From Enterobacter mori LMG 25706 (GTDB lineage: Bacteria; Pseudomonadota; Gammaproteobacteria; Enterobacterales; Enterobacteriaceae): 64,000 nucleotides of DNA. The translations under genes and the position numbers were made by a program. The number at the start of each line of letters is the position of its first letter. Within the stretch, counting starts at the first letter, position 1. The DNA lies in contig NZ_GL890774.1 in assembly GCF_000211415.1 (NCBI RefSeq), positions 503,748 to 567,747 on the forward strand. Reading direction: 5' to 3'. A model generated the notes under the pieces. It was not told the DNA's origin, made no database searches, and saw nothing but the letters and a program-made list of their open reading frames with translations. Of this stretch, positions 1 through 64,000 are shown in pieces.

Positions 1-42
1 AGAGTCTCCTGGCGCCTTGCGTGCGAGGTGCCAGGAGACTCT
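1..42. repeat. Long perfect inverted repeat / hairpin
   Basis: AGAGTCTCCTGG (1-12) is repeated exactly inverted at 31-42. The inner bases continue the pairing with two G-T wobbles, leaving a four-base loop, so the first 42 bases form one near-continuous stem. It resembles the hairpins found in other gaps of this ICE module. What lies to its left cannot be seen. Confidence 0.7.
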
Positions 43-227
43 TCGGGGACGACGGTGTTCGATTCCGGTGCCCGCCGGTGAAACAACGGGTTCCTTTTGT
101 GCGCAGATGTGCGCCGAGCGATACCGGCCCCAGCCACGAAACGGGTCGGGTGCGATCGCTGACTCAGCGACAGGCTATGACGACGGCCCGGTCCCTGCGG
201 CAGCCCACAGGTGGTTTCCTTGTCTTT

Positions 228-252
228 CGCTGGAGGCGGTCAGCCTCCAGCG
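228..252. repeat. Perfect 10-bp hairpin ahead of methyltransferase relic
   Basis: CGCTGGAGGC (228-237) and GCCTCCAGCG (243-252) are exact inverted copies around the loop GGTCA. The stem is about 90 bases upstream of the start at 346 and is followed by a pyrimidine-rich stretch, not a clean T run, so an attenuator or processing site is more likely than a strong terminator. Confidence 0.65.
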
Positions 253-345
253 TCCCTGTTCCTCTCCTTCCTCAGCTTGCCCCCGCCGAACCTCAGATCG
301 CTCGATCATGGGAGTTTGCGCCCCAGCCAGAACAGGAAATGCGAC

Positions 346-1062
346 ATGAACCATCCCAACTTTCAGTACGGCAGCGTCTACAGCGACATTGAGGCCGTCA
401 GCCTGGCCGGGCAGCCGCTCGACTGCCATCCGGCCTGGTTTTCGGAAATCGAGCCGTTCCCGAACGCCGTGCTTGCCCATCACTACCCGGATGTTCCGAA
501 TCTGGGCGACATGACGGGTATCGCGGACCAGGTATTCGCCGGGACCGTAACCTCACCCGACATTCTTGTCGGCGCCACGTATTGCCAGGCTTTCAGCGTT
601 GCCGATGCGAGGAAAGGTCTCGCCGACCCGCGCGGCGCGATCACCCTGAAATATAAGGAGTTTGCAAATATCGTTGATGAAACCCGACAGCAGCTGCACC
701 AACCATCCGTCACCGTCCGCTTCGGAGGCGGCAACAGGCAAGGGCCGATAGATACAGCGGCTTGCCTGACCGCACGGGGACACAAGTGCGATTTCGAGGT
801 TGAAACCTTCGCTGCCCAGTCGGTCACCGGGCAATGGACGCACGCCCTGAACACCGCCAACGGCGGTAAAGGTAGCAGCGAGGACGGGACCGGTCGCGGC
901 GTGCCAATCGTCACGTATAAAGCGACTTTGCCGGGAATGCCTGTCGCCTTCTCCCAAACAGCCGCAACGAGGTTCGCCTTGAGGGCGGTGACGGGCAAAT
1001 CGCGGGCGCGCTGTCGATTGGTGGTGGTAACCGGAAGCTTGCGAACCCTCATTCTCGGCTGA
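346..1062 (+). pseudogene. Degenerate DNA cytosine-5 methyltransferase
   Basis: The N-terminal half resembles phage and ICE C5-cytosine methyltransferases: an early SDIEA segment, then EIEPFPNAVLAHHYPDVPNLGDMT in spirit (about residues 38-60), then a motif IV region reading TYCQAFSVADARKGLADPRG. The catalytic Cys remains but the normal PCQ proline is Tyr. After DPRG the reading frame jumps to a late region (CDFEVETFA, SVTGQWTHALNT, SEDGTGRG), so the stretch with the ENV motif is missing. Near base 957 a one-base loss in an A run shifts the frame; the expected GGDGQIAGALS continuation is readable in the next frame. It is almost certainly not a working enzyme. Start chosen at 346 with AGGAAA upstream. 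Confidence 0.75.
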
Positions 1063-1100
1063 CGTCGAGGCCACGCTTCGCCATAGTGCGGCCATGCGTT

Positions 1101-1201
1101 GCTGATCCCGATCAGCGCCATGCCAGCAGCCGGGTCTTCAGGCTGCGCCGTGGAACAACCACGTAGACCGATCCAGTCCGCTTCGCATCATTCTCGCGGA
1201 C
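1101..1201 (+). promoter_or_regulatory. Structured leader element, copy A
   Basis: Three stems: GCTGATC/GATCAGC (1101-1107 with 1110-1116), CAGCC/GGCTG (1127-1131 with 1141-1145) and GTCCGC/GCGGAC (1176-1181 with 1196-1201). The same stem order occurs at 5466-5572 with different but still paired bases, and the first two stems at 3227-3274. It lies about 150 bases upstream of the ATPase gene at 1352, with a further hairpin (1316-1331) before the ribosome site. It is probably a cis-acting RNA; its function is unknown. Confidence 0.6.
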
Positions 1202-1315
1202 GCACGCCACAGCCGGCGTCGATGCACCTCGTCCACGCGCGATCACGCTCTTCCAATTCATGCCCGGCGCCTACCGGCCAGCCGCGGTATGTCTTCGCTC
1301 TCGTGTTCATTCTTA

Positions 1316-1331
1316 GCGCCCATAACGGCGC
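1316..1331 (+). promoter_or_regulatory. Pre-RBS hairpin
   Basis: GCGCC (1316-1320) pairs with GGCGC (1327-1331) around CATAAC, directly before the AGGAGG site of the gene at 1352. It belongs to the series of gap hairpins in this module. Confidence 0.5.
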
Positions 1332-1351
1332 ATGACTGTCAGGAGGCCCCC

Positions 1352-2206
1352 ATGGGCACTATTCGTCTCAAAACGAACCAGCACCGTCTGATTTCCAATC
1401 TTAGACATGCCTTCAATCCTCAATCCATGCTCGGCGAGCTGCTGCAGAATGCACGGCGAGCCGGCGCGAAAAACGTCCACATCACCGTGGACAACGACAC
1501 GGTCACTGTCTGCGACGATGGTTCCGGCATCGCCGACCTGCAATCTCTGATTCACATCGCCGAATCCGGCTTGGACCCGGAGCTACAGGCGCGCGAGAAC
1601 GCCTTTGGTATGGGCGTGCTTTCAACCTTGTATTTTTCCAGGCGTCTGTCGGTGCATTCGGGCACGCAGGCGTTCAGCGCAAGCACCGCGACCATCATCC
1701 GCGGCGACGGCATTGAAGTCTACGCCGAAAAGCCTCGTATCGGCACGGAGATTCGTCTCGACGGAGTGCAATCTCCGACTGCCGGCGTCAGTCTGCCGGT
1801 TTGGGCGGAACAGCAGTTCAGGAGGTTGTGCGAAGCCTTTCCGGTGCCTGTCTTCCTCAATGGCATGGAACTGGCTCGACCACTGACCGATCCGTCATTG
1901 CCTTGGCGCGAAACGTCTGTCGGCCGGATTCTGCTCGACCTGGAGGCTTCATGCGTTCAGTGGCAGTGCTTCTTGCAGGGACTTCCCATCGGGCTTTCAC
2001 CCAGAGCGTCCAGACATCACGTAGTAGTGTTGCGCAACGACATGATCGCCCGACTTCCCGATCGGCAGCATCTTCTTAATGAAGCTGACGAGTGTGTTCG
2101 CATCCGGGACGCGATCAATCAGACCTACCGCCAGGCATTGACCGAAACCAGGGAGCGGTTGCCGGCCAGCGAGTTCATTGAGCACGTGCGACGTGAAGTC
2201 GCCTGA
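1352..2206 (+). CDS. GHKL-type ATP-binding protein (HATPase_c_3 family)
   Basis: The protein has the Bergerat/GHKL ATP-binding fold seen in Hsp90, MutL and histidine kinases. The N box is LGELLQNARRAGA (about residues 26-38), followed by DDGSGIADL (about 55-63) and FGMG (about 86-89). No kinase or transmembrane segments are visible. At 284 residues it is short for ICE relatives of this type, which often continue further, so the C-terminus may be lost. The group II intron fragment begins about 90 bases downstream. Start chosen at 1352 because AGGAGG sits just upstream. Partner and role are unknown; a chaperone-like or DNA-handling function in the ICE is inference. Confidence 0.75.
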   Translation: MGTIRLKTNQHRLISNLRHAFNPQSMLGELLQNARRAGAKNVHITVDNDTVTVCDDGSGIADLQSLIHIAESGLDPELQARENAFGMGVLSTLYFSRRLSVHSGTQAFSASTATIIRGDGIEVYAEKPRIGTEIRLDGVQSPTAGVSLPVWAEQQFRRLCEAFPVPVFLNGMELARPLTDPSLPWRETSVGRILLDLEASCVQWQCFLQGLPIGLSPRASRHHVVVLRNDMIARLPDRQHLLNEADECVRIRDAINQTYRQALTETRERLPASEFIEHVRREVA

Positions 2207-2296
2207 GTAATTGTTCCAACGGGGGCAACCCCGAAGAGGAACCTGATGTTCCGTCATCAGTAGCCTACCGGCACATGCAGGACTGGTAACGGTCTT

Positions 2297-3187
2297 GTGT
2301 GAAGCTGCCGGAACAATGAGTTGGGCCCTTTGGGGCCGCGCTGATGCCGTGAGGCTAAGCGTTACCTGCGAGCATCAATGCGGGTACGGCGCTAGGCTGG
2401 ATGGTATGACCAACGTAAGTGAACTGCTGATAAACACCGTTATGAACAACAAGCCAAAGATGCTGACAGGCTTGAACCAAAAGGTAAGCGGTCGGATACC
2501 TCATGTGCTCTTGGGGTACACGGACATTATGACCGCCGGTGGAAAGGCAGGGTCTAACCCATCTCGTTACTCATGCGAAACACGGTAAGCCCGTATCACT
2601 GCCCTTCGGGGCAGGCAAACCGTAAGGAATGCTGTTGGTGGTGCGGGTAGAGGAATGTGGAAAAAGCGAATGCCGTCCTGTAATGGGGCGGATAAGGATT
2701 GAGCCGCAAGGCAACATCATCCTGCGCGAAAGCGAGCAGAATTCCACTTGGTCTTTCTCTACGAGAAAACTTGTCCAACCTTCTATAAGAGGGAATTGCA
2801 GATGACTACGCAAGAAATTGCTTGCGCGGGTGCACCCTCACACGAATCGGTCACATGGCACAGCATCGATTGGGCCAGGTGCCACCGTGAAGTGCGAAGG
2901 CTCCAGGCGCGTATCGTAAAGGCGACACGGGAAGGAAGACATGGCAGGGTGAAAGCCCTGCAATGGATTCTGACCCACTCGTTCAGCGGCAAAGCTTTAG
3001 CCGTCAGACGAGTCACCGAGAACCAAGGCAAGAAGACACCGGGCGTGGATGGCATCACGTGGTCCACCCCGGAAGCCAAGTCTCAAGCCATGTTGTCACT
3101 CAAGCGGCGTGGGTATTACCCTCAACCGCTGAAGCGTGTCTACATTCCCAAAACAAACGGGAAGATGCGACCGTTGGGTAGGCGCTA
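2297..3187 (+). mobile_element. 5' fragment of a group II intron
   Basis: The fragment starts near a GTGTG consistent with the intron 5' consensus GUGYG. About 500 bases of structured non-coding sequence follow, then the N-terminus of a reverse transcriptase/maturase. Sequence identity to the intron stops abruptly inside the enzyme gene near 3187, and ICE sequence resumes, so the catalytic core and the 3' ribozyme domains are missing. The exact 5' edge is uncertain by a few bases. It cannot splice on its own. Confidence 0.7.
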
Positions 3188-3188
3188 A
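2802..3188 (+). pseudogene. ltrA: Group II intron reverse transcriptase/maturase, N-terminal fragment
   Basis: About 128 residues match the N-terminal region of group II intron maturases: a WHSIDWARCHREVRRLQARI-type segment (RT domain 0), then GKKTPGVDGITW, LKRRGYYPQPLKRVYIPK and GKMRPLG. Normally the next residues enter the first catalytic RT block; here the frame ends with RR and a stop created by the junction at 3187. The YADD catalytic motif is absent. Start chosen at 2802, where GAGGGAATTGCAG precedes the ATG. Confidence 0.8.
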
Positions 3189-3226
3189 CAATTTCCACCG
3201 TCATGGATCAACCTGACCACATGTTT

Positions 3227-3290
3227 GCTGGCGTTGCCGGCTGCATGCCCAGGCAGTCGAGACCTTCGAGACTGCGGTGCTTTATTGCAC
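3227..3290 (+). promoter_or_regulatory. Structured leader element, copy B
   Basis: Stem 1 is GCTGGC/GCCGGC (3227-3232 with 3236-3241, one wobble). Stem 2 is CAGTC/GACTG (3254-3258 with 3270-3274). Between them is the CATGCCCAGG linker also seen in copy C. A short GTGC/GCAC hairpin (3277-3290) takes the place of stem 3. It lies about 100 bases upstream of the gene at 3393. Confidence 0.5.
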
Positions 3291-3335
3291 TGGTTGGCCT
3301 GTTCTATCGGCGCATACCGCGCCACTCACTCAACC

Positions 3336-3357
3336 CACAAGGGACCCCTCCCTTGTG
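3336..3357 (+). promoter_or_regulatory. Pre-RBS hairpin
   Basis: CACAAGGGA (3336-3344) and TCCCTTGTG (3349-3357) pair perfectly around CCCC, 24 bases before the AAGGAG of the next gene. Confidence 0.65.
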
Positions 3358-3392
3358 GCGGGAATCCCTTGCTTTTCCTCAAGGAGATCCCA

Positions 3393-4205
3393 ATGGACCG
3401 TTCCCTCATCAAGTCCCTGATGCCTACGCTGGTCGCAGGTCACGTGCCTCGTAACGCACGAGGCTTCAAGTATCGCGTATTCGATGATCAGCCGCAGATA
3501 TCTGCATTCGGCTTCGCCATTGATCCCGATGCCTTCGACGGCCAAGTGGTCGCGGCCAGTGACGATGCCATCGTCGTCAAGGTCAAGCCCACCGAGTTCG
3601 CGGTGCTCGACCGCCATCTGGTGTCCTCTGTCCCGAACGAAGGGGCCAGGGTGCATGTTCAACCCTACGCACGGCGCCGGTTCGACGGCCTGCGCGCGGA
3701 CACCGCGGAAGAACGCACCGAGATGACGTCTGACGGCATTCCCTACACGGTCAAGACGCACGTCCTGGGCTCCGCGCCGGCCAAGCTGCCCATCCCCGAG
3801 CCACAGTGCCTGGAACTGGGCCAGCTCATCCAGCAGTTGGAAGAAATGCCGGCGCCCGATGGTTTCCGGCGTATCACCCACATGCTGGTCGATGCCGGTG
3901 CCCGTGACTTCACCTGGGTCGATCCGAAGCCGTCCAGCATCATCAAGACGCCTCCGGCAATCAGCTTCGCGGTTTCGACCGGAAAGTTTGAGGGCCGGGT
4001 GACGATCCTCTATGACCGCGCAGGCGACACCTACGTGGTGGAGCTACATCGCGACGGCGAATTGGTCGTTCGGCACGACGAGGTGTATTTCGACATGCTC
4101 GGCGAAGTGCTGGAGCGGCTCATCGACGACGGGCGCTGGCGCCTGATCGACGTGAGCGTGATCGACGCCAAGCCCGCCCGGCGACGCCAGGCGGTGCTTG
4201 CGTGA
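3393..4205 (+). CDS. Conserved ICE protein of unknown function
   Basis: A soluble protein of 270 residues without signal peptide or membrane segment. No catalytic motif is recognisable; the middle is a basic Arg-rich stretch (YARRRFDGLR) and the C-terminal half looks like an alpha/beta domain. It stands in the ICE accessory module between a structured leader (3227-3290) and a damaged small gene that overlaps its stop. The start at 3393 follows AAGGAGATCCC, the ribosome site style used throughout this module. Similar proteins are typical passengers of PFGI-1 class ICEs; no function can be assigned. Confidence 0.75.
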   Translation: MDRSLIKSLMPTLVAGHVPRNARGFKYRVFDDQPQISAFGFAIDPDAFDGQVVAASDDAIVVKVKPTEFAVLDRHLVSSVPNEGARVHVQPYARRRFDGLRADTAEERTEMTSDGIPYTVKTHVLGSAPAKLPIPEPQCLELGQLIQQLEEMPAPDGFRRITHMLVDAGARDFTWVDPKPSSIIKTPPAISFAVSTGKFEGRVTILYDRAGDTYVVELHRDGELVVRHDEVYFDMLGEVLERLIDDGRWRLIDVSVIDAKPARRRQAVLA

Positions 4206-4420
4206 CTTTCACGGCCAGCGACTCCTGGGTGGTGTATTCGCCCAACGAGTCGGCCGTCAGCGACAGTGCTGGCTTCTGGTCCAACAAGTTCGGCTGGGTC
4301 CCCCTCGACTAGGCGACGTGTTTCCCGACCGATGAGGCCCGTGACGCGGTTCTGCCGATATCGGTCGGCCACGACGCGCGGCTCGTTCCCTGGCTTGAGG
4401 CTCAACAGTTCTACGGCTGA
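4202..4420 (+). pseudogene. Small ICE gene interrupted by an in-frame amber codon
   Basis: Reading from GTG at 4202, which overlaps the previous stop, gives 36 codons ending in SNKFGWVPLD, then TAG at 4310-4312. The frame then stays open for another 35 codons (FPTDEARD ... WLEAQQFYG) to TGA at 4420. The two halves read as one compact acidic protein of about 72 residues of a type common in ICEs and plasmids (SWVVYSPNES near the start). A CAG to TAG change would explain the break. It could also be expressed in a suppressor host, or only the first half may be made. Confidence 0.6.
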
Positions 4421-4467
4421 CCTCAAGACCTCCAGTCCTTCCATCAACCGGTCATGTACCGCAGCGA

Positions 4468-4497
4468 CTCCCCATCCAGAAGGTTGGGGAGCCTTCT
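4468..4497 (+). promoter_or_regulatory. Two mutually exclusive hairpins before DUF3085 gene
   Basis: CTCCCCA (4468-4474) can pair with TGGGGAG (4485-4491), or AGAAGG (4478-4483) can pair with CCTTCT (4492-4497). The two stems share bases and cannot form together. They end about 14 bases before the AGGAG site. This looks like a switchable leader; a conserved RNA named after DUF3085 has been reported, and whether this is that motif needs a covariance search. Confidence 0.5.
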
Positions 4498-4522
4498 CTA
4501 TTCCACACAGGAGATCCCGTCC

Positions 4523-4888
4523 ATGTCACTACGTTTCAAAGGTGCCGACCTGCGCCCCGTGCTCGCCGAGGCCGAGGCGAACAAATGCCGCGTCGTCCTG
4601 GTAAAGGACCACGGCGTCTACTTCCTTGCCGAGCGAGGTGAGGGAACGCCAGAGGGGCGTCAGAAGCTGCTGGCCTACGCCATCGGCTGCAACCCTGACA
4701 TCGACCCGTTCGATAATTGGTGGGAACGCGCCCGAATCGAGTTGGGTGGCGATGATTTCGCAGAGCATTTCGAACTGCGGGACAGCGTGTTCGCACGCAT
4801 CCTGAACAGCGAGGACGATCTCGAACTCTCCGCCACGCCGACACAACTGTTCCTGCAAGTCGTTTCACCCACCCAGGGCGACGACTGA
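4523..4888 (+). CDS. DUF3085 family protein
   Basis: A 121-residue protein recognised as DUF3085 from LRFKGADLRPVLAEAEANKCRVVLVKDHGVYFLAE-type features near the N-terminus and an acidic C-terminus. Such genes are frequent in conjugative elements of Proteobacteria; their biochemical role is not known. The start at 4523 follows AGGAGATCCCGTCC. A pair of alternative hairpins sits just upstream, suggesting RNA-level control. No signal peptide or membrane helix. Confidence 0.8.
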   Translation: MSLRFKGADLRPVLAEAEANKCRVVLVKDHGVYFLAERGEGTPEGRQKLLAYAIGCNPDIDPFDNWWERARIELGGDDFAEHFELRDSVFARILNSEDDLELSATPTQLFLQVVSPTQGDD

Positions 4889-4936
4889 ACGACGAACCGG
4901 TCGCTCTGTACGCAGCAGCGACGTTTCATTCACCCG

Positions 4937-4969
4937 CCGGGGTCCTGTCCCTGCGTGGGAGGACTCCGG
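4937..4969 (+). promoter_or_regulatory. Pre-RBS hairpin
   Basis: An interrupted stem brings CCGG (4937) together with CCGG (4966), GTCC with GGAC and CCC with GGG, and is followed by TTTCTTTC. It lies directly before the TGGAGA site of the gene at 4992. Confidence 0.5.
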
Positions 4970-4991
4970 TTTCTTTCTGGAGATATTCATC

Positions 4992-5333
4992 ATGCCAGCA
5001 ATCACCAGCAGCACATCCTCACAGCCTATCAGCGATACCGGCATCTCGTTTGATGAAACCGCCTGGCGAGCTGTCTGCGAGAAGGTCGCCGTACAAGCCA
5101 GCAACAGCTGCGGACTGTCTCACGACTATTACGTCGAACGCTTCAGTTCGGAGATTGAACGACACGTAGATCGACTGCCCGAAAGCCAACGGACACAAGC
5201 TCTGCAGATCGCGCAGGACTGGGATTACGCAACACCTGCCGAGAGGCAGGAAACCGACGACTGGAATGCCGAGAACGGCTACTGCACACACGGAATCGAG
5301 CTGGGATGTTGCCCGGCAGGTTGCGGTTCATGA
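4992..5333 (+). CDS. Small ICE protein with Cys-rich C-terminus
   Basis: 113 residues, soluble, unknown function. The C-terminus reads YCTHGIELGCCPAGCGS with four Cys and one His in 17 residues, which could bind a metal (inference). It is transcribed with the surrounding ICE accessory genes and ends just before a strong terminator at 5355. Start at 4992 follows TGGAGATATTCATC. Confidence 0.7.
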   Translation: MPAITSSTSSQPISDTGISFDETAWRAVCEKVAVQASNSCGLSHDYYVERFSSEIERHVDRLPESQRTQALQIAQDWDYATPAERQETDDWNAENGYCTHGIELGCCPAGCGS

Positions 5334-5354
5334 CACTACACTGATCCAGCGAAT

Positions 5355-5376
5355 CCCCCTGATGGGGGCTTTTTTT
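5355..5376 (+). terminator. Rho-independent terminator
   Basis: CCCCC (5355-5359), loop TGAT, GGGGG (5364-5368), then C and seven T. It lies 22 bases after the stop of the preceding gene and ends the first ICE transcription block. Confidence 0.8.
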
Positions 5377-5465
5377 CGTGCGGCGAACGAACAATAGGGC
5401 TGCGAACCAGTACCGATTCCGGATAGCCGGCTGGCGCAGTGGATGCCACGCTACCGCCATGTTGC

Positions 5466-5572
5466 GCTGACCCCGGTCAGCAACATGCCCAGGTAGCCAT
5501 TGGTCTTCAAGGCTACGGCGCGGTTCCGTCCGCGTGATCACACCAGTTCGCACTCGGCATCCCAGCGCGAAC
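5466..5572 (+). promoter_or_regulatory. Structured leader element, copy C
   Basis: Stem 1 GCTGACC/GGTCAGC (5466-5472 with 5475-5481), stem 2 TAGCC/GGCTA (5494-5498 with 5511-5515), stem 3 GTTCGC/GCGAAC (5546-5551 with 5567-5572). Compared with copy A, paired positions change together (GTCCGC/GCGGAC to GTTCGC/GCGAAC; CAGCC/GGCTG to TAGCC/GGCTA). It lies 140 bases upstream of the DUF3577 gene. Confidence 0.6.
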
Positions 5573-5647
5573 GACCGTCGAGCAATCGGTGGTGATGCCA
5601 ACCTGGTTGTTGCCAGATCTCACGATCCATCAACCCGCGCGGGGGTT

Positions 5648-5676
5648 ACACACCTCCCGTACGGGGGTCGGTGTGT
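5648..5676 (+). promoter_or_regulatory. Pre-RBS hairpin
   Basis: ACACACC (5648-5654) pairs with GGTGTGT (5670-5676) and encloses the palindrome CCCGTACGGG. It stands 25 bases before the TGGAG site of the gene at 5712. Confidence 0.6.
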
Positions 5677-5711
5677 CTCCGCATTCTTGTCCTCAAGTCT
5701 GGAGATTCACC

Positions 5712-6260
5712 ATGACCACTTCTACCGAAAAGTCCTTTTTCGACCTGCACATCACTGGCCTCGGCTATCTCAATCGCATCCGCGAAGTGAAGCCGAAGAA
5801 AGGTGAGCCGTTCCTGGCCTGCGATATCGCAGCGCTCAATGGTCCGAGCGACGATGTCTCGTACGTGCGTTTTGATACGCGCGTTTCGGGCACCGATGCC
5901 CAGCACCTGATCCGTCGCTGCATCGATGCCGTCGAGGCAGAGAAGAAAGTGATGATCGGGTTCCGCCTGGGCGACCTGTGGACCGACACCTTCACCTATT
6001 CCAAGGGGAAACGCGCCGGTGAACAGGGTGTCAGCCTGAAGGCCCGCCTGCTGTTCGTCAGCTGGATCAAGGTCGATGGCGTCCTGAAGTACAAGGCCGA
6101 ACCCAAGCCAGACGAGTCCGAACAGGATGCTGCGGAACAATCCGCTGCATCTGCTCCCGCTCCGCAGGAAAAGCCGGTTCCGGAAGTATCCGAGCCGATC
6201 GCCGAACCTGCTGACGAAGCCGCTGACGCGCAAGCACCGGCACTGGCCGAGTCGTTCTGA
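5712..6260 (+). CDS. STY4534 family ICE replication protein (DUF3577)
   Basis: 182 residues. The first 125 form the DUF3577 domain (SFFDLHITGLGYLNRIREV at the start, FRLGDLWTDTFTY about residues 80-92, LKARLLFVSWIKVDG about 105-119), an OB-fold-like region with single-strand binding character in related proteins. The tail from about 130 is an acidic Pro/Ala/Glu-rich linker, like the tail of SSB proteins. It is a marker gene for this ICE class and is thought to act in ICE replication or maintenance. Start at 5712 follows TGGAGATTCACC. Confidence 0.9.
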   Translation: MTTSTEKSFFDLHITGLGYLNRIREVKPKKGEPFLACDIAALNGPSDDVSYVRFDTRVSGTDAQHLIRRCIDAVEAEKKVMIGFRLGDLWTDTFTYSKGKRAGEQGVSLKARLLFVSWIKVDGVLKYKAEPKPDESEQDAAEQSAASAPAPQEKPVPEVSEPIAEPADEAADAQAPALAESF

Positions 6261-6264
6261 TCCG

Positions 6265-6288
6265 CAAGGCCCCCTCACAGGGGCCTTG
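6265..6288 (+). promoter_or_regulatory. Intergenic hairpin, terminator-like
   Basis: CAAGGCCCC (6265-6273) and GGGGCCTTG (6280-6288) pair perfectly, followed by TTCTTTTC. It sits between the DUF3577 and DUF3275 genes and may attenuate read-through. Confidence 0.7.
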
Positions 6289-6316
6289 TTCTTTTCATCA
6301 TCACCAGGAGCACTCC

Positions 6317-6928
6317 ATGATTACCCTCCCGGGCCAGTTGGCTATCAAGACCATCCACGGCAGGAATGGCGACTTCAATGTCGGCCGCCTTTCGACCAGC
6401 ATTGGTGAGTTCGTCATCAAGAATGCCGAGCTGGACCAGTATGACGAAGGCAAATACGACGGTGATTTCGTCATCACCGAAATCAGACCCTCCACCTACA
6501 ACACCAGTGGGCGGATGGTCATCGAAATCCGCGCCCACCTGGGCGGGATGACCCTCTCGAACATCGATCGACTGAGCAAGGATGAAGCCCAGCGGCTGAG
6601 TCCGCAGGAGGTCGATCCCATTGATGAGGAAACGCAGGCACCTGCGGCCGCGGCCAGGCCTCCAGCCAGGACGAAGGCCCGCAGCACGCGCGATCCACTG
6701 GTCGCCACCACGCCGTTCGGCCGCGAACCAGCGGCTGCATCATCCTCCAACGCCTCGGCCGAGGAAGACGATGTCGCACTGTTCGGCATGCTCTGGCCGT
6801 TGAGCGAAACCGTGAAACTCGACGCAACCGTCGACCGCCGCGTCCTGCGTCAGCAGCGCGACCGGCTCGATGCGATGGGCTATCGGTTTGAACCGCTCTC
6901 CCAGGACTGGCACCTCGCCAGCACCTGA
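6317..6928 (+). CDS. DUF3275 family ICE protein
   Basis: 203 residues. The N-terminal domain (about 1-85) with LPGQLAIKTIHGRNGDFNVGRL and KYDGDFVI matches DUF3275, often found right after the STY4534 gene in these ICEs. A low-complexity Ala/Pro linker (about 105-150) leads to a short C-terminal domain with DVALFGMLWPL and QRDRLDAMGYRF. No enzyme motif. Co-occurrence with the DUF3577 gene suggests a shared replication or maintenance role (inference). Confidence 0.85.
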   Translation: MITLPGQLAIKTIHGRNGDFNVGRLSTSIGEFVIKNAELDQYDEGKYDGDFVITEIRPSTYNTSGRMVIEIRAHLGGMTLSNIDRLSKDEAQRLSPQEVDPIDEETQAPAAAARPPARTKARSTRDPLVATTPFGREPAAASSSNASAEEDDVALFGMLWPLSETVKLDATVDRRVLRQQRDRLDAMGYRFEPLSQDWHLAST

Positions 6929-6945
6929 TCGACCTTGATCCATCA

Positions 6946-6970
6946 CCCATCGGGGCGCTTCCCCGATGGG
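6946..6970 (+). promoter_or_regulatory. Pre-RBS hairpin
   Basis: CCCATCGGGG (6946-6955) and CCCCGATGGG (6961-6970) pair perfectly over ten bases with the loop CGCTT. Confidence 0.7.
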
Positions 6971-7005
6971 CAAGCTTCCGATGATTTCAAACGAGGAGCT
7001 TCATC

Positions 7006-7347
7006 ATGAGTCGGCACTGCTTCGACACGTCCCACAAGGGATTTCCCATCATCGTTGTGCTCGGCTGGGATCGGCCGATGCAATATTTTTTCCTGACCAT
7101 CGAAAAGCCTGCAGAGCTGATCGATGATGCCATGCAGGTCGAGGATGACCGCTTCCTGTACAGCAATATGCACGAGACCGACCCTTTCGGTCATGACCTG
7201 GACTACTACCGCGAGGTCTTGCGGCATTTTCAGATCATCGTGCCGGAGAGCCTGTTCAGAGAGGTCCTGTCCGACGCCGAGAGGAATGTCGGCAACCGCT
7301 TCGTCAGGCATCAGGCAGACGGTTCATTCACCGAACTGGGGCGCTGA
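7006..7347 (+). CDS. ICE hypothetical protein
   Basis: 113 residues, soluble, rich in Asp, His and aromatic residues. No family with a known function recognised. It lies in the same run of accessory genes and starts after GAGGAGCTTCATC. The repeated gene/hairpin/gene layout supports it as a real gene. Confidence 0.65.
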   Translation: MSRHCFDTSHKGFPIIVVLGWDRPMQYFFLTIEKPAELIDDAMQVEDDRFLYSNMHETDPFGHDLDYYREVLRHFQIIVPESLFREVLSDAERNVGNRFVRHQADGSFTELGR

Positions 7348-7365
7348 AAAGCCCACGTTCTTTTA

Positions 7366-7390
7366 TCCCCGACGGGCGTCTTTCCCGCCG
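7366..7390 (+). promoter_or_regulatory. Pre-RBS hairpin with one mismatch
   Basis: CCCGACGGG and CCCGCCGGG flank the T-rich loop and can pair except at the centre base. It precedes the AGGAGA of the gene at 7427. Confidence 0.45.
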
Positions 7391-7426
7391 GGAAGGTCCC
7401 CGTTAATTTCTTCAGGAGACCTTCTC

Positions 7427-7822
7427 ATGGGTTGGCTTTTTTCCCGTCGCTCACGTAGCGAACTGATCCATCATCTGGTGCAGTCGCAGGATTGCCAGGC
7501 CGCATATGTCGAAACTCTGGCCTATACCCTTCGCGGCAACGTGTTGTGGTCTGTGGTCAAAGTAACGGCGAAAGAGCCGAACAGGCTCAACCTCGCTGCC
7601 GGTGAATCCTTCACCTACATCGGCTGCACGCTACTGCAACGCTACCGTAACGAGTGGGGCTACAAGTCGATGGATGAATCCGTTCATCCCTACTACTACA
7701 GCTGCCCGCTCAGCTATCTGGAACGCGCACCCACTCAATCGCCGGAATGGCGAGCGGGTGTTCGGGCGTACCACGATCACAGGCGTATAGCGCGTTCGGC
7801 ATCTGCCGTTCCAGTCGCCTGA
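7427..7822 (+). CDS. DUF6927-type ICE protein
   Basis: 131 residues. The pattern MGWLFS at the start, LRGNVLWSV about residues 37-45, YIGCTLLQRY, WGYKSMDESVHPYYYSCPL and SPEWRAGVRAYH matches a small family common in ICEs and plasmids (DUF6927). The conserved HPYYYSCP segment is probably the functional core, but its activity is unknown. Start at 7427 follows AGGAGACCTTCTC; upstream in-frame codons lack a ribosome site. Confidence 0.75.
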   Translation: MGWLFSRRSRSELIHHLVQSQDCQAAYVETLAYTLRGNVLWSVVKVTAKEPNRLNLAAGESFTYIGCTLLQRYRNEWGYKSMDESVHPYYYSCPLSYLERAPTQSPEWRAGVRAYHDHRRIARSASAVPVA

Positions 7823-7834
7823 AATTCCTCATAC

Positions 7835-7867
7835 CAGTCCTCGGACTGCCCCTGCATTGCAGGTTTT
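7835..7867 (+). promoter_or_regulatory. Tandem hairpins, second terminator-like
   Basis: CAGTCC/GGACTG (7835-7848) is followed at once by CCTGC/GCAGG (7851-7863) and TTTT. They lie in the gap before the DUF932 gene. Confidence 0.55.
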
Positions 7868-7936
7868 CCACGCATGCGCGCGTCCGGCCTTGTGCCGGCC
7901 GTCGATGCCGCTTGCCCAATCCTCAAGGAGATAGAC

Positions 7937-8764
7937 ATGCAACTCGCATCTCGTTTCGCATCACGTTCCCCGATTCTGCGTGCAGATCATCCGCTGTCGG
8001 ATGACCAGATTCGCGCAGTCGCTCCCTCCATCTTCGCGGATACACCGCATGGAAGCCGCTCCGAACGGTACAGCTACATACCGACATCCGCCGTTCTGGC
8101 GAAACTACGCAATGAAGGGTTCGAGCCCTTCATGGTGTGCCAGACCCGCGTGCGTCATGAAGACCGTCGCGAGTTCACGAAACACATGCTCCGCCTTCGC
8201 CATGCAAGCCAGATCAACGGCAAAGAGGCGAATGAGATCATCCTGCTTAATTCGCATGATGGCACCAGCAGCTATCAAATGCTGGCCGGCATGTTCCGTT
8301 TCGTGTGCCAGAACGGTCTGGTGTGCGGCGATATAGTCGGTGACGTTCGTGTGCCCCATAAGGGCAATGTCACTGACCATGTAATCGAAGGCGCCTACGA
8401 GGTCCTGAGCGGATTCGACCAGGTGCAGGACTCCCGCGAAGCCATGCGAGCGATCACGCTCGATGATGGCGAGGCGGAAGTATTCGCAAGGTCGGCCCTG
8501 ACGCTCAAATATGACAGCGAAAGCAAGGTGCCGCCGATCACTGAAAGCCAGGTTCTGGCGACACGCCGGTTCGATGACAATCGCCCGGATCTGTGGTCGG
8601 TGTTAAACCGGGTACAGGAAAACCTCGTCAACGGCGGTTTGTCCGGCCGGACTGCCACTGGCCGTCATCAACGCACGCGCGCTGTGCAAGGCATCGATCA
8701 GAACGTTCGCCTCAATCGCGCGCTGTGGCTGCTGGCCGAAGGTCTGCGGCAGCTCAAAAGCTGA
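7937..8764 (+). CDS. DUF932 domain protein
   Basis: 275 residues, close to the usual size of DUF932 proteins of phages, plasmids and ICEs. Recognisable parts: SERYSYIPTSAVLAKLRNEGFEPF (about residues 35-58), RLRHA, ILLNSHDGTSSYQMLAGMFRFVCQNGLVCGD (about 95-125) and a C-terminal helical region with TRAVQGIDQNVRLNRALW. It acts in the cytoplasm and is suspected to help element DNA maintenance or anti-restriction; the mechanism is not established. Start at 7937 follows AAGGAGATAGAC. Confidence 0.85.
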   Translation: MQLASRFASRSPILRADHPLSDDQIRAVAPSIFADTPHGSRSERYSYIPTSAVLAKLRNEGFEPFMVCQTRVRHEDRREFTKHMLRLRHASQINGKEANEIILLNSHDGTSSYQMLAGMFRFVCQNGLVCGDIVGDVRVPHKGNVTDHVIEGAYEVLSGFDQVQDSREAMRAITLDDGEAEVFARSALTLKYDSESKVPPITESQVLATRRFDDNRPDLWSVLNRVQENLVNGGLSGRTATGRHQRTRAVQGIDQNVRLNRALWLLAEGLRQLKS

Positions 8765-8839
8765 TCTTCGCGGACTACGCCCATTTCGGGCAATGCCTGC
8801 GGCTTTCTCCCATCGCTCCTGACGGAGCATTCCTCACCC

Positions 8840-8880
8840 CCAGGGGCTGTACCAGCCTCACGGGCTGGTGCTGTCCCTGG
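8840..8880 (+). promoter_or_regulatory. Pre-RBS two-step hairpin
   Basis: The outer arms CCAGGG (8840) and CCCTGG (8875) enclose the inner stem ACCAGCC/GGCTGGT (8851-8869). It ends 20 bases before the start at 8901. Confidence 0.6.
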
Positions 8881-8900
8881 ACCTTTCAAAGGACACGACC

Positions 8901-9551
8901 ATGCCCGATACAACATCTTCGCAACTGCTTCTTCGCATTGACGAATGCCCCGACCTGATGGCCGACGGCTACATCGGCGACGAAGGCGGCAACCTGATAT
9001 TCCTGTCCGTATGGGCACGAGATACAGCCATTCAGCAGTTTCTGGCCCGACTCACACTGGGTCGTGACGACGATGGTCTGGATCAGTTCCACCTCATCAC
9101 CGACGCAGGCGGCTCCGTGCCGGTTTTCGTCGGTAACGTCGACAGGCTGGAGAAGCGCTCCACGCGCCTTTTCCGCCGCACGCTGTTCGGCTCGATGGTC
9201 AACCTGTGGCTCTTCGACCAACGCTGCGTCAAGCCCGACAAGGCTAACGCCAGCGCGCTGACGCTGTTGCCCAGGGACTCAGGCCACCGGCTTGATCGCT
9301 TGTGGACACTGGTACAGGAAACCTGCCCATTGCCACTACTCGATCACTGGCGCGACATCGTGCTGAAGCTCCTGATGGAGCAATCCATGCTGGCACGTCT
9401 TCCCATGGCTTACGGGCCACTGGAAGGTCATCGCCTGGCACTGGATGTCCCCGTGCTCACCAGGGCACTCGGCGACCTGATCCGTAACGGCACCCTCAGC
9501 GCCACGGCGCATGAACTGGCTTCCGGCATGCCTTTACGGCGCGTCGCCTGA
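8901..9551 (+). CDS. ICE hypothetical protein
   Basis: 216 residues, no signal peptide or membrane helix, unknown function. It follows the DUF932 gene and precedes the DUF6094 methyltransferase-like gene, an arrangement kept in related ICEs. Arg and Leu clusters near residues 90-110 (DRLEKRSTRLFRRTLFG) suggest a helical basic segment. Start at 8901 follows AAAGGACACGACC. Confidence 0.7.
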   Translation: MPDTTSSQLLLRIDECPDLMADGYIGDEGGNLIFLSVWARDTAIQQFLARLTLGRDDDGLDQFHLITDAGGSVPVFVGNVDRLEKRSTRLFRRTLFGSMVNLWLFDQRCVKPDKANASALTLLPRDSGHRLDRLWTLVQETCPLPLLDHWRDIVLKLLMEQSMLARLPMAYGPLEGHRLALDVPVLTRALGDLIRNGTLSATAHELASGMPLRRVA

Positions 9552-9561
9552 AGCCTCGCAA

Positions 9562-9584
9562 GGGCATGCACAAGCTGCATGCCC
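9562..9584 (+). promoter_or_regulatory. Pre-RBS hairpin
   Basis: GGGCATGCA (9562-9570) and TGCATGCCC (9576-9584) pair perfectly around CAAGC, followed by CTCATTTTC. Confidence 0.7.
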
Positions 9585-9616
9585 CTCATTTTCACAACCA
9601 GAATCAGGAGATTCAC

Positions 9617-10723
9617 ATGGCTCTCATGTTCCCCAGGCTTGCCCGCAATTTCGCGAAAAACGGGTACTACCCAACAGACGAACCCACGCTGGAGCGGGTG
9701 CTCAACGCGCTGGCGCCGGCCGCGGGTCAAGTCGCCATCATCGACCCTTGCGCGGGCGAAGGCGTTGCCATCGCCGAAGCTGCACATGCGCTTGGCCGTG
9801 ATCTGGTGTCAGCTTATGCCGTCGAATTCGACGAAGAGCGTGCCAGACATGCCCGAGGGCTTGTCGACCATTGCCTGCACAGCGACCTGATGGATACGCT
9901 GATCAGCCGACAGAGCTTTGGACTGATGTGGCTCAATCCCCCCTATGGGGACCTGTCCAGGGATGCCGATGGCAACATTGGCTACCAGGGACAGGGCCGC
10001 GCCAGGCTGGAGAAGCTGTTCTATCAGCGCGTCCTGCCGCTTTTGCAGTACGGTGGCGTGCTCGTTTTCATCATTCCGAGCTACACGCTGGACGCCGAAA
10101 TGGTGGGCTGGCTGACACGCCATTTCACCGGACTACGCATCTATCGTGCGGTCGAGCAGCAGTTCAGGCAGGTGGTGATCTTCGGCACCCGTTCACGCCA
10201 GCGCGATCTGGCGAGTGATGCCAAAGCCATCCGCAACCGGCTGCTGCAGATCGGATCAGGCGATATCGAAGCGGAAGAACTGCCGGTCGAATGGCCGTTC
10301 GTCCCGTATTCCGTCCCAGCCACACAGGCCGAGCCGGAACAGTTCTACCGGGTCACAATGGAGCCGGAGCAATTCTCGGCCGAAGTTCATCGCCTGCAAG
10401 GGCTGTGGCCTTTGCTCGATACGCATCTCGGCGCTTCGCAACAATCGTTGCGGCCGCCGGCCCGTGCCTTGTCTCACTGGCATCTCGCCCTGGCGCTCGC
10501 AGCCGGCGCGATTTCGGGTGTCGTGCGCTCCAGATCCGGCAAGGTGATGGTCGTCAAAGGCGATACCCACAAAGAGAAGTCCGCCGCGGTCGAATACAAC
10601 GAACGCGACGACGGCTCGATCGCCGAAACGCGCATCCTCACAGACAAGTTCGTGCCGGTCATTCGCGCATGGGACATGACACCCGGCTCCCCCACTAGGG
10701 GAGAAGTGCTGACCATCCACTGA
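9617..10723 (+). CDS. DUF6094 protein with class I methyltransferase fold
   Basis: 368 residues. The SAM-binding motif I appears as IIDPCAGEGVAIAEAA (about residues 39-54), an acidic motif II as AVEFDEERARHA, and motif IV as LMWLNPPYGDLS (about 107-118). The NPPY signature is that of N6-adenine or N4-cytosine DNA methyltransferases. The C-terminal half (RLQGLWPLLDTHLG and downstream) is specific to these ICE proteins. It probably modifies element DNA, perhaps against host restriction, but its target is unknown. In other ICEs it sits beside a large helicase; here that helicase survives only as a fragment in the next gene. Confidence 0.85.
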   Translation: MALMFPRLARNFAKNGYYPTDEPTLERVLNALAPAAGQVAIIDPCAGEGVAIAEAAHALGRDLVSAYAVEFDEERARHARGLVDHCLHSDLMDTLISRQSFGLMWLNPPYGDLSRDADGNIGYQGQGRARLEKLFYQRVLPLLQYGGVLVFIIPSYTLDAEMVGWLTRHFTGLRIYRAVEQQFRQVVIFGTRSRQRDLASDAKAIRNRLLQIGSGDIEAEELPVEWPFVPYSVPATQAEPEQFYRVTMEPEQFSAEVHRLQGLWPLLDTHLGASQQSLRPPARALSHWHLALALAAGAISGVVRSRSGKVMVVKGDTHKEKSAAVEYNERDDGSIAETRILTDKFVPVIRAWDMTPGSPTRGEVLTIH

Positions 10724-10797
10724 TTCCTCATCCCCCTAAAACCAACGCCTGGTCAGGTGCTGGCTTCGCCTTTTCATCAACGCAACTGGAGCAAACC

Positions 10798-11418
10798 ATG
10801 TCCTTCAAACTCTTCCCACGCCAGCGCACCGAGCCGGCCTCCATTCCTCTGTTCTCCAGCGGTGCCCTGACGCTCAGCGCCAGGGTGCAATGGCTGGACA
10901 GCACGGGACTGGTTGATCCCCATCGTTTCCTGCATCGCCACCTGCGTGGTGATTGGGGCGATCTCGACGACACCGAACGACGCGCGAACGATGCCGCCCT
11001 TCGCTCCGAAGGCGTCCTGACTTCGCGCTACCAGGTGACGCCGCGGCTGTTCCTGCTGGTGACCACCAACGCGAACCACAGCCAGACCGTGATCCGACTG
11101 ACCAATCCCGAACTGGTCAAGACAGGCCTGGACCTGCTGGAGTTCCCAACGATTGTTTTCATGCAGTCGGGATGGAACGTTTACACGCTTCAGCAGGCCT
11201 CGCGCCGGTCATGGCGGATCGGTCAGAAGCTGGCCGTGAAGGTCATCTATCTCGGCTATGCGGACACGTCACAAATGACGTGCCTGTCGCTGATGGCCAA
11301 GAAGATCCTCGTCTCGCAGAGCACGTCGGGAGACGTGCCGGAGTCCGGTCTGGATGCCCTCAACACGGATGGCGATTCCGTAGAAGTGGCGATGGCAAGG
11401 CAACTTGTCGCCGCCTGA
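10798..11418 (+). CDS. Chimera: plasmid-related protein N-terminus joined to helicase C-terminus
   Basis: Residues 1 to about 100 look like the small ICE plasmid-related protein (RGDWGDLDDTERRANDAAL about 50-68, TSRYQV about 75-80). From about residue 102 the sequence is the C-terminal end of the large ICE SNF2/DEAD-type helicase (TNPELVKTGLDLLEFPTIVF, then motif VI QQASRRSWRIGQ about 132-143, ending SGDVPESGLDALN). Motifs I to V are absent. An in-frame deletion fusing two neighbouring genes near 11100 explains this. It cannot be a helicase; the first domain may still work. Start at 10798 follows CTGGAGCAAACC. Confidence 0.75.
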   Translation: MSFKLFPRQRTEPASIPLFSSGALTLSARVQWLDSTGLVDPHRFLHRHLRGDWGDLDDTERRANDAALRSEGVLTSRYQVTPRLFLLVTTNANHSQTVIRLTNPELVKTGLDLLEFPTIVFMQSGWNVYTLQQASRRSWRIGQKLAVKVIYLGYADTSQMTCLSLMAKKILVSQSTSGDVPESGLDALNTDGDSVEVAMARQLVAA

Positions 11419-11476
11419 TTCAACTCCCATGCCAGCGTCCCATCGGGTCGCCGGCCTTCTCGTTTCTTCCACCTTG

Positions 11477-11515
11477 CAGTCATGCCCGCGTTCTTCGTGG
11501 GCATGACTGTGTTCT
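11477..11515 (+). promoter_or_regulatory. Long pre-RBS hairpin
   Basis: CAGTCATGCCC (11477-11487) pairs perfectly with GGGCATGACTG (11499-11509) and the stem extends three more pairs inward with one wobble. A T-rich tail follows. It is the longest of the gap hairpins. Confidence 0.7.
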
Positions 11516-11537
11516 TTTTCATCGCAAGGAGATTTCC

Positions 11538-12206
11538 ATGAACACCAAGACCCAAGCTACGTCCGGAATCGTCAACGCTCGCCTGACGCTCGACGTGACC
11601 TATCTGCTCAACGGAGAACCCGTATTGGAAATGCTTGAACGCCTGCGCGGACTGTGCGAGCGCGCTATCGGCGAAGGCATATTGACCGGCGAGACCGCCG
11701 CGGAGGTGGACACTTGGTCAATCGACGCTTCCCTTTCGCCCTCGGCAGTCGCCAGTGAGACACACGAAGCCGAGATCGCCGCCTTCATACGGCAGCGTAT
11801 CGAGGACGGAAATCTCGACGCGGAAGACATCCCCGTGCGCATTGTGCGTTACGGCCTGATGGCCCCCGAAGCATTCGTTTCCGAGATGCGTGAACGCATA
11901 GACATGGATGACGGCGATGACCTCGAAGCACAGGCCACTGTTACCGTATCGGCCGATCCTCCGGATCATGCAGAATTCGAGATGCGGATCACGGTCGCCT
12001 GCGTCAACGCTTCCGGCATGTCCGACATGCCGATCTTCACCGTCAGGATCACCCGGGAAGAATATGACCTGGGTGTTCATTACGACAAGGCCAAAGACCT
12101 GGCCCAAGAATCCGGATACGAAGAGCCGTTCGTCTGCTTCGATGCGACAGAACAGGACGCCATACTGTCGGCCGCGCGAAAGCTGGGTTTTGTCCGTGAG
12201 GATTGA
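11538..12206 (+). CDS. ICE hypothetical protein
   Basis: 222 residues, strongly acidic, soluble. Two stretches rich in Asp and Glu (about 75-125) alternate with alternating beta-type segments (ATVTVSADPPDHAEFEMRITVACV about 130-153). No known domain recognised. It is the last gene of the accessory block, ending just before the terminator at 12233. Start at 11538 follows AAGGAGATTTCC. Confidence 0.7.
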   Translation: MNTKTQATSGIVNARLTLDVTYLLNGEPVLEMLERLRGLCERAIGEGILTGETAAEVDTWSIDASLSPSAVASETHEAEIAAFIRQRIEDGNLDAEDIPVRIVRYGLMAPEAFVSEMRERIDMDDGDDLEAQATVTVSADPPDHAEFEMRITVACVNASGMSDMPIFTVRITREEYDLGVHYDKAKDLAQESGYEEPFVCFDATEQDAILSAARKLGFVRED

Positions 12207-12232
12207 TCCGGTAAGGACGCATCCACTTCATC

Positions 12233-12257
12233 AGGCCCCAATACGGGGCCTTTTTTT
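12233..12257 (+). terminator. Rho-independent terminator
   Basis: AGGCCCC (12233-12239) pairs with GGGGCCT (12245-12251) and is followed by a run of seven T. It separates the accessory block from the pilL2 - traD block. Confidence 0.85.
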
Positions 12258-12420
12258 CGGTCCAGAGGGTGAGCCTGAGAAGCTGGTAGTGAAGGTCATC
12301 CTCCCAGCCTGCAGCACTGCATAGATTGCTCAATAGGGGAAGCCAGCAAATCCCTTTGTTTGCTGATGCTCCCGACATCAACAGCGATGGTGTCGGTTCA
12401 ACGTCCCAGAGAACCAACAC

Positions 12421-13005
12421 ATGCAACCATTCAGCCACCTTCATCGCCGTCTGGCGGGCTGCGGCCTGCTGATCGCCGCCGTACTGATGAGCGGCTGCAC
12501 GACGACAACGCCTCCACCCAAGGTCGCCCCGATCGGGAAGCCGGCGATCGCACCGGCAAAACCGAAACCGCAATTCGTACCCGTCGTTCGCTATGGCCGT
12601 TACACGCTGGTCGAACTGGCGCCGGCATCGGCACAGCAAGACCTGTTGCTGCAGGTTGTCGATGTCGCCATCCCTGACACGCGCAGCGCGACAGTAGGCG
12701 ATGCGCTGCGTCACGTTCTGCTGCGTTCCGGCTACCAACTTTGCTCGGTGGGCGACATCACTGCGCTCAACTCATTGCCGCTGCCCGCATCCCACTATCG
12801 GCTGGGGCCGATTTTTCTGCGCGATGCCCTGCTGACATTGGCAGGTCCTGCATGGGATCTGAAAGTCGATGATGGCGCTCGCAGGATTTGCTTCAACCGC
12901 GCTCAGCAGCCGTCTTCAAGTCAGACCCAATCGCCACCGCAGTCAGCCTTGAGGGCTACCGGTCATGTCGAAAAACGTCCGTTCACAACGGAGGTGCGGC
13001 CATGA
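12421..13005 (+). CDS. pilL2: PilL2-like lipoprotein of ICE type IV pilus
   Basis: 194 residues with a lipoprotein signal (LMSGC, Cys at about residue 25) and a Pro-rich linker. The PilL N-terminal domain follows (RYGRYTLVELAPASAQQDLL about 59-78, VGDALRHVLLRSGYQLC about 92-108). In PFGI-1 class ICEs PilL2 begins the block leading to the coupling protein and is tied to the conjugative pilus. No other pil genes are in the window. The next gene overlaps its stop by ATGA, so the two are translationally coupled. No strong ribosome site precedes the ATG; an A-rich tract does. Confidence 0.85.
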   Translation: MQPFSHLHRRLAGCGLLIAAVLMSGCTTTTPPPKVAPIGKPAIAPAKPKPQFVPVVRYGRYTLVELAPASAQQDLLLQVVDVAIPDTRSATVGDALRHVLLRSGYQLCSVGDITALNSLPLPASHYRLGPIFLRDALLTLAGPAWDLKVDDGARRICFNRAQQPSSSQTQSPPQSALRATGHVEKRPFTTEVRP

Positions 13006-13649
13006 CCACCATCCCTCGCTCTCCCCGTCGCTCGCGCGAACCACTGCTGCGCGTGGTCACCATCACCTGGGTCTTGCTGATCAGCACGGGAGCAGTGGTG
13101 AATCACGTGGCGTTGTCCAACCTTGCCACCGAGACAGGCGGCAGCGCACAGAGCACGCAAGTCGCAGCCCTGGAGGCCCGGCTGGCAGAACTGGGTCAAC
13201 AGCTCGAAGCGCAGCGTCAGCAGCCTGCCGCGTTGACGACCACACAGTTCGAGACCGAGCGTCAGGCCATCGAGCAACGGGTTTCCAGGATCGAGCAGGC
13301 CCTCGGCGAACGGCTGACGGTCGATAGCCTTGCCCCGTTGCATAGCCGCATCGAGCAACTGGAAGCCCGCCTGGCGAAAGCCGCTCAGGTCGTGCCCGCC
13401 CCAATTCGCACGCAGAAGAACCAGGCCTCCAGGCCCAAAGCGGCGGTTCCTCCATTCAAGGTTGTCGGTCTCGAAATGCGGGGCGGTGAACGCTTCTTGT
13501 CGATTCAGCCCGCGGGGGGAGCTTCCTCGCCACTGACCGGCGTTTTGCGGCCCGGTGAATCAGAGGCTGGCTGGCGGCTGGAAACCATCGAAGACCGTAC
13601 CGCCTTGTTCCAGAACAACGGTCAGGTTCTTCGCGTGGTAGCGCCATAG
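13002..13649 (+). CDS. Membrane-anchored coiled-coil ICE protein
   Basis: 215 residues. One membrane anchor at about 19-38 follows an Arg-rich N-terminus; then a Gln/Glu-rich coiled coil (about 50-125) and a compact C-terminal domain (FKVVGLEMRGGERFLSIQPAGG about 150-171). The layout resembles inner membrane assembly proteins of pili (PilO/PilP-like), which is inference. It lies between pilL2 and the TIGR03759 gene, as in related ICEs. Overlap with pilL2 (ATGA) supports this start. Confidence 0.75.
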   Translation: MTTIPRSPRRSREPLLRVVTITWVLLISTGAVVNHVALSNLATETGGSAQSTQVAALEARLAELGQQLEAQRQQPAALTTTQFETERQAIEQRVSRIEQALGERLTVDSLAPLHSRIEQLEARLAKAAQVVPAPIRTQKNQASRPKAAVPPFKVVGLEMRGGERFLSIQPAGGASSPLTGVLRPGESEAGWRLETIEDRTALFQNNGQVLRVVAP

Positions 13650-13658
13650 GAGGGCCAG

Positions 13659-14399
13659 ATGAACCGCATGATCATTTCGCTTGCCCTGGCTACCAACCTT
13701 GCCGTCGGCGTCATCTCCCCTGTATCAGCACAGAACACCCGCACGTCCACGTCACCTGTTGTACCTGGTCAGGAACAGGAGACAACCGCGAGCAACAGCG
13801 ATGAGCAGAACGCCCGCGACTGGGGGCTGCGCCTGGAGGAATGGACACGTTACCGGGAGGTGATGCGCGGTCCGCTGGGCATTTTTTCCCCCAATCTCGA
13901 TCCGCTCACCGCGCTCGGCATCGAAGCGCGTTCAGATGAAGAGCGCCGGCGCTACGCCGAACTGCAGGTTCAGGTCGAAGCGCGGCGTGTCGAGAAAACA
14001 CTGGCTTACCAGCATGCTTATGACGCTGCCTGGCAACGCCTGCATCCGGGCATGCAGCGCGTCAATTTGCCGGGGGCCAACCAGACCTCCAGCGCAACCG
14101 GCGTGCCGGGCGATGCGAACCGGTTGGCCGTATTCATCAAGGACGGTTGTGCCCCATGCGGCCAGCTTGTCCAGCAATTGCAGACCTCCGGGGCCGAATT
14201 CGACCTCTACATGGTCGGCAGCCGCCAGGATGATGCCCGCATCCGCGATTGGGCCAAGCGTGCCCGGATTGACCCCGCCCGTGTTCGTAGCGGTTCCATC
14301 ACCCTCAACCATGATGCAGGCCGCTGGTTGTCGCTGGGCCTGAAAGGGGATCTGCCAGCCGTCGTGCGGCAGATCGGCGGCGAATGGCAAAGGCAATGA
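13659..14399 (+). CDS. TIGR03759 family ICE protein
   Basis: 246 residues with a signal peptide (about 1-24, ending SAQ). The middle carries NARDWGLRLEEWTRYREVMRGPLG-type sequence (about 52-74) and TALGIEARSDEERRRYAEL, typical of TIGR03759. The C-terminal third is thioredoxin-like with FIKDGCAPCGQLV (about 152-164), so a CXXC redox pair may act in the periplasm. It is a fixed member of the pilL - traD block. Start at 13659 follows GGAGGGCCAG. Confidence 0.9.
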   Translation: MNRMIISLALATNLAVGVISPVSAQNTRTSTSPVVPGQEQETTASNSDEQNARDWGLRLEEWTRYREVMRGPLGIFSPNLDPLTALGIEARSDEERRRYAELQVQVEARRVEKTLAYQHAYDAAWQRLHPGMQRVNLPGANQTSSATGVPGDANRLAVFIKDGCAPCGQLVQQLQTSGAEFDLYMVGSRQDDARIRDWAKRARIDPARVRSGSITLNHDAGRWLSLGLKGDLPAVVRQIGGEWQRQ

Positions 14400-14968
14400 A
14401 TCGCTACGCACGCCTGCTTGCAGTTCTGGCCGCCTCGATCGCCGGAACCGCGCTCGCCAAGGCACAGGAGATACCGCCTCCTGCCTACCAGGTCGCGGCG
14501 CAGCGAGCGGATATTCCGTCCCCGGTGCTCTATGCCGTTGCGCTGCAGGAGAGCGGCTTGCGGCGTGGTGGCCGACTGGTCCCATGGCCCTGGACCCTGA
14601 ATGTCGCTGGAACCGCCCGCCGTTTCGGCAGCCACGCCGAGGCATGCAGCGGGCTGAGCAAAGCGTTGCGCGAAGTGCCGCCAACTCGTATCGACGCGGG
14701 ACTGGCTCAGATCAACCTAGGTTACCAGAAGCCTCGCTACAGCCACCCCTGCGACCTGCTCGATCCCTATCGCAACCTCGCGATCGCGGCCGAAATCCTG
14801 CGTGAACAGCATACGCCGGGCGAAGACTGGTTGCTCGCGATCGGTCGCTATCACCGCCCGGCTGGCGGCGCCCCCGCCGCGCGCTACCGGCGCAGCGTCA
14901 GCCAGCACCTGGCGCGTGTGGTCGGTCCTTCCCGTGCTGACGCTTCCACCAGGAGGAATACCCCATGA
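14396..14968 (+). CDS. Lytic transglycosylase (SLT domain), conjugation-associated
   Basis: 190 residues from the ATG at 14396, which overlaps the previous stop as ATGA; an earlier ATG at 14384 is possible. After a signal peptide (about 1-24) comes an SLT fold: SPVLYAVALQESGLR with the catalytic Glu (about residue 48), GLAQINLGY (about 100-108) and RNLAIAAEILREQ. Such enzymes cut peptidoglycan locally so the mating channel can pass the wall. The protein acts in the periplasm. Confidence 0.9.
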   Translation: MNRYARLLAVLAASIAGTALAKAQEIPPPAYQVAAQRADIPSPVLYAVALQESGLRRGGRLVPWPWTLNVAGTARRFGSHAEACSGLSKALREVPPTRIDAGLAQINLGYQKPRYSHPCDLLDPYRNLAIAAEILREQHTPGEDWLLAIGRYHRPAGGAPAARYRRSVSQHLARVVGPSRADASTRRNTP

Positions 14969-15516
14969 AGCCTGCCTTCACTGCCGTTGCCGCGAGGCCG
15001 GTTCTTTGCGCCCTGTTATGTGCCGGTGGTCTGCCAGCCCTGGCAGGCCAGCCGCCTCTCGTGGTGGTCGAGGACCATGGAGGCAGGTCGGCCTTGCCTT
15101 ACTACCAGGCGCTGGACCTGCCACCACGCCAGGGTCAACCGAGCTCGCCGCGGGTCTCGGTGCCGCCGTCCGCAGGCAAGACCTTCAGCGAAGCCGATAT
15201 GCTGCCCGTGCGCTCGGAGCGGCTGTCGCCCGGCGATGAACCTCGCAGGGTGATCCAGGCACCAGGCCTGGCCCCCGTTTTCCTCATCGGTGATGACGAA
15301 CGCTCTCGCACCTGGCTGATTGAGCGCAAGGCGGCGCTGCACGAAATCAGCGCCATCGGTCTCGTGGTCAATGTCGGATCGGCGGAGACACTTGCTGGGT
15401 TGCGCAAGCTGGCTCCCGAGCTCACGTTGTCTCCGGTATCGGGTGACGACCTCGCGCAGCGGTTGGGACTGCGGCATTACCCGGTCCTGCTCACCGCCAC
15501 CGGCATCGAGCAGTGA
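14965..15516 (+). CDS. TIGR03765 family ICE protein
   Basis: 183 residues with a signal peptide ending near PALAG (about residue 28). PLVVVEDHGGRSALPYYQAL (about 31-50) and the C-terminal LGLRHYPVLLTATGIEQ are typical of TIGR03765. The protein is periplasmic and always found between the transglycosylase and traD genes. Its start overlaps the previous stop by ATGA, after AGGAGGAATACCCC. Molecular role not established. Confidence 0.9.
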   Translation: MKPAFTAVAARPVLCALLCAGGLPALAGQPPLVVVEDHGGRSALPYYQALDLPPRQGQPSSPRVSVPPSAGKTFSEADMLPVRSERLSPGDEPRRVIQAPGLAPVFLIGDDERSRTWLIERKAALHEISAIGLVVNVGSAETLAGLRKLAPELTLSPVSGDDLAQRLGLRHYPVLLTATGIEQ

Positions 15517-15526
15517 GTGCGCCATC

Positions 15527-17692
15527 ATGGCCCAGCCTCATGCGGTGGAAGTGCTGCTGCGGCCAGCGGTGGAGCTATACACCGTTGCGGTTTGCGCCAG
15601 CGCCGCGTTGGTGTGCATAGTAGCCCCCTGGTCGCTGGCGTTAAGCCCGCTGCTGGGCTTCGGCAGCGCTCTGGCATTCCTCGTGTTCGGCGGCATCCGC
15701 TTGCGCGAGGCGATGGCCATCTTGCGATACCGCCGCAACATCCGCCGCCTGCCTCGCTATGTCATGACCAGCCGGCAGGTGCCGGTCAGTCGGCAACGCC
15801 TGTTTATCGGCCGCGGTTTTCGCTGGGATCAACGCCACACCCACCGGCTGATGCAGACCTATCGACCGGAGTTTCGGCGCTACGTCGAACCCACACAGGT
15901 CTACCGTCTTGCCCGGCGCGTCGAAGAGCGCCTGGAGTTCGCGCCGTTTCCGCTTTCAAAACTCGCCCGGGTGATTGCGTGGGACAGCCCATTGAATCCC
16001 GCGCGGCCGCTGCCCCCGGTGGGAGGCATGCCACGCCTGCACGGCATCGAGCCGCACGAGATCGACGTCACCCTGCCGCTCGGCGAACGCGTCGGTCACT
16101 CGCTTGTGCTGGGAACCACCCGCGTTGGCAAGACCAGGCTCGCGGAATTGTTCATCACCCAGGACATCCGTCGGCGCAACGCCTCCGGTGAACATGAGGT
16201 CGTCATCGTCTTCGATCCGAAGGGTGACGCAGACCTGTTGAAGCGGATGTACGTCGAGGCCAAACGCGCCGGGCGTGAGGGCGAATTCTATGTATTTCAT
16301 CTCGGATGGCCCGACATTTCGGCCCGCTACAACGCTGTGGGACGTTTCGGCCGCATCAGTGAGGTGGCGACCCGCATCGCCGGGCAGCTTTCCGGGGAAG
16401 GCAATAGCGCTGCATTCCGTGAATTTGCATGGCGGTTCGTCAACATCATCGCCAGGGCCCTGGTGGAGCTGGGGCAGCGGCCGGACTACCTGCTGATCCA
16501 GCGACATGTCGTGAACATCGACGCGCTGTTCATCGAATATGCCCAACGCTACTTCGCAAGCCATGAGCCGAAGGCTTGGGAGATCATCGTTCAGCTGGAG
16601 GGCCGGATCAACGACAAGAACACGCCCCGTCACATGATGGGCAGGGAGAAGCGCGTGGTGGCGCTCGAACAGTATCTGTCTCAGGTGCGCGTATACGACC
16701 CCGTGCTTGATGGCTTGCGGTCGGCAGTGCGTTATGACCGCACCTATTTCGACAAGATCGTCGCGTCGTTGTTGCCGTTGCTTGAGAAGCTCACCACCGG
16801 CAAAACAGCACAGCTGCTCGCCCCCAACTATTCCGACCTGAACGACCCGCGACCGATCTTCGACTGGATGCAGATCATCCGCAAGAGGGCGGTCGTTTAC
16901 GTTGGCCTGGATGCCCTGTCGGATGCGGAGGTCGCGGCGGCGGTCGGAAACTCGATGTTCAGCGATCTGGTATCCGTCGCAGGACACATCTACAAATTCG
17001 GGATTGATGACGGCCTTCCCGGCGCGGCTACCGAGATGAAAATTCCCATTAACGTTCACGCGGACGAATTTAATGAATTAATGGGCGATGAGTTCATTCC
17101 CATGGTCAACAAAGGTGGCGGCGCGGGCCTCCAGGTCACGGCCTATACCCAGACGCTGAGCGATATCGAAGCACGCATCGGCAACCGCGCAAAGGCTGGC
17201 CAGGTCGTCGGCAACTTCAATAATCTCTTCATGTTGCGGGTACGCGAAACGGCCACGGCAGAGCTGTTGACCAAACAGCTTCCCAAGGTCGAGGTTTACA
17301 CGACTTCGCTGATGAGCGGCGCCTCCGATAGCTCGGATATTCGCGGCCAGACGGACTTCACCAGCAACACCCAGGATCGCATCACCACGACAAGCGTGCC
17401 GTTGATCGAACCCGCGCATGTGGTGTCTCTGCCCAAAGGCCAGGCGTTCGCATTGCTGGAGGGCGGGAACCTGTGGAAGGTTCGCATGCCATTGCCGGCG
17501 CCGGACCCGGACGAAGTGATGCCGAAGGATCTGCAGCAACTGGCAGGCTACATGCGCCAGCACTACGTCGAAGCCGGCGACTGGTGGGAAAACCAGGGAC
17601 TTCCCGGCCTTCAGGATGAGCCCCTGCCGGACGACCTTCTCGACGACTTCCGGCACATTACCACAGTTGAAGACGAGGCGGCACTGCCATGA
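15527..17692 (+). CDS. traD: Conjugative coupling protein TraD (type IV secretion ATPase)
   Basis: 721 residues. Two membrane helices at about 18-60 anchor it in the inner membrane. Walker A is LGTTRVGKTRLAE (about 196-208) and Walker B VVIVFDPKGDAD (about 224-235). Later come NVHADEFNELMGDEF (about 510) and TQTLSDIEARIG (about 545). It couples the relaxase-DNA complex to the mating channel and powers DNA export. It belongs to the TraD type of SXT/PFGI-1 ICEs. Start chosen at 15527, eleven bases after the previous stop; the ribosome site is weak, suggesting coupled translation. Confidence 0.93.
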   Translation: MAQPHAVEVLLRPAVELYTVAVCASAALVCIVAPWSLALSPLLGFGSALAFLVFGGIRLREAMAILRYRRNIRRLPRYVMTSRQVPVSRQRLFIGRGFRWDQRHTHRLMQTYRPEFRRYVEPTQVYRLARRVEERLEFAPFPLSKLARVIAWDSPLNPARPLPPVGGMPRLHGIEPHEIDVTLPLGERVGHSLVLGTTRVGKTRLAELFITQDIRRRNASGEHEVVIVFDPKGDADLLKRMYVEAKRAGREGEFYVFHLGWPDISARYNAVGRFGRISEVATRIAGQLSGEGNSAAFREFAWRFVNIIARALVELGQRPDYLLIQRHVVNIDALFIEYAQRYFASHEPKAWEIIVQLEGRINDKNTPRHMMGREKRVVALEQYLSQVRVYDPVLDGLRSAVRYDRTYFDKIVASLLPLLEKLTTGKTAQLLAPNYSDLNDPRPIFDWMQIIRKRAVVYVGLDALSDAEVAAAVGNSMFSDLVSVAGHIYKFGIDDGLPGAATEMKIPINVHADEFNELMGDEFIPMVNKGGGAGLQVTAYTQTLSDIEARIGNRAKAGQVVGNFNNLFMLRVRETATAELLTKQLPKVEVYTTSLMSGASDSSDIRGQTDFTSNTQDRITTTSVPLIEPAHVVSLPKGQAFALLEGGNLWKVRMPLPAPDPDEVMPKDLQQLAGYMRQHYVEAGDWWENQGLPGLQDEPLPDDLLDDFRHITTVEDEAALP

Positions 17693-18438
17693 GCGATCCG
17701 GCCGCAACAGCGCAACGCCAGCAGAACCGCCAGCAGGGGCTGATCGCCGGCATCATCACGCTGCCGTTTCGCTTCTTCGGGGTACTGTGCGGCTCGCTCC
17801 TTCTGTGCATCGTCATCGAGTGCGTGGGCATGCACCTGTTCTGGCCGGAACAAGGATGGCGGCACGCAGAGGGAATGCTGGACTACGAGCTGACCCAGCT
17901 CTCCGGCCACTTCACCCGCAGCGCTCTCATACAGGAGCCGGGGCGAACCGCCCATTGGCTGGTCGAACAGGCCTACGAGTGGACCTTCGTCAAAACCGGC
18001 CTGCTGGAATGGATGCGCACTGCGGCGAACCATGCCAGCGCTCCCAGCCATGGCACAGCGCGGGATTTTCGCTACTACATCAGCCAGGCCTATGTCTGGG
18101 TGGAAAGCTACCTGATCGCCGCGGCGTTCACGACCCTGGTGTTCATCGTGCGCCTGATGGTGTTGGTGCTGACCTTGCCGCTGTTCCTGATGGCAGCTTT
18201 CGTCGGGCTGGTCGACGGCCTCGTGCGCCGCGACATCCGCCGTTTCGGCGCCGGACGGGAATCCGGCTTCATCTATCATCGCGCCAAAGCATCGCTGATG
18301 CCGCTGGCGGTGCTGCCATGGGTGATCTACCTGGCGCTTCCAGTGAGTATCAGTCCCTTGCTCATCCTGTTGCCCAGCGCGATGTTGCTGGGATTGGCAA
18401 TGGACATCGCCGCCGGAAGCTTCAAGAAGTATTTATAG
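17689..18438 (+). CDS. TIGR03747 family ICE membrane protein
   Basis: 249 residues, overlapping traD by four bases. Four or so membrane segments are visible (about 18-40, 145-175, 205-225, 222-245), with GLVDGLVRRDIRRFGAGRESGFIYHRAK (about 168-195) as a conserved cytoplasmic loop typical of TIGR03747. It always follows traD and probably works with it at the inner membrane. It is the last gene before the csrA/hipBA cargo. Confidence 0.9.
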   Translation: MSDPAATAQRQQNRQQGLIAGIITLPFRFFGVLCGSLLLCIVIECVGMHLFWPEQGWRHAEGMLDYELTQLSGHFTRSALIQEPGRTAHWLVEQAYEWTFVKTGLLEWMRTAANHASAPSHGTARDFRYYISQAYVWVESYLIAAAFTTLVFIVRLMVLVLTLPLFLMAAFVGLVDGLVRRDIRRFGAGRESGFIYHRAKASLMPLAVLPWVIYLALPVSISPLLILLPSAMLLGLAMDIAAGSFKKYL

Positions 18439-18480
18439 GTGTATTGCCACAATGCAAACTGACACTCGGGTCTGCAAAAG

Positions 18481-18525
18481 TTGATCGGCAATAACGATCA
18501 ATCTTCAATTGTTGATCTGCAAAAG
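18481..18525. promoter_or_regulatory. TTGATC motif cluster upstream of csrA
   Basis: TTGATCG (18481-18487) and CGATCAA (18495-18501) form an inverted repeat, and TTGATC recurs at 18512. The decamer TCTGCAAAAG is present at 18471 and 18516. This dense repeat group looks like a regulator binding region for the csrA transcript or for read-through from the traD operon. Confidence 0.45.
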
Positions 18526-18624
18526 CATTCATGAAACACGAAATACTTCTGCCATGATGAAATTCCACCCGGTACGTCAAAGACAGGGAGCCCGGAGTGG
18601 AATAGCGACCAACACCATGGAAAT

Positions 18625-18652
18625 CCGCCCGCGCTGTCATTGGCGGTTTTTT
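18625..18652 (+). terminator. Probable terminator
   Basis: CCGCC (18625-18629) pairs with GGCGG (18642-18646), followed by six T. It would end transcription from the traD block. A second small hairpin, GGCCAT/ATGGCC (18659-18672), follows just before csrA. Confidence 0.55.
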
Positions 18653-18710
18653 CCCTCCGGCCATTGATGGCCTTTTCGGCAGACAAAAAAAACGCCAGCA
18701 AGGACGGTAA

Positions 18711-18908
18711 ATGCTCATTCTGACGCGCCGCGTCGGTGAAATTATCCGTATCGGGGACGATATCACCGTCACCGTCCTGGGGGTCAAAGGCCAGCAGGTG
18801 AAGTTCGGAACCTCTGCGCCGAAGGACGTGAATGTTCATAGAGAGGAAATCTATGACCGGATTCACGGCGAAAGAGTTTCGGCTCTTTCTGGAAAGAATC
18901 TCTATTAG
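18711..18908 (+). CDS. csrA: CsrA/RsmA family RNA-binding regulator carried by the ICE
   Basis: 65 residues, the full CsrA length. [10 protein letters not shown] at the start and the RNA-contact segment [10 protein letters not shown] (about 40-49) with the key Arg are kept. CsrA dimers bind GGA in leader RNAs and block or stabilise translation. An AAGGA ribosome site precedes the ATG. The gene stands alone between two terminators among cargo, so it may regulate ICE leaders, which all carry GGAG-type sites, or rewire host carbon and motility control; both are inference. Confidence 0.93.
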
Positions 18909-18924
18909 ACAGAAGCTATGAATA

Positions 18925-18954
18925 CAGGCGCAATTTTGCGCCTGCTTCTCTTTT
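18925..18954 (+). terminator. Rho-independent terminator of csrA
   Basis: CAGGCGCAA and TTGCGCCTG pair perfectly (18925-18944) and are followed by CTTCTCTTTT. Transcription of csrA and the oppositely directed hipA converge here. Confidence 0.8.
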
Positions 18955-18969
18955 CAGTTAGTGGGTCGA

Positions 18970-20259
18970 TCAACCCAGCAGCGTTTTCGCAAGCGACATC
19001 TGTTCATGCTCGAATGCGGGCGCGAAATCGTCCAGCTCGTTCGAGCGCAACCCCACCGCGGCACTGAGCGCCACCTTCCGCCAATCCACAACGGCTGCAT
19101 GCACTTCGGCCAGAACGGCCAGCGCATCGCTCCTGCTCAACGAAAAATACGCGCTTCGGGCCAGCAGCATCTCAATATCGGTGATCGGCCCATCCTCTTC
19201 TGACAGCCAGGTCTTGGATTCCCGATCCTTGTCGGGGAAGGGATTGACGTCGAAGGCCGGCGCCAGTCGCCATAGCCCCTGTTCGACATGCAGAAAACCA
19301 TGGTTCTGCAGGTGGTCGTCCACATTGGTGATCAACAGGTTGAAGACCAGACGCCGCCACAATTGCTGTACATCGGCGGTCGGCGCATGTCCCAGCGAGC
19401 GGATAACGTCCGCGATCTCGGTGTAGCTTCGATCCTCTTCGCGCGAAGCCTGGAGCATGGATGCGGCCGACTGATACGGTATACGCCCGTCGGCACCATC
19501 GCGATCGAAACGGCGGATGATCGCGACCGGTATGCCGTCGAGTTCCACGATACGGGCAGGCGCAGCGTCGATGCCGGCACGTTGCGCCAGGCACAGCGCC
19601 AGCACCTCTCCGCGCGTCACGCTGCGCGTGTCTCCCACGCTCGGGAATTTTCCGATAGCCAGCGCGCCATCTTCATCGACCACAGTGCTCTTGGGCCGCA
19701 TGCCGCCAAGAGACGTGCCCTTGCCCTGCAGGTAACGCAGATCCTCGGTGCTTTCCTGGCCTTGCTCAACCGCACGGCTGGCGCTGTAGATGCGTTGCAG
19801 TTCCAGAAGCGGCGGTGTGCTACGCCTGCCGTCCTCCACCGTCCGACAATAGCAGCCATCCTGGTCGCGCAGACGCAAGGCGCCAACCCGACTAAAGTCG
19901 TCAACCGCCAGCAGGTAGTCCAGCTCGGTCAGCGGGGAGAGCGCTGCGTTGTCCTTCCGGCGCTTGGCGTGGTCCCGCGCGATGACCCTGCGTCCCCATG
20001 CGTCTGGAGCCGTATCAGCAAGGGCGAAGTGAAAGACCGAATCATGCGCTGACGGTGCCCTGCGTGGTTGATACCCGGCGTGAAGACCGAGATCGGCGGA
20101 CACATTGAAGCCGGTCGGGTTTGCCAGCCAGTCCTGGTCGTAGGCGAAGGTTGTGTTTTCGCGGCGGCCCTGCTTGACGTAGACGAGGGTGCCAACTGGC
20201 GTGCCCGCCTTGCCGATGCAGACCTGAATCTGCTGACGTATCGAAACAGCCGATTTCAT
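18970..20259 (-). CDS. hipA: HipA family toxin kinase
   Basis: 429 residues, close to E. coli HipA (440). HipA N-terminal part with GTLVYVKQGRRENTTFAYD (about 23-41), the Gly-rich loop KGTSLGGMRPKSTV (about 174-187), the ATP-binding Lys in AIGKFPS (about 195), and the kinase motif LLITNVDDHLQNHGF (about 302-316). HipA-type kinases phosphorylate host proteins such as glutamyl-tRNA synthetase and cause growth arrest or persistence. The upstream antitoxin gene overlaps by four bases. It is a cargo pair that may stabilise the ICE. Confidence 0.9.
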   Translation of the reverse strand: MKSAVSIRQQIQVCIGKAGTPVGTLVYVKQGRRENTTFAYDQDWLANPTGFNVSADLGLHAGYQPRRAPSAHDSVFHFALADTAPDAWGRRVIARDHAKRRKDNAALSPLTELDYLLAVDDFSRVGALRLRDQDGCYCRTVEDGRRSTPPLLELQRIYSASRAVEQGQESTEDLRYLQGKGTSLGGMRPKSTVVDEDGALAIGKFPSVGDTRSVTRGEVLALCLAQRAGIDAAPARIVELDGIPVAIIRRFDRDGADGRIPYQSAASMLQASREEDRSYTEIADVIRSLGHAPTADVQQLWRRLVFNLLITNVDDHLQNHGFLHVEQGLWRLAPAFDVNPFPDKDRESKTWLSEEDGPITDIEMLLARSAYFSLSRSDALAVLAEVHAAVVDWRKVALSAAVGLRSNELDDFAPAFEHEQMSLAKTLLG

Positions 20260-20624
20260 AGCGCCCCCGATTTGCCCGGCTTGCTACGCACGCGCTGGGG
20301 CAGGTTTTCGTCCATCAGCGTCAGGCCGATGTCGTCACGCGCCGTATCCAGCAGGCCAGCCAGCGCCTGTATCTCACCGAAGACATGCAGTGCGCGGGCA
20401 AAGAAGTGGATGGGCACGCGCACATCACCTTTTTCCATGCGCCGGACGGTGGACACGGATGCGCCCATTCGCTCGGCCAGCGAGGCCTGCGAAATCCGGC
20501 GGCGCCTGCGTGCCAGCGCGATGTCGCTGCCGAGCTTGCGGATGGCACGCTCGACAGGCAGCGGCAATGGAACATCTACTTTATCACTCTCAACGGAGTG
20601 ACTATCTGGTTTATGTGTTTTCAT
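20256..20624 (-). CDS. hipB: HipB-like HTH antitoxin
   Basis: 122 residues from the ATG at 20624; a longer start at 20660 or a shorter TTG start near 20560 cannot be excluded. The helix-turn-helix reads ISQASLAERMGASVSTVRRMEKGD (about 45-68). It should bind HipA and repress the operon. Two similar palindromes flank the start (20584-20601 and 20665-20680); with the TTG start both would be upstream. The C-terminus is Lys/Arg-rich. Confidence 0.85.
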   Translation of the reverse strand: MKTHKPDSHSVESDKVDVPLPLPVERAIRKLGSDIALARRRRRISQASLAERMGASVSTVRRMEKGDVRVPIHFFARALHVFGEIQALAGLLDTARDDIGLTLMDENLPQRVRSKPGKSGAL

Positions 20625-20680
20625 GAGGCGGATTATTGCATTCTCCCGCCTAACTTTCAATAACCGCTCTCAAGGGAGCG
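20584..20680. promoter_or_regulatory. Twin palindromic operators of hipBA
   Basis: CACTCTCAACGGAGTG (20585-20600) and CGCTCTCAAGGGAGCG (20665-20680) are imperfect palindromes sharing the consensus CRCTCTCAASGGAGYG. Paired arm bases differ together. They are 80 bp apart around the hipB start and are the natural candidates for HipB binding. Confidence 0.65.
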
Positions 20681-20746
20681 CGCTTGTCAGATTAGCACCC
20701 CTATCGGAATGCTTATTTGCAGTGGAAGCATCTTTCTCCTGATATT

Positions 20747-20770
20747 GCGCAAGCGGTTCCGGCGCAAGCG
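20747..20770. repeat. Direct repeat upstream of the mating-pore operon
   Basis: GCGCAAGCG occurs at 20747-20755 and 20762-20770, fifteen bases apart. It lies about 200 bases before the RAQPRD gene in the only sizeable gap there, so it may be a regulator site for the transfer operon. The rest of 20681-20964 shows no gene. Confidence 0.4.
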
Positions 20771-20964
20771 AACACGCCACATTCGATCCCTGTCCCCCCA
20801 GCGAGCACCCACAGCCGACAGCGGCCGATACCACGTGGGCACGTCCGGACAGGCATATCCCCCGCATCCCAGGAATGTGGTGAGCCGGCAGTTCTCATTG
20901 TTTGCGGCTTTCACACGCTCACCGCCGCAGCATCAAGCCATTACGTATCAACGGGGAATGCACG

Positions 20965-21321
20965 ATGGCACGGTCCTACCGCCCGGCACTTGCAAGGCGC
21001 AGCACGCTCGCAGCGCTGCTGATTATCGGCCTGTCGACGGCTCTACCGGCAGTCGCGACCGACGACAGCACTGAGAAGGAGCACCTGGCGGCATTCGTTC
21101 GCCAGCTGGACCTGCTCGGTCGTCTCGCGAAGCAGTCCGCTGCGACCGCATCGCAGGAGCGCGCCCGCTATCACTTCGACTACACCCGCCTCACGGCTGA
21201 CCTGCAGCGCATGCGGACCGGCATCAACGACTACCTGACGCCGCAGCGCGCCCAACCGCGCGACCCCGCTGCGTTGCAGGGCGACTACCGACAGGACTCC
21301 GAACAGGAGCCGAAGAAATGA
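20965..21321 (+). CDS. RAQPRD family ICE protein
   Basis: 118 residues with a signal peptide (about 1-30, ending AVA). The C-terminal QRAQPRDPAALQGDY gives the family its name. It is a periplasmic protein that opens the mating-pore operon of type G systems; the function is unknown. The next gene overlaps its stop by ATGA. Start at 20965 was preferred over an in-frame upstream codon because the signal peptide begins there. Confidence 0.93.
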   Translation: MARSYRPALARRSTLAALLIIGLSTALPAVATDDSTEKEHLAAFVRQLDLLGRLAKQSAATASQERARYHFDYTRLTADLQRMRTGINDYLTPQRAQPRDPAALQGDYRQDSEQEPKK

Positions 21322-21551
21322 ATTCCAGCCAGATCACCGCCTTTCAGACAAACGGCGGCTTCACCCCATCCGCCGTCTCCGTCGTGCTGGTCGGCGCCGT
21401 GTTCGCGGTCCTGCTGCTGTGGGGCGTGTGGGCGCTGCGTACGGCCTATGTTGGCTGGTCGGAGCAGCGGATTTCCCAGCGTCAGTTCCTCGGTGTCGCG
21501 GTGCGTTTTGTCGCGATGTACGTCGTGCTGACTTTTTTCCTCCTCTCGTAA
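21318..21551 (+). CDS. TIGR03758 family ICE membrane protein
   Basis: 77 residues with two membrane helices (about 18-40 and 58-76) and a short basic loop (GWSEQRISQRQF). Size and FQTNGGFTPSAV at the start match TIGR03758. It probably forms part of the inner membrane core of the pilus or channel, like small pilin-type subunits. Confidence 0.9.
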   Translation: MNSSQITAFQTNGGFTPSAVSVVLVGAVFAVLLLWGVWALRTAYVGWSEQRISQRQFLGVAVRFVAMYVVLTFFLLS

Positions 21552-21567
21552 CGCAAAGGCTCACATC

Positions 21568-21933
21568 ATGAATCCGGTTTCGCATCCCTTCCGCTACGCA
21601 CGCATCGCCGCCCTGGCTTCCCTGCCGGCGTTTGCCATGCTGAGTTCGCTCGCTCAGGCCCAGGGCCTGCCCACGCTTGAAGACCCGTCGCGCGGCACGG
21701 GCTCGGGCATCATGGATACGCTGCGCAACTACGGCTACGACATCGTGATGCTGATCGCCTTGCTGGTGGTCGCATCGATGTTCGTCGGCGTTTGCTATCA
21801 CGCTTACGGCACCTATGCCGAAATCCACACGGGCCGCAAAACGTGGGGCCAGTTCGGTCTGACAGTCGCGGTAGGCGCCGTCCTCCTGGTCGTCGGCATC
21901 TGGCTGCTCACCGAAGCCACTGGCGTTCTGTGA
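21568..21933 (+). CDS. TIGR03745 family ICE membrane protein
   Basis: 121 residues: signal peptide (about 1-31), then two helices (about 57-77 and 95-115) with GLPTLEDPSRGTGSGIMDTLRNYGYD between them. This hairpin topology is like VirB2-type pilins, and TIGR03745 is considered the pilin candidate of type G systems (inference from topology and position). Confidence 0.9.
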   Translation: MNPVSHPFRYARIAALASLPAFAMLSSLAQAQGLPTLEDPSRGTGSGIMDTLRNYGYDIVMLIALLVVASMFVGVCYHAYGTYAEIHTGRKTWGQFGLTVAVGAVLLVVGIWLLTEATGVL

Positions 21934-21942
21934 GGTACGAGC

Positions 21943-22344
21943 ATGTCTGAGCATCAGGACGTCCGGCCTGACGGAACTGTAGCGTTCCTGCCGCATCGCC
22001 TCAACCGCCATCCCGTGGTCGTTCGCGGCCTCACGGCCGATGAACTATGGGTGTGTGCGGGCCTGTCGGGCGCGGCCGGCCTGTCGGTGGGCATTCCGCT
22101 GGCGATTGTCTTCTCGATGATCGCCATCGCGCCCACCACCATCGTGCTCGGCATCGCCGCCGGCGTCTTTGCCGGCGGCGGCATATTGCGCCGCCAGAAA
22201 CGCGGCAGGCCAGACACCTGGCTTTACCGGCAGATCCAATGGTGGACCGCACGACGGCATCCGGGCATTGCCCAGTTCGTCGGCGGGCGGGACCTGGTGA
22301 CCCGTTCGGGCTACTGGACAACCAGGCGGAGGGCCGCCTCATGA
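21943..22344 (+). CDS. TIGR03750 family conjugal transfer protein (TraL/VirB3-like)
   Basis: 133 residues. FLPHRLNRHPVVVRGLTADEL (about 15-35) leads into two membrane helices (about 38-80), then a basic tail with RRQKRGRPDTWLYRQIQWW. It corresponds to the small VirB3/TraL inner membrane subunit. Stop overlaps the next start (ATGA). Confidence 0.9.
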   Translation: MSEHQDVRPDGTVAFLPHRLNRHPVVVRGLTADELWVCAGLSGAAGLSVGIPLAIVFSMIAIAPTTIVLGIAAGVFAGGGILRRQKRGRPDTWLYRQIQWWTARRHPGIAQFVGGRDLVTRSGYWTTRRRAAS

Positions 22345-23033
22345 GCCGGTTCAAGAACGAGATTACCCATCTGCAGGCGCATATCAAGACCCTGCGCCTG
22401 GGCGCGGGCGCTTTGCTGCTGGTGGCCCTGGTCATGGGGATCGGCTGGTGGAATGCGCCGCGCGACCTGACCATTCACGTGCCGCCGGACCTGCGCTCGG
22501 GCAGCACCAGGAAATGGTGGGAAGTGCCGCCAGAGTCGGTTTATTCGTTCTCGTTTTATATCTGGCAGCAACTCCAGCGCTGGCCCGTCAATGGCGATGA
22601 AGACTATTCCCGCAACATCCATGTACTGTCGCCTTACTTCACGCCATCCTGCCAGAGTTTCCTGCGCCACGACTACGAATATCGCCGCACGGGCGGCGAA
22701 CTGCGTCAGCGCGTGCGCGGCATCTACGAGATCCCCGGCCGGGGCTACGGAGAAGACCCCACGCTGCGCGTCAGGGCCGTCTCGGACAGCGACTGGATCG
22801 TCACGCTGGATGTGACCGCAGACGAATATTACGGCTCCGAACAGGTCAAGCGCGCGCTGGTGCGCTACCCCCTCAAGGTCGTGCGCTCGGATGTCGATCC
22901 GGAACGCAACCCGTTCGGTCTGGCCATCGACTGCTACAGCGGCGCGCCGCAGCGCATCACCACCCCTGCCCCTGTGCCCCAGACCAGAGCGACATCCGGC
23001 GGCCTCGGCGGCCCATTGGGAGACACGCCATGA
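22341..23033 (+). CDS. TIGR03746/PFL_4703 ICE protein (TraE/VirB5- or VirB8-like)
   Basis: 230 residues. One N-terminal membrane helix (about 20-40), then a periplasmic domain with VPPESVYSFSFYIWQQLQRWP (about 65-85) and YFTPSCQSFLRHDY. The topology matches TraE/VirB8 type periplasmic assembly factors. It sits between the TraL-like and TIGR03749 genes and overlaps both neighbours by four bases. Confidence 0.9.
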   Translation: MSRFKNEITHLQAHIKTLRLGAGALLLVALVMGIGWWNAPRDLTIHVPPDLRSGSTRKWWEVPPESVYSFSFYIWQQLQRWPVNGDEDYSRNIHVLSPYFTPSCQSFLRHDYEYRRTGGELRQRVRGIYEIPGRGYGEDPTLRVRAVSDSDWIVTLDVTADEYYGSEQVKRALVRYPLKVVRSDVDPERNPFGLAIDCYSGAPQRITTPAPVPQTRATSGGLGGPLGDTP

Positions 23034-23935
23034 AACACGTCCTCTATCTCCTCGGCATCCTGGTCACCGCGGGACTGCCCACTGCGGCCCAGGCGCTGGA
23101 AATCCTGCGCTGGGAGCGACTGCCGCTGGCTGTGTCCCTGCATGTGGATCAGGAGCGCGTCGTCTTTATCGACCGCAACGTCCGTGTCGGCGTCCCGGCA
23201 TCGCTGGCCGGCCGCCTGCGTATCCAGAGTGCCGGCGGCGCGATCTACCTGCGTGCAAGCGAACCGATCGAGCCCACGCGACTGCAATTGCAGGACGCCG
23301 ATAGCGGCGCGTTGATCCTGCTGGACATTGCCGCCGAAGCTGCGCCGGCAGGTCAGCCACCGCTGGAGCCTGTGCGCATTGTCGAAGCCGAGGGTGCGCC
23401 CACCCGCTACGGCGACCTGACGGCGGCAGCAACGGCTGACGACGACACGCAGGACGCGGTGTCCCGCACAGCTCGCCAGACGCCCGTGCCCGTAGTGCTG
23501 ACACGCTATGCCGCCCAGAACCTCTATGCGCCCCTGCGTACTGTCGAACCGGTATCCGGCATCACGCGTGTCAATCTGAAGCGCAACCTGCCGCTGGACA
23601 CCTTGCTGCCGACCTTGCCGGTACGCACCCGGGCGCTCGCCGCCTGGTGGCTCGATGGCCTTTGGGTCACGGCTGTGCGTCTCACCAACACCTCGAAACG
23701 CTGGCTGTCTCTCGACCCACGCGATCTGCAAGGCGACTTCATGACGGGGGCCTTCCAGCACAACACGCTGGGGCCGGCCGGTACGCCCGATGACACGTCG
23801 GTGGTTTATCTGGTGACCAAAGGACACGGCCTGGCTGAATCGCTGCTGCCAACGATCAGTCCCGTCAACGCGGCGCTGAACCTACCGGGGCCGAAGGCAC
23901 CGACCGCCAAGAATGGAGGCCGTCATGAAAGGTAA
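23030..23935 (+). CDS. TIGR03749 family ICE protein (TraK/VirB9-like)
   Basis: 301 residues with a signal peptide (about 1-23, ending AQA) and LEILRWERLPLAVSLHVDQERVVF next. The beta-rich N-terminal domain and length fit the TraK/VirB9 outer membrane core component. The C-terminal part has VYLVTKGHGLAESLLP. The next gene starts inside its last codons (23925), a tight overlap typical of this operon. Confidence 0.9.
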   Translation: MKHVLYLLGILVTAGLPTAAQALEILRWERLPLAVSLHVDQERVVFIDRNVRVGVPASLAGRLRIQSAGGAIYLRASEPIEPTRLQLQDADSGALILLDIAAEAAPAGQPPLEPVRIVEAEGAPTRYGDLTAAATADDDTQDAVSRTARQTPVPVVLTRYAAQNLYAPLRTVEPVSGITRVNLKRNLPLDTLLPTLPVRTRALAAWWLDGLWVTAVRLTNTSKRWLSLDPRDLQGDFMTGAFQHNTLGPAGTPDDTSVVYLVTKGHGLAESLLPTISPVNAALNLPGPKAPTAKNGGRHER

Positions 23936-25352
23936 TGGCCTGCTCAAGTGGCTGATGATCCCGATGGCGCTGTTGCTGGTCTTTGTCGGCGTGAAGCTGT
24001 TTTCCGGTGGGGGTAGCCAGCCCGGCCGTGATGGCGGAACCCAGCTCACACCCGAAGAAGCCAGGGCCCTTGGCATCGAAGGCGACACGCCGCGGGATAC
24101 GGTGGCGACGCTGGTCGGCCAGGTCCGGCAGTTGCGCACCGAACTGCAAACCGCACTGACCGACAACAAAACCCAGAAAGCGGAGAACGAACGCCTGCGC
24201 CAACGCGAGGGCGCCATCGATCGCCATATCCAGAGCGCCCTGGAAACCGAGCGTAATCAGTTGAAGAACGACCGCGAGCAGGTCGCCAGCGAACGCCAGC
24301 AAACTCAGGGTCTCCTGCAGGATCTCCAACGCCAGTTCGAGAACCTGAGCAACAAGAGCGGACATGCCGATCTGCCGGTCGGGTTGGGACTGGAGCCTGG
24401 TGACGGACCCGAAGCCGATGGTGTTCGCTGGATCGAGCCGGAGGATGCCCGCAGCGACGGCAAAAGCCGTACCCTTGGCACAGCCGGGAACTTCACATTC
24501 CCGACCAGTTTCGGCCCGGCACAGAAAACGCTGGATACGACGAGGGATGCAGTCGTCGACGCCGGCAGTAAGGCAACCGGCGTCTCCACGGCGAAGCCCG
24601 TTTTTACCGTACCTACGAACGCCACGTTGATGGGGTCGATTTCGATGACGGCGTTGATCGGGCGTGTGCCTGTCGACGGGACCGTGAACGATCCATACCC
24701 CTTCAAGGTCCTGATCGGTCCGGACAACCTTACCGCCAATGGCATCGACATTCCCGATGTCGCCGGTGCGGTCGTCAGCGGAACGGCGTCGGGCGACTGG
24801 ACGCTCTCCTGCGTGCGCGGCCAAATCCGTTCGGTCACTTTCGTGTTCCATGACGGCACCATCCGCACGGTGCCCGAGGATGGCGAGCGTGGCGGCAACC
24901 GTCAGCAAAGCAACAACGGCAACAGTACGCAGGACGGCCTCGGCTGGATCAGCGATCCCTACGGCATTCCCTGCGTGAGCGGTGAACGGCGCAGCAATGC
25001 CCAGCAGTATCTCGGCACTCAGGCACTGATCACCGCTGCCGGGGCAGGTGCGGCATCGCTGATCAAATCCGACAACGGCAGCGTGGCGGTGGTCGCCAAC
25101 AACAACGGCTCGCTCGGCACGGTCGGCATTTCCGGCAACGAAGCGATGGGCCGCATCCTCGCCGGTGGCGTCCAGGACATGTCGCAGTGGGTGAACAAGC
25201 TCTATGGCCAGGCATTCGCAGCGGTGTACGTCAAACCCGGCGCCAGGGTCGCGGTTCATCTCGAACAACCCTTCACCATCGATTACGACCCGAAGGGGCG
25301 CAAGGTCGATCATCGTCTCGGAGGTGCTTCTGATGCACAGGATCTGGATTAA
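23925..25352 (+). CDS. TIGR03752 family ICE protein (TraB/VirB10-like)
   Basis: 475 residues. One N-terminal helix (about 5-25), a long coiled coil (about 60-145, Gln/Glu/Arg-rich), then the TraB/VirB10 beta-barrel domain with TNATLMGSISMTALIGRVPVDG (about 228-250) and NGIDIPDVAGAVVSG. VirB10-like proteins bridge the inner and outer membranes. GGAGG lies seven bases before the ATG at 23925. Confidence 0.92.
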   Translation: MKGNGLLKWLMIPMALLLVFVGVKLFSGGGSQPGRDGGTQLTPEEARALGIEGDTPRDTVATLVGQVRQLRTELQTALTDNKTQKAENERLRQREGAIDRHIQSALETERNQLKNDREQVASERQQTQGLLQDLQRQFENLSNKSGHADLPVGLGLEPGDGPEADGVRWIEPEDARSDGKSRTLGTAGNFTFPTSFGPAQKTLDTTRDAVVDAGSKATGVSTAKPVFTVPTNATLMGSISMTALIGRVPVDGTVNDPYPFKVLIGPDNLTANGIDIPDVAGAVVSGTASGDWTLSCVRGQIRSVTFVFHDGTIRTVPEDGERGGNRQQSNNGNSTQDGLGWISDPYGIPCVSGERRSNAQQYLGTQALITAAGAGAASLIKSDNGSVAVVANNNGSLGTVGISGNEAMGRILAGGVQDMSQWVNKLYGQAFAAVYVKPGARVAVHLEQPFTIDYDPKGRKVDHRLGGASDAQDLD

Positions 25353-25767
25353 CGGCCTGGCGGTGCTGGTCATTGCCGTGGCGCTTGGCGGTTGCTCGAC
25401 CAGCAAGGAAAAACTGCTGCCCCACGATGGAAAGACAATGATGGACATCTGGAACGAGGAAACCGGCGGCAACGCCCGCGGTGGCCAGATCGCACGTCAG
25501 TTGCTAGACGCCAGACAATCGTTGCGCCGTCCGCTGACCGAAGTCGATGTGAAGGCCGCGCCTGCGGTCAATGCCAGCTATACGCGCACGGCGCAAAACG
25601 AGATCTACCGGCAGTTCCAGCGCCTGCCGAATCCTGATCTCACCCTGTACGTGTTTCCCCATCTCGCGGGCACCGATCCGGTGCCCATCCCCGGCTACAC
25701 CACTGTCTTCCCGCTGTACCAGCGCGTGCAATACGCCATGCCGGGCGAACGGACTGAGGACTACTGA
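25333..25767 (+). CDS. TIGR03751 conjugal transfer lipoprotein (TraV/VirB7-like)
   Basis: 144 residues, signal peptide with lipobox LGGC (Cys at about 21). TIGR03751 proteins are the outer membrane lipoprotein of the core complex. DGKTMMDIWNEETGGNARGG near the start and YVFPHLAGTDPVPIPGYTTVFPLY near the end fit the family. Start overlaps the VirB10-like gene by 20 bases, and its stop overlaps the ATPase start (TGATG). Confidence 0.92.
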   Translation: MHRIWINGLAVLVIAVALGGCSTSKEKLLPHDGKTMMDIWNEETGGNARGGQIARQLLDARQSLRRPLTEVDVKAAPAVNASYTRTAQNEIYRQFQRLPNPDLTLYVFPHLAGTDPVPIPGYTTVFPLYQRVQYAMPGERTEDY

Positions 25768-28649
25768 TGGGACCGTTTTTCAAACGCCGCGCTACGGCGA
25801 CAGAGGTCAATAGCGGCTCCTCGCCAGATGCTCCATCGGATGCCTGGGCTCGCTATCTCGCGTCACTGGAGGCACACGGAATCCCTGAACCCGGCAAGCG
25901 GGACGCCACCAGGCACAGGCCCGCAACCCTGGCCGATGAACAGGCGCTGTACGACGTTTCACCGTCCTTTGCCGACCTGCTGCCGTGGGTGGAGTATCTG
26001 CCGGAGTCCAGGTGCATGCTTCTGGAGGACGGTGTTTCCGTCGCGGCATTCTTCGAACTGATGCCGATCGGCACGGAAGGACGGGAAGCATCCTGGCTGG
26101 CTCAGGTCCGGGACGCGCTGGAAAACGCGCTGCAGGACAGTTTCGACGAACTGGACGAGTCCCCATGGGTGGTGCAGTTGTATGCACAGGATGATGCCGA
26201 CTGGAACCGCTATCTTTCCACGCTTGAAAACTACCTTCAGCCTCGGGCCAGGGAAAGCGAGTTCACGAAGTTCTATCTCCGTTTCTTCGGCCACCATCTG
26301 CGCGCCGTCTCCCGGCAGGGAGGGCTGTTCGAGGATCGCACGGTCACACGCTTGCCCTGGCGCGGGCAGACACGACGTGTCCGGCTGGTCGTCTATCGGC
26401 GCGTCGGCAATGCGCCGGCCCGGCGCGGGCAATCCCCCGAACAGGCGCTGAATGTCGTCTGCGAACGCCTAGCTGGCGGCCTCGCCAATGCCGGTGTGCA
26501 GGCGCACCGCCTCGATGCCGCCGCGATCCACGCCTGGTTGCTGCCCTGGTTCAATCCAGGACCGGCGCTGCTGGGTCCGACAGACGAAGACCGCGAGCGG
26601 TTCTATCGCCTGGCTTCCTATCCTGAAGACACCGAAGAAGGCGAACTGGAACTTGCCAGCGGCACTGACTTCGCGCAGCGGCTGTTTTTCGGCCAGCCGA
26701 GATCCGATGTCGAAAACGGCCTCTGGTTCTTCGACGGCATGCCCCATCGCACCATCGTGCTCGACCGTTTGCGCACGCCGCCGGCAACCGGCCATCTGAC
26801 CGGCGAAACCCGCAAGGGAGGCGACGCCATTAATGCCCTGTTCGACCAGATGCCCGAAGACACGACCCTATGCCTCACCCTGGTGATCACGCCGCAAGAC
26901 ATTCTCGAAGCCCATCTGAACCATCTGGCAAAAAAAGCGGTCGGCGAAACCCTGGCATCGGAACAGGCGCTCAAGGACGTGCAACAGGCACGCGGTCTGA
27001 TCGGCAGTTCGCACAAGCTCTACCGCGCTTCGCTGGCGTTCTACCTGCGCGGCCGCGACCAGGCCGATCTCGATATGCGCGGCCTCCAGCTCGGCAATGT
27101 CCTGCTCAATGCGGGCCTGCAGCCCGTGTGTGAGGAAGACGAAGTTGCTCCGCTCAACAGCTACCTGCGCTGGCTTCCTTGCGTCTACGACCCCGGCAAG
27201 GACAAACGGCAGTGGTACACCCAGTTGATGTTTGCACAGCACGCGGCCAATCTGGCCCCGGTCTGGGGGCGCAGTCAGGGAACCGGCCATCCTGGCATCA
27301 CCTTCTTCAATCGCGGCGGCGGCACCGTCACCTTCGATCCGCTGAACCGCCTCGATCGGCAGATGAATGCGCACCTGTTCCTGTTCGGGCCCACCGGCTC
27401 GGGCAAGAGCGCCACCCTGAACAACATCCTCAACCAGATCACGGCGATTTATCGCCCGCGAATGTTCATCGTGGAAGCTGGCAACAGCTTCGGCCTGTTC
27501 GGCGATTTCGCGGCGCGGCTGGGCCTCACCGTGCATCGCGTCAAGCTGTCGCCCGGCGCTGGCGTGAGCCTCGCACCGTTTGCCGATGCCTGGCGGCTGG
27601 TGGATACGCCAAGCCAGGTGCAGACGCTCGATGCGGATGCGCTGGACGACGACACCGCGGACGAGGAATCGACGGAAGGCGACGAACAGCGTGACGTCCT
27701 CGGGGAACTGGAAATCACTGCCCGGCTCATGATCACAGGCGGCGAGGACAAGGAGGAAGCCCGAATGACGCGGGCCGATCGCAGCCTGATCCGCCAGTGC
27801 ATCCTTGAGGCCGCACAGCGTTGCGTATCGGAGAAGCGCACGGTGTTGACCCGCGACGTGCGCGATGCGTTGCGTGAGCGCGGCCGTGATTCCACGCTAC
27901 CTGAAACCCGCCGCACACGCTTACTGGAAATGTCGGATGCAATGGATATGTTCTGTCAAGGGATCGACGGAGAAATGTTCGACCGGCCCGGTACTCCGTG
28001 GCCGGAAGCGGACATCACCATCGTCGACCTGGCAACGTTCGCGCGCGAGGGCTACAACGCACAACTCTCGATCGCCTACATCAGCCTGATCAACACGGTC
28101 AACAACATCGCCGAACGCGATCAGTTCCTCGGCCGCCCCATCATCAACGTGACAGATGAGGGCCATATCATCACCAAAAACCCTTTGCTCGCGCCCTATG
28201 TCGTGAAAATCACCAAAATGTGGCGCAAGCTGGGGGCCTGGTACTGGCTAGCCACACAGAACCTCGACGACCTGCCGAAGGCGGCGGAGCCCATGCTCAA
28301 CATGATTGAATGGTGGGTCTGCCTCAGCATGCCACCCGACGAGGTTGAGAAGATCGCCCGCTTCCGTGAGCTCAACCCGTCACAGAAAGCCCTGATGCTC
28401 TCGGCCAGGAAGGAGGCAGGGAAGTTCACGGAAGGCGTGATCCTGTCCAAGTCGATGGAACTGCTGTTCCGCGCGGTCCCGCCCAGCCTGTACCTGGCGC
28501 TCGCCATGACCGAGCCGGAAGAGAAAGCCGAGCGCTACCAGTTGATGCAACAGTTCGGCGTCAGCGAACTCGATGCCGCCTTCCAGGTCGCGGAAAAAAT
28601 CGACCGGGCGCGCGGCATCAACTCTTTGCCTCTGGACGCATTGGACTGA
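25767..28649 (+). CDS. traC: VirB4/TraC-type conjugative transfer ATPase (TIGR03744)
   Basis: 960 residues, the usual length of this family. Walker A is LFGPTGSGKSATLNN (about 538-552) and a Walker B-like segment NVTDEGHIITKNP (about 795-807). The N-terminal third (FADLLPWVEYLPESRCMLLEDGVSVAAFFEL about 72-102) is the VirB4 N-domain. It powers pilus assembly at the inner membrane. The gene is intact. Confidence 0.95.
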   Translation: MGPFFKRRATATEVNSGSSPDAPSDAWARYLASLEAHGIPEPGKRDATRHRPATLADEQALYDVSPSFADLLPWVEYLPESRCMLLEDGVSVAAFFELMPIGTEGREASWLAQVRDALENALQDSFDELDESPWVVQLYAQDDADWNRYLSTLENYLQPRARESEFTKFYLRFFGHHLRAVSRQGGLFEDRTVTRLPWRGQTRRVRLVVYRRVGNAPARRGQSPEQALNVVCERLAGGLANAGVQAHRLDAAAIHAWLLPWFNPGPALLGPTDEDRERFYRLASYPEDTEEGELELASGTDFAQRLFFGQPRSDVENGLWFFDGMPHRTIVLDRLRTPPATGHLTGETRKGGDAINALFDQMPEDTTLCLTLVITPQDILEAHLNHLAKKAVGETLASEQALKDVQQARGLIGSSHKLYRASLAFYLRGRDQADLDMRGLQLGNVLLNAGLQPVCEEDEVAPLNSYLRWLPCVYDPGKDKRQWYTQLMFAQHAANLAPVWGRSQGTGHPGITFFNRGGGTVTFDPLNRLDRQMNAHLFLFGPTGSGKSATLNNILNQITAIYRPRMFIVEAGNSFGLFGDFAARLGLTVHRVKLSPGAGVSLAPFADAWRLVDTPSQVQTLDADALDDDTADEESTEGDEQRDVLGELEITARLMITGGEDKEEARMTRADRSLIRQCILEAAQRCVSEKRTVLTRDVRDALRERGRDSTLPETRRTRLLEMSDAMDMFCQGIDGEMFDRPGTPWPEADITIVDLATFAREGYNAQLSIAYISLINTVNNIAERDQFLGRPIINVTDEGHIITKNPLLAPYVVKITKMWRKLGAWYWLATQNLDDLPKAAEPMLNMIEWWVCLSMPPDEVEKIARFRELNPSQKALMLSARKEAGKFTEGVILSKSMELLFRAVPPSLYLALAMTEPEEKAERYQLMQQFGVSELDAAFQVAEKIDRARGINSLPLDALD

Positions 28650-28849
28650 ACCGGGAAGTGGCCGGCGTCTTCCGGCTGGAACAGTCTGTAGCCCCTTGAA
28701 TCGTGGTCAGATAGACGTAACAGGCCAACCAACAACCCGGTTCGGTCAAATTCTCTTTATTTGTCCCAAAAACAGAACGGTTGTGTTCGGCTGTGATGAA
28801 GAACCGACGCGAACAACCCGACCTTTCAGCAGATGACCTGGAGCCTGTT

Positions 28850-29597
28850 ATGCAATTCTCTCCTTTTTCTCATTTTCCCCTTCATCGCCTGTTGAGGTCA
28901 CTGATAGTTCTCACTCTTACCGGATTGCTTCTGGCGACATGGTACTTGACGAACAAATCCAGTTCACCTGCAAAGGTCAGTGCGGACAACACTTCCTCAC
29001 AAAATTTTGAAGCGATTCCACCATGGAGGTACGGCAAAGCCAACTCACGTTTCACCCTGGTCCTGTACGCTGATCTGGAATGCCCATTTTGTAAGAGTTA
29101 CTACCCAGAGCTTAGGGCATGGGTCGATCGAAATCCCGACACGAACCTGCAATGGCACCATCTGCCACTCCCCATGCATGCACCCGCCGCAACTCGACAA
29201 GCCCGGCTGGTTGAGTGTGCGGGAGAGGCCGAAGGGTCACACTGCGTTCTGGCAGGCTGTCACCTGGGTCTATCAGCAAACCCGCAGTGACGGGGCTGGC
29301 ATACCTGAAAACATGCAATACCCTGCGCTCACTCCAGCAATGCAGGCCTGCATGGATAGCACACGTCCCGAGGCAATTATTCAGGCGCAGGCTAATGAGG
29401 GGGCACGCGAAGGTATCACCGCGACCCCAACACTTAAACTGAACGATAACCAGAGCGGTCATATACTTATCCTGCCAGGCCCCGTCGAAGGTGATGTACT
29501 GTTGTCAGCATTGGATTTGCTATGCACCGATGGCGACGCAGACAGGGAAAAGGACTCAGGAGTACCTGATGATGGTGTTAGCCAGTTACCCAGATAG
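28850..29597 (+). pseudogene. DsbA/thioredoxin-like thiol oxidoreductase, frameshifted
   Basis: The first frame gives a membrane anchor (about 10-33) and a thioredoxin fold with LYADLECPFCKSYYPELRAW (about 75-94), containing the CPFC active site. At the GGG run 29234-29236 one extra base shifts the frame; the second frame continues the protein (HTAFWQAVTWVYQQTRSDG, then ITATPTLKLND with the cis-Pro) to 29597. Removing one G restores about 248 residues. Such proteins fold disulphide-rich mating-pore components in the periplasm. The host may supply the activity instead. Confidence 0.8.
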
Positions 29598-30112
29598 CTT
29601 GGCATAACGAACGCTAATCCAATGACTTCAAATAATCATGGTACTTGAACAAACCAGGCTGGCTAGACCAGCTTGAACCGCAACGTCTCATCATCGTCCA
29701 TGCCAAAATAACTGGCCACTTATTACTTCGGTCCATTCTATCAACAGGCGTCTGACCATAGGCCAGGTCATTGCCAGCACTGAATGGACTCCGCAAACAC
29801 GGTTGCGACGGATAGTGAAGGCAATGCGGCCTACTATTAAGGCGCCTTGTTTGAGATCGAGACTAATGGCAGATAGCCGTGGCTAGCCCGCTTAGTAGAG
29901 ACTCCAGCCCTCGGACTGACATCACAGGAAAGTAAGCCTTGGCTTCAAAGAGGCATGCTGGAAACCAGCACAACTCCTCAACAATGAGTATCGAGGTTTG
30001 TGCAGCGAGCACAATACGGATACGGTGGATTTCCGATTGTTGACTGACCCGCGAGCACGTTCTGGATGAACTCGGAGAATCCACAACAGCAACCTGTTTC
30101 AGGAGTCCGGAC
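29598..30112. other. Gap without recognisable gene inside the transfer operon
   Basis: About 515 bases lie between the broken thiol oxidoreductase and the TIGR03757 gene. No frame longer than about 90 codons has a convincing start or family. A weak GCTGG/CCAGC stem is near 29660. The base composition is less GC-rich than around it. It may be a decayed cargo site, since ICEs often carry accessory genes at this point. Confidence 0.5.
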
Positions 30113-30562
30113 ATGCTCAACCCGTTTCGCACCCAATCCGGGCCGATACGCTTTCCATCGGCGGTAGCCAGCGCCTTATGCGTAGCATTGGGCCTGGCCA
30201 GTCAGGCGGCCAGTACCGCAGAAGTGACGGTTTTCACCGACCGATCTGTCACGCTAAAATCGGCGGATAACGCCAATGTCGTCCATATCGACGCTGCACA
30301 GGAAATCGAGGCCAGCCTCGCGGCCGATCTGCCCGCCGATCCCCATCGTGCCCAGAGCATCGTCCAGGGACGTCTTCAGCAGGGAGGCTCGCAGCTGCAA
30401 CGTGACCTTGCTTCCGCCTGGCAGGGCGTAGCCGATGCATGGGGCCTCAGCGTTTCAACCGTTCCCGCAGTCGTGGTCGACCGGCGCTATGTCATTTACG
30501 GTGAGCCGGACGTAGCCAGGGCGGTAGCCCGTATAGAGGCATACCGGAGGGCGCAGCCATGA
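30113..30562 (+). CDS. TIGR03757 family ICE protein
   Basis: 149 residues, signal peptide (about 1-35). EVTVFTDRSVTL (about 37-48) and VSTVPAVVVDRRYVIYGEPDVARAV near the C-terminus fit TIGR03757, a TrbC-like thioredoxin-fold periplasmic protein without a CXXC. Start at 30113 follows AGGAGTCCGGAC. The next gene overlaps by four bases. Confidence 0.9.
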   Translation: MLNPFRTQSGPIRFPSAVASALCVALGLASQAASTAEVTVFTDRSVTLKSADNANVVHIDAAQEIEASLAADLPADPHRAQSIVQGRLQQGGSQLQRDLASAWQGVADAWGLSVSTVPAVVVDRRYVIYGEPDVARAVARIEAYRRAQP

Positions 30563-31509
30563 AGCGCGCCCGTCGTCTCCGCGCCGCAATCGCGGCCCTG
30601 ATGCTTGGAACCGCATCGTCGGCCTTCGCGCTCAACACCGCATCGATCACAGTTTCAGCCCTATCCCCCGATTGCCTCGAATACCGGGTCGTCGGGGTCT
30701 GCTACTGGCTCTTCTGCACCACTTTCGGCTGCTCGGTACGGACGTCGGTGAAAGTTAGCCATTACGTGCCCGATGCCGTGGTTTCCAGCTATGCCAATAC
30801 TGGCGAGAATCCGTGGGTAGAAGTGCGTGCCATGAGCATGCCGAACACCACGGCACAGGCCGGCGGCGATGGCACGACGAATCAGGACCACGAAAACAAC
30901 CTGTCGAAGTTCAAAAACGCTGACGTGATCGGCCACCCCGGCGGGGCTGTCCTGGGTCAGCTCGCCAGTGCTTCGGGCTATTCCTGCGAAGGTGCAGGCA
31001 CGGCCTTCATGCCATACCTGCTGAGCACGCTCGACACGGTGGCATGGCGCTACAACGTGCCGGAGGCCGTCTATCCGGAAGCACTGATCCCTGGCATGCG
31101 CGAAATCGGGGCGCGGACTTCTCTTAACCTGTGGGGCGCCGTATACCCGAGGGGCGGGTTCCTGCATCAGACCGATGACTACAAGAGCGGTGCGGTCGTC
31201 GCGCAGCGCGCCGGCGATATCGTCACCCGCCGCGGCCAGATTCACGTCTACCAGCCTCTGCTCGCCACCGCGCGCGACGGCTACTGGCCGTCTGGCGAAT
31301 TCGTCGAAGGCGACGCCTCAACGGGCAAGTGGCAGGAACTCACGCCCACGATGTCCAGTTCGTGCGCCGTCTTTCCCCATTCCAACCAGCGCGTCCAGGC
31401 CCAGCAAGGCGACTATGCCTGGGCGCTCTGGCGGCCCTACAGCTGCTGCCAGCGCCGCGGACAGACCTTCCTCGGCAGCGTCGACTTTAGCGGAGGGAGC
31501 GCACGATGA
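30559..31509 (+). CDS. TIGR03756 family ICE protein (TraU-like)
   Basis: 316 residues with signal peptide (about 1-25). Many paired cysteines (CLEYRVVGVCYWLFCTTFGC about 35-54) are typical of TraU-type proteins that need disulphide formation. It is periplasmic and essential for transfer in related systems. The loss of the thiol oxidoreductase nearby could affect its folding. Confidence 0.92.
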   Translation: MKRARRLRAAIAALMLGTASSAFALNTASITVSALSPDCLEYRVVGVCYWLFCTTFGCSVRTSVKVSHYVPDAVVSSYANTGENPWVEVRAMSMPNTTAQAGGDGTTNQDHENNLSKFKNADVIGHPGGAVLGQLASASGYSCEGAGTAFMPYLLSTLDTVAWRYNVPEAVYPEALIPGMREIGARTSLNLWGAVYPRGGFLHQTDDYKSGAVVAQRAGDIVTRRGQIHVYQPLLATARDGYWPSGEFVEGDASTGKWQELTPTMSSSCAVFPHSNQRVQAQQGDYAWALWRPYSCCQRRGQTFLGSVDFSGGSAR

Positions 31510-32909
31510 CTTCATCCTCCACTCCCGCACTCAGCAAGCACTTCCGCAGGGGCCTGCTTGTTTGCGCCCTGACGGCGGCATGCTCTGGTGCTGTCGCCCA
31601 GACGAGTGTCAACGAATATGGCCTGCAGCATCGCGGCAGCGTCATTGGCGACGATGTGCTGTACAGCATCGGCGGCGGACGGGCGGTATCCATGACGGGT
31701 GCGGCAAACATGCGCTCGATCGGCGTTGGCGTTGGCTGGAACAGCAACCTCATTTGCGGCGACATGAGCCTCACCACCACGCTGCAGAACCAGTTGAACG
31801 GCATCACCAACGGGTTCCAGACCATCATGTCGAATGTGATCCAGAACGCCACCAGTGCGGTGGCTTCGCTGCCTGCGCTGATCATCCAGCGCGCCGATCC
31901 CGGTCTCTATAACCTGCTCACCAACGGTGTCCTGCAAGCCAGGCTCGATTTCGACCGCTCGAAACTCACCTGCAGGGCGATCGCGAACAGGATGGCCGAC
32001 ATGGCCGGTGGCCAGCTCGGCTGGGACCAGCTCGCGGAAGGCATGGCGCTCAAGAAGGCGGTTGCCAGCACCGATGCGGTTTCCGCGATCGAGGAGGCAG
32101 AAAGCAGCAAGGGCAATGAAGGCGTGCCCTGGGTCGGAGGCGACAATGCCGGCGGCTCGGGCCAGGCGCCTATCCGCGTGGTCGCTGACGTGACGCGCGC
32201 CGGCTACAACCTAGTCAACGGGCGCAGCGTCGATGACACCTCATCCATCGATTCCGGCAGTTGCGGCGACCGGCTGGCGTGCCAGACCTGGACCTCTCCG
32301 CAGGCTGCCGTCACCTGGGCTACGCGTGTGCTGGGCGAGCAGGAACAACGCACCTGCGAGAGCTGCACCAAGACGCAGACCACGCCCGGCGTCGGTCTGA
32401 CACCGCTCATTCAGGAAGAGTACGAGACCAAGCTGGAGAGCTTGCAGGAACTGATCTCGGGCAGCAAGTCGATGAGCTTCGACAACCTGCAGGCGGCCAG
32501 CAGCACCTCGTTGCCGATTACCCGTGGCGTGATCGAGGCGCTGCGTGATGAACCCGATCAGGACATCCTCGCAAGGCGTCTCGCTTCCGAGGTTGCGCTC
32601 GCCAGCGTGCAGGAAAAAGCATTGCTGCTTCAGCGCACGCTGCTGACCGGGCGGATGGAGCCGAATGTGGCAGCGAACGAAATGGCCCAGGAGGCGGTCA
32701 CGCAGGAGAGCAACATTCTCGACCGCGAGATCAACAACCTCAAGACCGAGCTCGAACTGCGCCGTGCGCTGGCCAACAACTCCCCGATGCAGATCATCCA
32801 GCGCCACAGCACCCGGGCTGCGGGTTCGCGTGGTGTGTACCAGGGCGATCCCATCCCCAATCGCCTCGATGAATTGCAGCGCTCGCAATCGGGAGGAAGC
32901 AATCCATGA
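31506..32909 (+). CDS. TIGR03755 family ICE protein (TraH-like)
   Basis: 467 residues, signal peptide (about 1-34). VNEYGLQHRGSVIGDDVLYSIGGG (about 37-60) and a helical C-terminal half (about 290-450, LQELISGSKS, LARRLASEVALASVQEKALLL) fit TIGR03755. It is periplasmic and works with the TraU-like and TraG proteins. Overlap of four bases with both neighbours. Confidence 0.92.
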   Translation: MTSSSTPALSKHFRRGLLVCALTAACSGAVAQTSVNEYGLQHRGSVIGDDVLYSIGGGRAVSMTGAANMRSIGVGVGWNSNLICGDMSLTTTLQNQLNGITNGFQTIMSNVIQNATSAVASLPALIIQRADPGLYNLLTNGVLQARLDFDRSKLTCRAIANRMADMAGGQLGWDQLAEGMALKKAVASTDAVSAIEEAESSKGNEGVPWVGGDNAGGSGQAPIRVVADVTRAGYNLVNGRSVDDTSSIDSGSCGDRLACQTWTSPQAAVTWATRVLGEQEQRTCESCTKTQTTPGVGLTPLIQEEYETKLESLQELISGSKSMSFDNLQAASSTSLPITRGVIEALRDEPDQDILARRLASEVALASVQEKALLLQRTLLTGRMEPNVAANEMAQEAVTQESNILDREINNLKTELELRRALANNSPMQIIQRHSTRAAGSRGVYQGDPIPNRLDELQRSQSGGSNP

Positions 32910-33256
32910 TCCCGGCCTGGCTTCGCATGCGGTGGTTGTTCAATCGCCGTGTCGGCTTCGCGTTGCTGTGGACGATCCTGCTGCTTGTTGTGGCGATCGC
33001 CATCAACCTGATTGGCATCCGTGTGCTTGGCAGTATCGAAGGCTGGCAGCGCTGGATGGACGACCATACGGACTATTTCCTGGCTTGGCGTCTGCTGCTT
33101 TATGCGGGCCTCGCCTGGGGTTGGTTCTGGATGCGTAAACGGGTACTGGCTCGCGAACCTGGTACGGAACCATACCAGTGCCTCATCCGTGTCGAAATCG
33201 CCGGCGTGGTGGCTCTGGCCGTTCTGGAAGGCAGCCTGCTGCTGCAGTCCACTTGA
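32906..33256 (+). CDS. Small ICE membrane protein next to TraG
   Basis: 116 residues with three probable membrane segments (about 17-40, 57-78, 92-112) and a short basic N-terminus. It overlaps the TraH-like gene and precedes traG by 15 bases, a constant position in type G operons. No known motif; it likely assists TraG in the inner membrane (inference). Confidence 0.8.
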   Translation: MIPAWLRMRWLFNRRVGFALLWTILLLVVAIAINLIGIRVLGSIEGWQRWMDDHTDYFLAWRLLLYAGLAWGWFWMRKRVLAREPGTEPYQCLIRVEIAGVVALAVLEGSLLLQST

Positions 33257-33271
33257 TGAGCGGAGGACACC

Positions 33272-34789
33272 ATGACGCTCTATACGTCCGATTATTTGGA
33301 GTATTACCTGACACTGGTTGGGTGGATCGTTCATAACGGCATCTGGTCGGTCCTGGTCGCCAGCGGCCTGTTTGCGCTCCCGTTTATCGCGATCGTCATT
33401 CAGGAATGGCTGAAAGCACGCGCGGAGGGAGCTGACGAGGGCAACAAGGGCGTGCTTTCCTCGATGCGGATCGAAAACCGAGTGTTCGTCGCCATCGTGG
33501 TGATCATGTTCGCCGGCATTCCGTTCATCGATGTGGATCTCAATACCATCAGCTTCGATCAGTCCCGCTCCAGCCAGTGCCAGGTGAACGTTCCCGCGCC
33601 CAGCGATACGGGTTGGGGCCAGTCATTCACCACGCTCAACAACCAGTCGGCCAAGGTGCCGGTCTGGTGGTTTTTCATGCACTCGATCTCCAGGGCCGTC
33701 ACCGGCGCCGCCGTCGCGGCGCTCCCGTGCGGAACCGACCTGCGGCAGATGAGGATGGACATCGACAACACCCGTATCGACGACCCCTTGCTGGCCCAGG
33801 AAGTGACTGATTTCGCGCTCAATTGCTACGGTCCCGCCCGAGCCAAGCTGTTCATGAACCGGCCGACTCTGAGCGAAGAGCAGATGGCGGACGTCAGCTG
33901 GATCGGCTCCAATTACTTTGTCGACACGCCCGGCTACTACGACACTTATCGCTCAAGCACGCCTCGCGAGTCATGGCCCTACGATGACAGCCGTGATGCT
34001 GGGCTGACCGAGGTGCCTAGCGGCGCCGGTTACCCAAACTGCCGGGAATGGTGGTCGGATGGCTCAACCGGCCTGCGCGCCCGCCTGCTGGCTCAGGTCG
34101 ACCCCAACCTGCTCTCGCGCATGGCGAACTGGGCTGGCTTCATCTCCAGGACCCAGTTGGACGATTCCGTGATCCGCGCCATCGCGGCCCCGCGTCAGCA
34201 AAAGCTGAACCAGGGCGCCGTCTACACAGATTACGGCGGGCAGATCGACAAGACCTTGCCGAATGTCGTTACCCGAGCCGCGGGCGATGTGGGGATGGCG
34301 GTGGGTGCCTTGGGGTTCTTCCCGGCGATGGATGTCATGCGCCAGGCTTTGCCCATGGCGTTGTCGCTGCTGAAGATGGCCTTGGTAATATCCATTCCGC
34401 TCGTGCTGGTGATCGGCACCTACGACCTGAAGACCGTGGTGACTGTCAGCGTGGTCCAGTTCGCCCTGTTCTTCGTGGATTTCTGGTTCCAATTGGCACG
34501 GTGGGTCGATTCCACGATCCTGGACGCGCTCTATGGATGGGGATGGGGCTACAACCGCCCGATGACCAATTTTGACCCGGTGATGGGGCTGAACAACGCG
34601 TTCGGGGATCTCTTGTTGAATTTCGTCATGGCGACGATGTTCCTGGTGCTGCCTGGGTTCTGGCTCACCGCGCTGACTTGGGTTGGGGTTCGTGCAGCTG
34701 GAGTGATTTCCGCCTTTTCGAACAGCACCAAAGACGCAGCATCTGCTGGAGGGAAAGGACCTGGCGTCGTTTCAAGCAAGCTGAAGTAG
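33272..34789 (+). CDS. traG: TraG N-terminal domain protein, mating-pair component
   Basis: 505 residues. It starts MTLYTSDYLEYYLTLVGWIVHNGIW, typical of TraG-N proteins. Membrane helices lie at about 25-45, 68-85, 345-420 and 440-480, with a large periplasmic region between 90 and 340. It takes part in pilus assembly and mating-pair stabilisation. Only the N-terminal TraG domain is present, as in other type G ICEs. Confidence 0.9.
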   Translation: MTLYTSDYLEYYLTLVGWIVHNGIWSVLVASGLFALPFIAIVIQEWLKARAEGADEGNKGVLSSMRIENRVFVAIVVIMFAGIPFIDVDLNTISFDQSRSSQCQVNVPAPSDTGWGQSFTTLNNQSAKVPVWWFFMHSISRAVTGAAVAALPCGTDLRQMRMDIDNTRIDDPLLAQEVTDFALNCYGPARAKLFMNRPTLSEEQMADVSWIGSNYFVDTPGYYDTYRSSTPRESWPYDDSRDAGLTEVPSGAGYPNCREWWSDGSTGLRARLLAQVDPNLLSRMANWAGFISRTQLDDSVIRAIAAPRQQKLNQGAVYTDYGGQIDKTLPNVVTRAAGDVGMAVGALGFFPAMDVMRQALPMALSLLKMALVISIPLVLVIGTYDLKTVVTVSVVQFALFFVDFWFQLARWVDSTILDALYGWGWGYNRPMTNFDPVMGLNNAFGDLLLNFVMATMFLVLPGFWLTALTWVGVRAAGVISAFSNSTKDAASAGGKGPGVVSSKLK

Positions 34790-34797
34790 CTTGGAGT

Positions 34798-35178
34798 TCA
34801 GAGGTCCTTTTCATCGGGGAAGTCAGGATGATCAGTATCGTTGTAAGGCACCGGATCGTATCCTGGTGTCTCGCGGAGATCTTCCTGACTGGTAAACACC
34901 CACATCTTTTCTTCCGGGGCGTCGCCACGTCCGGCTGACCAGGCAACTGCGACAGCGAACAGGAGCAGCAAGGCCAGCCAGAAGGCGACGTAGAGGAGAA
35001 CGCCAAGCACTACGAGCCTGGCAAGCCACGGGAGAGCCGACGCCACCAGTCCGGGGACGCCTTGCGCAACCAGCCAGCGAGCAGCCTTCTTTTCCAACCG
35101 TGTATAACCACGCCATGCACGCCCCATGCCGCTACCGAGCCGATAGGCCCATCCCTTGTTGTGTGCGTGCGTTGCCAT
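34798..35178 (-). CDS. DUF3742 family ICE protein
   Basis: 126 residues. HNKGWAYRLGSGMGRAWRGYTRLEKKAARWL (about 5-35) and two helices (about 45-85) are typical of DUF3742, which marks the end of the mating-pore operon in these ICEs and points the other way. The acidic tail holds PGYDPVPYNDTDHPDFPDEKDL in spirit. Start at 35178 has GAGG eight bases upstream; ATG 35184 and GTG 35199 are alternatives. Confidence 0.88.
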   Translation of the reverse strand: MATHAHNKGWAYRLGSGMGRAWRGYTRLEKKAARWLVAQGVPGLVASALPWLARLVVLGVLLYVAFWLALLLLFAVAVAWSAGRGDAPEEKMWVFTSQEDLRETPGYDPVPYNDTDHPDFPDEKDL

Positions 35179-35323
35179 GGCCATATCCTCGCTTCTCACT
35201 GTTGCATTAGTTCATCGTCGAAATATCTTCCTGTGTCGTTCGCAGACGGGTTGGAGGCACTGCTTTCTTACTTCAGACCTCCACAAGGGAGCTTTGTTCG
35301 TTCTAGTTTCTCAAGCACCTGGA

Positions 35324-35743
35324 TCAACGCTTCCACGGATCGATCACCGTGATGCCACAGTCCACGAAGTCCTTGACGTTGCGGGTTGCCAGGCTGGCGC
35401 CTCGCGACTTTGCGATCGCCGCGATCATGGCGTCGAACTGGCTGATCGGCTTGCCTGCCAGTTTGCGTGATGCTGCGATTTCGGCGTAGGCATCGGATGC
35501 GTCATTGTCGAAGCTCAGCACCTGTCCGGCCATATCCGAAGAGAAGATGCCGTGAATCGCCTCCATGAGCGCGGCCTTGCGTTGGCCGTCCGGCAGCAGG
35601 CGCACGCCATACAACAACTCTGCCCGCGTGACTGTCGTGGTGAACAACGCTGAGCGAGGTTGCTGAGCCAGCCAGGCCAGCGCAAGCGCATCGGGAACTG
35701 GGCGAAGTGTCTCGGACAGAACGTTGGTGTCGAGGACGATCAT
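35324..35743 (-). CDS. fitB: PIN-domain toxin, FitB/VapC type
   Basis: 139 residues. Acidic PIN residues are visible: D5 in VLDTNVLSE, E42 in TRAELLYG, D104 in QFDAMIAA and D123 in TRNVKDF. These Mg-dependent RNases cut tRNA or other RNAs and are held by the partner antitoxin. The antitoxin gene overlaps by four bases. FitB/StbB-type pairs are frequent plasmid and ICE stabilisation systems. Confidence 0.9.
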   Translation of the reverse strand: MIVLDTNVLSETLRPVPDALALAWLAQQPRSALFTTTVTRAELLYGVRLLPDGQRKAALMEAIHGIFSSDMAGQVLSFDNDASDAYAEIAASRKLAGKPISQFDAMIAAIAKSRGASLATRNVKDFVDCGITVIDPWKR

Positions 35744-35994
35744 GCACCAAACTCCGGAGGGTTACGAATGTCATCCCGCGCCGGCAGGTCCAGCTCGATC
35801 CCGCCTAGCGGCTCTACCCGCGCACGGATAGCCTCGATCAAAGAATTGCCGCGTGCAGTCTCGGTCGATAAAGCCGCCCGCAAGATGTCGCGAGCCTCAT
35901 CTTCCATCGAACGGCCATGCTGAGCGGCTTGCACGCGCAGACGCGCTTTAAGCCCCTCGTCAATGTTCCTGATGGTCATCGTAGTCATTGCCAT
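35740..35994 (-). CDS. fitA: FitA-like ribbon-helix-helix antitoxin
   Basis: 84 residues. MTTMTIRNIDEGLKARLRVQAAQHGRSMEDEARDIL is a ribbon-helix-helix DNA-binding domain of the FitA/StbC family; the C-terminal tail should block the PIN toxin. GGAGG precedes the ATG at 35994. Repeated ATTAGTCA sites lie directly upstream. Confidence 0.9.
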   Translation of the reverse strand: MAMTTMTIRNIDEGLKARLRVQAAQHGRSMEDEARDILRAALSTETARGNSLIEAIRARVEPLGGIELDLPARDDIRNPPEFGA

Positions 35995-36005
35995 GCCGCA
36001 CCTCC

Positions 36006-36039
36006 ATTAGTCATTGATGACATATTAGTCACTGACTAA
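36006..36039. promoter_or_regulatory. Antitoxin operator: repeated ATTAGTCA half-sites
   Basis: ATTAGTCAYTGA occurs at 36006 and 36024, an 18-bp period, and the second copy is part of the perfect palindrome TTAGTCA-C-TGACTAA (36025-36039). It is just upstream of the antitoxin start and is the expected site for FitA-type autorepression. Confidence 0.65.
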
Positions 36040-36157
36040 CGAAAACGCAAGGTGGCAGCTCTCAGATCGACCTGCTTGTGAGACGGCAGGGCTCGCATCA
36101 ACCGTCGGCGGATCTCAATGCTGCGTGGCAGGCATCAGGCCGCCCGCGGTATCGAGA

Positions 36158-36364
36158 TCAACGCGCCTCAACTTCTCCAGCAGACCAAAAGATTCGCGTT
36201 CGCCCCCCCAGAATACGGGTGAATACCGCACACTGGCAGATGAGAGAGTCGAGCAATAGCCGCTGGTCCAATGCCGAATCGCATTCCGCCACGCCCGACA
36301 TAATGAGTGCATAGGCCCGTTGCGCGTGAATGCTGGTTCCGCCGTTGTTGTCTGAATGATCCAT
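36158..36364 (-). CDS. Small hypothetical protein
   Basis: 68 residues (starts MDHSDNNGG, with ALIMSGVAECDSALDQRLLLDSLICQC in the middle). A clear GGAGGGGA ribosome site is placed ten bases before the ATG. No family recognised. It might be a short ICE gene opposite to traI; the C-terminal end could be altered by decay. Other parts of 36040-36849 show no convincing gene. Confidence 0.45.
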   Translation of the reverse strand: MDHSDNNGGTSIHAQRAYALIMSGVAECDSALDQRLLLDSLICQCAVFTRILGGRTRIFWSAGEVEAR

Positions 36365-36849
36365 GCTGTCCCCTCCGTGGCCTTGTTCCCCTGCGCCGCC
36401 CGGAATGGAATCCGACAGATGGCGGCGACCTGCAGGGGTGAGAAACCGGCTGATACCAGACCGGCCTGACGCAAACGTCTGCCCTACGGATCGCCATAAC
36501 GCGACCCGCTGGTATCAAGTTCGGGTTCTCACACCCGGCGCCTATGAGTGGCACACCACAAGGATTGCACATCGCAATTTGCTGGAGCAATAAAAAGATC
36601 AATTTTTTCCGGTAGATAAGGCCAAATTCCGTCGCAGCCTGGAGCTGTCGTGTGAGTGCGTCGCGGACGATGACAAAGGGACGGCATCCGTGCCGCATTC
36701 CTGCTAGCTGGAACTGGCCCAGAGGGCTATATCAAAGGGTTTCGGCAAGGGCAAAAGGTCGTCAAGGGGCAAGGGAATGGGCCCCAAGGGGAATGGGCCT
36801 ATCCGGAAAAGGAAAAGGTTCCGCGGTGACCACTACTTCAGGTGCTTCC

Positions 36850-38709
36850 ATGTTCACGCTGTTCCAACGAAAACGCCCCGTGCAGGCCGCTACCGCAGCG
36901 CCCGCCACTGCAACAAAGGCCAAAGGGTGGATAGCGCCGGAGACGGCCGCATCGCTGCTGTCCACAGCGCGCCGGCAGAAACTGCTGGAGTACATATGGC
37001 AGCGGACTTCGCTCTCGCGTCAGCAATTCGCAGTGCTGTATCTCGGTCCACTGGAACGATACGCCGAGTTGGTCCAGCAGTTTCCGGCATCGGAATCACA
37101 CCACCACGCCTATCCCGGCGGCCTGCTTGACCACGGGCTTGAGATCGTCGCCTATGCGCTAAAGTTGCGACAGTCTCACCTTCTCCCGGCAGGAGCGACA
37201 CCGGAGGATCAAGCCGCGCAAGCCGAGGCCTGGACAACCGCCACAGCCTATGCGGCGCTATTGCATGACATCGGCAAAATAGCAGTCGACCTGCACGTCG
37301 AGATTAGTGACGGCAATCTGTGGCACCCCTGGCACGGACCGTTACACCATCTATATCGCTTCCGCTATCGCAAGGATCGGGAGTACCGCCTGCACAACGC
37401 CGCGAGTGGATTGCTGTACAACCACGTGCTCGATGGCGAGATCCTTGACTGGCTTAGCAACTACCCGGAACTGTGGGCGGCGCTACTTTATGTTCTGGCC
37501 GGCCAGCATGAGCACGCCGGAGTATTGGGCGAACTCGTCACGCAAGCCGACCGCGCTTCCGTGGCGCAGGAACTTGGTGGCGATCCCGCGAAGGCGATGG
37601 CCGCACCGAAGCATGCATTGCAGCGCAAATTGCTGGAGGGGCTTCGCTATCTGCTCAAGGAAGAGCTGAAACTGAACCAGCCGCAGGCGTCGGATGGGTG
37701 GCTGACGCAGGAAGCGTTATGGCTCGTTTCCAAGACGGCTTCAGACAAGCTACGCGCACATTTGCTGTCTCAGGGCATTGAGGGAATTCCGGTCAACAAC
37801 ACGGCCGTCTTCAACATCCTGCAGGACCACGGCATGCTCCAGACCACAGCAGAGGACAAGGCCATCTGGAAAGCGGTCGTCACCAGCGACTCTGGCTGGA
37901 CCCACACGTTCACGCTGCTTCGGCTCGCACCAGCTTTGATATGGGAAGGCAATGAGCGTCCGCCGGCGTTTCAGGGAACCGTGGAAATGGTGCAGGACGA
38001 CACCGCTGCGGCGGATGCATCCCCCGCTTCACCTAACGTTTCGGAGCAGCCTTTGCCTACCACCGGAACGGCATCCGCTCCAGCGCTCTGCGCTCCTGCA
38101 CCTGGCACGCAAGCGCCCAGCGCAGATGGCGTCGAGGCCTTGCTCGACTTGCTCGGGACACGGGACGTCGAACTGCCGTCGACCACAGCATCATCGAACA
38201 AACCAACAGAGACAGGCCCCGGGCAAGATCAGGAACCTGAGCTACAAACACCTGCTGCTCCCTCCGCAATAGCAGTGAAAAACGAAACTCAGGTGCTTCC
38301 ATCCGGCGAACACTTCATCGCCTGGCTGCATCAGCATATCAGAAGCCGTAAACTGATTATCAACGATGCGAAAGCTTTGGTGCATACAGTTACCGATACC
38401 GTTTACCTTGTCAGCCCAGGATTGTTTCAGCGCTATGCCCAGGAGCATCCAAAAACTGCATTTCTTGCAAAACAGGAGAATATTGCGGATTGGCAATGGA
38501 TTCAGAAGAGATTTGAAAAGCTGCAATTGCATCGTAAACAGGATAACGGGCTGAATATCTGGACCTGCAATGTGACTGGCCCCAGAAAATCGCGACGCCT
38601 GCATGGCTATCTTTTGGCTGATCCTGCACGCCTTTTCGATGAGATTCCTCCCGACAATCCATATTTGAACCTGGTAACAGCTCCAACATCGCAGGCGTCA
38701 GGCGAATAA
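36850..38709 (+). CDS. traI: TraI relaxase, MOBH family
   Basis: 619 residues. The TraI_2 domain occupies about 20-330 with HHHAYPGGLLDHGLEIVAYAL (about 83-103) and the HD pair in ALLHDIGK (about 136-143), the metal-binding signature of MOBH relaxases. A Pro/Ala/Thr-rich linker (about 365-480) leads to a C-terminal domain (FIAWLHQHIRSRKLIINDAKALVHTV about 490-515). It nicks oriT and leads the strand into the new host. Start at 36850 chosen; GTG 36826 is an alternative. The oriT itself was not identified. Confidence 0.92.
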   Translation: MFTLFQRKRPVQAATAAPATATKAKGWIAPETAASLLSTARRQKLLEYIWQRTSLSRQQFAVLYLGPLERYAELVQQFPASESHHHAYPGGLLDHGLEIVAYALKLRQSHLLPAGATPEDQAAQAEAWTTATAYAALLHDIGKIAVDLHVEISDGNLWHPWHGPLHHLYRFRYRKDREYRLHNAASGLLYNHVLDGEILDWLSNYPELWAALLYVLAGQHEHAGVLGELVTQADRASVAQELGGDPAKAMAAPKHALQRKLLEGLRYLLKEELKLNQPQASDGWLTQEALWLVSKTASDKLRAHLLSQGIEGIPVNNTAVFNILQDHGMLQTTAEDKAIWKAVVTSDSGWTHTFTLLRLAPALIWEGNERPPAFQGTVEMVQDDTAAADASPASPNVSEQPLPTTGTASAPALCAPAPGTQAPSADGVEALLDLLGTRDVELPSTTASSNKPTETGPGQDQEPELQTPAAPSAIAVKNETQVLPSGEHFIAWLHQHIRSRKLIINDAKALVHTVTDTVYLVSPGLFQRYAQEHPKTAFLAKQENIADWQWIQKRFEKLQLHRKQDNGLNIWTCNVTGPRKSRRLHGYLLADPARLFDEIPPDNPYLNLVTAPTSQASGE

Positions 38710-39761
38710 CAAGCCGAACAGTTCATACGCTAGATTTCCCTGATCCTAAAGTGGCAATGCTTCACTGCGTTTCGCACTTTTAAGTTTTGAGGCTTGTGAC
38801 TAAATTCCCATGCAAAATTTTTTGAAGATTAGAACAATTTAGCAGTATAGAAGCCTTATACTGTAGTGGGCACAAATTCCCAGTATTTAAGGTTGTTTAG
38901 GTGACAATAGACTCTGAATGATAGAACTTTAGATGATTGGCTGATGTGAGCACTAGGTTCGTTTCAACATAAGACCACTACGGCAAACAAATTTTAAAGT
39001 TGTCAAATTGACCGTATACAACAAAGCTATCAGGCAGCGCGCTCCCTGACGGTATGGTTTAATGAATCAGCCATTGCTGTATAACTGACAGTGCACAGAG
39101 TGAAAGATCGTGGCCGACCGCTCCACTACACCAATATGGCTTTCACCACGGTTCTTAATGAAGCGCATGTTTAACCTGTCACTCCGGACATTGCAGGGCT
39201 TCGTTGAGTTAATTTTTGAATCTGCTCGACGACGTTGCCCTGTCTGGACTTCTCTTGGTCAGTAGGCTGCCAAAGACTGTTGACATCAGTATAAAGACGC
39301 TGATCCGGAGCGAAATCCTACATCTGCATAATAAATATTTCAATGGCTGAATAGCACGAATTATTCTTTTATTTTTTCCACCTGTGCTAGCTTAAACGAG
39401 AATGTTTTTCATAATTTTATCACTGACCTTTCCCGCCACAATAAGTCTTAGTGGCGGGAGTTTTTATAATCCCGTGGTTAATGTAATAAAACACCAGAAC
39501 TTTTGGTTCCTTTCCTTTCAGAAGGATTGTTGTCAAAACTAATTGCTCATTGAACCGATAGTGGCGTCATGGGCAGGCCAACGTTCGGCCTATAAATTCC
39601 CTTCCTCGACTGAAAATTCTCATGCCTAAGCGGTATGTCTGCGACCTTGCAGAAAGTTTCTAACATTCATTCGCATTGCTGGTACCATTTAAAACCCTTT
39701 TATGCACTTGCCATGTTTCAGTGCGGTCAGAATAATGTGCTCATCTATCCACATCAACTCA
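38710..39761. other. ICE-chromosome transition, no gene
   Basis: About 1 kb of AT-rich DNA after traI with no supported gene. An integrase gene would be expected near here in PFGI-1/SPI-7 type ICEs and is absent. A terminator stem is at 39431. No tRNA or tRNA 3' end was recognised. Confidence 0.6.
39431..39465 (+). terminator. Rho-independent terminator
   Basis: TCCCGCCAC (39431-39439) pairs with GTGGCGGGA (39451-39459), followed by GTTTTT. No gene ends here, so it either belongs to a lost gene or ends a small untranslated transcript. Confidence 0.65.
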
Positions 39762-40370
39762 TCACCGTTTTATAGTTGCATCCTGTATGGCAAGCAGAAG
39801 GTACAGGTGGGGCAGCCCGCCCTCCCGGACCGGTTCCGCGCGCCATCCGCAACGCATCAACAGCGCCTGCACACCGTCCACAGCTCCGGTTAGACGGACC
39901 ATCAGTGGTGCCACCTGGCAGCCGTTGTCGTCAAAAGCTGTCTCAAGACTTTTGCGCACGAGGTAAATCCCATTCACGCTGGCATTCAAATTGACGGCCT
40001 GACGTCCCGACCACTCCCGCCTACTCAGCATGCGGTAAATCCAATGCATTTCCCGGGCCGTATCCAGGGCATACGTCAGTCGAAACAGGTCACTTTGCAC
40101 CGCCTGTTCTCCGTTGCTGAACCGCCACAGGTATTCAAGCTTGGCGGACAGGTTCGCCCGCACGCCCTGCTCCCGCCCCTGCCTAAGTAGCCATTCAATG
40201 TCTGGGGTAACGTCCCGAGAAAACCGACGCTGTTTCAGTGCGTTACTCAACCAACGAGTAAGAAAAAGGTTTTCCTGCGCCAGAGACACCACGGCACAGT
40301 CCTGTCTTGCAGTCGCAAGCGCTACGAGGGCACACCATGCCAGGTTGCCTGCTTTTTCTGTCAGCGTCAT
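39762..40370 (-). CDS. DUF2913 family protein
   Basis: 202 residues. EKAGNLAWCALVALATARQDCAV (about 5-27) and LFLTRWLSNALKQRRFSRDVTPDIEWLLRQGREQG (about 35-70) match DUF2913, a family of enterobacterial plasmids and islands with no known function. Soluble, basic. GGGAG lies ten bases before the ATG at 40370. Ends in a gene-free stretch beside the ICE edge. Confidence 0.75.
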   Translation of the reverse strand: MTLTEKAGNLAWCALVALATARQDCAVVSLAQENLFLTRWLSNALKQRRFSRDVTPDIEWLLRQGREQGVRANLSAKLEYLWRFSNGEQAVQSDLFRLTYALDTAREMHWIYRMLSRREWSGRQAVNLNASVNGIYLVRKSLETAFDDNGCQVAPLMVRLTGAVDGVQALLMRCGWRAEPVREGGLPHLYLLLAIQDATIKR

Positions 40371-40547
40371 TGTGCATCACTCCCTTCGTCCTGCCGGCCA
40401 TGTCCGCGCCCTTTTCAGGTAAAAACGTCATAAGGTGAGTATTTTAAACGGAACTTCAACTGATGGTCACTCCAGATCTGTCTGCAAAACCAAATAAATA
40501 ATGCCATGAGTGTAAGCGCCCCGTGAAGGACGTGGGGTAAAAATTAG

Positions 40548-40602
40548 TTTACAGATAGGGTGACGTTCCAGGGGAGCAGCTCATTCACGCGGTTGGCTGC
40601 CC
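40548..40602 (-). pseudogene. IS66-family transposase, C-terminal scrap
   Basis: On the - strand about 16 codons read NRVNELLPWN followed by a short tail and a stop. The DLLPW-type ending is typical of the IS66 TnpC protein. Nothing more of the element remains. Confidence 0.55.
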
Positions 40603-40617
40603 GTGAAATCATAAAAG

Positions 40618-40925
40618 GATCCACCGAATTTACTGCCTGCTGAAACTGAATTTTCGCCGCAAAGGTAAACAGCCTCTGCCTGTGCGTAATCCAGCACCGT
40701 TGGCTACGCCTGAAGCGTTAAACCAAAGCTGGTCCGTTGATTTCATGCACGACTCTCAGATTTGCGGTCGTCGTTTTCGTACGTTCAATATCGTTGATGA
40801 TTTTAATCGTGAGGCGTTGTCGATCGAAATACACCTGAATCTGCCAGCCCTGTGAGTAGTTCGTGTACCCGACAGGATCGCAGCCAACCGGGGATATCCC
40901 GTCATGCTTCTCATGGATAACGGAC
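40618..40925 (+). pseudogene. IS3-family OrfB transposase fragment
   Basis: The frame reads LNFRRKGKQPLPVRNPAPL, ALNQSWSVDFMHDSQICGRRFRTFNIVDDFNREAL and, after a stop, RIAANRGYPVMLLMDNG. The SVDFMHD and NVDDFNRE parts hold the first two DDE residues. N-terminus and C-terminus are missing and there is an in-frame stop, so it is a dead remnant. Confidence 0.7.
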
Positions 40926-41149
40926 TACCGTCTGAGTCAACTGTTTTTACGCAAAGGGCTCCAGCCATCTGATAAGAAGGCGATGGTTTATTTTATATCC
41001 GATATTGCTCATTTCCTTTTGGCTTATAAACATGCTTACCATGATATACAAGGGTACGGATGGCCCGACAGGACTTGACACTGCATTTTGGGAAGCCATG
41101 GACGTTGAACATTATCTAATGGTCGCGATGCGCCTTACGGCCCGTTGAA

Positions 41150-41955
41150 TCACGTCCCATGGCTTATTTCGTAATAACCTTTATAATCAATATCCTGTTT
41201 TACAATTGCATGCGCCACTCTTGCAACTTTTGTTGCCATAGCCGTCATGGCTTTTCTTTTCTGATCAGGTTTATCTCCATTTTCCCGGATATAGCGTTCA
41301 TATTTGTACCGGAAGCTGTTTTTCTCTCGTTCTTACGGCTACGGTGGCGGCAAGCCAGAAGGCATATCTTAACCGTGCGTTTCCACGTTTTGACCATCGG
41401 TAACTACTGTGTTTTTGCCCGCTCTTACTGGCGGAAAGATTAAAACCTCAGAAGCTTAGGTATAGTCGGTAATGCGCAAAACGTGTTAAATCACCACTTT
41501 CAGCAATTATCATCAGGGCAATGACAGCGCCAATGTCCGGGATCGTACGTAAATGCCGGTAGTCACTTCGTTCCTGTAAATAATTTTCTGCCTGTTTCTC
41601 AAGTTTTAATCATTGAGCCGAAAGTTCCACATACCGGTGAAGCTGTAATCTGAACGTGGTCACTGCCAGAGAATCATCTGACAACGGTAATGCAATGGAA
41701 TTTTCAGCTACGTCATAGAGATGTTCAAGAAACTGCTGTTTATACTGCTTCCGACCAACAACATCCCATGACTGTTTTACAAACAAATCCCGGTCCATTA
41801 ACGTGATACAGGACGGTGTGGGAAACTGTAGTAAGAACTGGCAGACCACTCTGCCCGTGACATATGCAGATATTGTTCAGCTTCGGGAAAATAAAGGGTC
41901 AGATAGTGATTCACAAGGCTGTTCATACAGCGGGTTCGTGCCAGAGTAACTTAAT
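41150..41955 (-). pseudogene. Degenerate IS110-family transposase
   Basis: On the - strand, pieces read NHYLTLYFPEAEQYL, RDLFVKQSWDVVGRKQYKQQFLEHLYDVAENSIALP, then GNARLRYAFWLAATVAVRTRE and DYKGYYEISHGT with a stop at 41150. Together they cover the C-terminal two thirds of an IS110-family protein, with stops and frameshifts between. It differs from the intact element at 57234. Confidence 0.7.
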
Positions 41956-42275
41956 AATTCCCTTAAACCTTACCAAAGCATAGATTAAGTTTATGCCCTC
42001 GAAATATTCTATAAACGTGATTTCATCTCCATAATATAGCAATTAGTGGGGCCAGTCGTAAAAAGTAAAATCGTTCCTGTATGTATATGAAGTAAGTAGT
42101 AAATATAATCAACTCATTTCATAATGTTATTTATGTAGATTACCTTTAATACTATTGACATTTTTGGCTACTGCACTAGAATATGATATATCAATGCAAT
42201 AACCAAAATGCTATTTAGTTTACTTCAGTGTCTTTTAGTTGAGGTTGTGTACTATATCTATTTAGATAATTACAT
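41956..42275. other. AT-rich gap, nothing recognised
   Basis: About 320 bases of very AT-rich sequence between the IS110 remnant and a small membrane-protein frame. No gene, clear hairpin or repeat of note was seen. Confidence 0.6.
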
Positions 42276-42497
42276 TCACTTTCTAAACAGAAGTAAAATT
42301 AAGTAAACAACAATCACCAGGAATATGATATTTATCATGATCAACCCTAACATTGCACCAACCATCCCAAATTTTAATAAATAAGAAAACAAGAAATAAT
42401 TTGTAAATCCAGAAGCCAGGTAGGATATAAAAACAATCATAATACAAATAAAAACAAAAGCTAAACAATATAATATTATAGAGGATTTATTTTTCAT
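42276..42497 (-). CDS. Small hydrophobic protein
   Basis: 73 residues from ATG 42497 with two or three membrane helices (SIILYCLAFVFICIMIVFISYLA, then FGMVGAMLGLIMINIIFLVIVVYLILLLF). Very AT-rich. The ribosome site is weak, so expression is uncertain. No family recognised. Confidence 0.4.
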   Translation of the reverse strand: MKNKSSIILYCLAFVFICIMIVFISYLASGFTNYFLFSYLLKFGMVGAMLGLIMINIIFLVIVVYLILLLFRK

Positions 42498-42792
42498 ATG
42501 GCAGCCCAGTAATTTCAATGTTATTAGATTCAGTGTGGCAACTGTAATGGTAGAAATTGTTTTAAAGATCTGTCACTGCAGCCCGACAAAATTAATCGAG
42601 GCGGTTCATATTAGGTTAACTGGTATAAGAGTTGGTGAAATTTAAAAATAATTTAGTTTTATTTATTAACCACCTTCAAAAAAGTAAAATGCCATCATAA
42701 CTGGCATGAGAAAGTCAAATATTACACCCATCCAATACCATCAAAAAGATAAGGAAATAACATTTTATATGAATAATTCATGCCTAAAACCT

Positions 42793-42820
42793 TATAACTT
42801 TATAACTTTATAACTTTATA
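42793..42820. repeat. Short tandem repeat TATAACTT
   Basis: Three perfect copies of TATAACTT plus TATA. It overlaps the last codons and stop of the TetR gene at 42808, so copy number could change the C-terminus. Confidence 0.6.
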
Positions 42821-43383
42821 GAAATTATCTCTTTATAAATAATGGAAATATTTTCATAGTTATTCCTGTTTAGATTCCTGCTTATTGTTGTTTCGGTAAT
42901 TAAAGAGTCAATAATTTCAAAAATCAATTCCGACTCATAATTGTGAATAAACGCAGCCGACCTTACCAACGACGAATGCTTTTCCATTAGCCTTACCTCT
43001 TGTTCGAAAAGCAAGCTTTCCAGTTCCGGATAATACATAGACTCCGTGCGAAAAATCACCTTCAAATCATAGACCAACTGCTCATGAGCATTATTTTTTA
43101 TTATATTTTTCGTAATAATGTAATCAATAGGATCAGATTGAGAATAAACTTCTACTAGTAATTTAATTTGCTTATCCATATTATCTTTAAGTGTTTCCTG
43201 CGCTATTTTCATTTTGCTTTCAAAGCATCGATAGACCTGGCCTACACTCAATTGAGCATGAGCTGCGATATCATGCATTGAAGAACCACAGATCCCTTTT
43301 TTTCTAATACATAAGGATGCCGATTTTATTATTCTTTCCCGATGCTCCCGAACTACTGATTTATTTTTAACATTTAATGCCAT
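42808..43383 (-). CDS. TetR/AcrR family regulator
   Basis: 191 residues. The HTH is MHDIAAHAQLSVGQVYRCFESKMKIA (about 36-61), typical TetR. The C-terminal ligand domain is AT-rich in coding and unlike its neighbours. It lies downstream of the efflux channel gene, same strand. A GGAG site is nine bases before ATG 43383. It probably controls part of the efflux locus; the ligand is unknown. Confidence 0.85.
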   Translation of the reverse strand: MALNVKNKSVVREHRERIIKSASLCIRKKGICGSSMHDIAAHAQLSVGQVYRCFESKMKIAQETLKDNMDKQIKLLVEVYSQSDPIDYIITKNIIKNNAHEQLVYDLKVIFRTESMYYPELESLLFEQEVRLMEKHSSLVRSAAFIHNYESELIFEIIDSLITETTISRNLNRNNYENISIIYKEIISIKL

Positions 43384-43461
43384 TTATCATATCTCCATGC
43401 ATATTAGATAAGGAATATTTAAATGGCGGCATAATTACCGCCACTGGCATCAGTTCGTTAA

Positions 43462-44856
43462 TTATGATTTCCAGCCACCACCAAGTACCTTATAGAGGGT
43501 AACGTGCTGTGTTATTTCACTTAGTCTGGTCGATATCTCTGTTTTTTGGGCCTCAAATAAAGCTCTCTGCGCAACAAGAACATTCAGATACCCATCAACA
43601 CCTACCTGGTATCTATTGTTAGCAAGGTCATAATATCGCTGGTTAGCAGCAGTATCCTGCTGCCTGGCGGCAAGTTCATATTTATATGTTGATTGTCCTG
43701 CCAGTGCATCTGAGACTTCCTTAAATGCCTGCTGGATAGCCCTTTCATAATTGGCGATTTCAATTCGTTTAGAGACCTCAGCGACATCAAGATTTGCCTT
43801 ATTCTTACCCCCATCAAAAATAGGGACGCTGATGCTCGGCACAAAAGACCAGGCAGCTGTACCACCTTCAAGCAAATGGCCGAGACTTTCAGATGCCGAA
43901 CCTCCTGACGCAGTGAGACTTATCGTGGGGAAAAAGGCTGCTCTTGCCGCGCCAATGTTGGCATTTGCTGCTTTGAGCGTATGTTCGGCTGCAATAATAT
44001 CGGGCCTGTTAGTAAGAACGTCCGATGATATACCGCCCGGTAGTGCGGGAAAATGCCACGCTTTATCTAAAGTAGCATTTTTCACTATATTCATCGGTAT
44101 TTCTGTACCAAGCAAGAGTCGTAAAGCATTCGCATCCTGCTGTACTTGTCGGGTATATTGATAGACTTCAGCTTCAGCGCTTCTCAGGGTAGTTTCCGCC
44201 TGGGACAGATCCTGTTCACTGCCAACATCCATTTCATAGCGTTGTTTAGTTAAGTCATAAGTTTCACGCTGACTTTCCGCGGTATCTCCGGCAAGTTTAA
44301 GTAAATCTTTATCTGCGCACAGCGTCAGATAACTGGATACGACCTCCGATATCAGGCTGATTTGTGTAGCATGCGCAGTTGCTTCTGTGGAAAGATAGTT
44401 TTCAAGTGCCTGCGCTTTCAGGCTACGAAGCCTGCCAAAAAAATCAAGCTCCCAAGATGTCACGCCAAGGTTCGCTTCGTACTGCTGGTAAGTCACCGGC
44501 CCGGTAGTCTGAGTTGAATACAAATTCCCTGGCAAATGAGACGATGTCTGACTGCCACTGGCCTCTATCGTGGGGAATAAGGCGGACCTTTCAATACGAT
44601 ACTGTGCCCTTGCCGATTCAATATTCAATGCAGCGACTTTAAGATCACGGTTGTTCTGTAGCGATCATGCCACCAGTTGCTTCAGTGTTGCATCAGAAAA
44701 GAAACTTTGCCATTCAATATCAGCGGCATTTTTATGTTGCCCGTCCTTGATCCATTGACTCTTCACAGGAATGTCAGGTCGTTCATAATGTGGTTGTAAG
44801 TTACATGCACTTAAACTGAACAGCGCAGGTAATAAGATGAAAAGATTTTTTTTCAT
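43462..44856 (-). pseudogene. RND efflux outer membrane channel (OprM/NodT family) with in-frame TGA
   Basis: A signal and lipobox (LSACN, Cys about 17) begin MKKNLFILLPALFSLSACNLQPHYERPD. After LKQLVA comes TGA (44665-44667); the same frame then continues SLQNNRDLKVAALNIESARAQYRIERSALFPTIEASG and the whole OEP body to LYKVLGGGWKS. A Leu codon TTA to TGA would account for it. Without the stop the protein is about 464 residues, the normal OprM length. It is the third part of the tripartite pump, so the pump may have to use a host TolC-type channel, or the strain reads through. Confidence 0.85.
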
Positions 44857-45054
44857 TTCATATCCTTTTCGGCAACAGAGTATTCCGGGCCGAAACACTC
44901 TGTTGCCAGTCTGATAAATCATACCCTTTAACCAATACGCTGTTTTGGGCGATTTTTAAATATAATGTTGCATTAACACGCAGTTGCATGTATAACATCC
45001 CTGTTAACCGAGGTGAGCTTTTTTAGTCATTGACTCATATTTCCTGATTATTCT

Positions 45055-46017
45055 TTATTTTATATCACGCCAGTGAGTCACTTTATTTTCCCATATGTAA
45101 CGGTAGTTGTTAATTAAATCCTGCGCTGTTCGGGGTTTTCGGCATGTCAGAAAAGTAAAATCAGTAGATTTAACGTCAAGCAGACCTTCAGCTATACTGG
45201 CTTCATTCGTGACCATATCATTTCCACACCACGGTACCGGCGATGCAGAAAAATTTTGGTCAGTGTCACGCGGTATATTGATTGAGTCCAGATACCTGAA
45301 GAACTCTTCCTGGTCTACAGGGCAATACTCGATATTAATACCTGAGGCATTGCTTACCAGTTCACATAGCTCGCGCTGAGATACAGATTGTGAGCCAGTA
45401 ATGATATAAGCCTGCCGACCTTGCCCCGCGCCTAATAATAATGCCGAACCAGCCAGTGCACTATCATCTTTCGCAATAAAAGTTGCTTTTCCTTCTCCTG
45501 CGGTCGTGTACCATTTATTACCGGACATTAATGATAACATTACGGATGTTGTCAGATAGTTTTCAAGATAAAGATTATTTCGCATAACATTAAAATCCAG
45601 GCCACAATCGCGCAGATAAAATTCTGTAGCCGTATGATCTGGCGTAACATAAACATGAGCATAGGCCGGATTTGTTGCGCCCAGGAATGAAGTATATGTA
45701 ATGTGTTCCATTCCCGCATTTACTGCTGCATCAATAACATTTTTATGCTGCCGAACCCGTTTATCTCCAATCAGGACGCCTGAGACCATAAAAAGACGCG
45801 TTCCGCCTGCAAAAGACTTTTCCATCCCTTCAGGATCATCATAATTCGCCTGTCTGAGCTCTATCCCAAGTGATTTCCAGCAGTTACGTAATTCAGAATC
45901 TATTCTGCCGGGCTCAGGACAGGTAAAAATTAATTCCTCAGGATTCGCACTTGAAATCATATTTTCAGCGACACGTCCCCCTAACTTCCCGTCAACCCCC
46001 GTGATAACATATTTCAT
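45055..46017 (-). CDS. NmrA-like NAD(P)-binding protein
   Basis: 320 residues. The Rossmann motif ITGVDGKLGGRVAENM (about 5-20) and HITYTSFLGATNPAYAHVYVTPDHTATEFYLRDCGLDFNVMRNNLYLENY (about 105-155) match the NmrA/QOR2-type atypical SDR family. These are redox sensors or quinone reductases. AAGGAG precedes the ATG. Its place within an efflux operon suggests a role in sensing or detoxifying an exported compound (inference). Confidence 0.85.
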   Translation of the reverse strand: MKYVITGVDGKLGGRVAENMISSANPEELIFTCPEPGRIDSELRNCWKSLGIELRQANYDDPEGMEKSFAGGTRLFMVSGVLIGDKRVRQHKNVIDAAVNAGMEHITYTSFLGATNPAYAHVYVTPDHTATEFYLRDCGLDFNVMRNNLYLENYLTTSVMLSLMSGNKWYTTAGEGKATFIAKDDSALAGSALLLGAGQGRQAYIITGSQSVSQRELCELVSNASGINIEYCPVDQEEFFRYLDSINIPRDTDQNFSASPVPWCGNDMVTNEASIAEGLLDVKSTDFTFLTCRKPRTAQDLINNYRYIWENKVTHWRDIK

Positions 46018-46065
46018 ACATTCTCCTTAGTTAAAATTGATCTTGATTCAGTTTGCCATAGCCGG

Positions 46066-47001
46066 TCAAGGCTGAACATCTTTCAGGCAATACATAAACC
46101 TGTCGACAACAGGTTTATGTATTGCATCACAACACGGCACCAGATAGTTACAACTTATAAAATTTGATTGTAATGAATGTATCCTTTTGTCAGAGATAAA
46201 ATAGCGCTCAATATCATACCCTTTTCTCCTGACGATACCCAATCGGGGCAAATGATAGCGGTTCACATCCATAATAAATTGCTGAAAATCCGCCCTGGTG
46301 CCCGAGTAATTAAACCGAACATAATTACCTTCCGGGATTATGATTTTTTTTAATTTATCATTCCCGGTAAATTTCACCATACACTCCTCTTCTGTTGCTG
46401 TAGAAAACCTTATCATCCCCCAGGGTTTTCCTGAACAGCTCGGCTCAAAGTGACTGATGCCACTGAGATAGGACGGAAGTTCCGGGTAGTGTCTGAAATG
46501 TCTGTTAAAAAAATTCATTCTCACATCTATATCAAACTTGTTAAGGCCTTCAAAGAGACAAGTATAAGGAAATGAATGCTGCATACCGATTAAAGTTTGT
46601 TGTGGTACTACAATAATGTCAGGCTCTGATACCGGATATTTTATCCTCTGATATGGTGGATAAAGCTGTGAACAATCCCATACAGCTTTATTTCTGTATC
46701 TCGCTGGCGTCTGGTGGAAATAATCCTTGAAAGAACGCGTAAACGCCTGTTGCGTGGTGAAACCATATTTCAGCGCAATATCTAGAATATGAGCCCGGGT
46801 TATATGCAACTCTGTAGCAGCGGCAGATAACTTTCGCAAGCGAATATAACGACTAAGGGTAACACCTGTTAGCTCATGGTAAAAGCGCTGCAAATACCAT
46901 TTCGAATATCCTGATTTCGCCGCCACCGTATCCAGAGATAACTTTGACGCTAGCTGAGATTCAATCCACTCAGTGAGGTCGTAAATGACATCATGTTGCA
47001 T
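46066..47001 (-). CDS. Rob-like AraC family regulator
   Basis: 311 residues: an N-terminal AraC DNA-binding domain (WIESQLASKLSLDTVAAKSGYSKWYLQRFYHELTG and FTTQQAFTRSFKDYFHQTPARYR) and a GyrI-like C-terminal domain with RRKGYDIERYF near residue 270. Order and length are those of E. coli Rob, which switches on acrAB, tolC and micF. An AGGAGG site precedes ATG 47001. Start overlaps the TetR gene by 11 bases. Likely an activator of the pump operon. Confidence 0.9.
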   Translation of the reverse strand: MQHDVIYDLTEWIESQLASKLSLDTVAAKSGYSKWYLQRFYHELTGVTLSRYIRLRKLSAAATELHITRAHILDIALKYGFTTQQAFTRSFKDYFHQTPARYRNKAVWDCSQLYPPYQRIKYPVSEPDIIVVPQQTLIGMQHSFPYTCLFEGLNKFDIDVRMNFFNRHFRHYPELPSYLSGISHFEPSCSGKPWGMIRFSTATEEECMVKFTGNDKLKKIIIPEGNYVRFNYSGTRADFQQFIMDVNRYHLPRLGIVRRKGYDIERYFISDKRIHSLQSNFISCNYLVPCCDAIHKPVVDRFMYCLKDVQP

Positions 47002-47623
47002 TGCACACCTCCTTATTACCAAGAACAATATCAAAAACGAAATTAAATGCTGACAGAGAATGAATAATCTTCGCGCGATCAGAAGGCATCAAAACAATAG
47101 TTCTGAGAACTCCCATGAAAACATAGAAAATTGCTGGACTAAGTGTTTTTGTTGATATATCAGTTTGTACAATTCCTTTTTTCTGGGCATCTGATAAAAC
47201 GGAATCAATCATGACGAACAGGTCACCCATTTTATCCTCCCCTGAAATATGAGCATCGCGTAACATTCCGGTATATTCATGGCGGAATACAGTCATCTCA
47301 ATCACATTACGCAGATGCCGGTTTCCCTCTACATCTTTAATCCCCTCTAATAAACACTTGTACAGCGCCATAACAGGGTCCGGGCGCATTTTTACCAGTT
47401 CGATTTCCGTAAACAGAAAAAGCGGTGTCCGTTCAACAACTTGTTTAACAAGACCATTTTTCCCACTAAAATGCCAGTAAATGGCCCCCCGGGTACATCC
47501 GGCTTTGGTGGCTATCATCTGCAATGTAGTACGACAGATGCCCGTATCCCGAAAACATTGCTCCGCAGCGTCTAAAATATGCTCCCGGGTTTCTTCAGCA
47601 TCCTGTCTGGTACGTCTGACCAT
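46991..47623 (-). CDS. TetR family regulator (AcrR-like)
   Basis: 210 residues. RRTRQDAEETREHILDAAEQCFRDTGICRTTLQMIATKAGCTRGAIYWHFSGKNGLV (about 3-58) is the AcrR/TtgR-type HTH. ATG 47623 has GGAGA upstream. It is co-transcribed between the pump permease and the Rob-like gene, so it could repress the same operon. The C-terminal ligand pocket is of the multidrug-sensing type by position. Confidence 0.9.
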   Translation of the reverse strand: MVRRTRQDAEETREHILDAAEQCFRDTGICRTTLQMIATKAGCTRGAIYWHFSGKNGLVKQVVERTPLFLFTEIELVKMRPDPVMALYKCLLEGIKDVEGNRHLRNVIEMTVFRHEYTGMLRDAHISGEDKMGDLFVMIDSVLSDAQKKGIVQTDISTKTLSPAIFYVFMGVLRTIVLMPSDRAKIIHSLSAFNFVFDIVLGNKEVCNAT

Positions 47624-47727
47624 TTGCAAGTCTCCAGAATAAATTCAGCAGTTTCATAAAAAGACGCTGCACAGCTCTACGGTTTCAGCACCGGTATCCA
47701 TTACGAATACCAGTACCTTTCACATCA

Positions 47728-50700
47728 CTATTTTTCTTCCTTAGTGACCTGTATTCCTTTTCCGGTGGATTTCTTCGTAAAAAATCCCGCAACAAGTACA
47801 TAAAACAGGGGGATGTAAAAAATGGCCAGTATGGTAGCCGTCAGCATTCCTCCTACAACGCCTGTACCAATGGCATGTTTGCTTCCTGAGCTTGCACCTG
47901 TAGCAATCGCAAGAGGGATTACACCAACAATAAATGCAAGGGACGTCATAATGATGGGGCGCAGCCGCACTCTTGCAGCTTCAGTTGCTGCTTCCGAAAG
48001 CGACATACCATGTTTTTCATGAAGTTCACGTGCGAACTCGACTATCAGTATTGCGTTCTTTGCTGACAGGCCAATTGTTGTCAATAGCCCAACCTGGAAA
48101 AACACATCATTCCCCAGCCCGCGTAACAGCGTCGCCCCTACGGCCCCAATCACTCCCAGCGGAATGACTAACATGACAGAAAAAGGAATACTCCAGCTTT
48201 CATAAAGCCCTGCCAGACAAAGGAACACGATAATAAGGGACAGTGCATAAAGCGCTGGCGCCTGCGAGCCGGAAAGGCGTTCTTCAAAGGAAAGACCAGT
48301 CCAGGCAACATTCAACCCCTGTGGCAATTTTGCGGCAATCTCTTCTACAGCCTTCATCGCATCGCCAGAACTGTAACCCGGAGCCGGCTCACCAAGAAGT
48401 TCAACGGCAGGCAAGCCGTTATAACGCTCCAGTTTCGGAGAACCATAAATCCATTTTCCGCTGGCAAATGATGAGAATGACACCATCTCGCCGTCGCTGT
48501 TGCGTACATACCACTTATCAAAATCCTCCGGGGAAATTCGTGAACTGGCTTCCCCCTGGATGTATACTTTTTTTACACGACCGCGGTCATTGAAATCATT
48601 GACATAAGACGAACCCCACGCGGCAGACATGGTATCATTTACATCTGAAAGACTGAGTTTCAGAGCCTGCACTTTCTCGTCATCAATAAGGATTTGGTAC
48701 TGCGGCTCATCATTCATGCCATTAGGGCGAACCATCTGCAGCGCCGGGTTTTGTGCTGCCATCCCAAGAAACATATTTCGTGCCTGCATTAATTTTTCAT
48801 GCCCGCCTCCGGTTGTGTCCTGAATAAACAGGTTAAAACCTGTCGCATTACCCAGTTCCATGACTGCGGGAGGTGCGAAAGAAATGACGGTTCCTTCTTT
48901 TATTGTGCTGAAATAGCCCATCGACCTTCCTGCCAGTTCGAACACGGAGCCTTTTCTTTCACTCCACGGTTTGAGTCCGACGAAAACCATGGCGGAACCC
49001 TGACCGCGTCCGGCAAAGTTAAATCCGTTGATGAGCATCGTTGTGGCAACCATGTCCTTTTCCTGTGTCAGAAAATATTCCGATACTTTGGTTAGCACTT
49101 TCTGGGTCTGCTCCGCGCTACTGTTTGGTGGCATCTGTACCTGCACAAAAAGATTTCCCTGATCTTCATCAGGCAAAAATGAGGTCGGTATCTGAGGGAA
49201 CAGAGCGACAAGCAATGCAATGATTGCCATAAAGAATAACATCGCTCTTTTCCTGGCCCTTAACGTACGGTCAACGCCGTTGCGGTAAAGAACGGTTCCC
49301 CGTTCAAATTTACGGTTAAACCAGCCGAAAAATCCTTTTTTTGCCTGAGCACCGTTGTGGGATTGTTTAAGAATAGTTGCACAAAGCGCCGGGGTAAAAA
49401 TGAGGGCAACAAGCACCGACAGCGCCATCGCAGAAACAATGGTGATGGAGAACTGACGGTAAATCACGCCAGTGGAACCACCGAAAAACGCCATCGGAAG
49501 AAATACAGCAGAAAGGACCAGACCGATCCCTACCAGAGCGCCAGAAATCTGTTCCATGGATTTTCGGGTCGCTTCAAGCGGCGAAAGTTTTTCTTCTTCC
49601 ATCAGACGCTCGACGTTCTCGACAACGACTATCGCATCGTCGACGAGAAGACCAATGGCCAGTACCAGACCAAACATGGTCAGTATGTTAATTGTAAACC
49701 CGAACGCGGACATAATACCGAAGGTGCCCAGCAACACGACCGGAATGGCCAGTGTGGGGATGAGCGTCGCTCTCCAGTTTTGCAAAAAAATCAACATCAC
49801 TACGAAAACGAGGACGATAGCTTCGATAAGGGTATGTACCACCCCTTCAATCGAGGCACTTATGACTGGCGAAGTATCATAGGGATAAATAATCTCAACC
49901 CCTTCAGGTAACCCCGGCTTGAGTTCGTCCAGTTTCGCCTTGACGGCTTTAATTGTGTCAAGGGCATTGGCTCCGGTAGCCAAGCGTAACGCAATAGCTG
50001 TACTGGGTAGGTTTTTACCGTATTTAGACTGTATTGAAAAACTTTCGGAACCCAAGCTTACTCTGGCGACATCTTTTAATAAAACCCGTGAACCGTCAGG
50101 CTGTACTTTGAGAAGAATATTTTCAAACTGCTCAGGTTTTGTGAACCTTGTTTTCCCGATGACTGTCGCACTAAGTTCAGTATTTTCATTTGTCGGCAAT
50201 CCCCCCAGTTGCCCGGCGGATACCTGAACGTTCTGAGCCTGAATCGCTGAGCTTACATCCAGCGGTCTAAGCTTGTAGCCATTGAGTTTATTTGGATCCA
50301 TCCAGATACGCATCGCATACTGGGCTCCCATCATGGTGAAATCACCGACGCCATTTATGCGTGTCAGCGGATCCTGAATGTTTGATACCAGATAATCTCC
50401 AAGGTCAAAGCTACTCAGCCGGCCATCTGTTGAAACAAGTCCTGCAAGTAGCAAAAAGTTAATCTGATATTTTGCCACTCGAATCCCCTGGTCCTGTACT
50501 TCGTCCGGTATTAAAGGGGTAGCCAGTGATAACTTATTTTGTACCTGGACCTGAGCAATATCCGGATCTGTACCCTGATCAAAAGTCACAGTAATTGTGA
50601 ATGATCCGTCGGAATTACTTTCGGATTTAAGATAACGTAAATTATCAAGGCCATTCAGTTGCTGCTCGATAACCTGCACGACAGTATCCTGAACCGTATC

Positions 50701-50862
50701 TGCCGATGCTCCCGGATAAGACCCCGTAACAGCAATCGCAGGTGCAGCGATATTTGGATACTGATTTACAGGTAAATTCATTATGGAAAGAGCACCAGCC
50801 AGCATAATAATGATGGCCACAACCCACGCAAGCACGGGGCGGTCAATAAAAAAACGTGACAT
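47728..50862 (-). CDS. RND multidrug efflux permease (AcrB/MexB type)
   Basis: 1044 residues, the full HAE1 length. The proton relay Asp pair is in [20 protein letters not shown] (about 400-420), and the Lys in [15 protein letters not shown] (about 935-950). Twelve membrane helices and two large porter loops are visible. It exports drugs or other hydrophobic compounds by proton antiport with the membrane fusion protein and an outer channel. Start ATG 50862 (GGGG five bases upstream), nine bases after the upstream gene stop. Not one of the pumps I can name precisely. Confidence 0.93.
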
Positions 50863-50871
50863 CACGACCCC

Positions 50872-51996
50872 TTACTTAGGCTGAGTAGATACAGAAGATG
50901 AAGGCGCTTCGGCCTGAGCAATCTTTACTTCACTACCGGGCTGAGCCTTTTGTGTTCCATCCACAATCACACGATCTCCACTTTGTAGTCCATCGCGTAT
51001 CAGCCACTGATTACCTACCACCCTGTCCGTCACAACTGATTTACGGATCACCTTATTATCTTTATCGACGACAAGGGCTGATGCCTGGCCTGTAGGATCA
51101 CGGCTAATCCCTCTTTGCGGAACAAGAAGTGCATTCTCACTGACACCTTCCTGCAATTTTGCGCGCACGAACATTCCCGGCAATAAACGACCATCCGGGT
51201 TCGGGAACTCAGCACGGATAATGACAGAGTCGGTGCTTTCATCTACCGTTACTTCTGATAGTTTGATACGGCCCGGGTCTGAATATTCAGTCCCATTATC
51301 CAGCAGGAGTTTCACTTCAGCCTGTTCTTTACCATTTTGTTTCAGACGGCCTGCTGCGAATTCATCCTGTAATCTAAGAAGAGCAGTGGAAGACTGTGGG
51401 ATATCCACATAAATAGGGTCGAGCTGCTGGATCGTTGCAAGAGCATTAGTCTGATTAGCGGTAAGCAGTGCTCCCTGAGTATATGAAGAGCGACCAATGC
51501 GGCCAGATATTGCAGCAGTGATTGTTGTATAACCTAAATCGATTCGGGCTGAGTCAACATCAGCCTGTGCCTGCAACCAGGATGACCGTGCATCATCCCG
51601 GTCCTGTTGACTTATCGCTCTCGTTTTCAGAAGTCGTTCATAACGCTGGGCTAACAATCTGGATGACTCAAGGCTGGCTTCAGCTTTAGCAAGCGTTGCC
51701 CGGTAAGGAGCCGGATCTATCTGATATAATGCCTGTCCGGCTTCAACAATGGCACCTTCATCGAATAATCTTTTCTGTAGTATACCTCCAACCTGAGGGC
51801 GTACTTCAGCAGTCCTGAATGAAGACGTTCGACCGGGCAGTTCTGTTGTCAGCGCGACGTTTGCTCCGGTTAATGTAACAATTCCAACCTCTGGAACTGA
51901 ATTATGAACGGGCCGCTGTGGCTGGTCACAGCCGCTGAGCGTAAGGGTAAGTAGTATCGACAGCGCCGGATACGCAGGACGAAAAAGCACAAACAT
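50872..51996 (-). CDS. RND efflux membrane fusion protein (AcrA type)
   Basis: 374 residues from ATG 51996; an ATG at 52029 exists but would overlap the promoter region. Lipoprotein signal with SGCDQ (Cys about 22). PGRTSSFRTAEVRPQVGGILQKRLFDEGAIVEAGQALYQIDP (about 50-90) is the lipoyl/hairpin start, and IAQAEAPSSSVSTQPK the tail. It links the permease to the outer membrane channel. Its promoter holds a TetR-type operator (52032-52047). Confidence 0.92.
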   Translation of the reverse strand: MFVLFRPAYPALSILLTLTLSGCDQPQRPVHNSVPEVGIVTLTGANVALTTELPGRTSSFRTAEVRPQVGGILQKRLFDEGAIVEAGQALYQIDPAPYRATLAKAEASLESSRLLAQRYERLLKTRAISQQDRDDARSSWLQAQADVDSARIDLGYTTITAAISGRIGRSSYTQGALLTANQTNALATIQQLDPIYVDIPQSSTALLRLQDEFAAGRLKQNGKEQAEVKLLLDNGTEYSDPGRIKLSEVTVDESTDSVIIRAEFPNPDGRLLPGMFVRAKLQEGVSENALLVPQRGISRDPTGQASALVVDKDNKVIRKSVVTDRVVGNQWLIRDGLQSGDRVIVDGTQKAQPGSEVKIAQAEAPSSSVSTQPK

Positions 51997-52031
51997 TGTG
52001 AGCGTTCTCTCTGTAGTTTGAATGTTCATTC

Positions 52032-52062
52032 TAGTATATTCATACTAAAATATAACTTGCAA
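52032..52062 (-). promoter_or_regulatory. Promoter and TetR-type operator of the efflux operon
   Basis: On the - strand TTGCAA (52062-52057), an 18-base spacer and TATACT (52038-52033) form a sigma70-type promoter. The perfect palindrome TAGTAT-ATTC-ATACTA (52032-52047) covers the -10 box. The divergent tetR gene starts at 52085, so one operator could silence both directions. Confidence 0.65.
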
Positions 52063-52084
52063 GAGATATTGAAGAGGTAAACTA

Positions 52085-52711
52085 ATGAGCGAAATACAGG
52101 ACGAAGAGATCGGCGCAAAAAGTAAGGACAGGAGAAAGCAGGTTCTTGATGCAGCAGGAAAATGTTTCCGAAACCTTGGGTTTCATGGGTGCAGCATTGC
52201 CAGGATTTCAAAAGAGTCGGGCATGAGCCCGGGCCACATCTATTATCATTTCGCTAACAAAGAAGCCATTGTTGAAGCCTTGGTAGCACAACAGGAAAGC
52301 ACGATGTTTGAACTCATCAATGACATAGCGGCATCTCCTACTGATGAAAAACTTGCTGTAACGCTAAAAAGGCAAACGGCACGAATGGTTGAACTACATA
52401 CCTCTCCGGAATTTATTGGTTTATGGCTTGAAATTGCCGCTGAAGCGGTACGTAATCCTAACGTTTCAAAAGTACTTCAGTTATCCCATAATACGATTAG
52501 CAGCAGATTTAATGAACAATTGCTCAAAAGAACTCACAAAAATGATGATAGCGAAATCAGTCAGTTGCGTACACGTATGGATATTATTGCATCTATATTT
52601 AGTGGCTTATCACAGCATACAGCATTGAGATCGCACCATGCGAATGGAGATAAAGAAACGCTCATCGAAATGATAAATTCTGTGATTGATCTCTTTTTCG
52701 GGGAATACTAG
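52085..52711 (+). CDS. TetR family regulator, divergent from the efflux operon
   Basis: 208 residues. RRKQVLDAAGKCFRNLGFHGCSIARISKESGMSPGHIYYHFANKEAIVEALV (about 16-67) is the HTH. GAGG lies before ATG 52085. It is encoded divergently from the membrane fusion protein with an operator between them (52032), the classic local repressor arrangement. It is the third TetR protein of this locus. Confidence 0.92.
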   Translation: MSEIQDEEIGAKSKDRRKQVLDAAGKCFRNLGFHGCSIARISKESGMSPGHIYYHFANKEAIVEALVAQQESTMFELINDIAASPTDEKLAVTLKRQTARMVELHTSPEFIGLWLEIAAEAVRNPNVSKVLQLSHNTISSRFNEQLLKRTHKNDDSEISQLRTRMDIIASIFSGLSQHTALRSHHANGDKETLIEMINSVIDLFFGEY

Positions 52712-53656
52712 TCAATATAATGCCATAAGCTTAAAAATAAAGATCCGGGCCCTCTCCTTTTGGGAGGGCTAAGCAAAAGAGATGCAAATACTTCACGGGA
52801 AATATTTTCTTAATTAAAATCATTTCTTAATAGTTTTAAGCCTTTTTCTTCTTTTTATTACGATTTTTCTTGCTTGTTTATCACGGCGGCACATTATCAC
52901 GCTCACAATTAATGAAAACACTGCTAAAAAAAGCAATAATAAGTCAATCATTTTACACCCATCTGCGATAGTGAATATTATAATTTAACCGTCCAGTGAA
53001 ATGGCCTGACAGTATAAAACTTAATTTACGGTTGTAGATTATCTTTCTGACTATCCTAAACGAGGCCGACTAATGAACAACACTATAACCTCTTTGTGAA
53101 GGAAAGCTCCATAGCAGACTGTAAATACTCTTTTAAAAATTCAAAAAAACCCACCACTAAACGAATAGCGGTGGGAAAACTCAGAGTTACAATGATGATG
53201 TTTACTCGCAGGCATAATAACACTATTGTATATTCCATAAGGAATAATTTGTGCTATCCAATTCTTTGGGGGGTGCATTATCAGTTTTTGTGAGGTAACT
53301 CCTTGTCTTTAATTCTAATTTACTTCACGACATAGGGAAAGGTAACTTTCTTGGATATTCTTATAAATTTAATTAAATACTCATGATCTACAATTACTTA
53401 CCACTCATTCAAATTTCATATTATTAGAACAACTGACCTCAATGCCCACATAAATATTATTTGATAATAAATCATTACAAATGCTTTCGCGATGCATTGT
53501 AACCTATTGAGAATTCATCATATTCACTAGATGTGGCTTTATGTAATTAATTGTAAAACTCCTTTATAGCACATATTGCTAATATAGATGTTGTTAATGC
53601 TATCATCAGTTGATAATGTACCAATAATTTTATATTTATAATTACTGGAGGCGATT
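52712..53656. other. 945-bp AT-rich gap upstream of the ibrA-like gene
   Basis: No supported gene. A frame at 53096-53293 has no family or ribosome site. A - strand terminator (53143-53175) means something is transcribed leftward from between it and the ibrA-like gene, perhaps a small RNA. A GCCCTCTCC/GGGAGGGC stem is at 52748. Confidence 0.5.
53143..53175 (-). terminator. Leftward rho-independent terminator
   Basis: On the - strand CCCACCGCTA pairs with TAGTGGTGGG (one mismatch) and is followed by seven T. No - strand gene is known upstream, hinting at an untranslated transcript in 53176-53656. Confidence 0.65.
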
Positions 53657-54868
53657 TTGGTAAATAAAATAAAATTAGGCGAAAATGTTCTGGAGGCCGC
53701 CAAGGATAGGATTGGTTGGATTTTTGATACTTTTCAGAGAGTTAACGTTTCTTTCTCAGGAGGTAAAGATTCTACGGTCCTAATACATTTAGTGGCTGAA
53801 ATAGCTCGTAGTAGAAAGCGTAAGTTTAGTGTATTGTTTATTGATTGGGAAGTACAATTTTCTTTAACTATCGATCATATACAAAAAATAAAAGAATTCT
53901 ATGCTGATTGTATTGAATATTTTTATTGGGTAGCACTCCCAATAACTACAGTGAACGGAGTCTCCCAGTACCAACCCGAATGGGTTGCTTGGCAACCGGA
54001 CACAGACTGGGTTCGTCAACCTCCACCCTATGCGATAACTGACCCAGCTTTTTTCCCTTTTTATCGGCATGCAATGACTTTTGAAGAATTTGTACCTGCT
54101 TTCGCAAGTTGGTTCGCTCAGAAAAAAAGTGCAGCCATATTAATTGGAATACGTACTGATGAGTCACTTAATCGCTTTTGTGCGATTAATTCTTATAAAA
54201 AGCTCCGTTACGCTGATAACAAACCCTGGACAACAGCATCGCAAGAAGGGTTTTATTACAATGCCTACCCTATATATGACTGGAAGGTTAACGACGTTTG
54301 GCGTTATCATGCTAAAACTAGTAATATTTATAATTCACTTTATAATCTTATGTTCCAAGCTGGTGTGCCATTGAGTTCAATGCGCATTTGCGAACCTTTC
54401 GGCCCTGAACAACGAAAAGGATTATGGCTTTATCATGTACTTGAACCTGCCACATGGGAAAAAGCTTGCCAACGCGTGGCTGGTGCTAATTCCGGTGCAG
54501 TGTATGCCAACCAAACTGGAAATTATTTTGGTAATCGAAAAATTACCAAACCCGCTCATCATAGCTGGAAAAGCTATGCGATGTTCCTACTGGATAGCAT
54601 GCCATCGAAAACAGCAGAACATTATCGTAATAAAATTGCAATCTATTTAAAATGGTACAAAACTCGGGGTTTTCCGGTCGATATACCTGATATTCAGGAA
54701 AGAGATCTTTGTACAAAAGATATTCCCTCATGGAGACGCATTTGTAAGACACTTATACGCAATGATTTTTGGTGCCGTACTCTATCATTCAGCCCTAATA
54801 AAGCTCATAGTTATGAAAAATATCTGCATCGCATGCAGGAAAAACGTAAAGAATGGAATATAATATGA
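53657..54868 (+). CDS. ibrA: IbrA-like PP-loop / PAPS reductase family protein (DUF3440)
   Basis: 403 residues. SFSGGKDSTVLIHLV (about 32-46) is the PP-loop of phosphoadenosine phosphosulfate reductase-type ATP pyrophosphatases. DUF3440 features follow (KLRYADNKPWTTASQEGFYYNAYPIYDWKVNDVWRYH about 181-218). IbrA is known as a regulator of Eib surface proteins in some E. coli prophages. The start is TTG 53657 with GGAGG before it. It is coupled to the ibrB-like gene by ATGA. The biochemical activity is unknown; a DNA or RNA modification role is inference. Confidence 0.85.
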   Translation: MVNKIKLGENVLEAAKDRIGWIFDTFQRVNVSFSGGKDSTVLIHLVAEIARSRKRKFSVLFIDWEVQFSLTIDHIQKIKEFYADCIEYFYWVALPITTVNGVSQYQPEWVAWQPDTDWVRQPPPYAITDPAFFPFYRHAMTFEEFVPAFASWFAQKKSAAILIGIRTDESLNRFCAINSYKKLRYADNKPWTTASQEGFYYNAYPIYDWKVNDVWRYHAKTSNIYNSLYNLMFQAGVPLSSMRICEPFGPEQRKGLWLYHVLEPATWEKACQRVAGANSGAVYANQTGNYFGNRKITKPAHHSWKSYAMFLLDSMPSKTAEHYRNKIAIYLKWYKTRGFPVDIPDIQERDLCTKDIPSWRRICKTLIRNDFWCRTLSFSPNKAHSYEKYLHRMQEKRKEWNII

Positions 54869-55491
54869 AAATTGAACAATTTTTTAAACCCCTATCTGAA
54901 GTTCTTAACACAATGACTTGTGATGAACAGATAGAAGCTATTAACTCTTTAAAAATTTTTTTACATAACCATGGCCCTTTCAGTGATGAGCCGGTGGACT
55001 GTGTGTTATGGATAAAAGCCGAGAAAGTACTGGCAAACGATTATAATCCTAATATAATAGCTGCGTCAGAAAAAAGACTACTGCTTACGTCCATAAACAA
55101 AGATGGATATACACAGCCCGTTGTCGTTTGTCAGGAAAAAGGACAGTATATTGTGGTTGATGGATTTCACCGAACCCTTCTAGGTAAGGAAAATAAACTT
55201 CTTAACAACCGTTTAAAAAATCACCTGCCGGTTGCATGTATCCGTGACAGTCAGACTGAAAAATCAGATCGTATTGCGGCGACAATTCGTCATAATCGAG
55301 CCCGAGGGAAACATCAAATTATGGCTATGTCAGATATAGTCAAAGACCTTACAAATTTAGGCTGGAAAGATGAACAAATTGCCAAAGAATTAGGTATGGA
55401 TGCAGATGAAGTACTCAGACTCAAACAAATTACAGGGTTAATAGAGTTATTTATAGACAGTGATTTTTCTGAAGCATGGACAGTTGAATAA
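54865..55491 (+). CDS. ibrB: IbrB-like ParB/Srx-fold protein
   Basis: 208 residues. A ParB-type nuclease fold is visible: KDGYTQPVVVCQEKGQYIVVDGFHRTLLGKE (about 77-107) and an arginine-rich IAATIRHNRARGKHQI, then an HTH (LTNLGWKDEQIAKELGMDADEVLRLKQITGL about 155-185). Such IbrB proteins pair with IbrA. Start at 54865 overlaps the ibrA-like stop. The pair may act on DNA or on sulfur-based chemistry; not known. Confidence 0.82.
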   Translation: MKIEQFFKPLSEVLNTMTCDEQIEAINSLKIFLHNHGPFSDEPVDCVLWIKAEKVLANDYNPNIIAASEKRLLLTSINKDGYTQPVVVCQEKGQYIVVDGFHRTLLGKENKLLNNRLKNHLPVACIRDSQTEKSDRIAATIRHNRARGKHQIMAMSDIVKDLTNLGWKDEQIAKELGMDADEVLRLKQITGLIELFIDSDFSEAWTVE

Positions 55492-55644
55492 AACTTCAAA
55501 TTTTGCCTTTGCCATAGGTTATTCCCTGTGCCTGCAATTATTCGTCATTTCCCCTGACGATAACCCGGACAGCACAGTAAAGAGACAAGCCGTCAGGCCC
55601 TTCTTGAGTCACGCGTATCGATGAGGAGAAGCCTCGCATGAGGT

Positions 55645-55719
55645 ACTTCCCGGTTACCGACGGGTCCAGGGAAGACACATAGCTGGTCGTTCAGAGTGTG
55701 CGTCAGGAAACCGGGAAGT
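55645..55719. repeat. Perfect 11-bp inverted repeat
   Basis: ACTTCCCGGTT (55645-55655) and AACCGGGAAGT (55709-55719) are exact inverted copies with 53 bases between. They lie in a gene-free stretch (55492-55797) left of the mobile-element stack. They could be part of the lost end of the group II intron or of an IS. Confidence 0.6.
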
Positions 55720-55797
55720 CTTCACTGCATCAGTGATCTCACCGGTCAGGCAAAACAACAAGCATGATGATGAAAACTTACACTGACATTCTTACTG

Positions 55798-55975
55798 TCA
55801 TACGGTTTTCGTCGCCACACGGCCATCATGAGCGCATCCAGCGCCAGTTCGCGTGAGAGAGCGGGTTTCATTGACCAGCCCACCACATTCCGGGCGAAGA
55901 GATCGGTGACGACTGCCAGATACAGCCCGCCCTGCCAGGTACGGAGTAGAGTAAGAGGCAGGACGTAGTCGGACT
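55798..55975 (-). pseudogene. IS3-family OrfB fragment
   Basis: The - strand reads [49 protein letters not shown], the middle of an IS3-family DDE transposase including the second catalytic Asp. No ends. Confidence 0.75.
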
Positions 55976-56208
55976 ATTTTCCTGCCACTCCTCCCCAAAC
56001 CTGACGTACACCTTTCAGCGCATCCAGCTTTCCGTCTAAATGCTGGCTAATGCCATTGCCACTTCCGGATACCGTTACGTGTACGTGTTTCTGGTCTCTG
56101 TCCTCATTAAGGGTTACCCTCGGGCAGACACCAGCTGGACAACTTCTTGCCTTGCCCGACCATCCGGTACAGGATCTCGCCCGCAAGATTGCCATGGCCG
56201 GTTCTATA

Positions 56209-57222
56209 TTAACGGGCCAGCCGGTCAGCCAGCTTCCAGAATACCACACGGTCGATATAACTGAAAATTTTCGCCTTAAAATCAACGAACTGGTAGAACG
56301 CATCCCAGAACCTCAGTTTCCGGTTGAGTTGACCAACCATATCGATCTTATTTTCACTGTAATTGCTTGATAACAATGTCGTCAGGGATGCCGCGAAGTT
56401 TCTGGCCTTATCCCGTGGAATTGTCGTGACTACCCGCATATCACCATAGCGACTGCGTTTGCGGATGATTCGATGTCCCAGAAAGTTAAAGCCATCATTA
56501 ACATGGGTGATTCTGGTCTTGTCCATGTTCAGCCTGAGTTTCAGGCTGTCTTCGAGCACGCTACGACACTCCTCCCTGATGGCTCCCGCCTGTGATTTAG
56601 TGCCTTTGACGATGAGGACGAAATCATCGGCATAGCGGCAGTACCCCCACCGCGGGTTCCAGAGTTTGTCGCGAACATCCTGCGGTGCACTAACCAGCAA
56701 CGCACGAAGCTGATTAATCGCTTGCGTGCGGGCTTTGACTGCACTACGCCGGGCAACGCTAATAATCCGAAGAGCTTCACACGCGCCGGACTGCATTTTT
56801 GGTATGGCCTTGCTACTCCCCGATAGCACCGTACGGGCGGCATTCTCTGCATCCAGTGGATCTGATTTCCCTTCAAGACTACGTTTTGAGCGATTTGGCC
56901 CGGTTAACTTCAACCACATAAATGCCATTCTTAATGAGATAACGTGTTCCCTTGCATAGTACCGCGCGGCCTTTTTCAGGATATCCCGTTCTTCTTCCGT
57001 ACACTTCAGTTGCGCCCTGAGCTTCAGAATTTCGATTTTTGCCTCCAGCAAATCCCGGGCATGCTGCTCATTGTTATCGGGCCTGATGGCCCGCAGCAAT
57101 TTATAAAGGCTATGTGTAGAAACGCCCAGACGCCCGGATACTTCGGCAACGGAATAACCGCGCTCCGTTATCTGACGGACGGCTTCTTCCTTAAATTCAG
57201 GTGTAAATCGTGGTGTGCCCAT
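56209..57222 (-). pseudogene. Three-way fusion: IS3 OrfA + IS110 transposase + intron RT
   Basis: One open frame of 337 codons. Residues 1-92 are IS3 OrfA (starts MGTPRFTPEFKEEAVRQ). About 100-188 are an IS110-type transposase core (GKSDPLDAENAARTVLSG and SVARRSAVKARTQAINQL). From about 189 to the end it is a group II intron reverse transcriptase (YCRYADDFVLIVKG with YADD at 197-200, and FNFLGHRIIRK). A stop ends the RT part, and its continuation is readable for 33 more codons. Chance fusion is far more likely than a selected protein, but the frame is open throughout. Confidence 0.75.
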
Positions 57223-57233
57223 ACGCTCCTCCT

Positions 57234-57410
57234 TGTATCTCGAAAGTGGATTACTATGAACTGGCTTAGATTTGGCAAAGTCTGTGTAGTCCGATTCCTC
57301 CCGGGGTTATTGAAGCCCGTAGCATAGCCATTGACGCACAGGCTGAGCCGTTCATCTGAAGCCCGAACAGTTGTCCGAACTTCAAATCGTATTTGCAAGG
57401 GGGGGTATAG
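57234..57410 (+). ncRNA. IS110 bridge RNA candidate
   Basis: Two stem-loops. Target loop: stem GTGTAGTC/GACGCAC (57284-57291, 57333-57339), inner hairpin CGGG/CCCG (57302-57319). Its left side TCCTCC (57296-57301) equals the left flank (57227-57232), and its right side AGCATAG (57321-57327) is the exact complement of the right flank CTATGCT (58400-58406). Donor loop: ACAGTTG (57367-57373) equals the element right end (58393-58399), and TGCAAG (57394-57399) pairs with the left end CTTGTA (57232-57237, one wobble). This fits the bridge RNA design of IS621. Confidence 0.85.
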
Positions 57411-58379
<969 letters not shown>

Positions 58380-58449
58380 TCGCGCTCGAAAGACAGTTGC
58401 TATGCTCAAACTATAGGGCAGGATCGTCTACCGGGGTGGGGGCAGTCCA

Positions 58450-58948
58450 GTCGCGGATAAGCATCAGCAGACGCTGGTTATCTTTATCACGCGCCGAGAC
58501 CGGGTTGTGCAGCCACGCATAGAACCCGGCCCGGGCGACATTCAGTACCCGACACATCGTCATCACACCCCATACAGTGCGGTGTTCATTGATAAAGCGG
58601 TACTTCAGTCGGGCTCCCTTGCAAAGTACCGCGCGGCCTTTTTCAGGATATCCCGTTCTTCTTCGGTGCGTTTGAGCTGCGCCCGGAGTTTCAGGATCTC
58701 GCTTTTGGCTTCCAGTAAATCCCGGGCATGCTGTTCGCTGTTATCAGGTTTGATAGCCCGTAGCCACTTGTAGAGGCTGTGTGCGGAAACGCCCAGACGG
58801 TCGGATACTTCGGCAACGGAATAACCGCGCTCCGTTATCTGACGGACGGCTTCTTCCTTAAATTCAGGTGTAAATCGTGGTGTGCCCATACGCTCCTCCT
58901 ATACTCAAACTATAGGGCAGGATCGTCTACCGGGGCGGGGTCAGTCCA
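58450..58948 (-). mobile_element. IS3-family element, copy 2 (truncated)
   Basis: The outer end is at 58948 (TGGACTGACCCCGCCC on the - strand). It keeps the leader, a complete orfA and the first 55 or so codons of orfB (KYRFINEH ... LLMLIRD), cut at 58449 by copy 1. Confidence 0.8.
58605..58889 (-). CDS. IS3-family OrfA (HTH protein)
   Basis: 94 residues, complete. RRGYSVAEVSDRLGVSAHSLYKWLRAIKPD-type HTH (about 21-50) and a leucine zipper (LLEAKSEILKLRAQLKRTEEERDILKKA about 58-85). It normally works with OrfB by frameshifting; here OrfB is truncated, so no transposase can be made from this copy. The intact leader served as reference to map the IS110 insertion. AGGAGGAG precedes the ATG. Confidence 0.9.
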   Translation of the reverse strand: MGTPRFTPEFKEEAVRQITERGYSVAEVSDRLGVSAHSLYKWLRAIKPDNSEQHARDLLEAKSEILKLRAQLKRTEEERDILKKAARYFAREPD

Positions 58949-59010
58949 TAAATGAATCTGAGGTGTCTGTTAAACCCATGGCGATTCAGGGTATCGCATT
59001 CAGAACAACC

Positions 59011-59592
59011 TCATGAGGCTATCTTTCGTACCAGCTGTTCAATATCCGCCCGTGCCATCGGATCCAGGCCAAAATAGTTATGGATACCAATACCTTCTAT
59101 CAGGGCATCAATCGCACGCGCTGTTGGAGGTGTGAAATGTTGCTCAAGCGCCATCCGACTCTGTTTCATCCAGCTCTGGGTAAGCGCTTTCAACTGAGGG
59201 TTTCTTGAAACAAATGTATAGAGCTCAAAGCTAAGTGTAAGTGTGCGTGGAGACCCCCAAATCTTCCTGTCAATAATATCCACAACCGCAAGCAGAGCCT
59301 GTTCACGCGTTTCAGCAGCACCCAGAATCTCGCTGAACTCATTACTTATCTTGAAAGACAACAGAATAAATGCCTCTGCAATTAGCTGGTTTATGCTTTC
59401 AAAATAATATGTCAGCGATCCAAGAGAAACATCTGCCATTTCGGCGACCTTTCTCGCGGAGGTTCCCGCCACTCCGTATTGTTCAATAATATCCAGAGTA
59501 ATGCTGATCAGACGTTCCCGACGCTGCGGATCATAGCGACGCTTTCGGCGGACAGATTGTTGAGCTAACTCTTTGTTACTATGTGCGTCCAT
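59011..59592 (-). CDS. rcdA: RcdA (YbjK)-like TetR regulator
   Basis: 193 residues from ATG 59592. RRYDPQRRERLISITLDIIEQYGVAGTSARKVAEMADVSLGSLTYYFESINQLIAEAF (about 18-75) and QSWMKQSRMALEQHFTPPTARAIDALIEGIGIH (about 135-167) resemble E. coli RcdA along its length. In E. coli RcdA activates csgD. As there, it is divergent from a ybjJ-like gene. An operator-like palindrome (59629) lies between. Confidence 0.85.
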   Translation of the reverse strand: MDAHSNKELAQQSVRRKRRYDPQRRERLISITLDIIEQYGVAGTSARKVAEMADVSLGSLTYYFESINQLIAEAFILLSFKISNEFSEILGAAETREQALLAVVDIIDRKIWGSPRTLTLSFELYTFVSRNPQLKALTQSWMKQSRMALEQHFTPPTARAIDALIEGIGIHNYFGLDPMARADIEQLVRKIAS

Positions 59593-59628
59593 ATGTAAGT
59601 TCTCTTCAATGTGGTATACATTCATTAC

Positions 59629-59654
59629 TTTATATGTACAATCGTGCATATAAA
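59629..59654. promoter_or_regulatory. Palindromic operator between rcdA-like and ybjJ-like genes
   Basis: TTTATATG (59629-59636) and CATATAAA (59647-59654) are inverted copies, with AC/GT also pairing inward. Placement between divergent genes fits RcdA-type binding. Confidence 0.6.
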
Positions 59655-59689
59655 AGCTTTCTTTTTCATTCTAAAGAGTCGGAAGAGTT

Positions 59690-60895
59690 ATGGATCAGAC
59701 AATAAAAACGCATTCACCGTTAGTACGACGCCGAGCGCTTTTTGCGTTTTTTCTAGTGATAGGCGTTTCAATGGCTTCATGGGTAACACGTACTCCGGCT
59801 ATTCGTGATCAGCTGTCTGCTTCTACTTCGGATATGGGGTGGATCCTGTTTGGGCTTTCTTCCGGCTCAATGGCTGGCCTTCTGAGTTCTAACTACCTGG
59901 TCGGGAAGTTTGGGACCCGTTGGGTCTCTGCCGTTGGTGTTTCCATCCTGGTGCTCGGACTTTTCACTGTAGGTCTGGGAACGTATATAAGCCATGCTCT
60001 TCTGGTCAGTTTTGGTTTATTTTTATTTGGTGCAGGTATGGGCTTATCCGAAATAGCAATCAACATTGAAGGTGCTGACGTTGAAGAAAAAATCGGCAAG
60101 CCGGTTCTGGCAGGTTTACACGGTTGCTTTAGTGCAGGCACTCTTATCGGAGCGATTATAGGCATCCAACTGACTGCCTGGCATTTTCCGGTTCAATACC
60201 ATCTCTGGCTGATTGCAATGCTGTCCATACCGGCTGTTATCTTCGCAGCGAAGGGACTAACTTCAGGTTTTGGTCGGGCGCCGTCAGGCTACTCTTCATC
60301 AGGTCGTAACCATAAGAATAAATCGACCCACCTCTTGCGGGATAAGCGCCTACTCATGATTGGCATGATTATCATGGCGATGGCGCTGGCAGAAGGTGCC
60401 GCCAATGACTGGTTACCCTTGCTTATGGTGGACGGACACGGCTTCGCGCCAGCATCTGGTTCCCTCATCTATGCCGGATTTGCAGCAGGGATGACGGCAG
60501 GCAGATTTGCAGGTGCCTACTTCATTGCTCGCCTGGGAAGAGGTAAAGTCGTTTTTCTAAGCACTTTGTCATGCGCCGTAGGCCTTTCCCTAGCTATTTT
60601 TTCACCTCACCCTTCACTGGCAGCGTTGTCAGTTCTTTTCTGGGGTATGGGAGCATCACTAGGTTTCCCGGTCGCAATTTCTGCAGCTGGAGGTTCCGGA
60701 CCGGATTCAAGCCGCCGGGTCAGCCTGGTGGCAACCGCAGGATATATATCTTTCCTCGTCGGGCCCCCATTACTGGGGTTCATCGGTGAACATATGGGGC
60801 TTCGAATGGCACTGGTTGTGGTTCTCGCGATAGTTATTCTCGCGGCATTCATGACTCCGGCAACAAAGCAGGACAAAGATACCAGGATGTGTTAG
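59690..60895 (+). CDS. ybjJ: YbjJ-like MFS transporter
   Basis: 401 residues, twelve membrane helices. MASWVTRTPAIRDQLSAS (about 28-45), INIEGADVEEKIGKPVLAGLHGCFSAGTLIG (about 124-154) and AEGAANDWLPLLMVDGHGFAPASGSLIYAGF (about 237-267) closely match E. coli YbjJ. The natural substrate is not known. Start at 59690 follows GGAAGAGTT. Confidence 0.88.
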   Translation: MDQTIKTHSPLVRRRALFAFFLVIGVSMASWVTRTPAIRDQLSASTSDMGWILFGLSSGSMAGLLSSNYLVGKFGTRWVSAVGVSILVLGLFTVGLGTYISHALLVSFGLFLFGAGMGLSEIAINIEGADVEEKIGKPVLAGLHGCFSAGTLIGAIIGIQLTAWHFPVQYHLWLIAMLSIPAVIFAAKGLTSGFGRAPSGYSSSGRNHKNKSTHLLRDKRLLMIGMIIMAMALAEGAANDWLPLLMVDGHGFAPASGSLIYAGFAAGMTAGRFAGAYFIARLGRGKVVFLSTLSCAVGLSLAIFSPHPSLAALSVLFWGMGASLGFPVAISAAGGSGPDSSRRVSLVATAGYISFLVGPPLLGFIGEHMGLRMALVVVLAIVILAAFMTPATKQDKDTRMC

Positions 60896-60932
60896 CCCAT
60901 TTTAAATTAAATTAGATCACGGAATTTCTTAG

Positions 60933-61526
60933 ATGAACGAAGCACAAAAAGCGGCAGCAGGTATGTTATACGATGCAAATTACGACGATGATTTACTGAA
61001 GAAACGGGATGAGGCGAAATCGAAACTCTTTACCTTAAATCACACATCATTCACAGAGAAGAAGAAAAGAGAGGACATTCTTCATAGTTTGCTTGGCAAG
61101 CATGGTGAAAATTTCACAATTGAAGGACCTTTCTATTGCGATTACGGCTATAACATTGAAATAGGTGAGAATTTCTATGCCAATGTTAACTTTACTGTTC
61201 TCGATGGCGCAAAAGTACAGATCGGAGACAATGTTTTTATCGCTCCAAACGTGGGAATTTATACCGCAGGGCATCCCCTTGATGCCGAGCGCAGGAATAA
61301 AGGGCTTGAGTATGCTCATCCGGTAACGATCGGAGATAATGTCTGGATAGGTGCTGGGGTAAACATCCTTCCTGGCGTTACGATTGGTTCAAATACCGTA
61401 ATTGGTGCTGGCGCGGTCGTGCTCAGAGACGTACCTGATAATATGCTTGTTGCCGGCAACCCGGCCAGAATAATCAGAAAGATCACAGACGAAGATAGGC
61501 TAACTGGACAGACCCCATCCCGGTAG
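60933..61526 (+). CDS. maa: Maltose/galactoside O-acetyltransferase family, C-terminus from IS
   Basis: 197 residues with left-handed beta-helix hexapeptide repeats (VTIGDNVWIGAGVNILPGVTIGSNTVIGAGAVV about 131-163) and the catalytic His in GHPLDAERRN (about 111-120). Uses acetyl-CoA to acetylate sugars. The last residues TGQTPSR and the stop come from the IS3 copy 3 terminal repeat at 61505, so the natural end is lost. The core is complete and may still fold. Confidence 0.85.
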   Translation: MNEAQKAAAGMLYDANYDDDLLKKRDEAKSKLFTLNHTSFTEKKKREDILHSLLGKHGENFTIEGPFYCDYGYNIEIGENFYANVNFTVLDGAKVQIGDNVFIAPNVGIYTAGHPLDAERRNKGLEYAHPVTIGDNVWIGAGVNILPGVTIGSNTVIGAGAVVLRDVPDNMLVAGNPARIIRKITDEDRLTGQTPSR

Positions 61527-62290
61527 ACGATCCTGCCCTATTAAAGAGGAAGCCGTCCGTCAAATTACTGAGCGCGGTTATTCCGTTGCCGAAGTATCCG
61601 GACGTCTGGGCGTTTCTACACATAGCCTTTATAAATTGCTGCGGGCCATCAGGCCCGATAACAATGAGCAGCATGCCCGGGATTTGCTGGAGGCAAAAAG
61701 CGAAATTCTGAAGCTCAGGGCGCAACTGAAGCGTACGGAAGAAGAACGGGATATCCTGAAAAAGGCCGCGCGGTACTTTGCAAGGGAGCCCGACTGAAGT
61801 ACCGCTTTATTAATGAACACCGCGCTGTGTGGAGTGTCATGACGATGTGTCGGGTACTGAGGCCGGATTCTATGCGGGGCTGCACAACCCGGTCTCGGTA
61901 CGCGATATAGACAATCAACGCCTGCTGACGCTCATCCGAGACTCATATGCCCTGAGTGGTGGCGTGTATGGTTACCGCCGGATTCATGGTGATCTGAATG
62001 AAATCGGTGAAACCTGCGGTAAAAATCGTGTAGGTCGCATTATGCAACTGAACCGGAGCAAAACCGTTCGACCAAAGAGATCCTGAGATGTCTAAAACGC
62101 TATATCGTCCGTGAGCTCTATCCACTGATTTTATCGGACCTCGCACATGCAAATCGTTAGCTTTTGACACAGGAGCGTCAATGCGGTTGCCGAATCGTTC
62201 TTCAGTTCGCTAAAAAAAGAGCGGTGCAGAAAACGGATCTATAAAACCCGGGATCTGGCCCGGGCGGATACAGATTGTACCCGTAATGCT
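61505..62290 (+). mobile_element. IS3-family element, copy 3, degenerate
   Basis: The end TGGACAGACCCCATCCC begins at 61505. The leader is fused to orfA codons from KEEAVRQITERGYS, so the orfA start is missing. orfA continues to FAREPD and a stop at 61797. orfB is broken by a frameshift (61840) and a deletion; its C-terminal segment NAVAESFFSSLKKERCRKRIYKTRDLA is readable near 62185-62270. The far end was not found. Confidence 0.75.
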
Positions 62291-62379
62291 AGTATCGGCT
62301 CCGTGTAACTGCATTGCACCAGAAAGAGAAAAACGATGCTCTATCTAATATTAAACATGACATTACCTGAGGAAATAAA

Positions 62380-63192
62380 ATGAGAGTGAAGGTCATAGTA
62401 GCGGACATGGACGGAACTTTTCTTGATAACAATAGTGAGTATGACAGGACTCGTTTTATGAACCAGTACTGTAGGATGAAAGAACAGGGAATACGGTTCG
62501 TGGTAGCAAGCGGTAATCAGTACTATCAACTTGCATCATTTTTCCCAGGAATCCAAGATGAAATAGCCTTTGTGGCAGAGAATGGCGCCCTAGTTATTGA
62601 TTCCGGAAAAGAAATATTTCACGGAGAGTTGAAAGATGGGAGCGCAAAAAAAATTAATCACATACTTGAAAGCTATGGTGATATCAACTTTGTGGTTTGC
62701 GGGTTGAAAAGTGCTTGGGTTAAAAAGGGAGTATCTGAGTCATTTCTGCAAAACATGAAAAAATACTATCACCGTTTGAAAGTTGTGAATAGCTATGATC
62801 AGATTGAGGATGTTATTTTTAAATATGCCCTGAGCCTAGATGATAAAGCAATCCCTGCCCTTTTAAAAGATTTGAGCACTCAGCTTGAAGCTATAATGAC
62901 TCCGGTGACTAGTGGTCATGGTTCTTTGGATTTGATCATTCCCGGCATTCATAAGGCAAGTGGTATTCAACGGTTACTTAGTCGGTGGGATGTGGGTCGC
63001 GAGGAAGTCGTCGCGTTCGGCGATAGTGGAAACGATATTGAAATGCTGACATTCGCGAAATACTCATTTGCTATGCCAAACGCCACTGAAGCGGTCAAAC
63101 GCGTTTCAACTTATACCACTGCAGATAACAACAATTACGGCGTGCTGGTCATGATAGATGAGATCCTGGCAGGGAACAGCCCGTTTCAATAA
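62380..63192 (+). CDS. ybjI: YbjI-like HAD phosphatase
   Basis: 270 residues, class IIB HAD hydrolase. Motif I VADMDGTFLD (about 7-16), RFVVASGNQYYQL (about 40-52), motif III Lys near IHKASGIQ and motif IV VVAFGDSGNDIEMLTFAKYSFAMPNA (about 207-232). The match to E. coli YbjI (flavin and sugar-phosphate phosphatase) is clear; SupH is a close relative. It may originally have been next to ybjJ, now separated by maa and an IS. Confidence 0.88.
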   Translation: MRVKVIVADMDGTFLDNNSEYDRTRFMNQYCRMKEQGIRFVVASGNQYYQLASFFPGIQDEIAFVAENGALVIDSGKEIFHGELKDGSAKKINHILESYGDINFVVCGLKSAWVKKGVSESFLQNMKKYYHRLKVVNSYDQIEDVIFKYALSLDDKAIPALLKDLSTQLEAIMTPVTSGHGSLDLIIPGIHKASGIQRLLSRWDVGREEVVAFGDSGNDIEMLTFAKYSFAMPNATEAVKRVSTYTTADNNNYGVLVMIDEILAGNSPFQ

Positions 63193-63401
63193 TAGGAACT
63201 CTCAGCCAGCTGATTTCCAGCTTTAACCCGGGCAAAAAACAGGGGGTTCTGCCCAGTCTTCCCTGAGTCCATTTTGTAAGCTAAAACAGAGTTCCTGTAT
63301 ATAGAACATTAAGTTAGCAATGGTTCCGTGGTATCTCTCCGACCCCGGCTCAACTGATGCAATAGGAAAGCCGGCTGTGGCGCTTACTTCATTCCATCAG
63401 C

Positions 63402-63429
63402 AAAAAAGCCGTCCATTGACCAGGACGGC
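63402..63429 (-). terminator. Terminator of the glycosidase gene
   Basis: GCCGTCC (63408-63414) pairs with GGACGGC (63423-63429); on the - strand six T follow. It ends the gene at 63442. Confidence 0.85.
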
Positions 63430-63441
63430 AACACTCCAGAA

Positions 63442-64000
63442 TTATGCATGCACTTTGCGATCGTCCAACAGTTGCTCGACACTGTTTACTACTTCAGGCT
63501 TCGTCTGTTCAATTTCTGCAATAATCCCGGCAAATTTCGGTAAGTAGGCTTTATGCGCATACAGCAATTGGTCCAGTACCCTGATCGCCGCCTCACCTGC
63601 TGGGATTAGTGGATTAATGGTAAACGCATGTAATGCAGCACCGTAATCTCCAGTGACGGCTGCCTCAATCACTGTCTCTTCCATCGCTTTCATCAATTGA
63701 ATCATGCCTCTCGCTGCTGGTGGCAATTGGCCCCAGCGTAAGGGTTCCGGTCCGTGCGAGGTAATTGCCGCCGTTACTTCGACTATACAGTCAAAAGGCA
63801 GATCGGCTATCGCGCCATTATTACGGGTGGAGACCACCATCAACTTACCGGTGTTGTTCTGAATCGACGAAATCAGATCACAGGCTGCATCGCTATAGTG
63901 CGCCCCACCACGTAAGCTCAACTCTTCCGGCTTATAGTTAAGGTTTACATCTTTATACAACTCAAACAGGCGCTGCTCGGTCTTTTTCACCACCTCCGCA
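63442..64000 (-). CDS. 6-phospho-beta-glucosidase (GH4 family), C-terminal part
   Basis: About 186 codons, running off the right edge. LSLRGGAHYSDAACDLISSIQNN (about 27-49 of the visible part) and FDCIVEVTAAI match the C-terminal half of GH4 enzymes such as ChbF/LicH. These NAD and metal-dependent enzymes hydrolyse phosphorylated beta-glucosides taken up by a PTS. The catalytic N-terminal part is outside. Confidence 0.85.
   Translation of the reverse strand, partial: AEVVKKTEQRLFELYKDVNLNYKPEELSLRGGAHYSDAACDLISSIQNNTGKLMVVSTRNNGAIADLPFDCIVEVTAAITSHGPEPLRWGQLPPAARGMIQLMKAMEETVIEAAVTGDYGAALHAFTINPLIPAGEAAIRVLDQLLYAHKAYLPKFAGIIAEIEQTKPEVVNSVEQLLDDRKVHA

What the first reader, a model, noticed from the sequence alone, without database searches (positions are those of the whole stretch)
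57234..57410. A bridge RNA whose four guide segments match this very insertion
The left end of the IS110-family element folds into a target loop and a donor loop. The target loop carries TCCTCC, equal to the left flank, and AGCATAG, the exact complement of the right flank CTATGCT including the CT core. The donor loop carries ACAGTTG, equal to the right end of the element, and TGCAAG, which pairs with the left end CTTGTA. All four matches fall at the positions predicted from the IS621 bridge RNA model, and the borders were set independently by comparison with an uninterrupted IS3 leader. I do not know whether this element has been described.
Basis: partly seen in the sequence, partly recalled or inferred. 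Interest (0 to 1): 0.9.

Follow-up and report, generated by a model that had tools for sequence, protein, structure and literature searches.

The report
IS621-like jumping gene with bridge RNA
This is a real, ordinary member of a recently described class of bacterial jumping genes that choose their landing site with a small guide RNA; here the RNA is aimed at the leader of another jumping gene, and a relative in other bacteria is aimed at the end of elements like this one.

Summary
Window 57234-58401 is a 1168-bp IS110-group element with an open DEDD/Ser recombinase gene (57411-58379) and a bridge RNA in its left end (57266-57404). A covariance model built only from other subfamilies finds this RNA as its one strong hit in the window (E 1.6e-28). 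Across relatives the target guides change with the flanks: of all 40,320 ways to pair eight guide groups with eight sets of sites, only the true one reaches the observed match. The empty site exists in uninterrupted IS3-family leaders.

It is a new member of a known kind: IS621 bridge RNAs, and ISEc21 aimed at IS3 elements, are published, and NCBI's model already names this protein an 'IS110 family RNA-guided transposase'.

Two things go further. Five of eight guide groups have their main target in another mobile element. And in Xenorhabdus an IS621-like element carries guides matching AGCAA|CT|GTCTT, the reverse complement of this clade's right end (also the window element's); 6 of 9 copies found sit in such an end.

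The parts
57234..58401 (+). IS110-group insertion sequence (left end, bridge RNA, recombinase gene, right end, one CT core copy), 1168 bp
   Evidence: junctions read; length; the empty site exists in other records
57227..57233 (+). left target half TCCTC plus CT core, in the leader of an IS3-family orfA, over its Shine-Dalgarno-like stretch (GGAGGA on the other strand)
   Evidence: (orfA ATG at 57222 on the minus strand)
58400..58406 (+). CT core plus right target half ATGCT
57266..57404 (+). bridge RNA (target loop then donor loop)
   Evidence: covariance model R1 built from other subfamilies, 129.8 bits, E 1.6e-28; pair covariation
57296..57301 (+). left target guide TCCTCC
57321..57327 (+). 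right target guide AGCATAG (complement of CTATGCT)
57367..57373 (+). left donor guide ACAGTTG (same as the right end of the element)
57394..57399 (+). right donor guide TGCAAG (pairs with the left end CTTGTA)
57252..57257 (+). -10-like TACTAT; with the ends joined it lies 17 bases after TTGCTT, which is made of right end + core + left end (inferred promoter)
   Evidence: read at this fixed spacing, 18 of 20 distinct junctions have TANNAT there; no shuffled control was made
57411..58379 (+). IS110 recombinase, 322 aa; D12, E56, D98, D101, S240 line up with IS621 D11, E60, D102, D105, S241
   Evidence: PF01548 + PF02371; NF033542 211.9 bits against cut-off 140; IS621 and ISCro4 alignments; positions
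58392..58399 (+). right end GACAGTTG (left half of the donor site)
58892..58910 (+). uninterrupted IS3 leader, an internal empty-site control with one mismatch

Best explanation
An IS110-group insertion sequence with an open recombinase gene, whose bridge RNA, encoded in its left end, is programmed for TCCTC|CT|ATGCT, a site in the leader of an IS3-family element just upstream of its orfA. The recombinase-RNA complex would pair its target loop with the IS3 leader and its donor loop with the joined ends of the element, cut next to CT by serine attack and exchange strands, leaving a single insertion without target duplication. Shown here: anatomy, active-site residues, conserved RNA structure, co-change of guides with flanks (well) and with ends (few cases), and the existence of the empty site. 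Inferred from IS621 and ISEc21: transcription from a promoter formed when the ends join in a circle, the chemistry, and activity.
For: Recombinase family and residues. A model from other subfamilies hits only this place strongly. Structure: 94.0% of cells paired against 84.4% in shuffles (0 of 500 as high), covariation score 0.379 against 0.198 (0 of 500), 16 pairs changed on both sides against a mean of 11.7 (2 of 500); slid controls score 0.027-0.085 (on an alignment fitted to the structure). Target guides: 27 distinct guide/site pairs in 13 guide classes, mean match 4.78/6 left and 4.22/5 right against 3.32 and 1.64 when guide sets are shuffled among classes, 0 of 5000; weighting eight guide groups equally, 4.91 and 4.35 against 3.33 and 1.75, and of all 40,320 permutations only the true pairing reaches either value. 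L056 and L057 differ by one base in the RTG and by the matching base in the flank. Donor guides: the three elements with RDG ..GTAAG have left end CTTAT; the other hits with an identified left end have CTTGT, L008 excepted; L048 has LDG ACGGTTA and right end ACGGTTA|CT. Empty site: the best match to the 57-base joined flank is at 99% or more in 41 of 866 E. coli records with a match and in 126 of 792 plasmid records.
Against: No expression or activity data. The single-sequence fold is no better than shuffles. Some relatives sit where their guides match poorly: L009 right 0/5, L010 left 3/6 and right 1/5, L012 and L043 left 3/6, L040 right 3/5 (5/5 with wobble), L076 and L084 right 2/5 (4/5 with wobble). 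The left match in the window is only five non-core bases, shorter than the nine-base LTG of IS621 (nine from a Methods passage). 13 of 16 own-clade loci share one target, so within the clade there are few independent sites. The joined-end promoter has no control.
Confidence: 0.95

Rival explanations
1. The flank matches are inherited: copies spread with their IS3 host by homologous recombination or together with it, so guide and flank agree by descent rather than by guided insertion.
For: 13 of 16 own-clade loci sit in the same IS3 leader. In the Xenorhabdus group D, six copies with the same protein score (L072, L075, L078, L079, L081, L083) have differing right flanks past a short common tip, but five of them share the left flank, so they are not independent.
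Against: L032 sits between unrelated genes and shares little beyond TCCTC|CT|ATGCT. Groups with other guides have other flanks that match their own guides, and only the true pairing of groups reaches the observed match.
Confidence: 0.03
2. The match is a chance coincidence in a decayed element.
For: The fold z-score is only -0.73.
Against: Open reading frame with the active-site residues; 0 of 20,000 shuffles give all four matches in order; permutation tests.
Confidence: 0.01
3. Target choice is made by the protein; the RNA matches the target only because it was copied from it.
For: Not testable by sequence alone; the protein changes along with the guides between subfamilies.
Against: L056 and L057, both from Klebsiella pneumoniae plasmids, track a one-base target difference in the RTG. 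Seven own-clade proteins that align in one piece are 86-94% identical to the window protein and use one guide. IS621 and ISEc21 were redirected by changing the RNA in published work (PMC11208160 abstract; PMC11187229 section 12).
Confidence: 0.02

Closest known systems
IS621 (Durrant et al. 2024, PMC11208160; PMC11208158)
   Same: IS110 group, DEDD + Ser recombinase, bridge RNA in the left end with target loop then donor loop, CT core, guides for left and right target and donor halves
   Different: aimed at an IS3 leader, not REP; left guide match shorter and right guide match longer; no room before the target stem for the 5' stem-loop of IS621 if transcription starts at the circle promoter (inferred)
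ISEc21 (PMC11187229)
   Same: IS110 family, upstream non-coding region, seekRNA, target inside IS3-family elements, promoter formed in the circle
   Different: ISEc21 targets codons around the second catalytic D of IS3 transposases; this element targets the leader upstream of orfA; ISEc21's transposase is longer (358 aa)
ISCro4 (PDB 9t56; only the PDB entry name was seen)
   Same: recombinase homologue, E 7.4e-31 over query residues 9-319
   Different: guides not compared

Membership tests
IS110 family, IS110 group (IS621-like) | DEDD RuvC domain plus Transposase_20 domain | tested here: met
   PF01548 and PF02371 above cut-offs; NF033542 above cut-off
IS110 family, IS110 group (IS621-like) | catalytic D, E, D, D and Ser | tested here: met
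   D12, E56, D98, D101, S240 against IS621 (alignment); residue roles from passages of PMC11208158
IS110 family, IS110 group (IS621-like) | longer non-coding end upstream of the gene, with a bridge RNA | tested here: met
   177 bases upstream against 20 downstream; model hit
IS110 family, IS110 group (IS621-like) | guides match target and donor halves around a CT core | tested here: met
IS110 family, IS110 group (IS621-like) | 5' stem-loop before the target loop, as in IS621 | tested here: inconclusive
   no such stem is in the 139-base model region; the transcript start is only inferred
IS110 family, IS110 group (IS621-like) | circular intermediate; RNA bound by recombinase; guided insertion | not testable with these tools
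   needs experiment
IS1111 group | non-coding RNA region downstream of the gene | tested here: not met
   the RNA is upstream and only 20 bases lie between stop codon and core
IS1111 group | subterminal inverted repeats of 7-17 bp | not tested
   no search for them was made

The most novel reading that the evidence does not exclude
Bridge-RNA elements have been aimed at one another. In Xenorhabdus an IS621-like element (33% identical to the window recombinase; best solved relative IS621, E 3e-92) carries guides for AGCAA|CT|GTCTT, the reverse complement of the right donor end AAGAC|AG|TTGCT of the window's IS110 clade, and is found inserted there. Such an insertion splits the donor site and the -35 half of the inferred circle promoter, and so should trap the host element. 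Because a donor end must match its own donor guide it is hard to change, and so makes a stable target. The window element has the same end and would be a target.
Probability: 0.6. Interest if true: 0.6.

Novelty: new member of a known kind. Interest (0 to 1): 0.42.

Why it matters
It is a clean natural demonstration, with an internal empty-site control, that bridge-RNA guides predict where an IS110 element sits, in a subfamily distinct from IS621. It adds a set of naturally re-aimed guides (13 classes in eight groups) useful for judging guide rules, failures included. If the wider reading holds, these elements form a guide-based food chain among bacterial transposable elements: IS3-family, IS630-like, IS1111-like and group II intron hosts below, and an IS621-like element aimed at the IS110 elements above.

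Tried and rejected
Single-sequence folding of 57234-57410: no signal. Rfam: no bridge-RNA family hit. Own genome: one element copy, and no perfect second target; the 12-base pattern with one mismatch gives 6 sites against 8 for the reversed-pattern control. My reading of the L013 right flank as an IS982-type gene is recalled and got no Pfam match, so it is not counted. The targets of L060, L040, L041 and L043 were not identified (ORFs read by eye only). I took the L095 host to lie in a group II intron because its flank nearly repeats that of L068, but Rfam finds no group II match in L095 or L077. Plasmids hold no match to the Xenorhabdus element at E 1e-100, and 1 of 392 family genomes does at E 1e-120, itself a genome of that same genus, so it is not shown to reach the window's organism group.

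Rows dropped: one search was given 67 sources and 61 matched (none in L020, L026, L028, L046, L050, L074); not given to it: L001-L005, L018, L019, L023, L024, L027, L035, L037-L039, L051, L064-L066, L085. Of the 61, one search dropped 20: seven for no TTGTAT left end (L008, L025, L044, L045, L047, L049, L063) and thirteen for no GACAGTT[GA]CT right end (L014, L017, L021, L042, L048, L058, L059, L067, L069, L070, L077, L080, L082); seven of these thirteen show the second element's junction (L014, L021, L069, L070, L077, L080, L082). L031 was dropped for a non-CT core. L036, L037, L038, L039, L064, L065 and L069 lie on contigs of the same length as L007, L008, L012, L013, L016, L015 and L014 and are taken as the same loci; L036 was still among the 40 rows but adds no distinct pair.

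Full report
WHAT IS THERE. Window 57234-58401 is a complete insertion sequence: left end TGTATCTC, bridge RNA, a 322-residue recombinase (57411-58379), right end GACAGTTG and a CT core copy. The protein carries both IS110 Pfam domains, passes the curated NCBI model 'IS110 family RNA-guided transposase' at 211.9 bits against a cut-off of 140, and aligns over residues 9-319 with the solved IS621 and ISCro4 recombinases. Its D12, E56, D98, D101 and S240 line up with IS621 D11, E60, D102, D105 and S241, mutation of any of which abolished recombination (PMC11208158, passages seen). The genome holds one copy.

THE INSERTION. The left flank reads GCTCCTC and the right flank ATGCTCAAAC around one CT. 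This is the leader of an IS3-family element whose orfA starts at 57222 on the minus strand, so the insertion lies about ten bases before that start codon. An uninterrupted leader with one different base lies at 58892-58910. The joined 57-base site finds 866 E. coli records (best place at 99% or more in 41) and 792 plasmid records (126). All five hits listed, and three of the five, lie under an IS3-family transposase annotation; the rest have none.

THE RNA. Folding this one sequence proves nothing (z -0.73). I therefore aligned 14 relatives from other subfamilies, built a covariance model and searched the window: one strong match, 57266-57404, E 1.6e-28, next best E 10. Of 67 sources given, 61 carry a match at E 0.01. 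On 45 distinct sequences the structure pairs in 94.0% of cells against 84.4% in column shuffles (0 of 500 as high); 16 of 34 pairs show changes on both sides (mean of shuffles 11.7; 2 of 500 reach 16); slid versions score far lower. The target-loop stem carries seven such pairs, and the donor-loop hairpin has an A-U/U-A exchange (25 and 18 sequences). That alignment was fitted to the structure, which favours it; the unfitted alignment of 14 has 4 of 34 pairs with double changes.

GUIDES AND TARGETS. Borders were set by the conserved element ends alone. Of 61 hits, 41 had both ends; one with a non-CT core was dropped. The 40 rows give 27 distinct guide/site pairs in 13 guide classes. Mean match is 4.78 of 6 left non-core bases (best of three registers, also allowed in the null) and 4.22 of 5 right non-core bases. 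Shuffling guide sets among classes gives 3.32 and 1.64; none of 5000 shuffles reaches either value. Because classes are related, I repeated it with eight guide groups of equal weight: 4.91 and 4.35 observed, 3.33 and 1.75 on average over all 40,320 permutations, and only the true pairing reaches the observed values. L056 and L057 differ by one base in the right guide (GTGTATCAG, GTATATCAG) and by the matching base in the flank (CTGATAC, CTGATAT). Results against: L009 matches 0 and L010 1 of 5 on the right, L010, L012 and L043 3 of 6 on the left, L040 3 of 5 on the right (5 with wobble), L076 and L084 2 of 5 on the right (4 with wobble). Of 16 distinct own-clade loci, 13 sit in the IS3 leader; L032, L012 and L034 do not.

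DONOR GUIDES. The donor ends hardly vary, so the test is weak but consistent: L044, L045 and L049 have RDG ..GTAAG and left end CTTAT; the other hits with an identified left end carry ..CAAG or ..CAAA with CTTGT, except L008, whose left end reads CTACTTA. L048 has LDG ACGGTTA and right end ACGGTTA|CT.

PROMOTER. Joining right and left ends of each element gives TTGCTT (TTACTT in one) and, read at a fixed 17-base spacing, TANNAT in 18 of 20 distinct junctions (TACTCT in L031, TATGCT in L071). No shuffled control was made. A promoter made by the circle was reported for ISEc21 (PMC11187229, section read). From its place, transcription would start near 57264-57266, where the covariance model begins (the model's start was my choice of alignment edge); this is inference.

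WHAT THE RELATIVES AIM AT. Flank pieces, searched apart: L012 rve domains (left piece above cut-off, right piece below), L056 and L057 HTH_Tnp_1, L016 and L058 DDE_3 (one of three L016 pieces above cut-off), L072, L075 and L073 DEDD_Tnp_IS110 beside the site, L068 RVT_1, with an Rfam group II match (41.5 bits, cut-off 40) that begins in the flank and runs across the junction. I read these as IS3 orfB, IS2-type orfA, IS630, an IS1111-type leader and a group II intron; those element names are recalled, only the domains come from calls. By guide group, 5 of 8 have their main target in a recognisable mobile element; three (L013; L060; L040/L041/L043) are unassigned. Exceptions within groups: L032 between ABC-transporter and FecCD genes, L009 by a PAAR gene, L010 by a phosphonate-binding gene, L076 in a prophage tail gene.

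ONE BRIDGE-RNA ELEMENT AIMED AT ANOTHER. Several Xenorhabdus relatives had odd right ends, GACAGATACTGTG (GATAGATACTGTG in L070). I reasoned that a second element with right end ACAGTAT|CT sits there on the other strand and that its guides should read AGCAA and AAGACAG; the script looked for them. The junction is printed for eight loci, seven of them distinct; L014 and L021 show only the second element's right end, L070, L074, L077, L080 and L082 also its gene. The left ends read carry GGAGCAACTT and AAGACAG (8 of 8). The protein is IS110-type, best solved relative IS621 at E 3e-92, 33% identical to the window recombinase. Of 30 genomes of that genus, 4 have it at E 1e-120, nine copies in all, but six of the nine are in one genome. 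The genus is named from contigs shared with named Xenorhabdus records. Left half AGCAA matches 5/5 in 6 of the 8 copies with a left flank, right half GTCTT 5/5 in 7 of 9, both fully in 5 of 8. Five of nine (L087, L090, L091, L094, L095) abut a host IS110 gene found in the host search, and L092 abuts a host right end; L093 matches both halves but its host is not recognised; L088 and L089 match one half only. In L095 the host's own flank nearly repeats the L068 flank, which suggests a triple nest, but Rfam has no group II match in L095. 40 of 41 right ends in my set read AGCAACTGTCTT on the other strand, but that set was selected with a pattern that allows only small departures. Plasmids show no match at E 1e-100, and 1 of 392 family genomes does, of the same genus.

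WHAT IS KNOWN. Seen: PMC11208160 (outline, sections 6, 7, 12, passages), PMC11208158 (section 7, passages), PMC11187229 (section 12, passages), PMC1525189 (passages); other papers as search listings only. IS621 inserts in REP sequences; ISEc21 inserts in IS3-family transposase genes; a natural re-aiming (ISMch6) is described. So the mechanism, and the use of IS3 as a host, are known. I saw no paper describing this element or IS110-on-IS110 aiming in the listings of searches; that library lacks most subscription journals, and ISfinder was not available, so the element may well have a name.

VERDICT. The surprise lies in the related loci.

Noticed in passing
L014, L021, L070, L074, L077, L080, L082; elements in L087-L095: An IS621-like element inserted on the opposite strand in the right end of IS110 elements of this clade in Xenorhabdus, with guides that match that end.
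   Followed up: yes
L013 (about 1257-1395): The Photorhabdus copy has a tandem duplication of about 69 bases of its left end that ends exactly at its own left target guide (..GAGTTGCC|CT|TGTATC): looks like the element recombining into its own guide DNA, which necessarily equals half its target.
   Followed up: partly
L009, L010, L022 (Klebsiella pneumoniae ATCC 13883): Three copies with the same guides: one at a matching site, two at sites that match poorly (right half 0/5 and 1/5): off-target insertions or another route.
   Followed up: no
L012: Trabulsiella copy, its gene with stops, sits about 17 codons from a DNGPE motif of an rve-domain gene, near the region of IS3 transposases that ISEc21 targets, although its guides are those of the leader site; only the right half matches.
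   Followed up: no
56209-57222 (-): Mosaic ORF: IS3 OrfA start, an IS110 fragment and a group II intron RT/maturase fragment in one frame; the IS3 host is itself broken.
   Followed up: no
1083-1225, 3210-3361, 5448-5598 and 2242-2391, 55946-56032: Three radC RNA motifs and two group II intron matches (Rfam).
   Followed up: no
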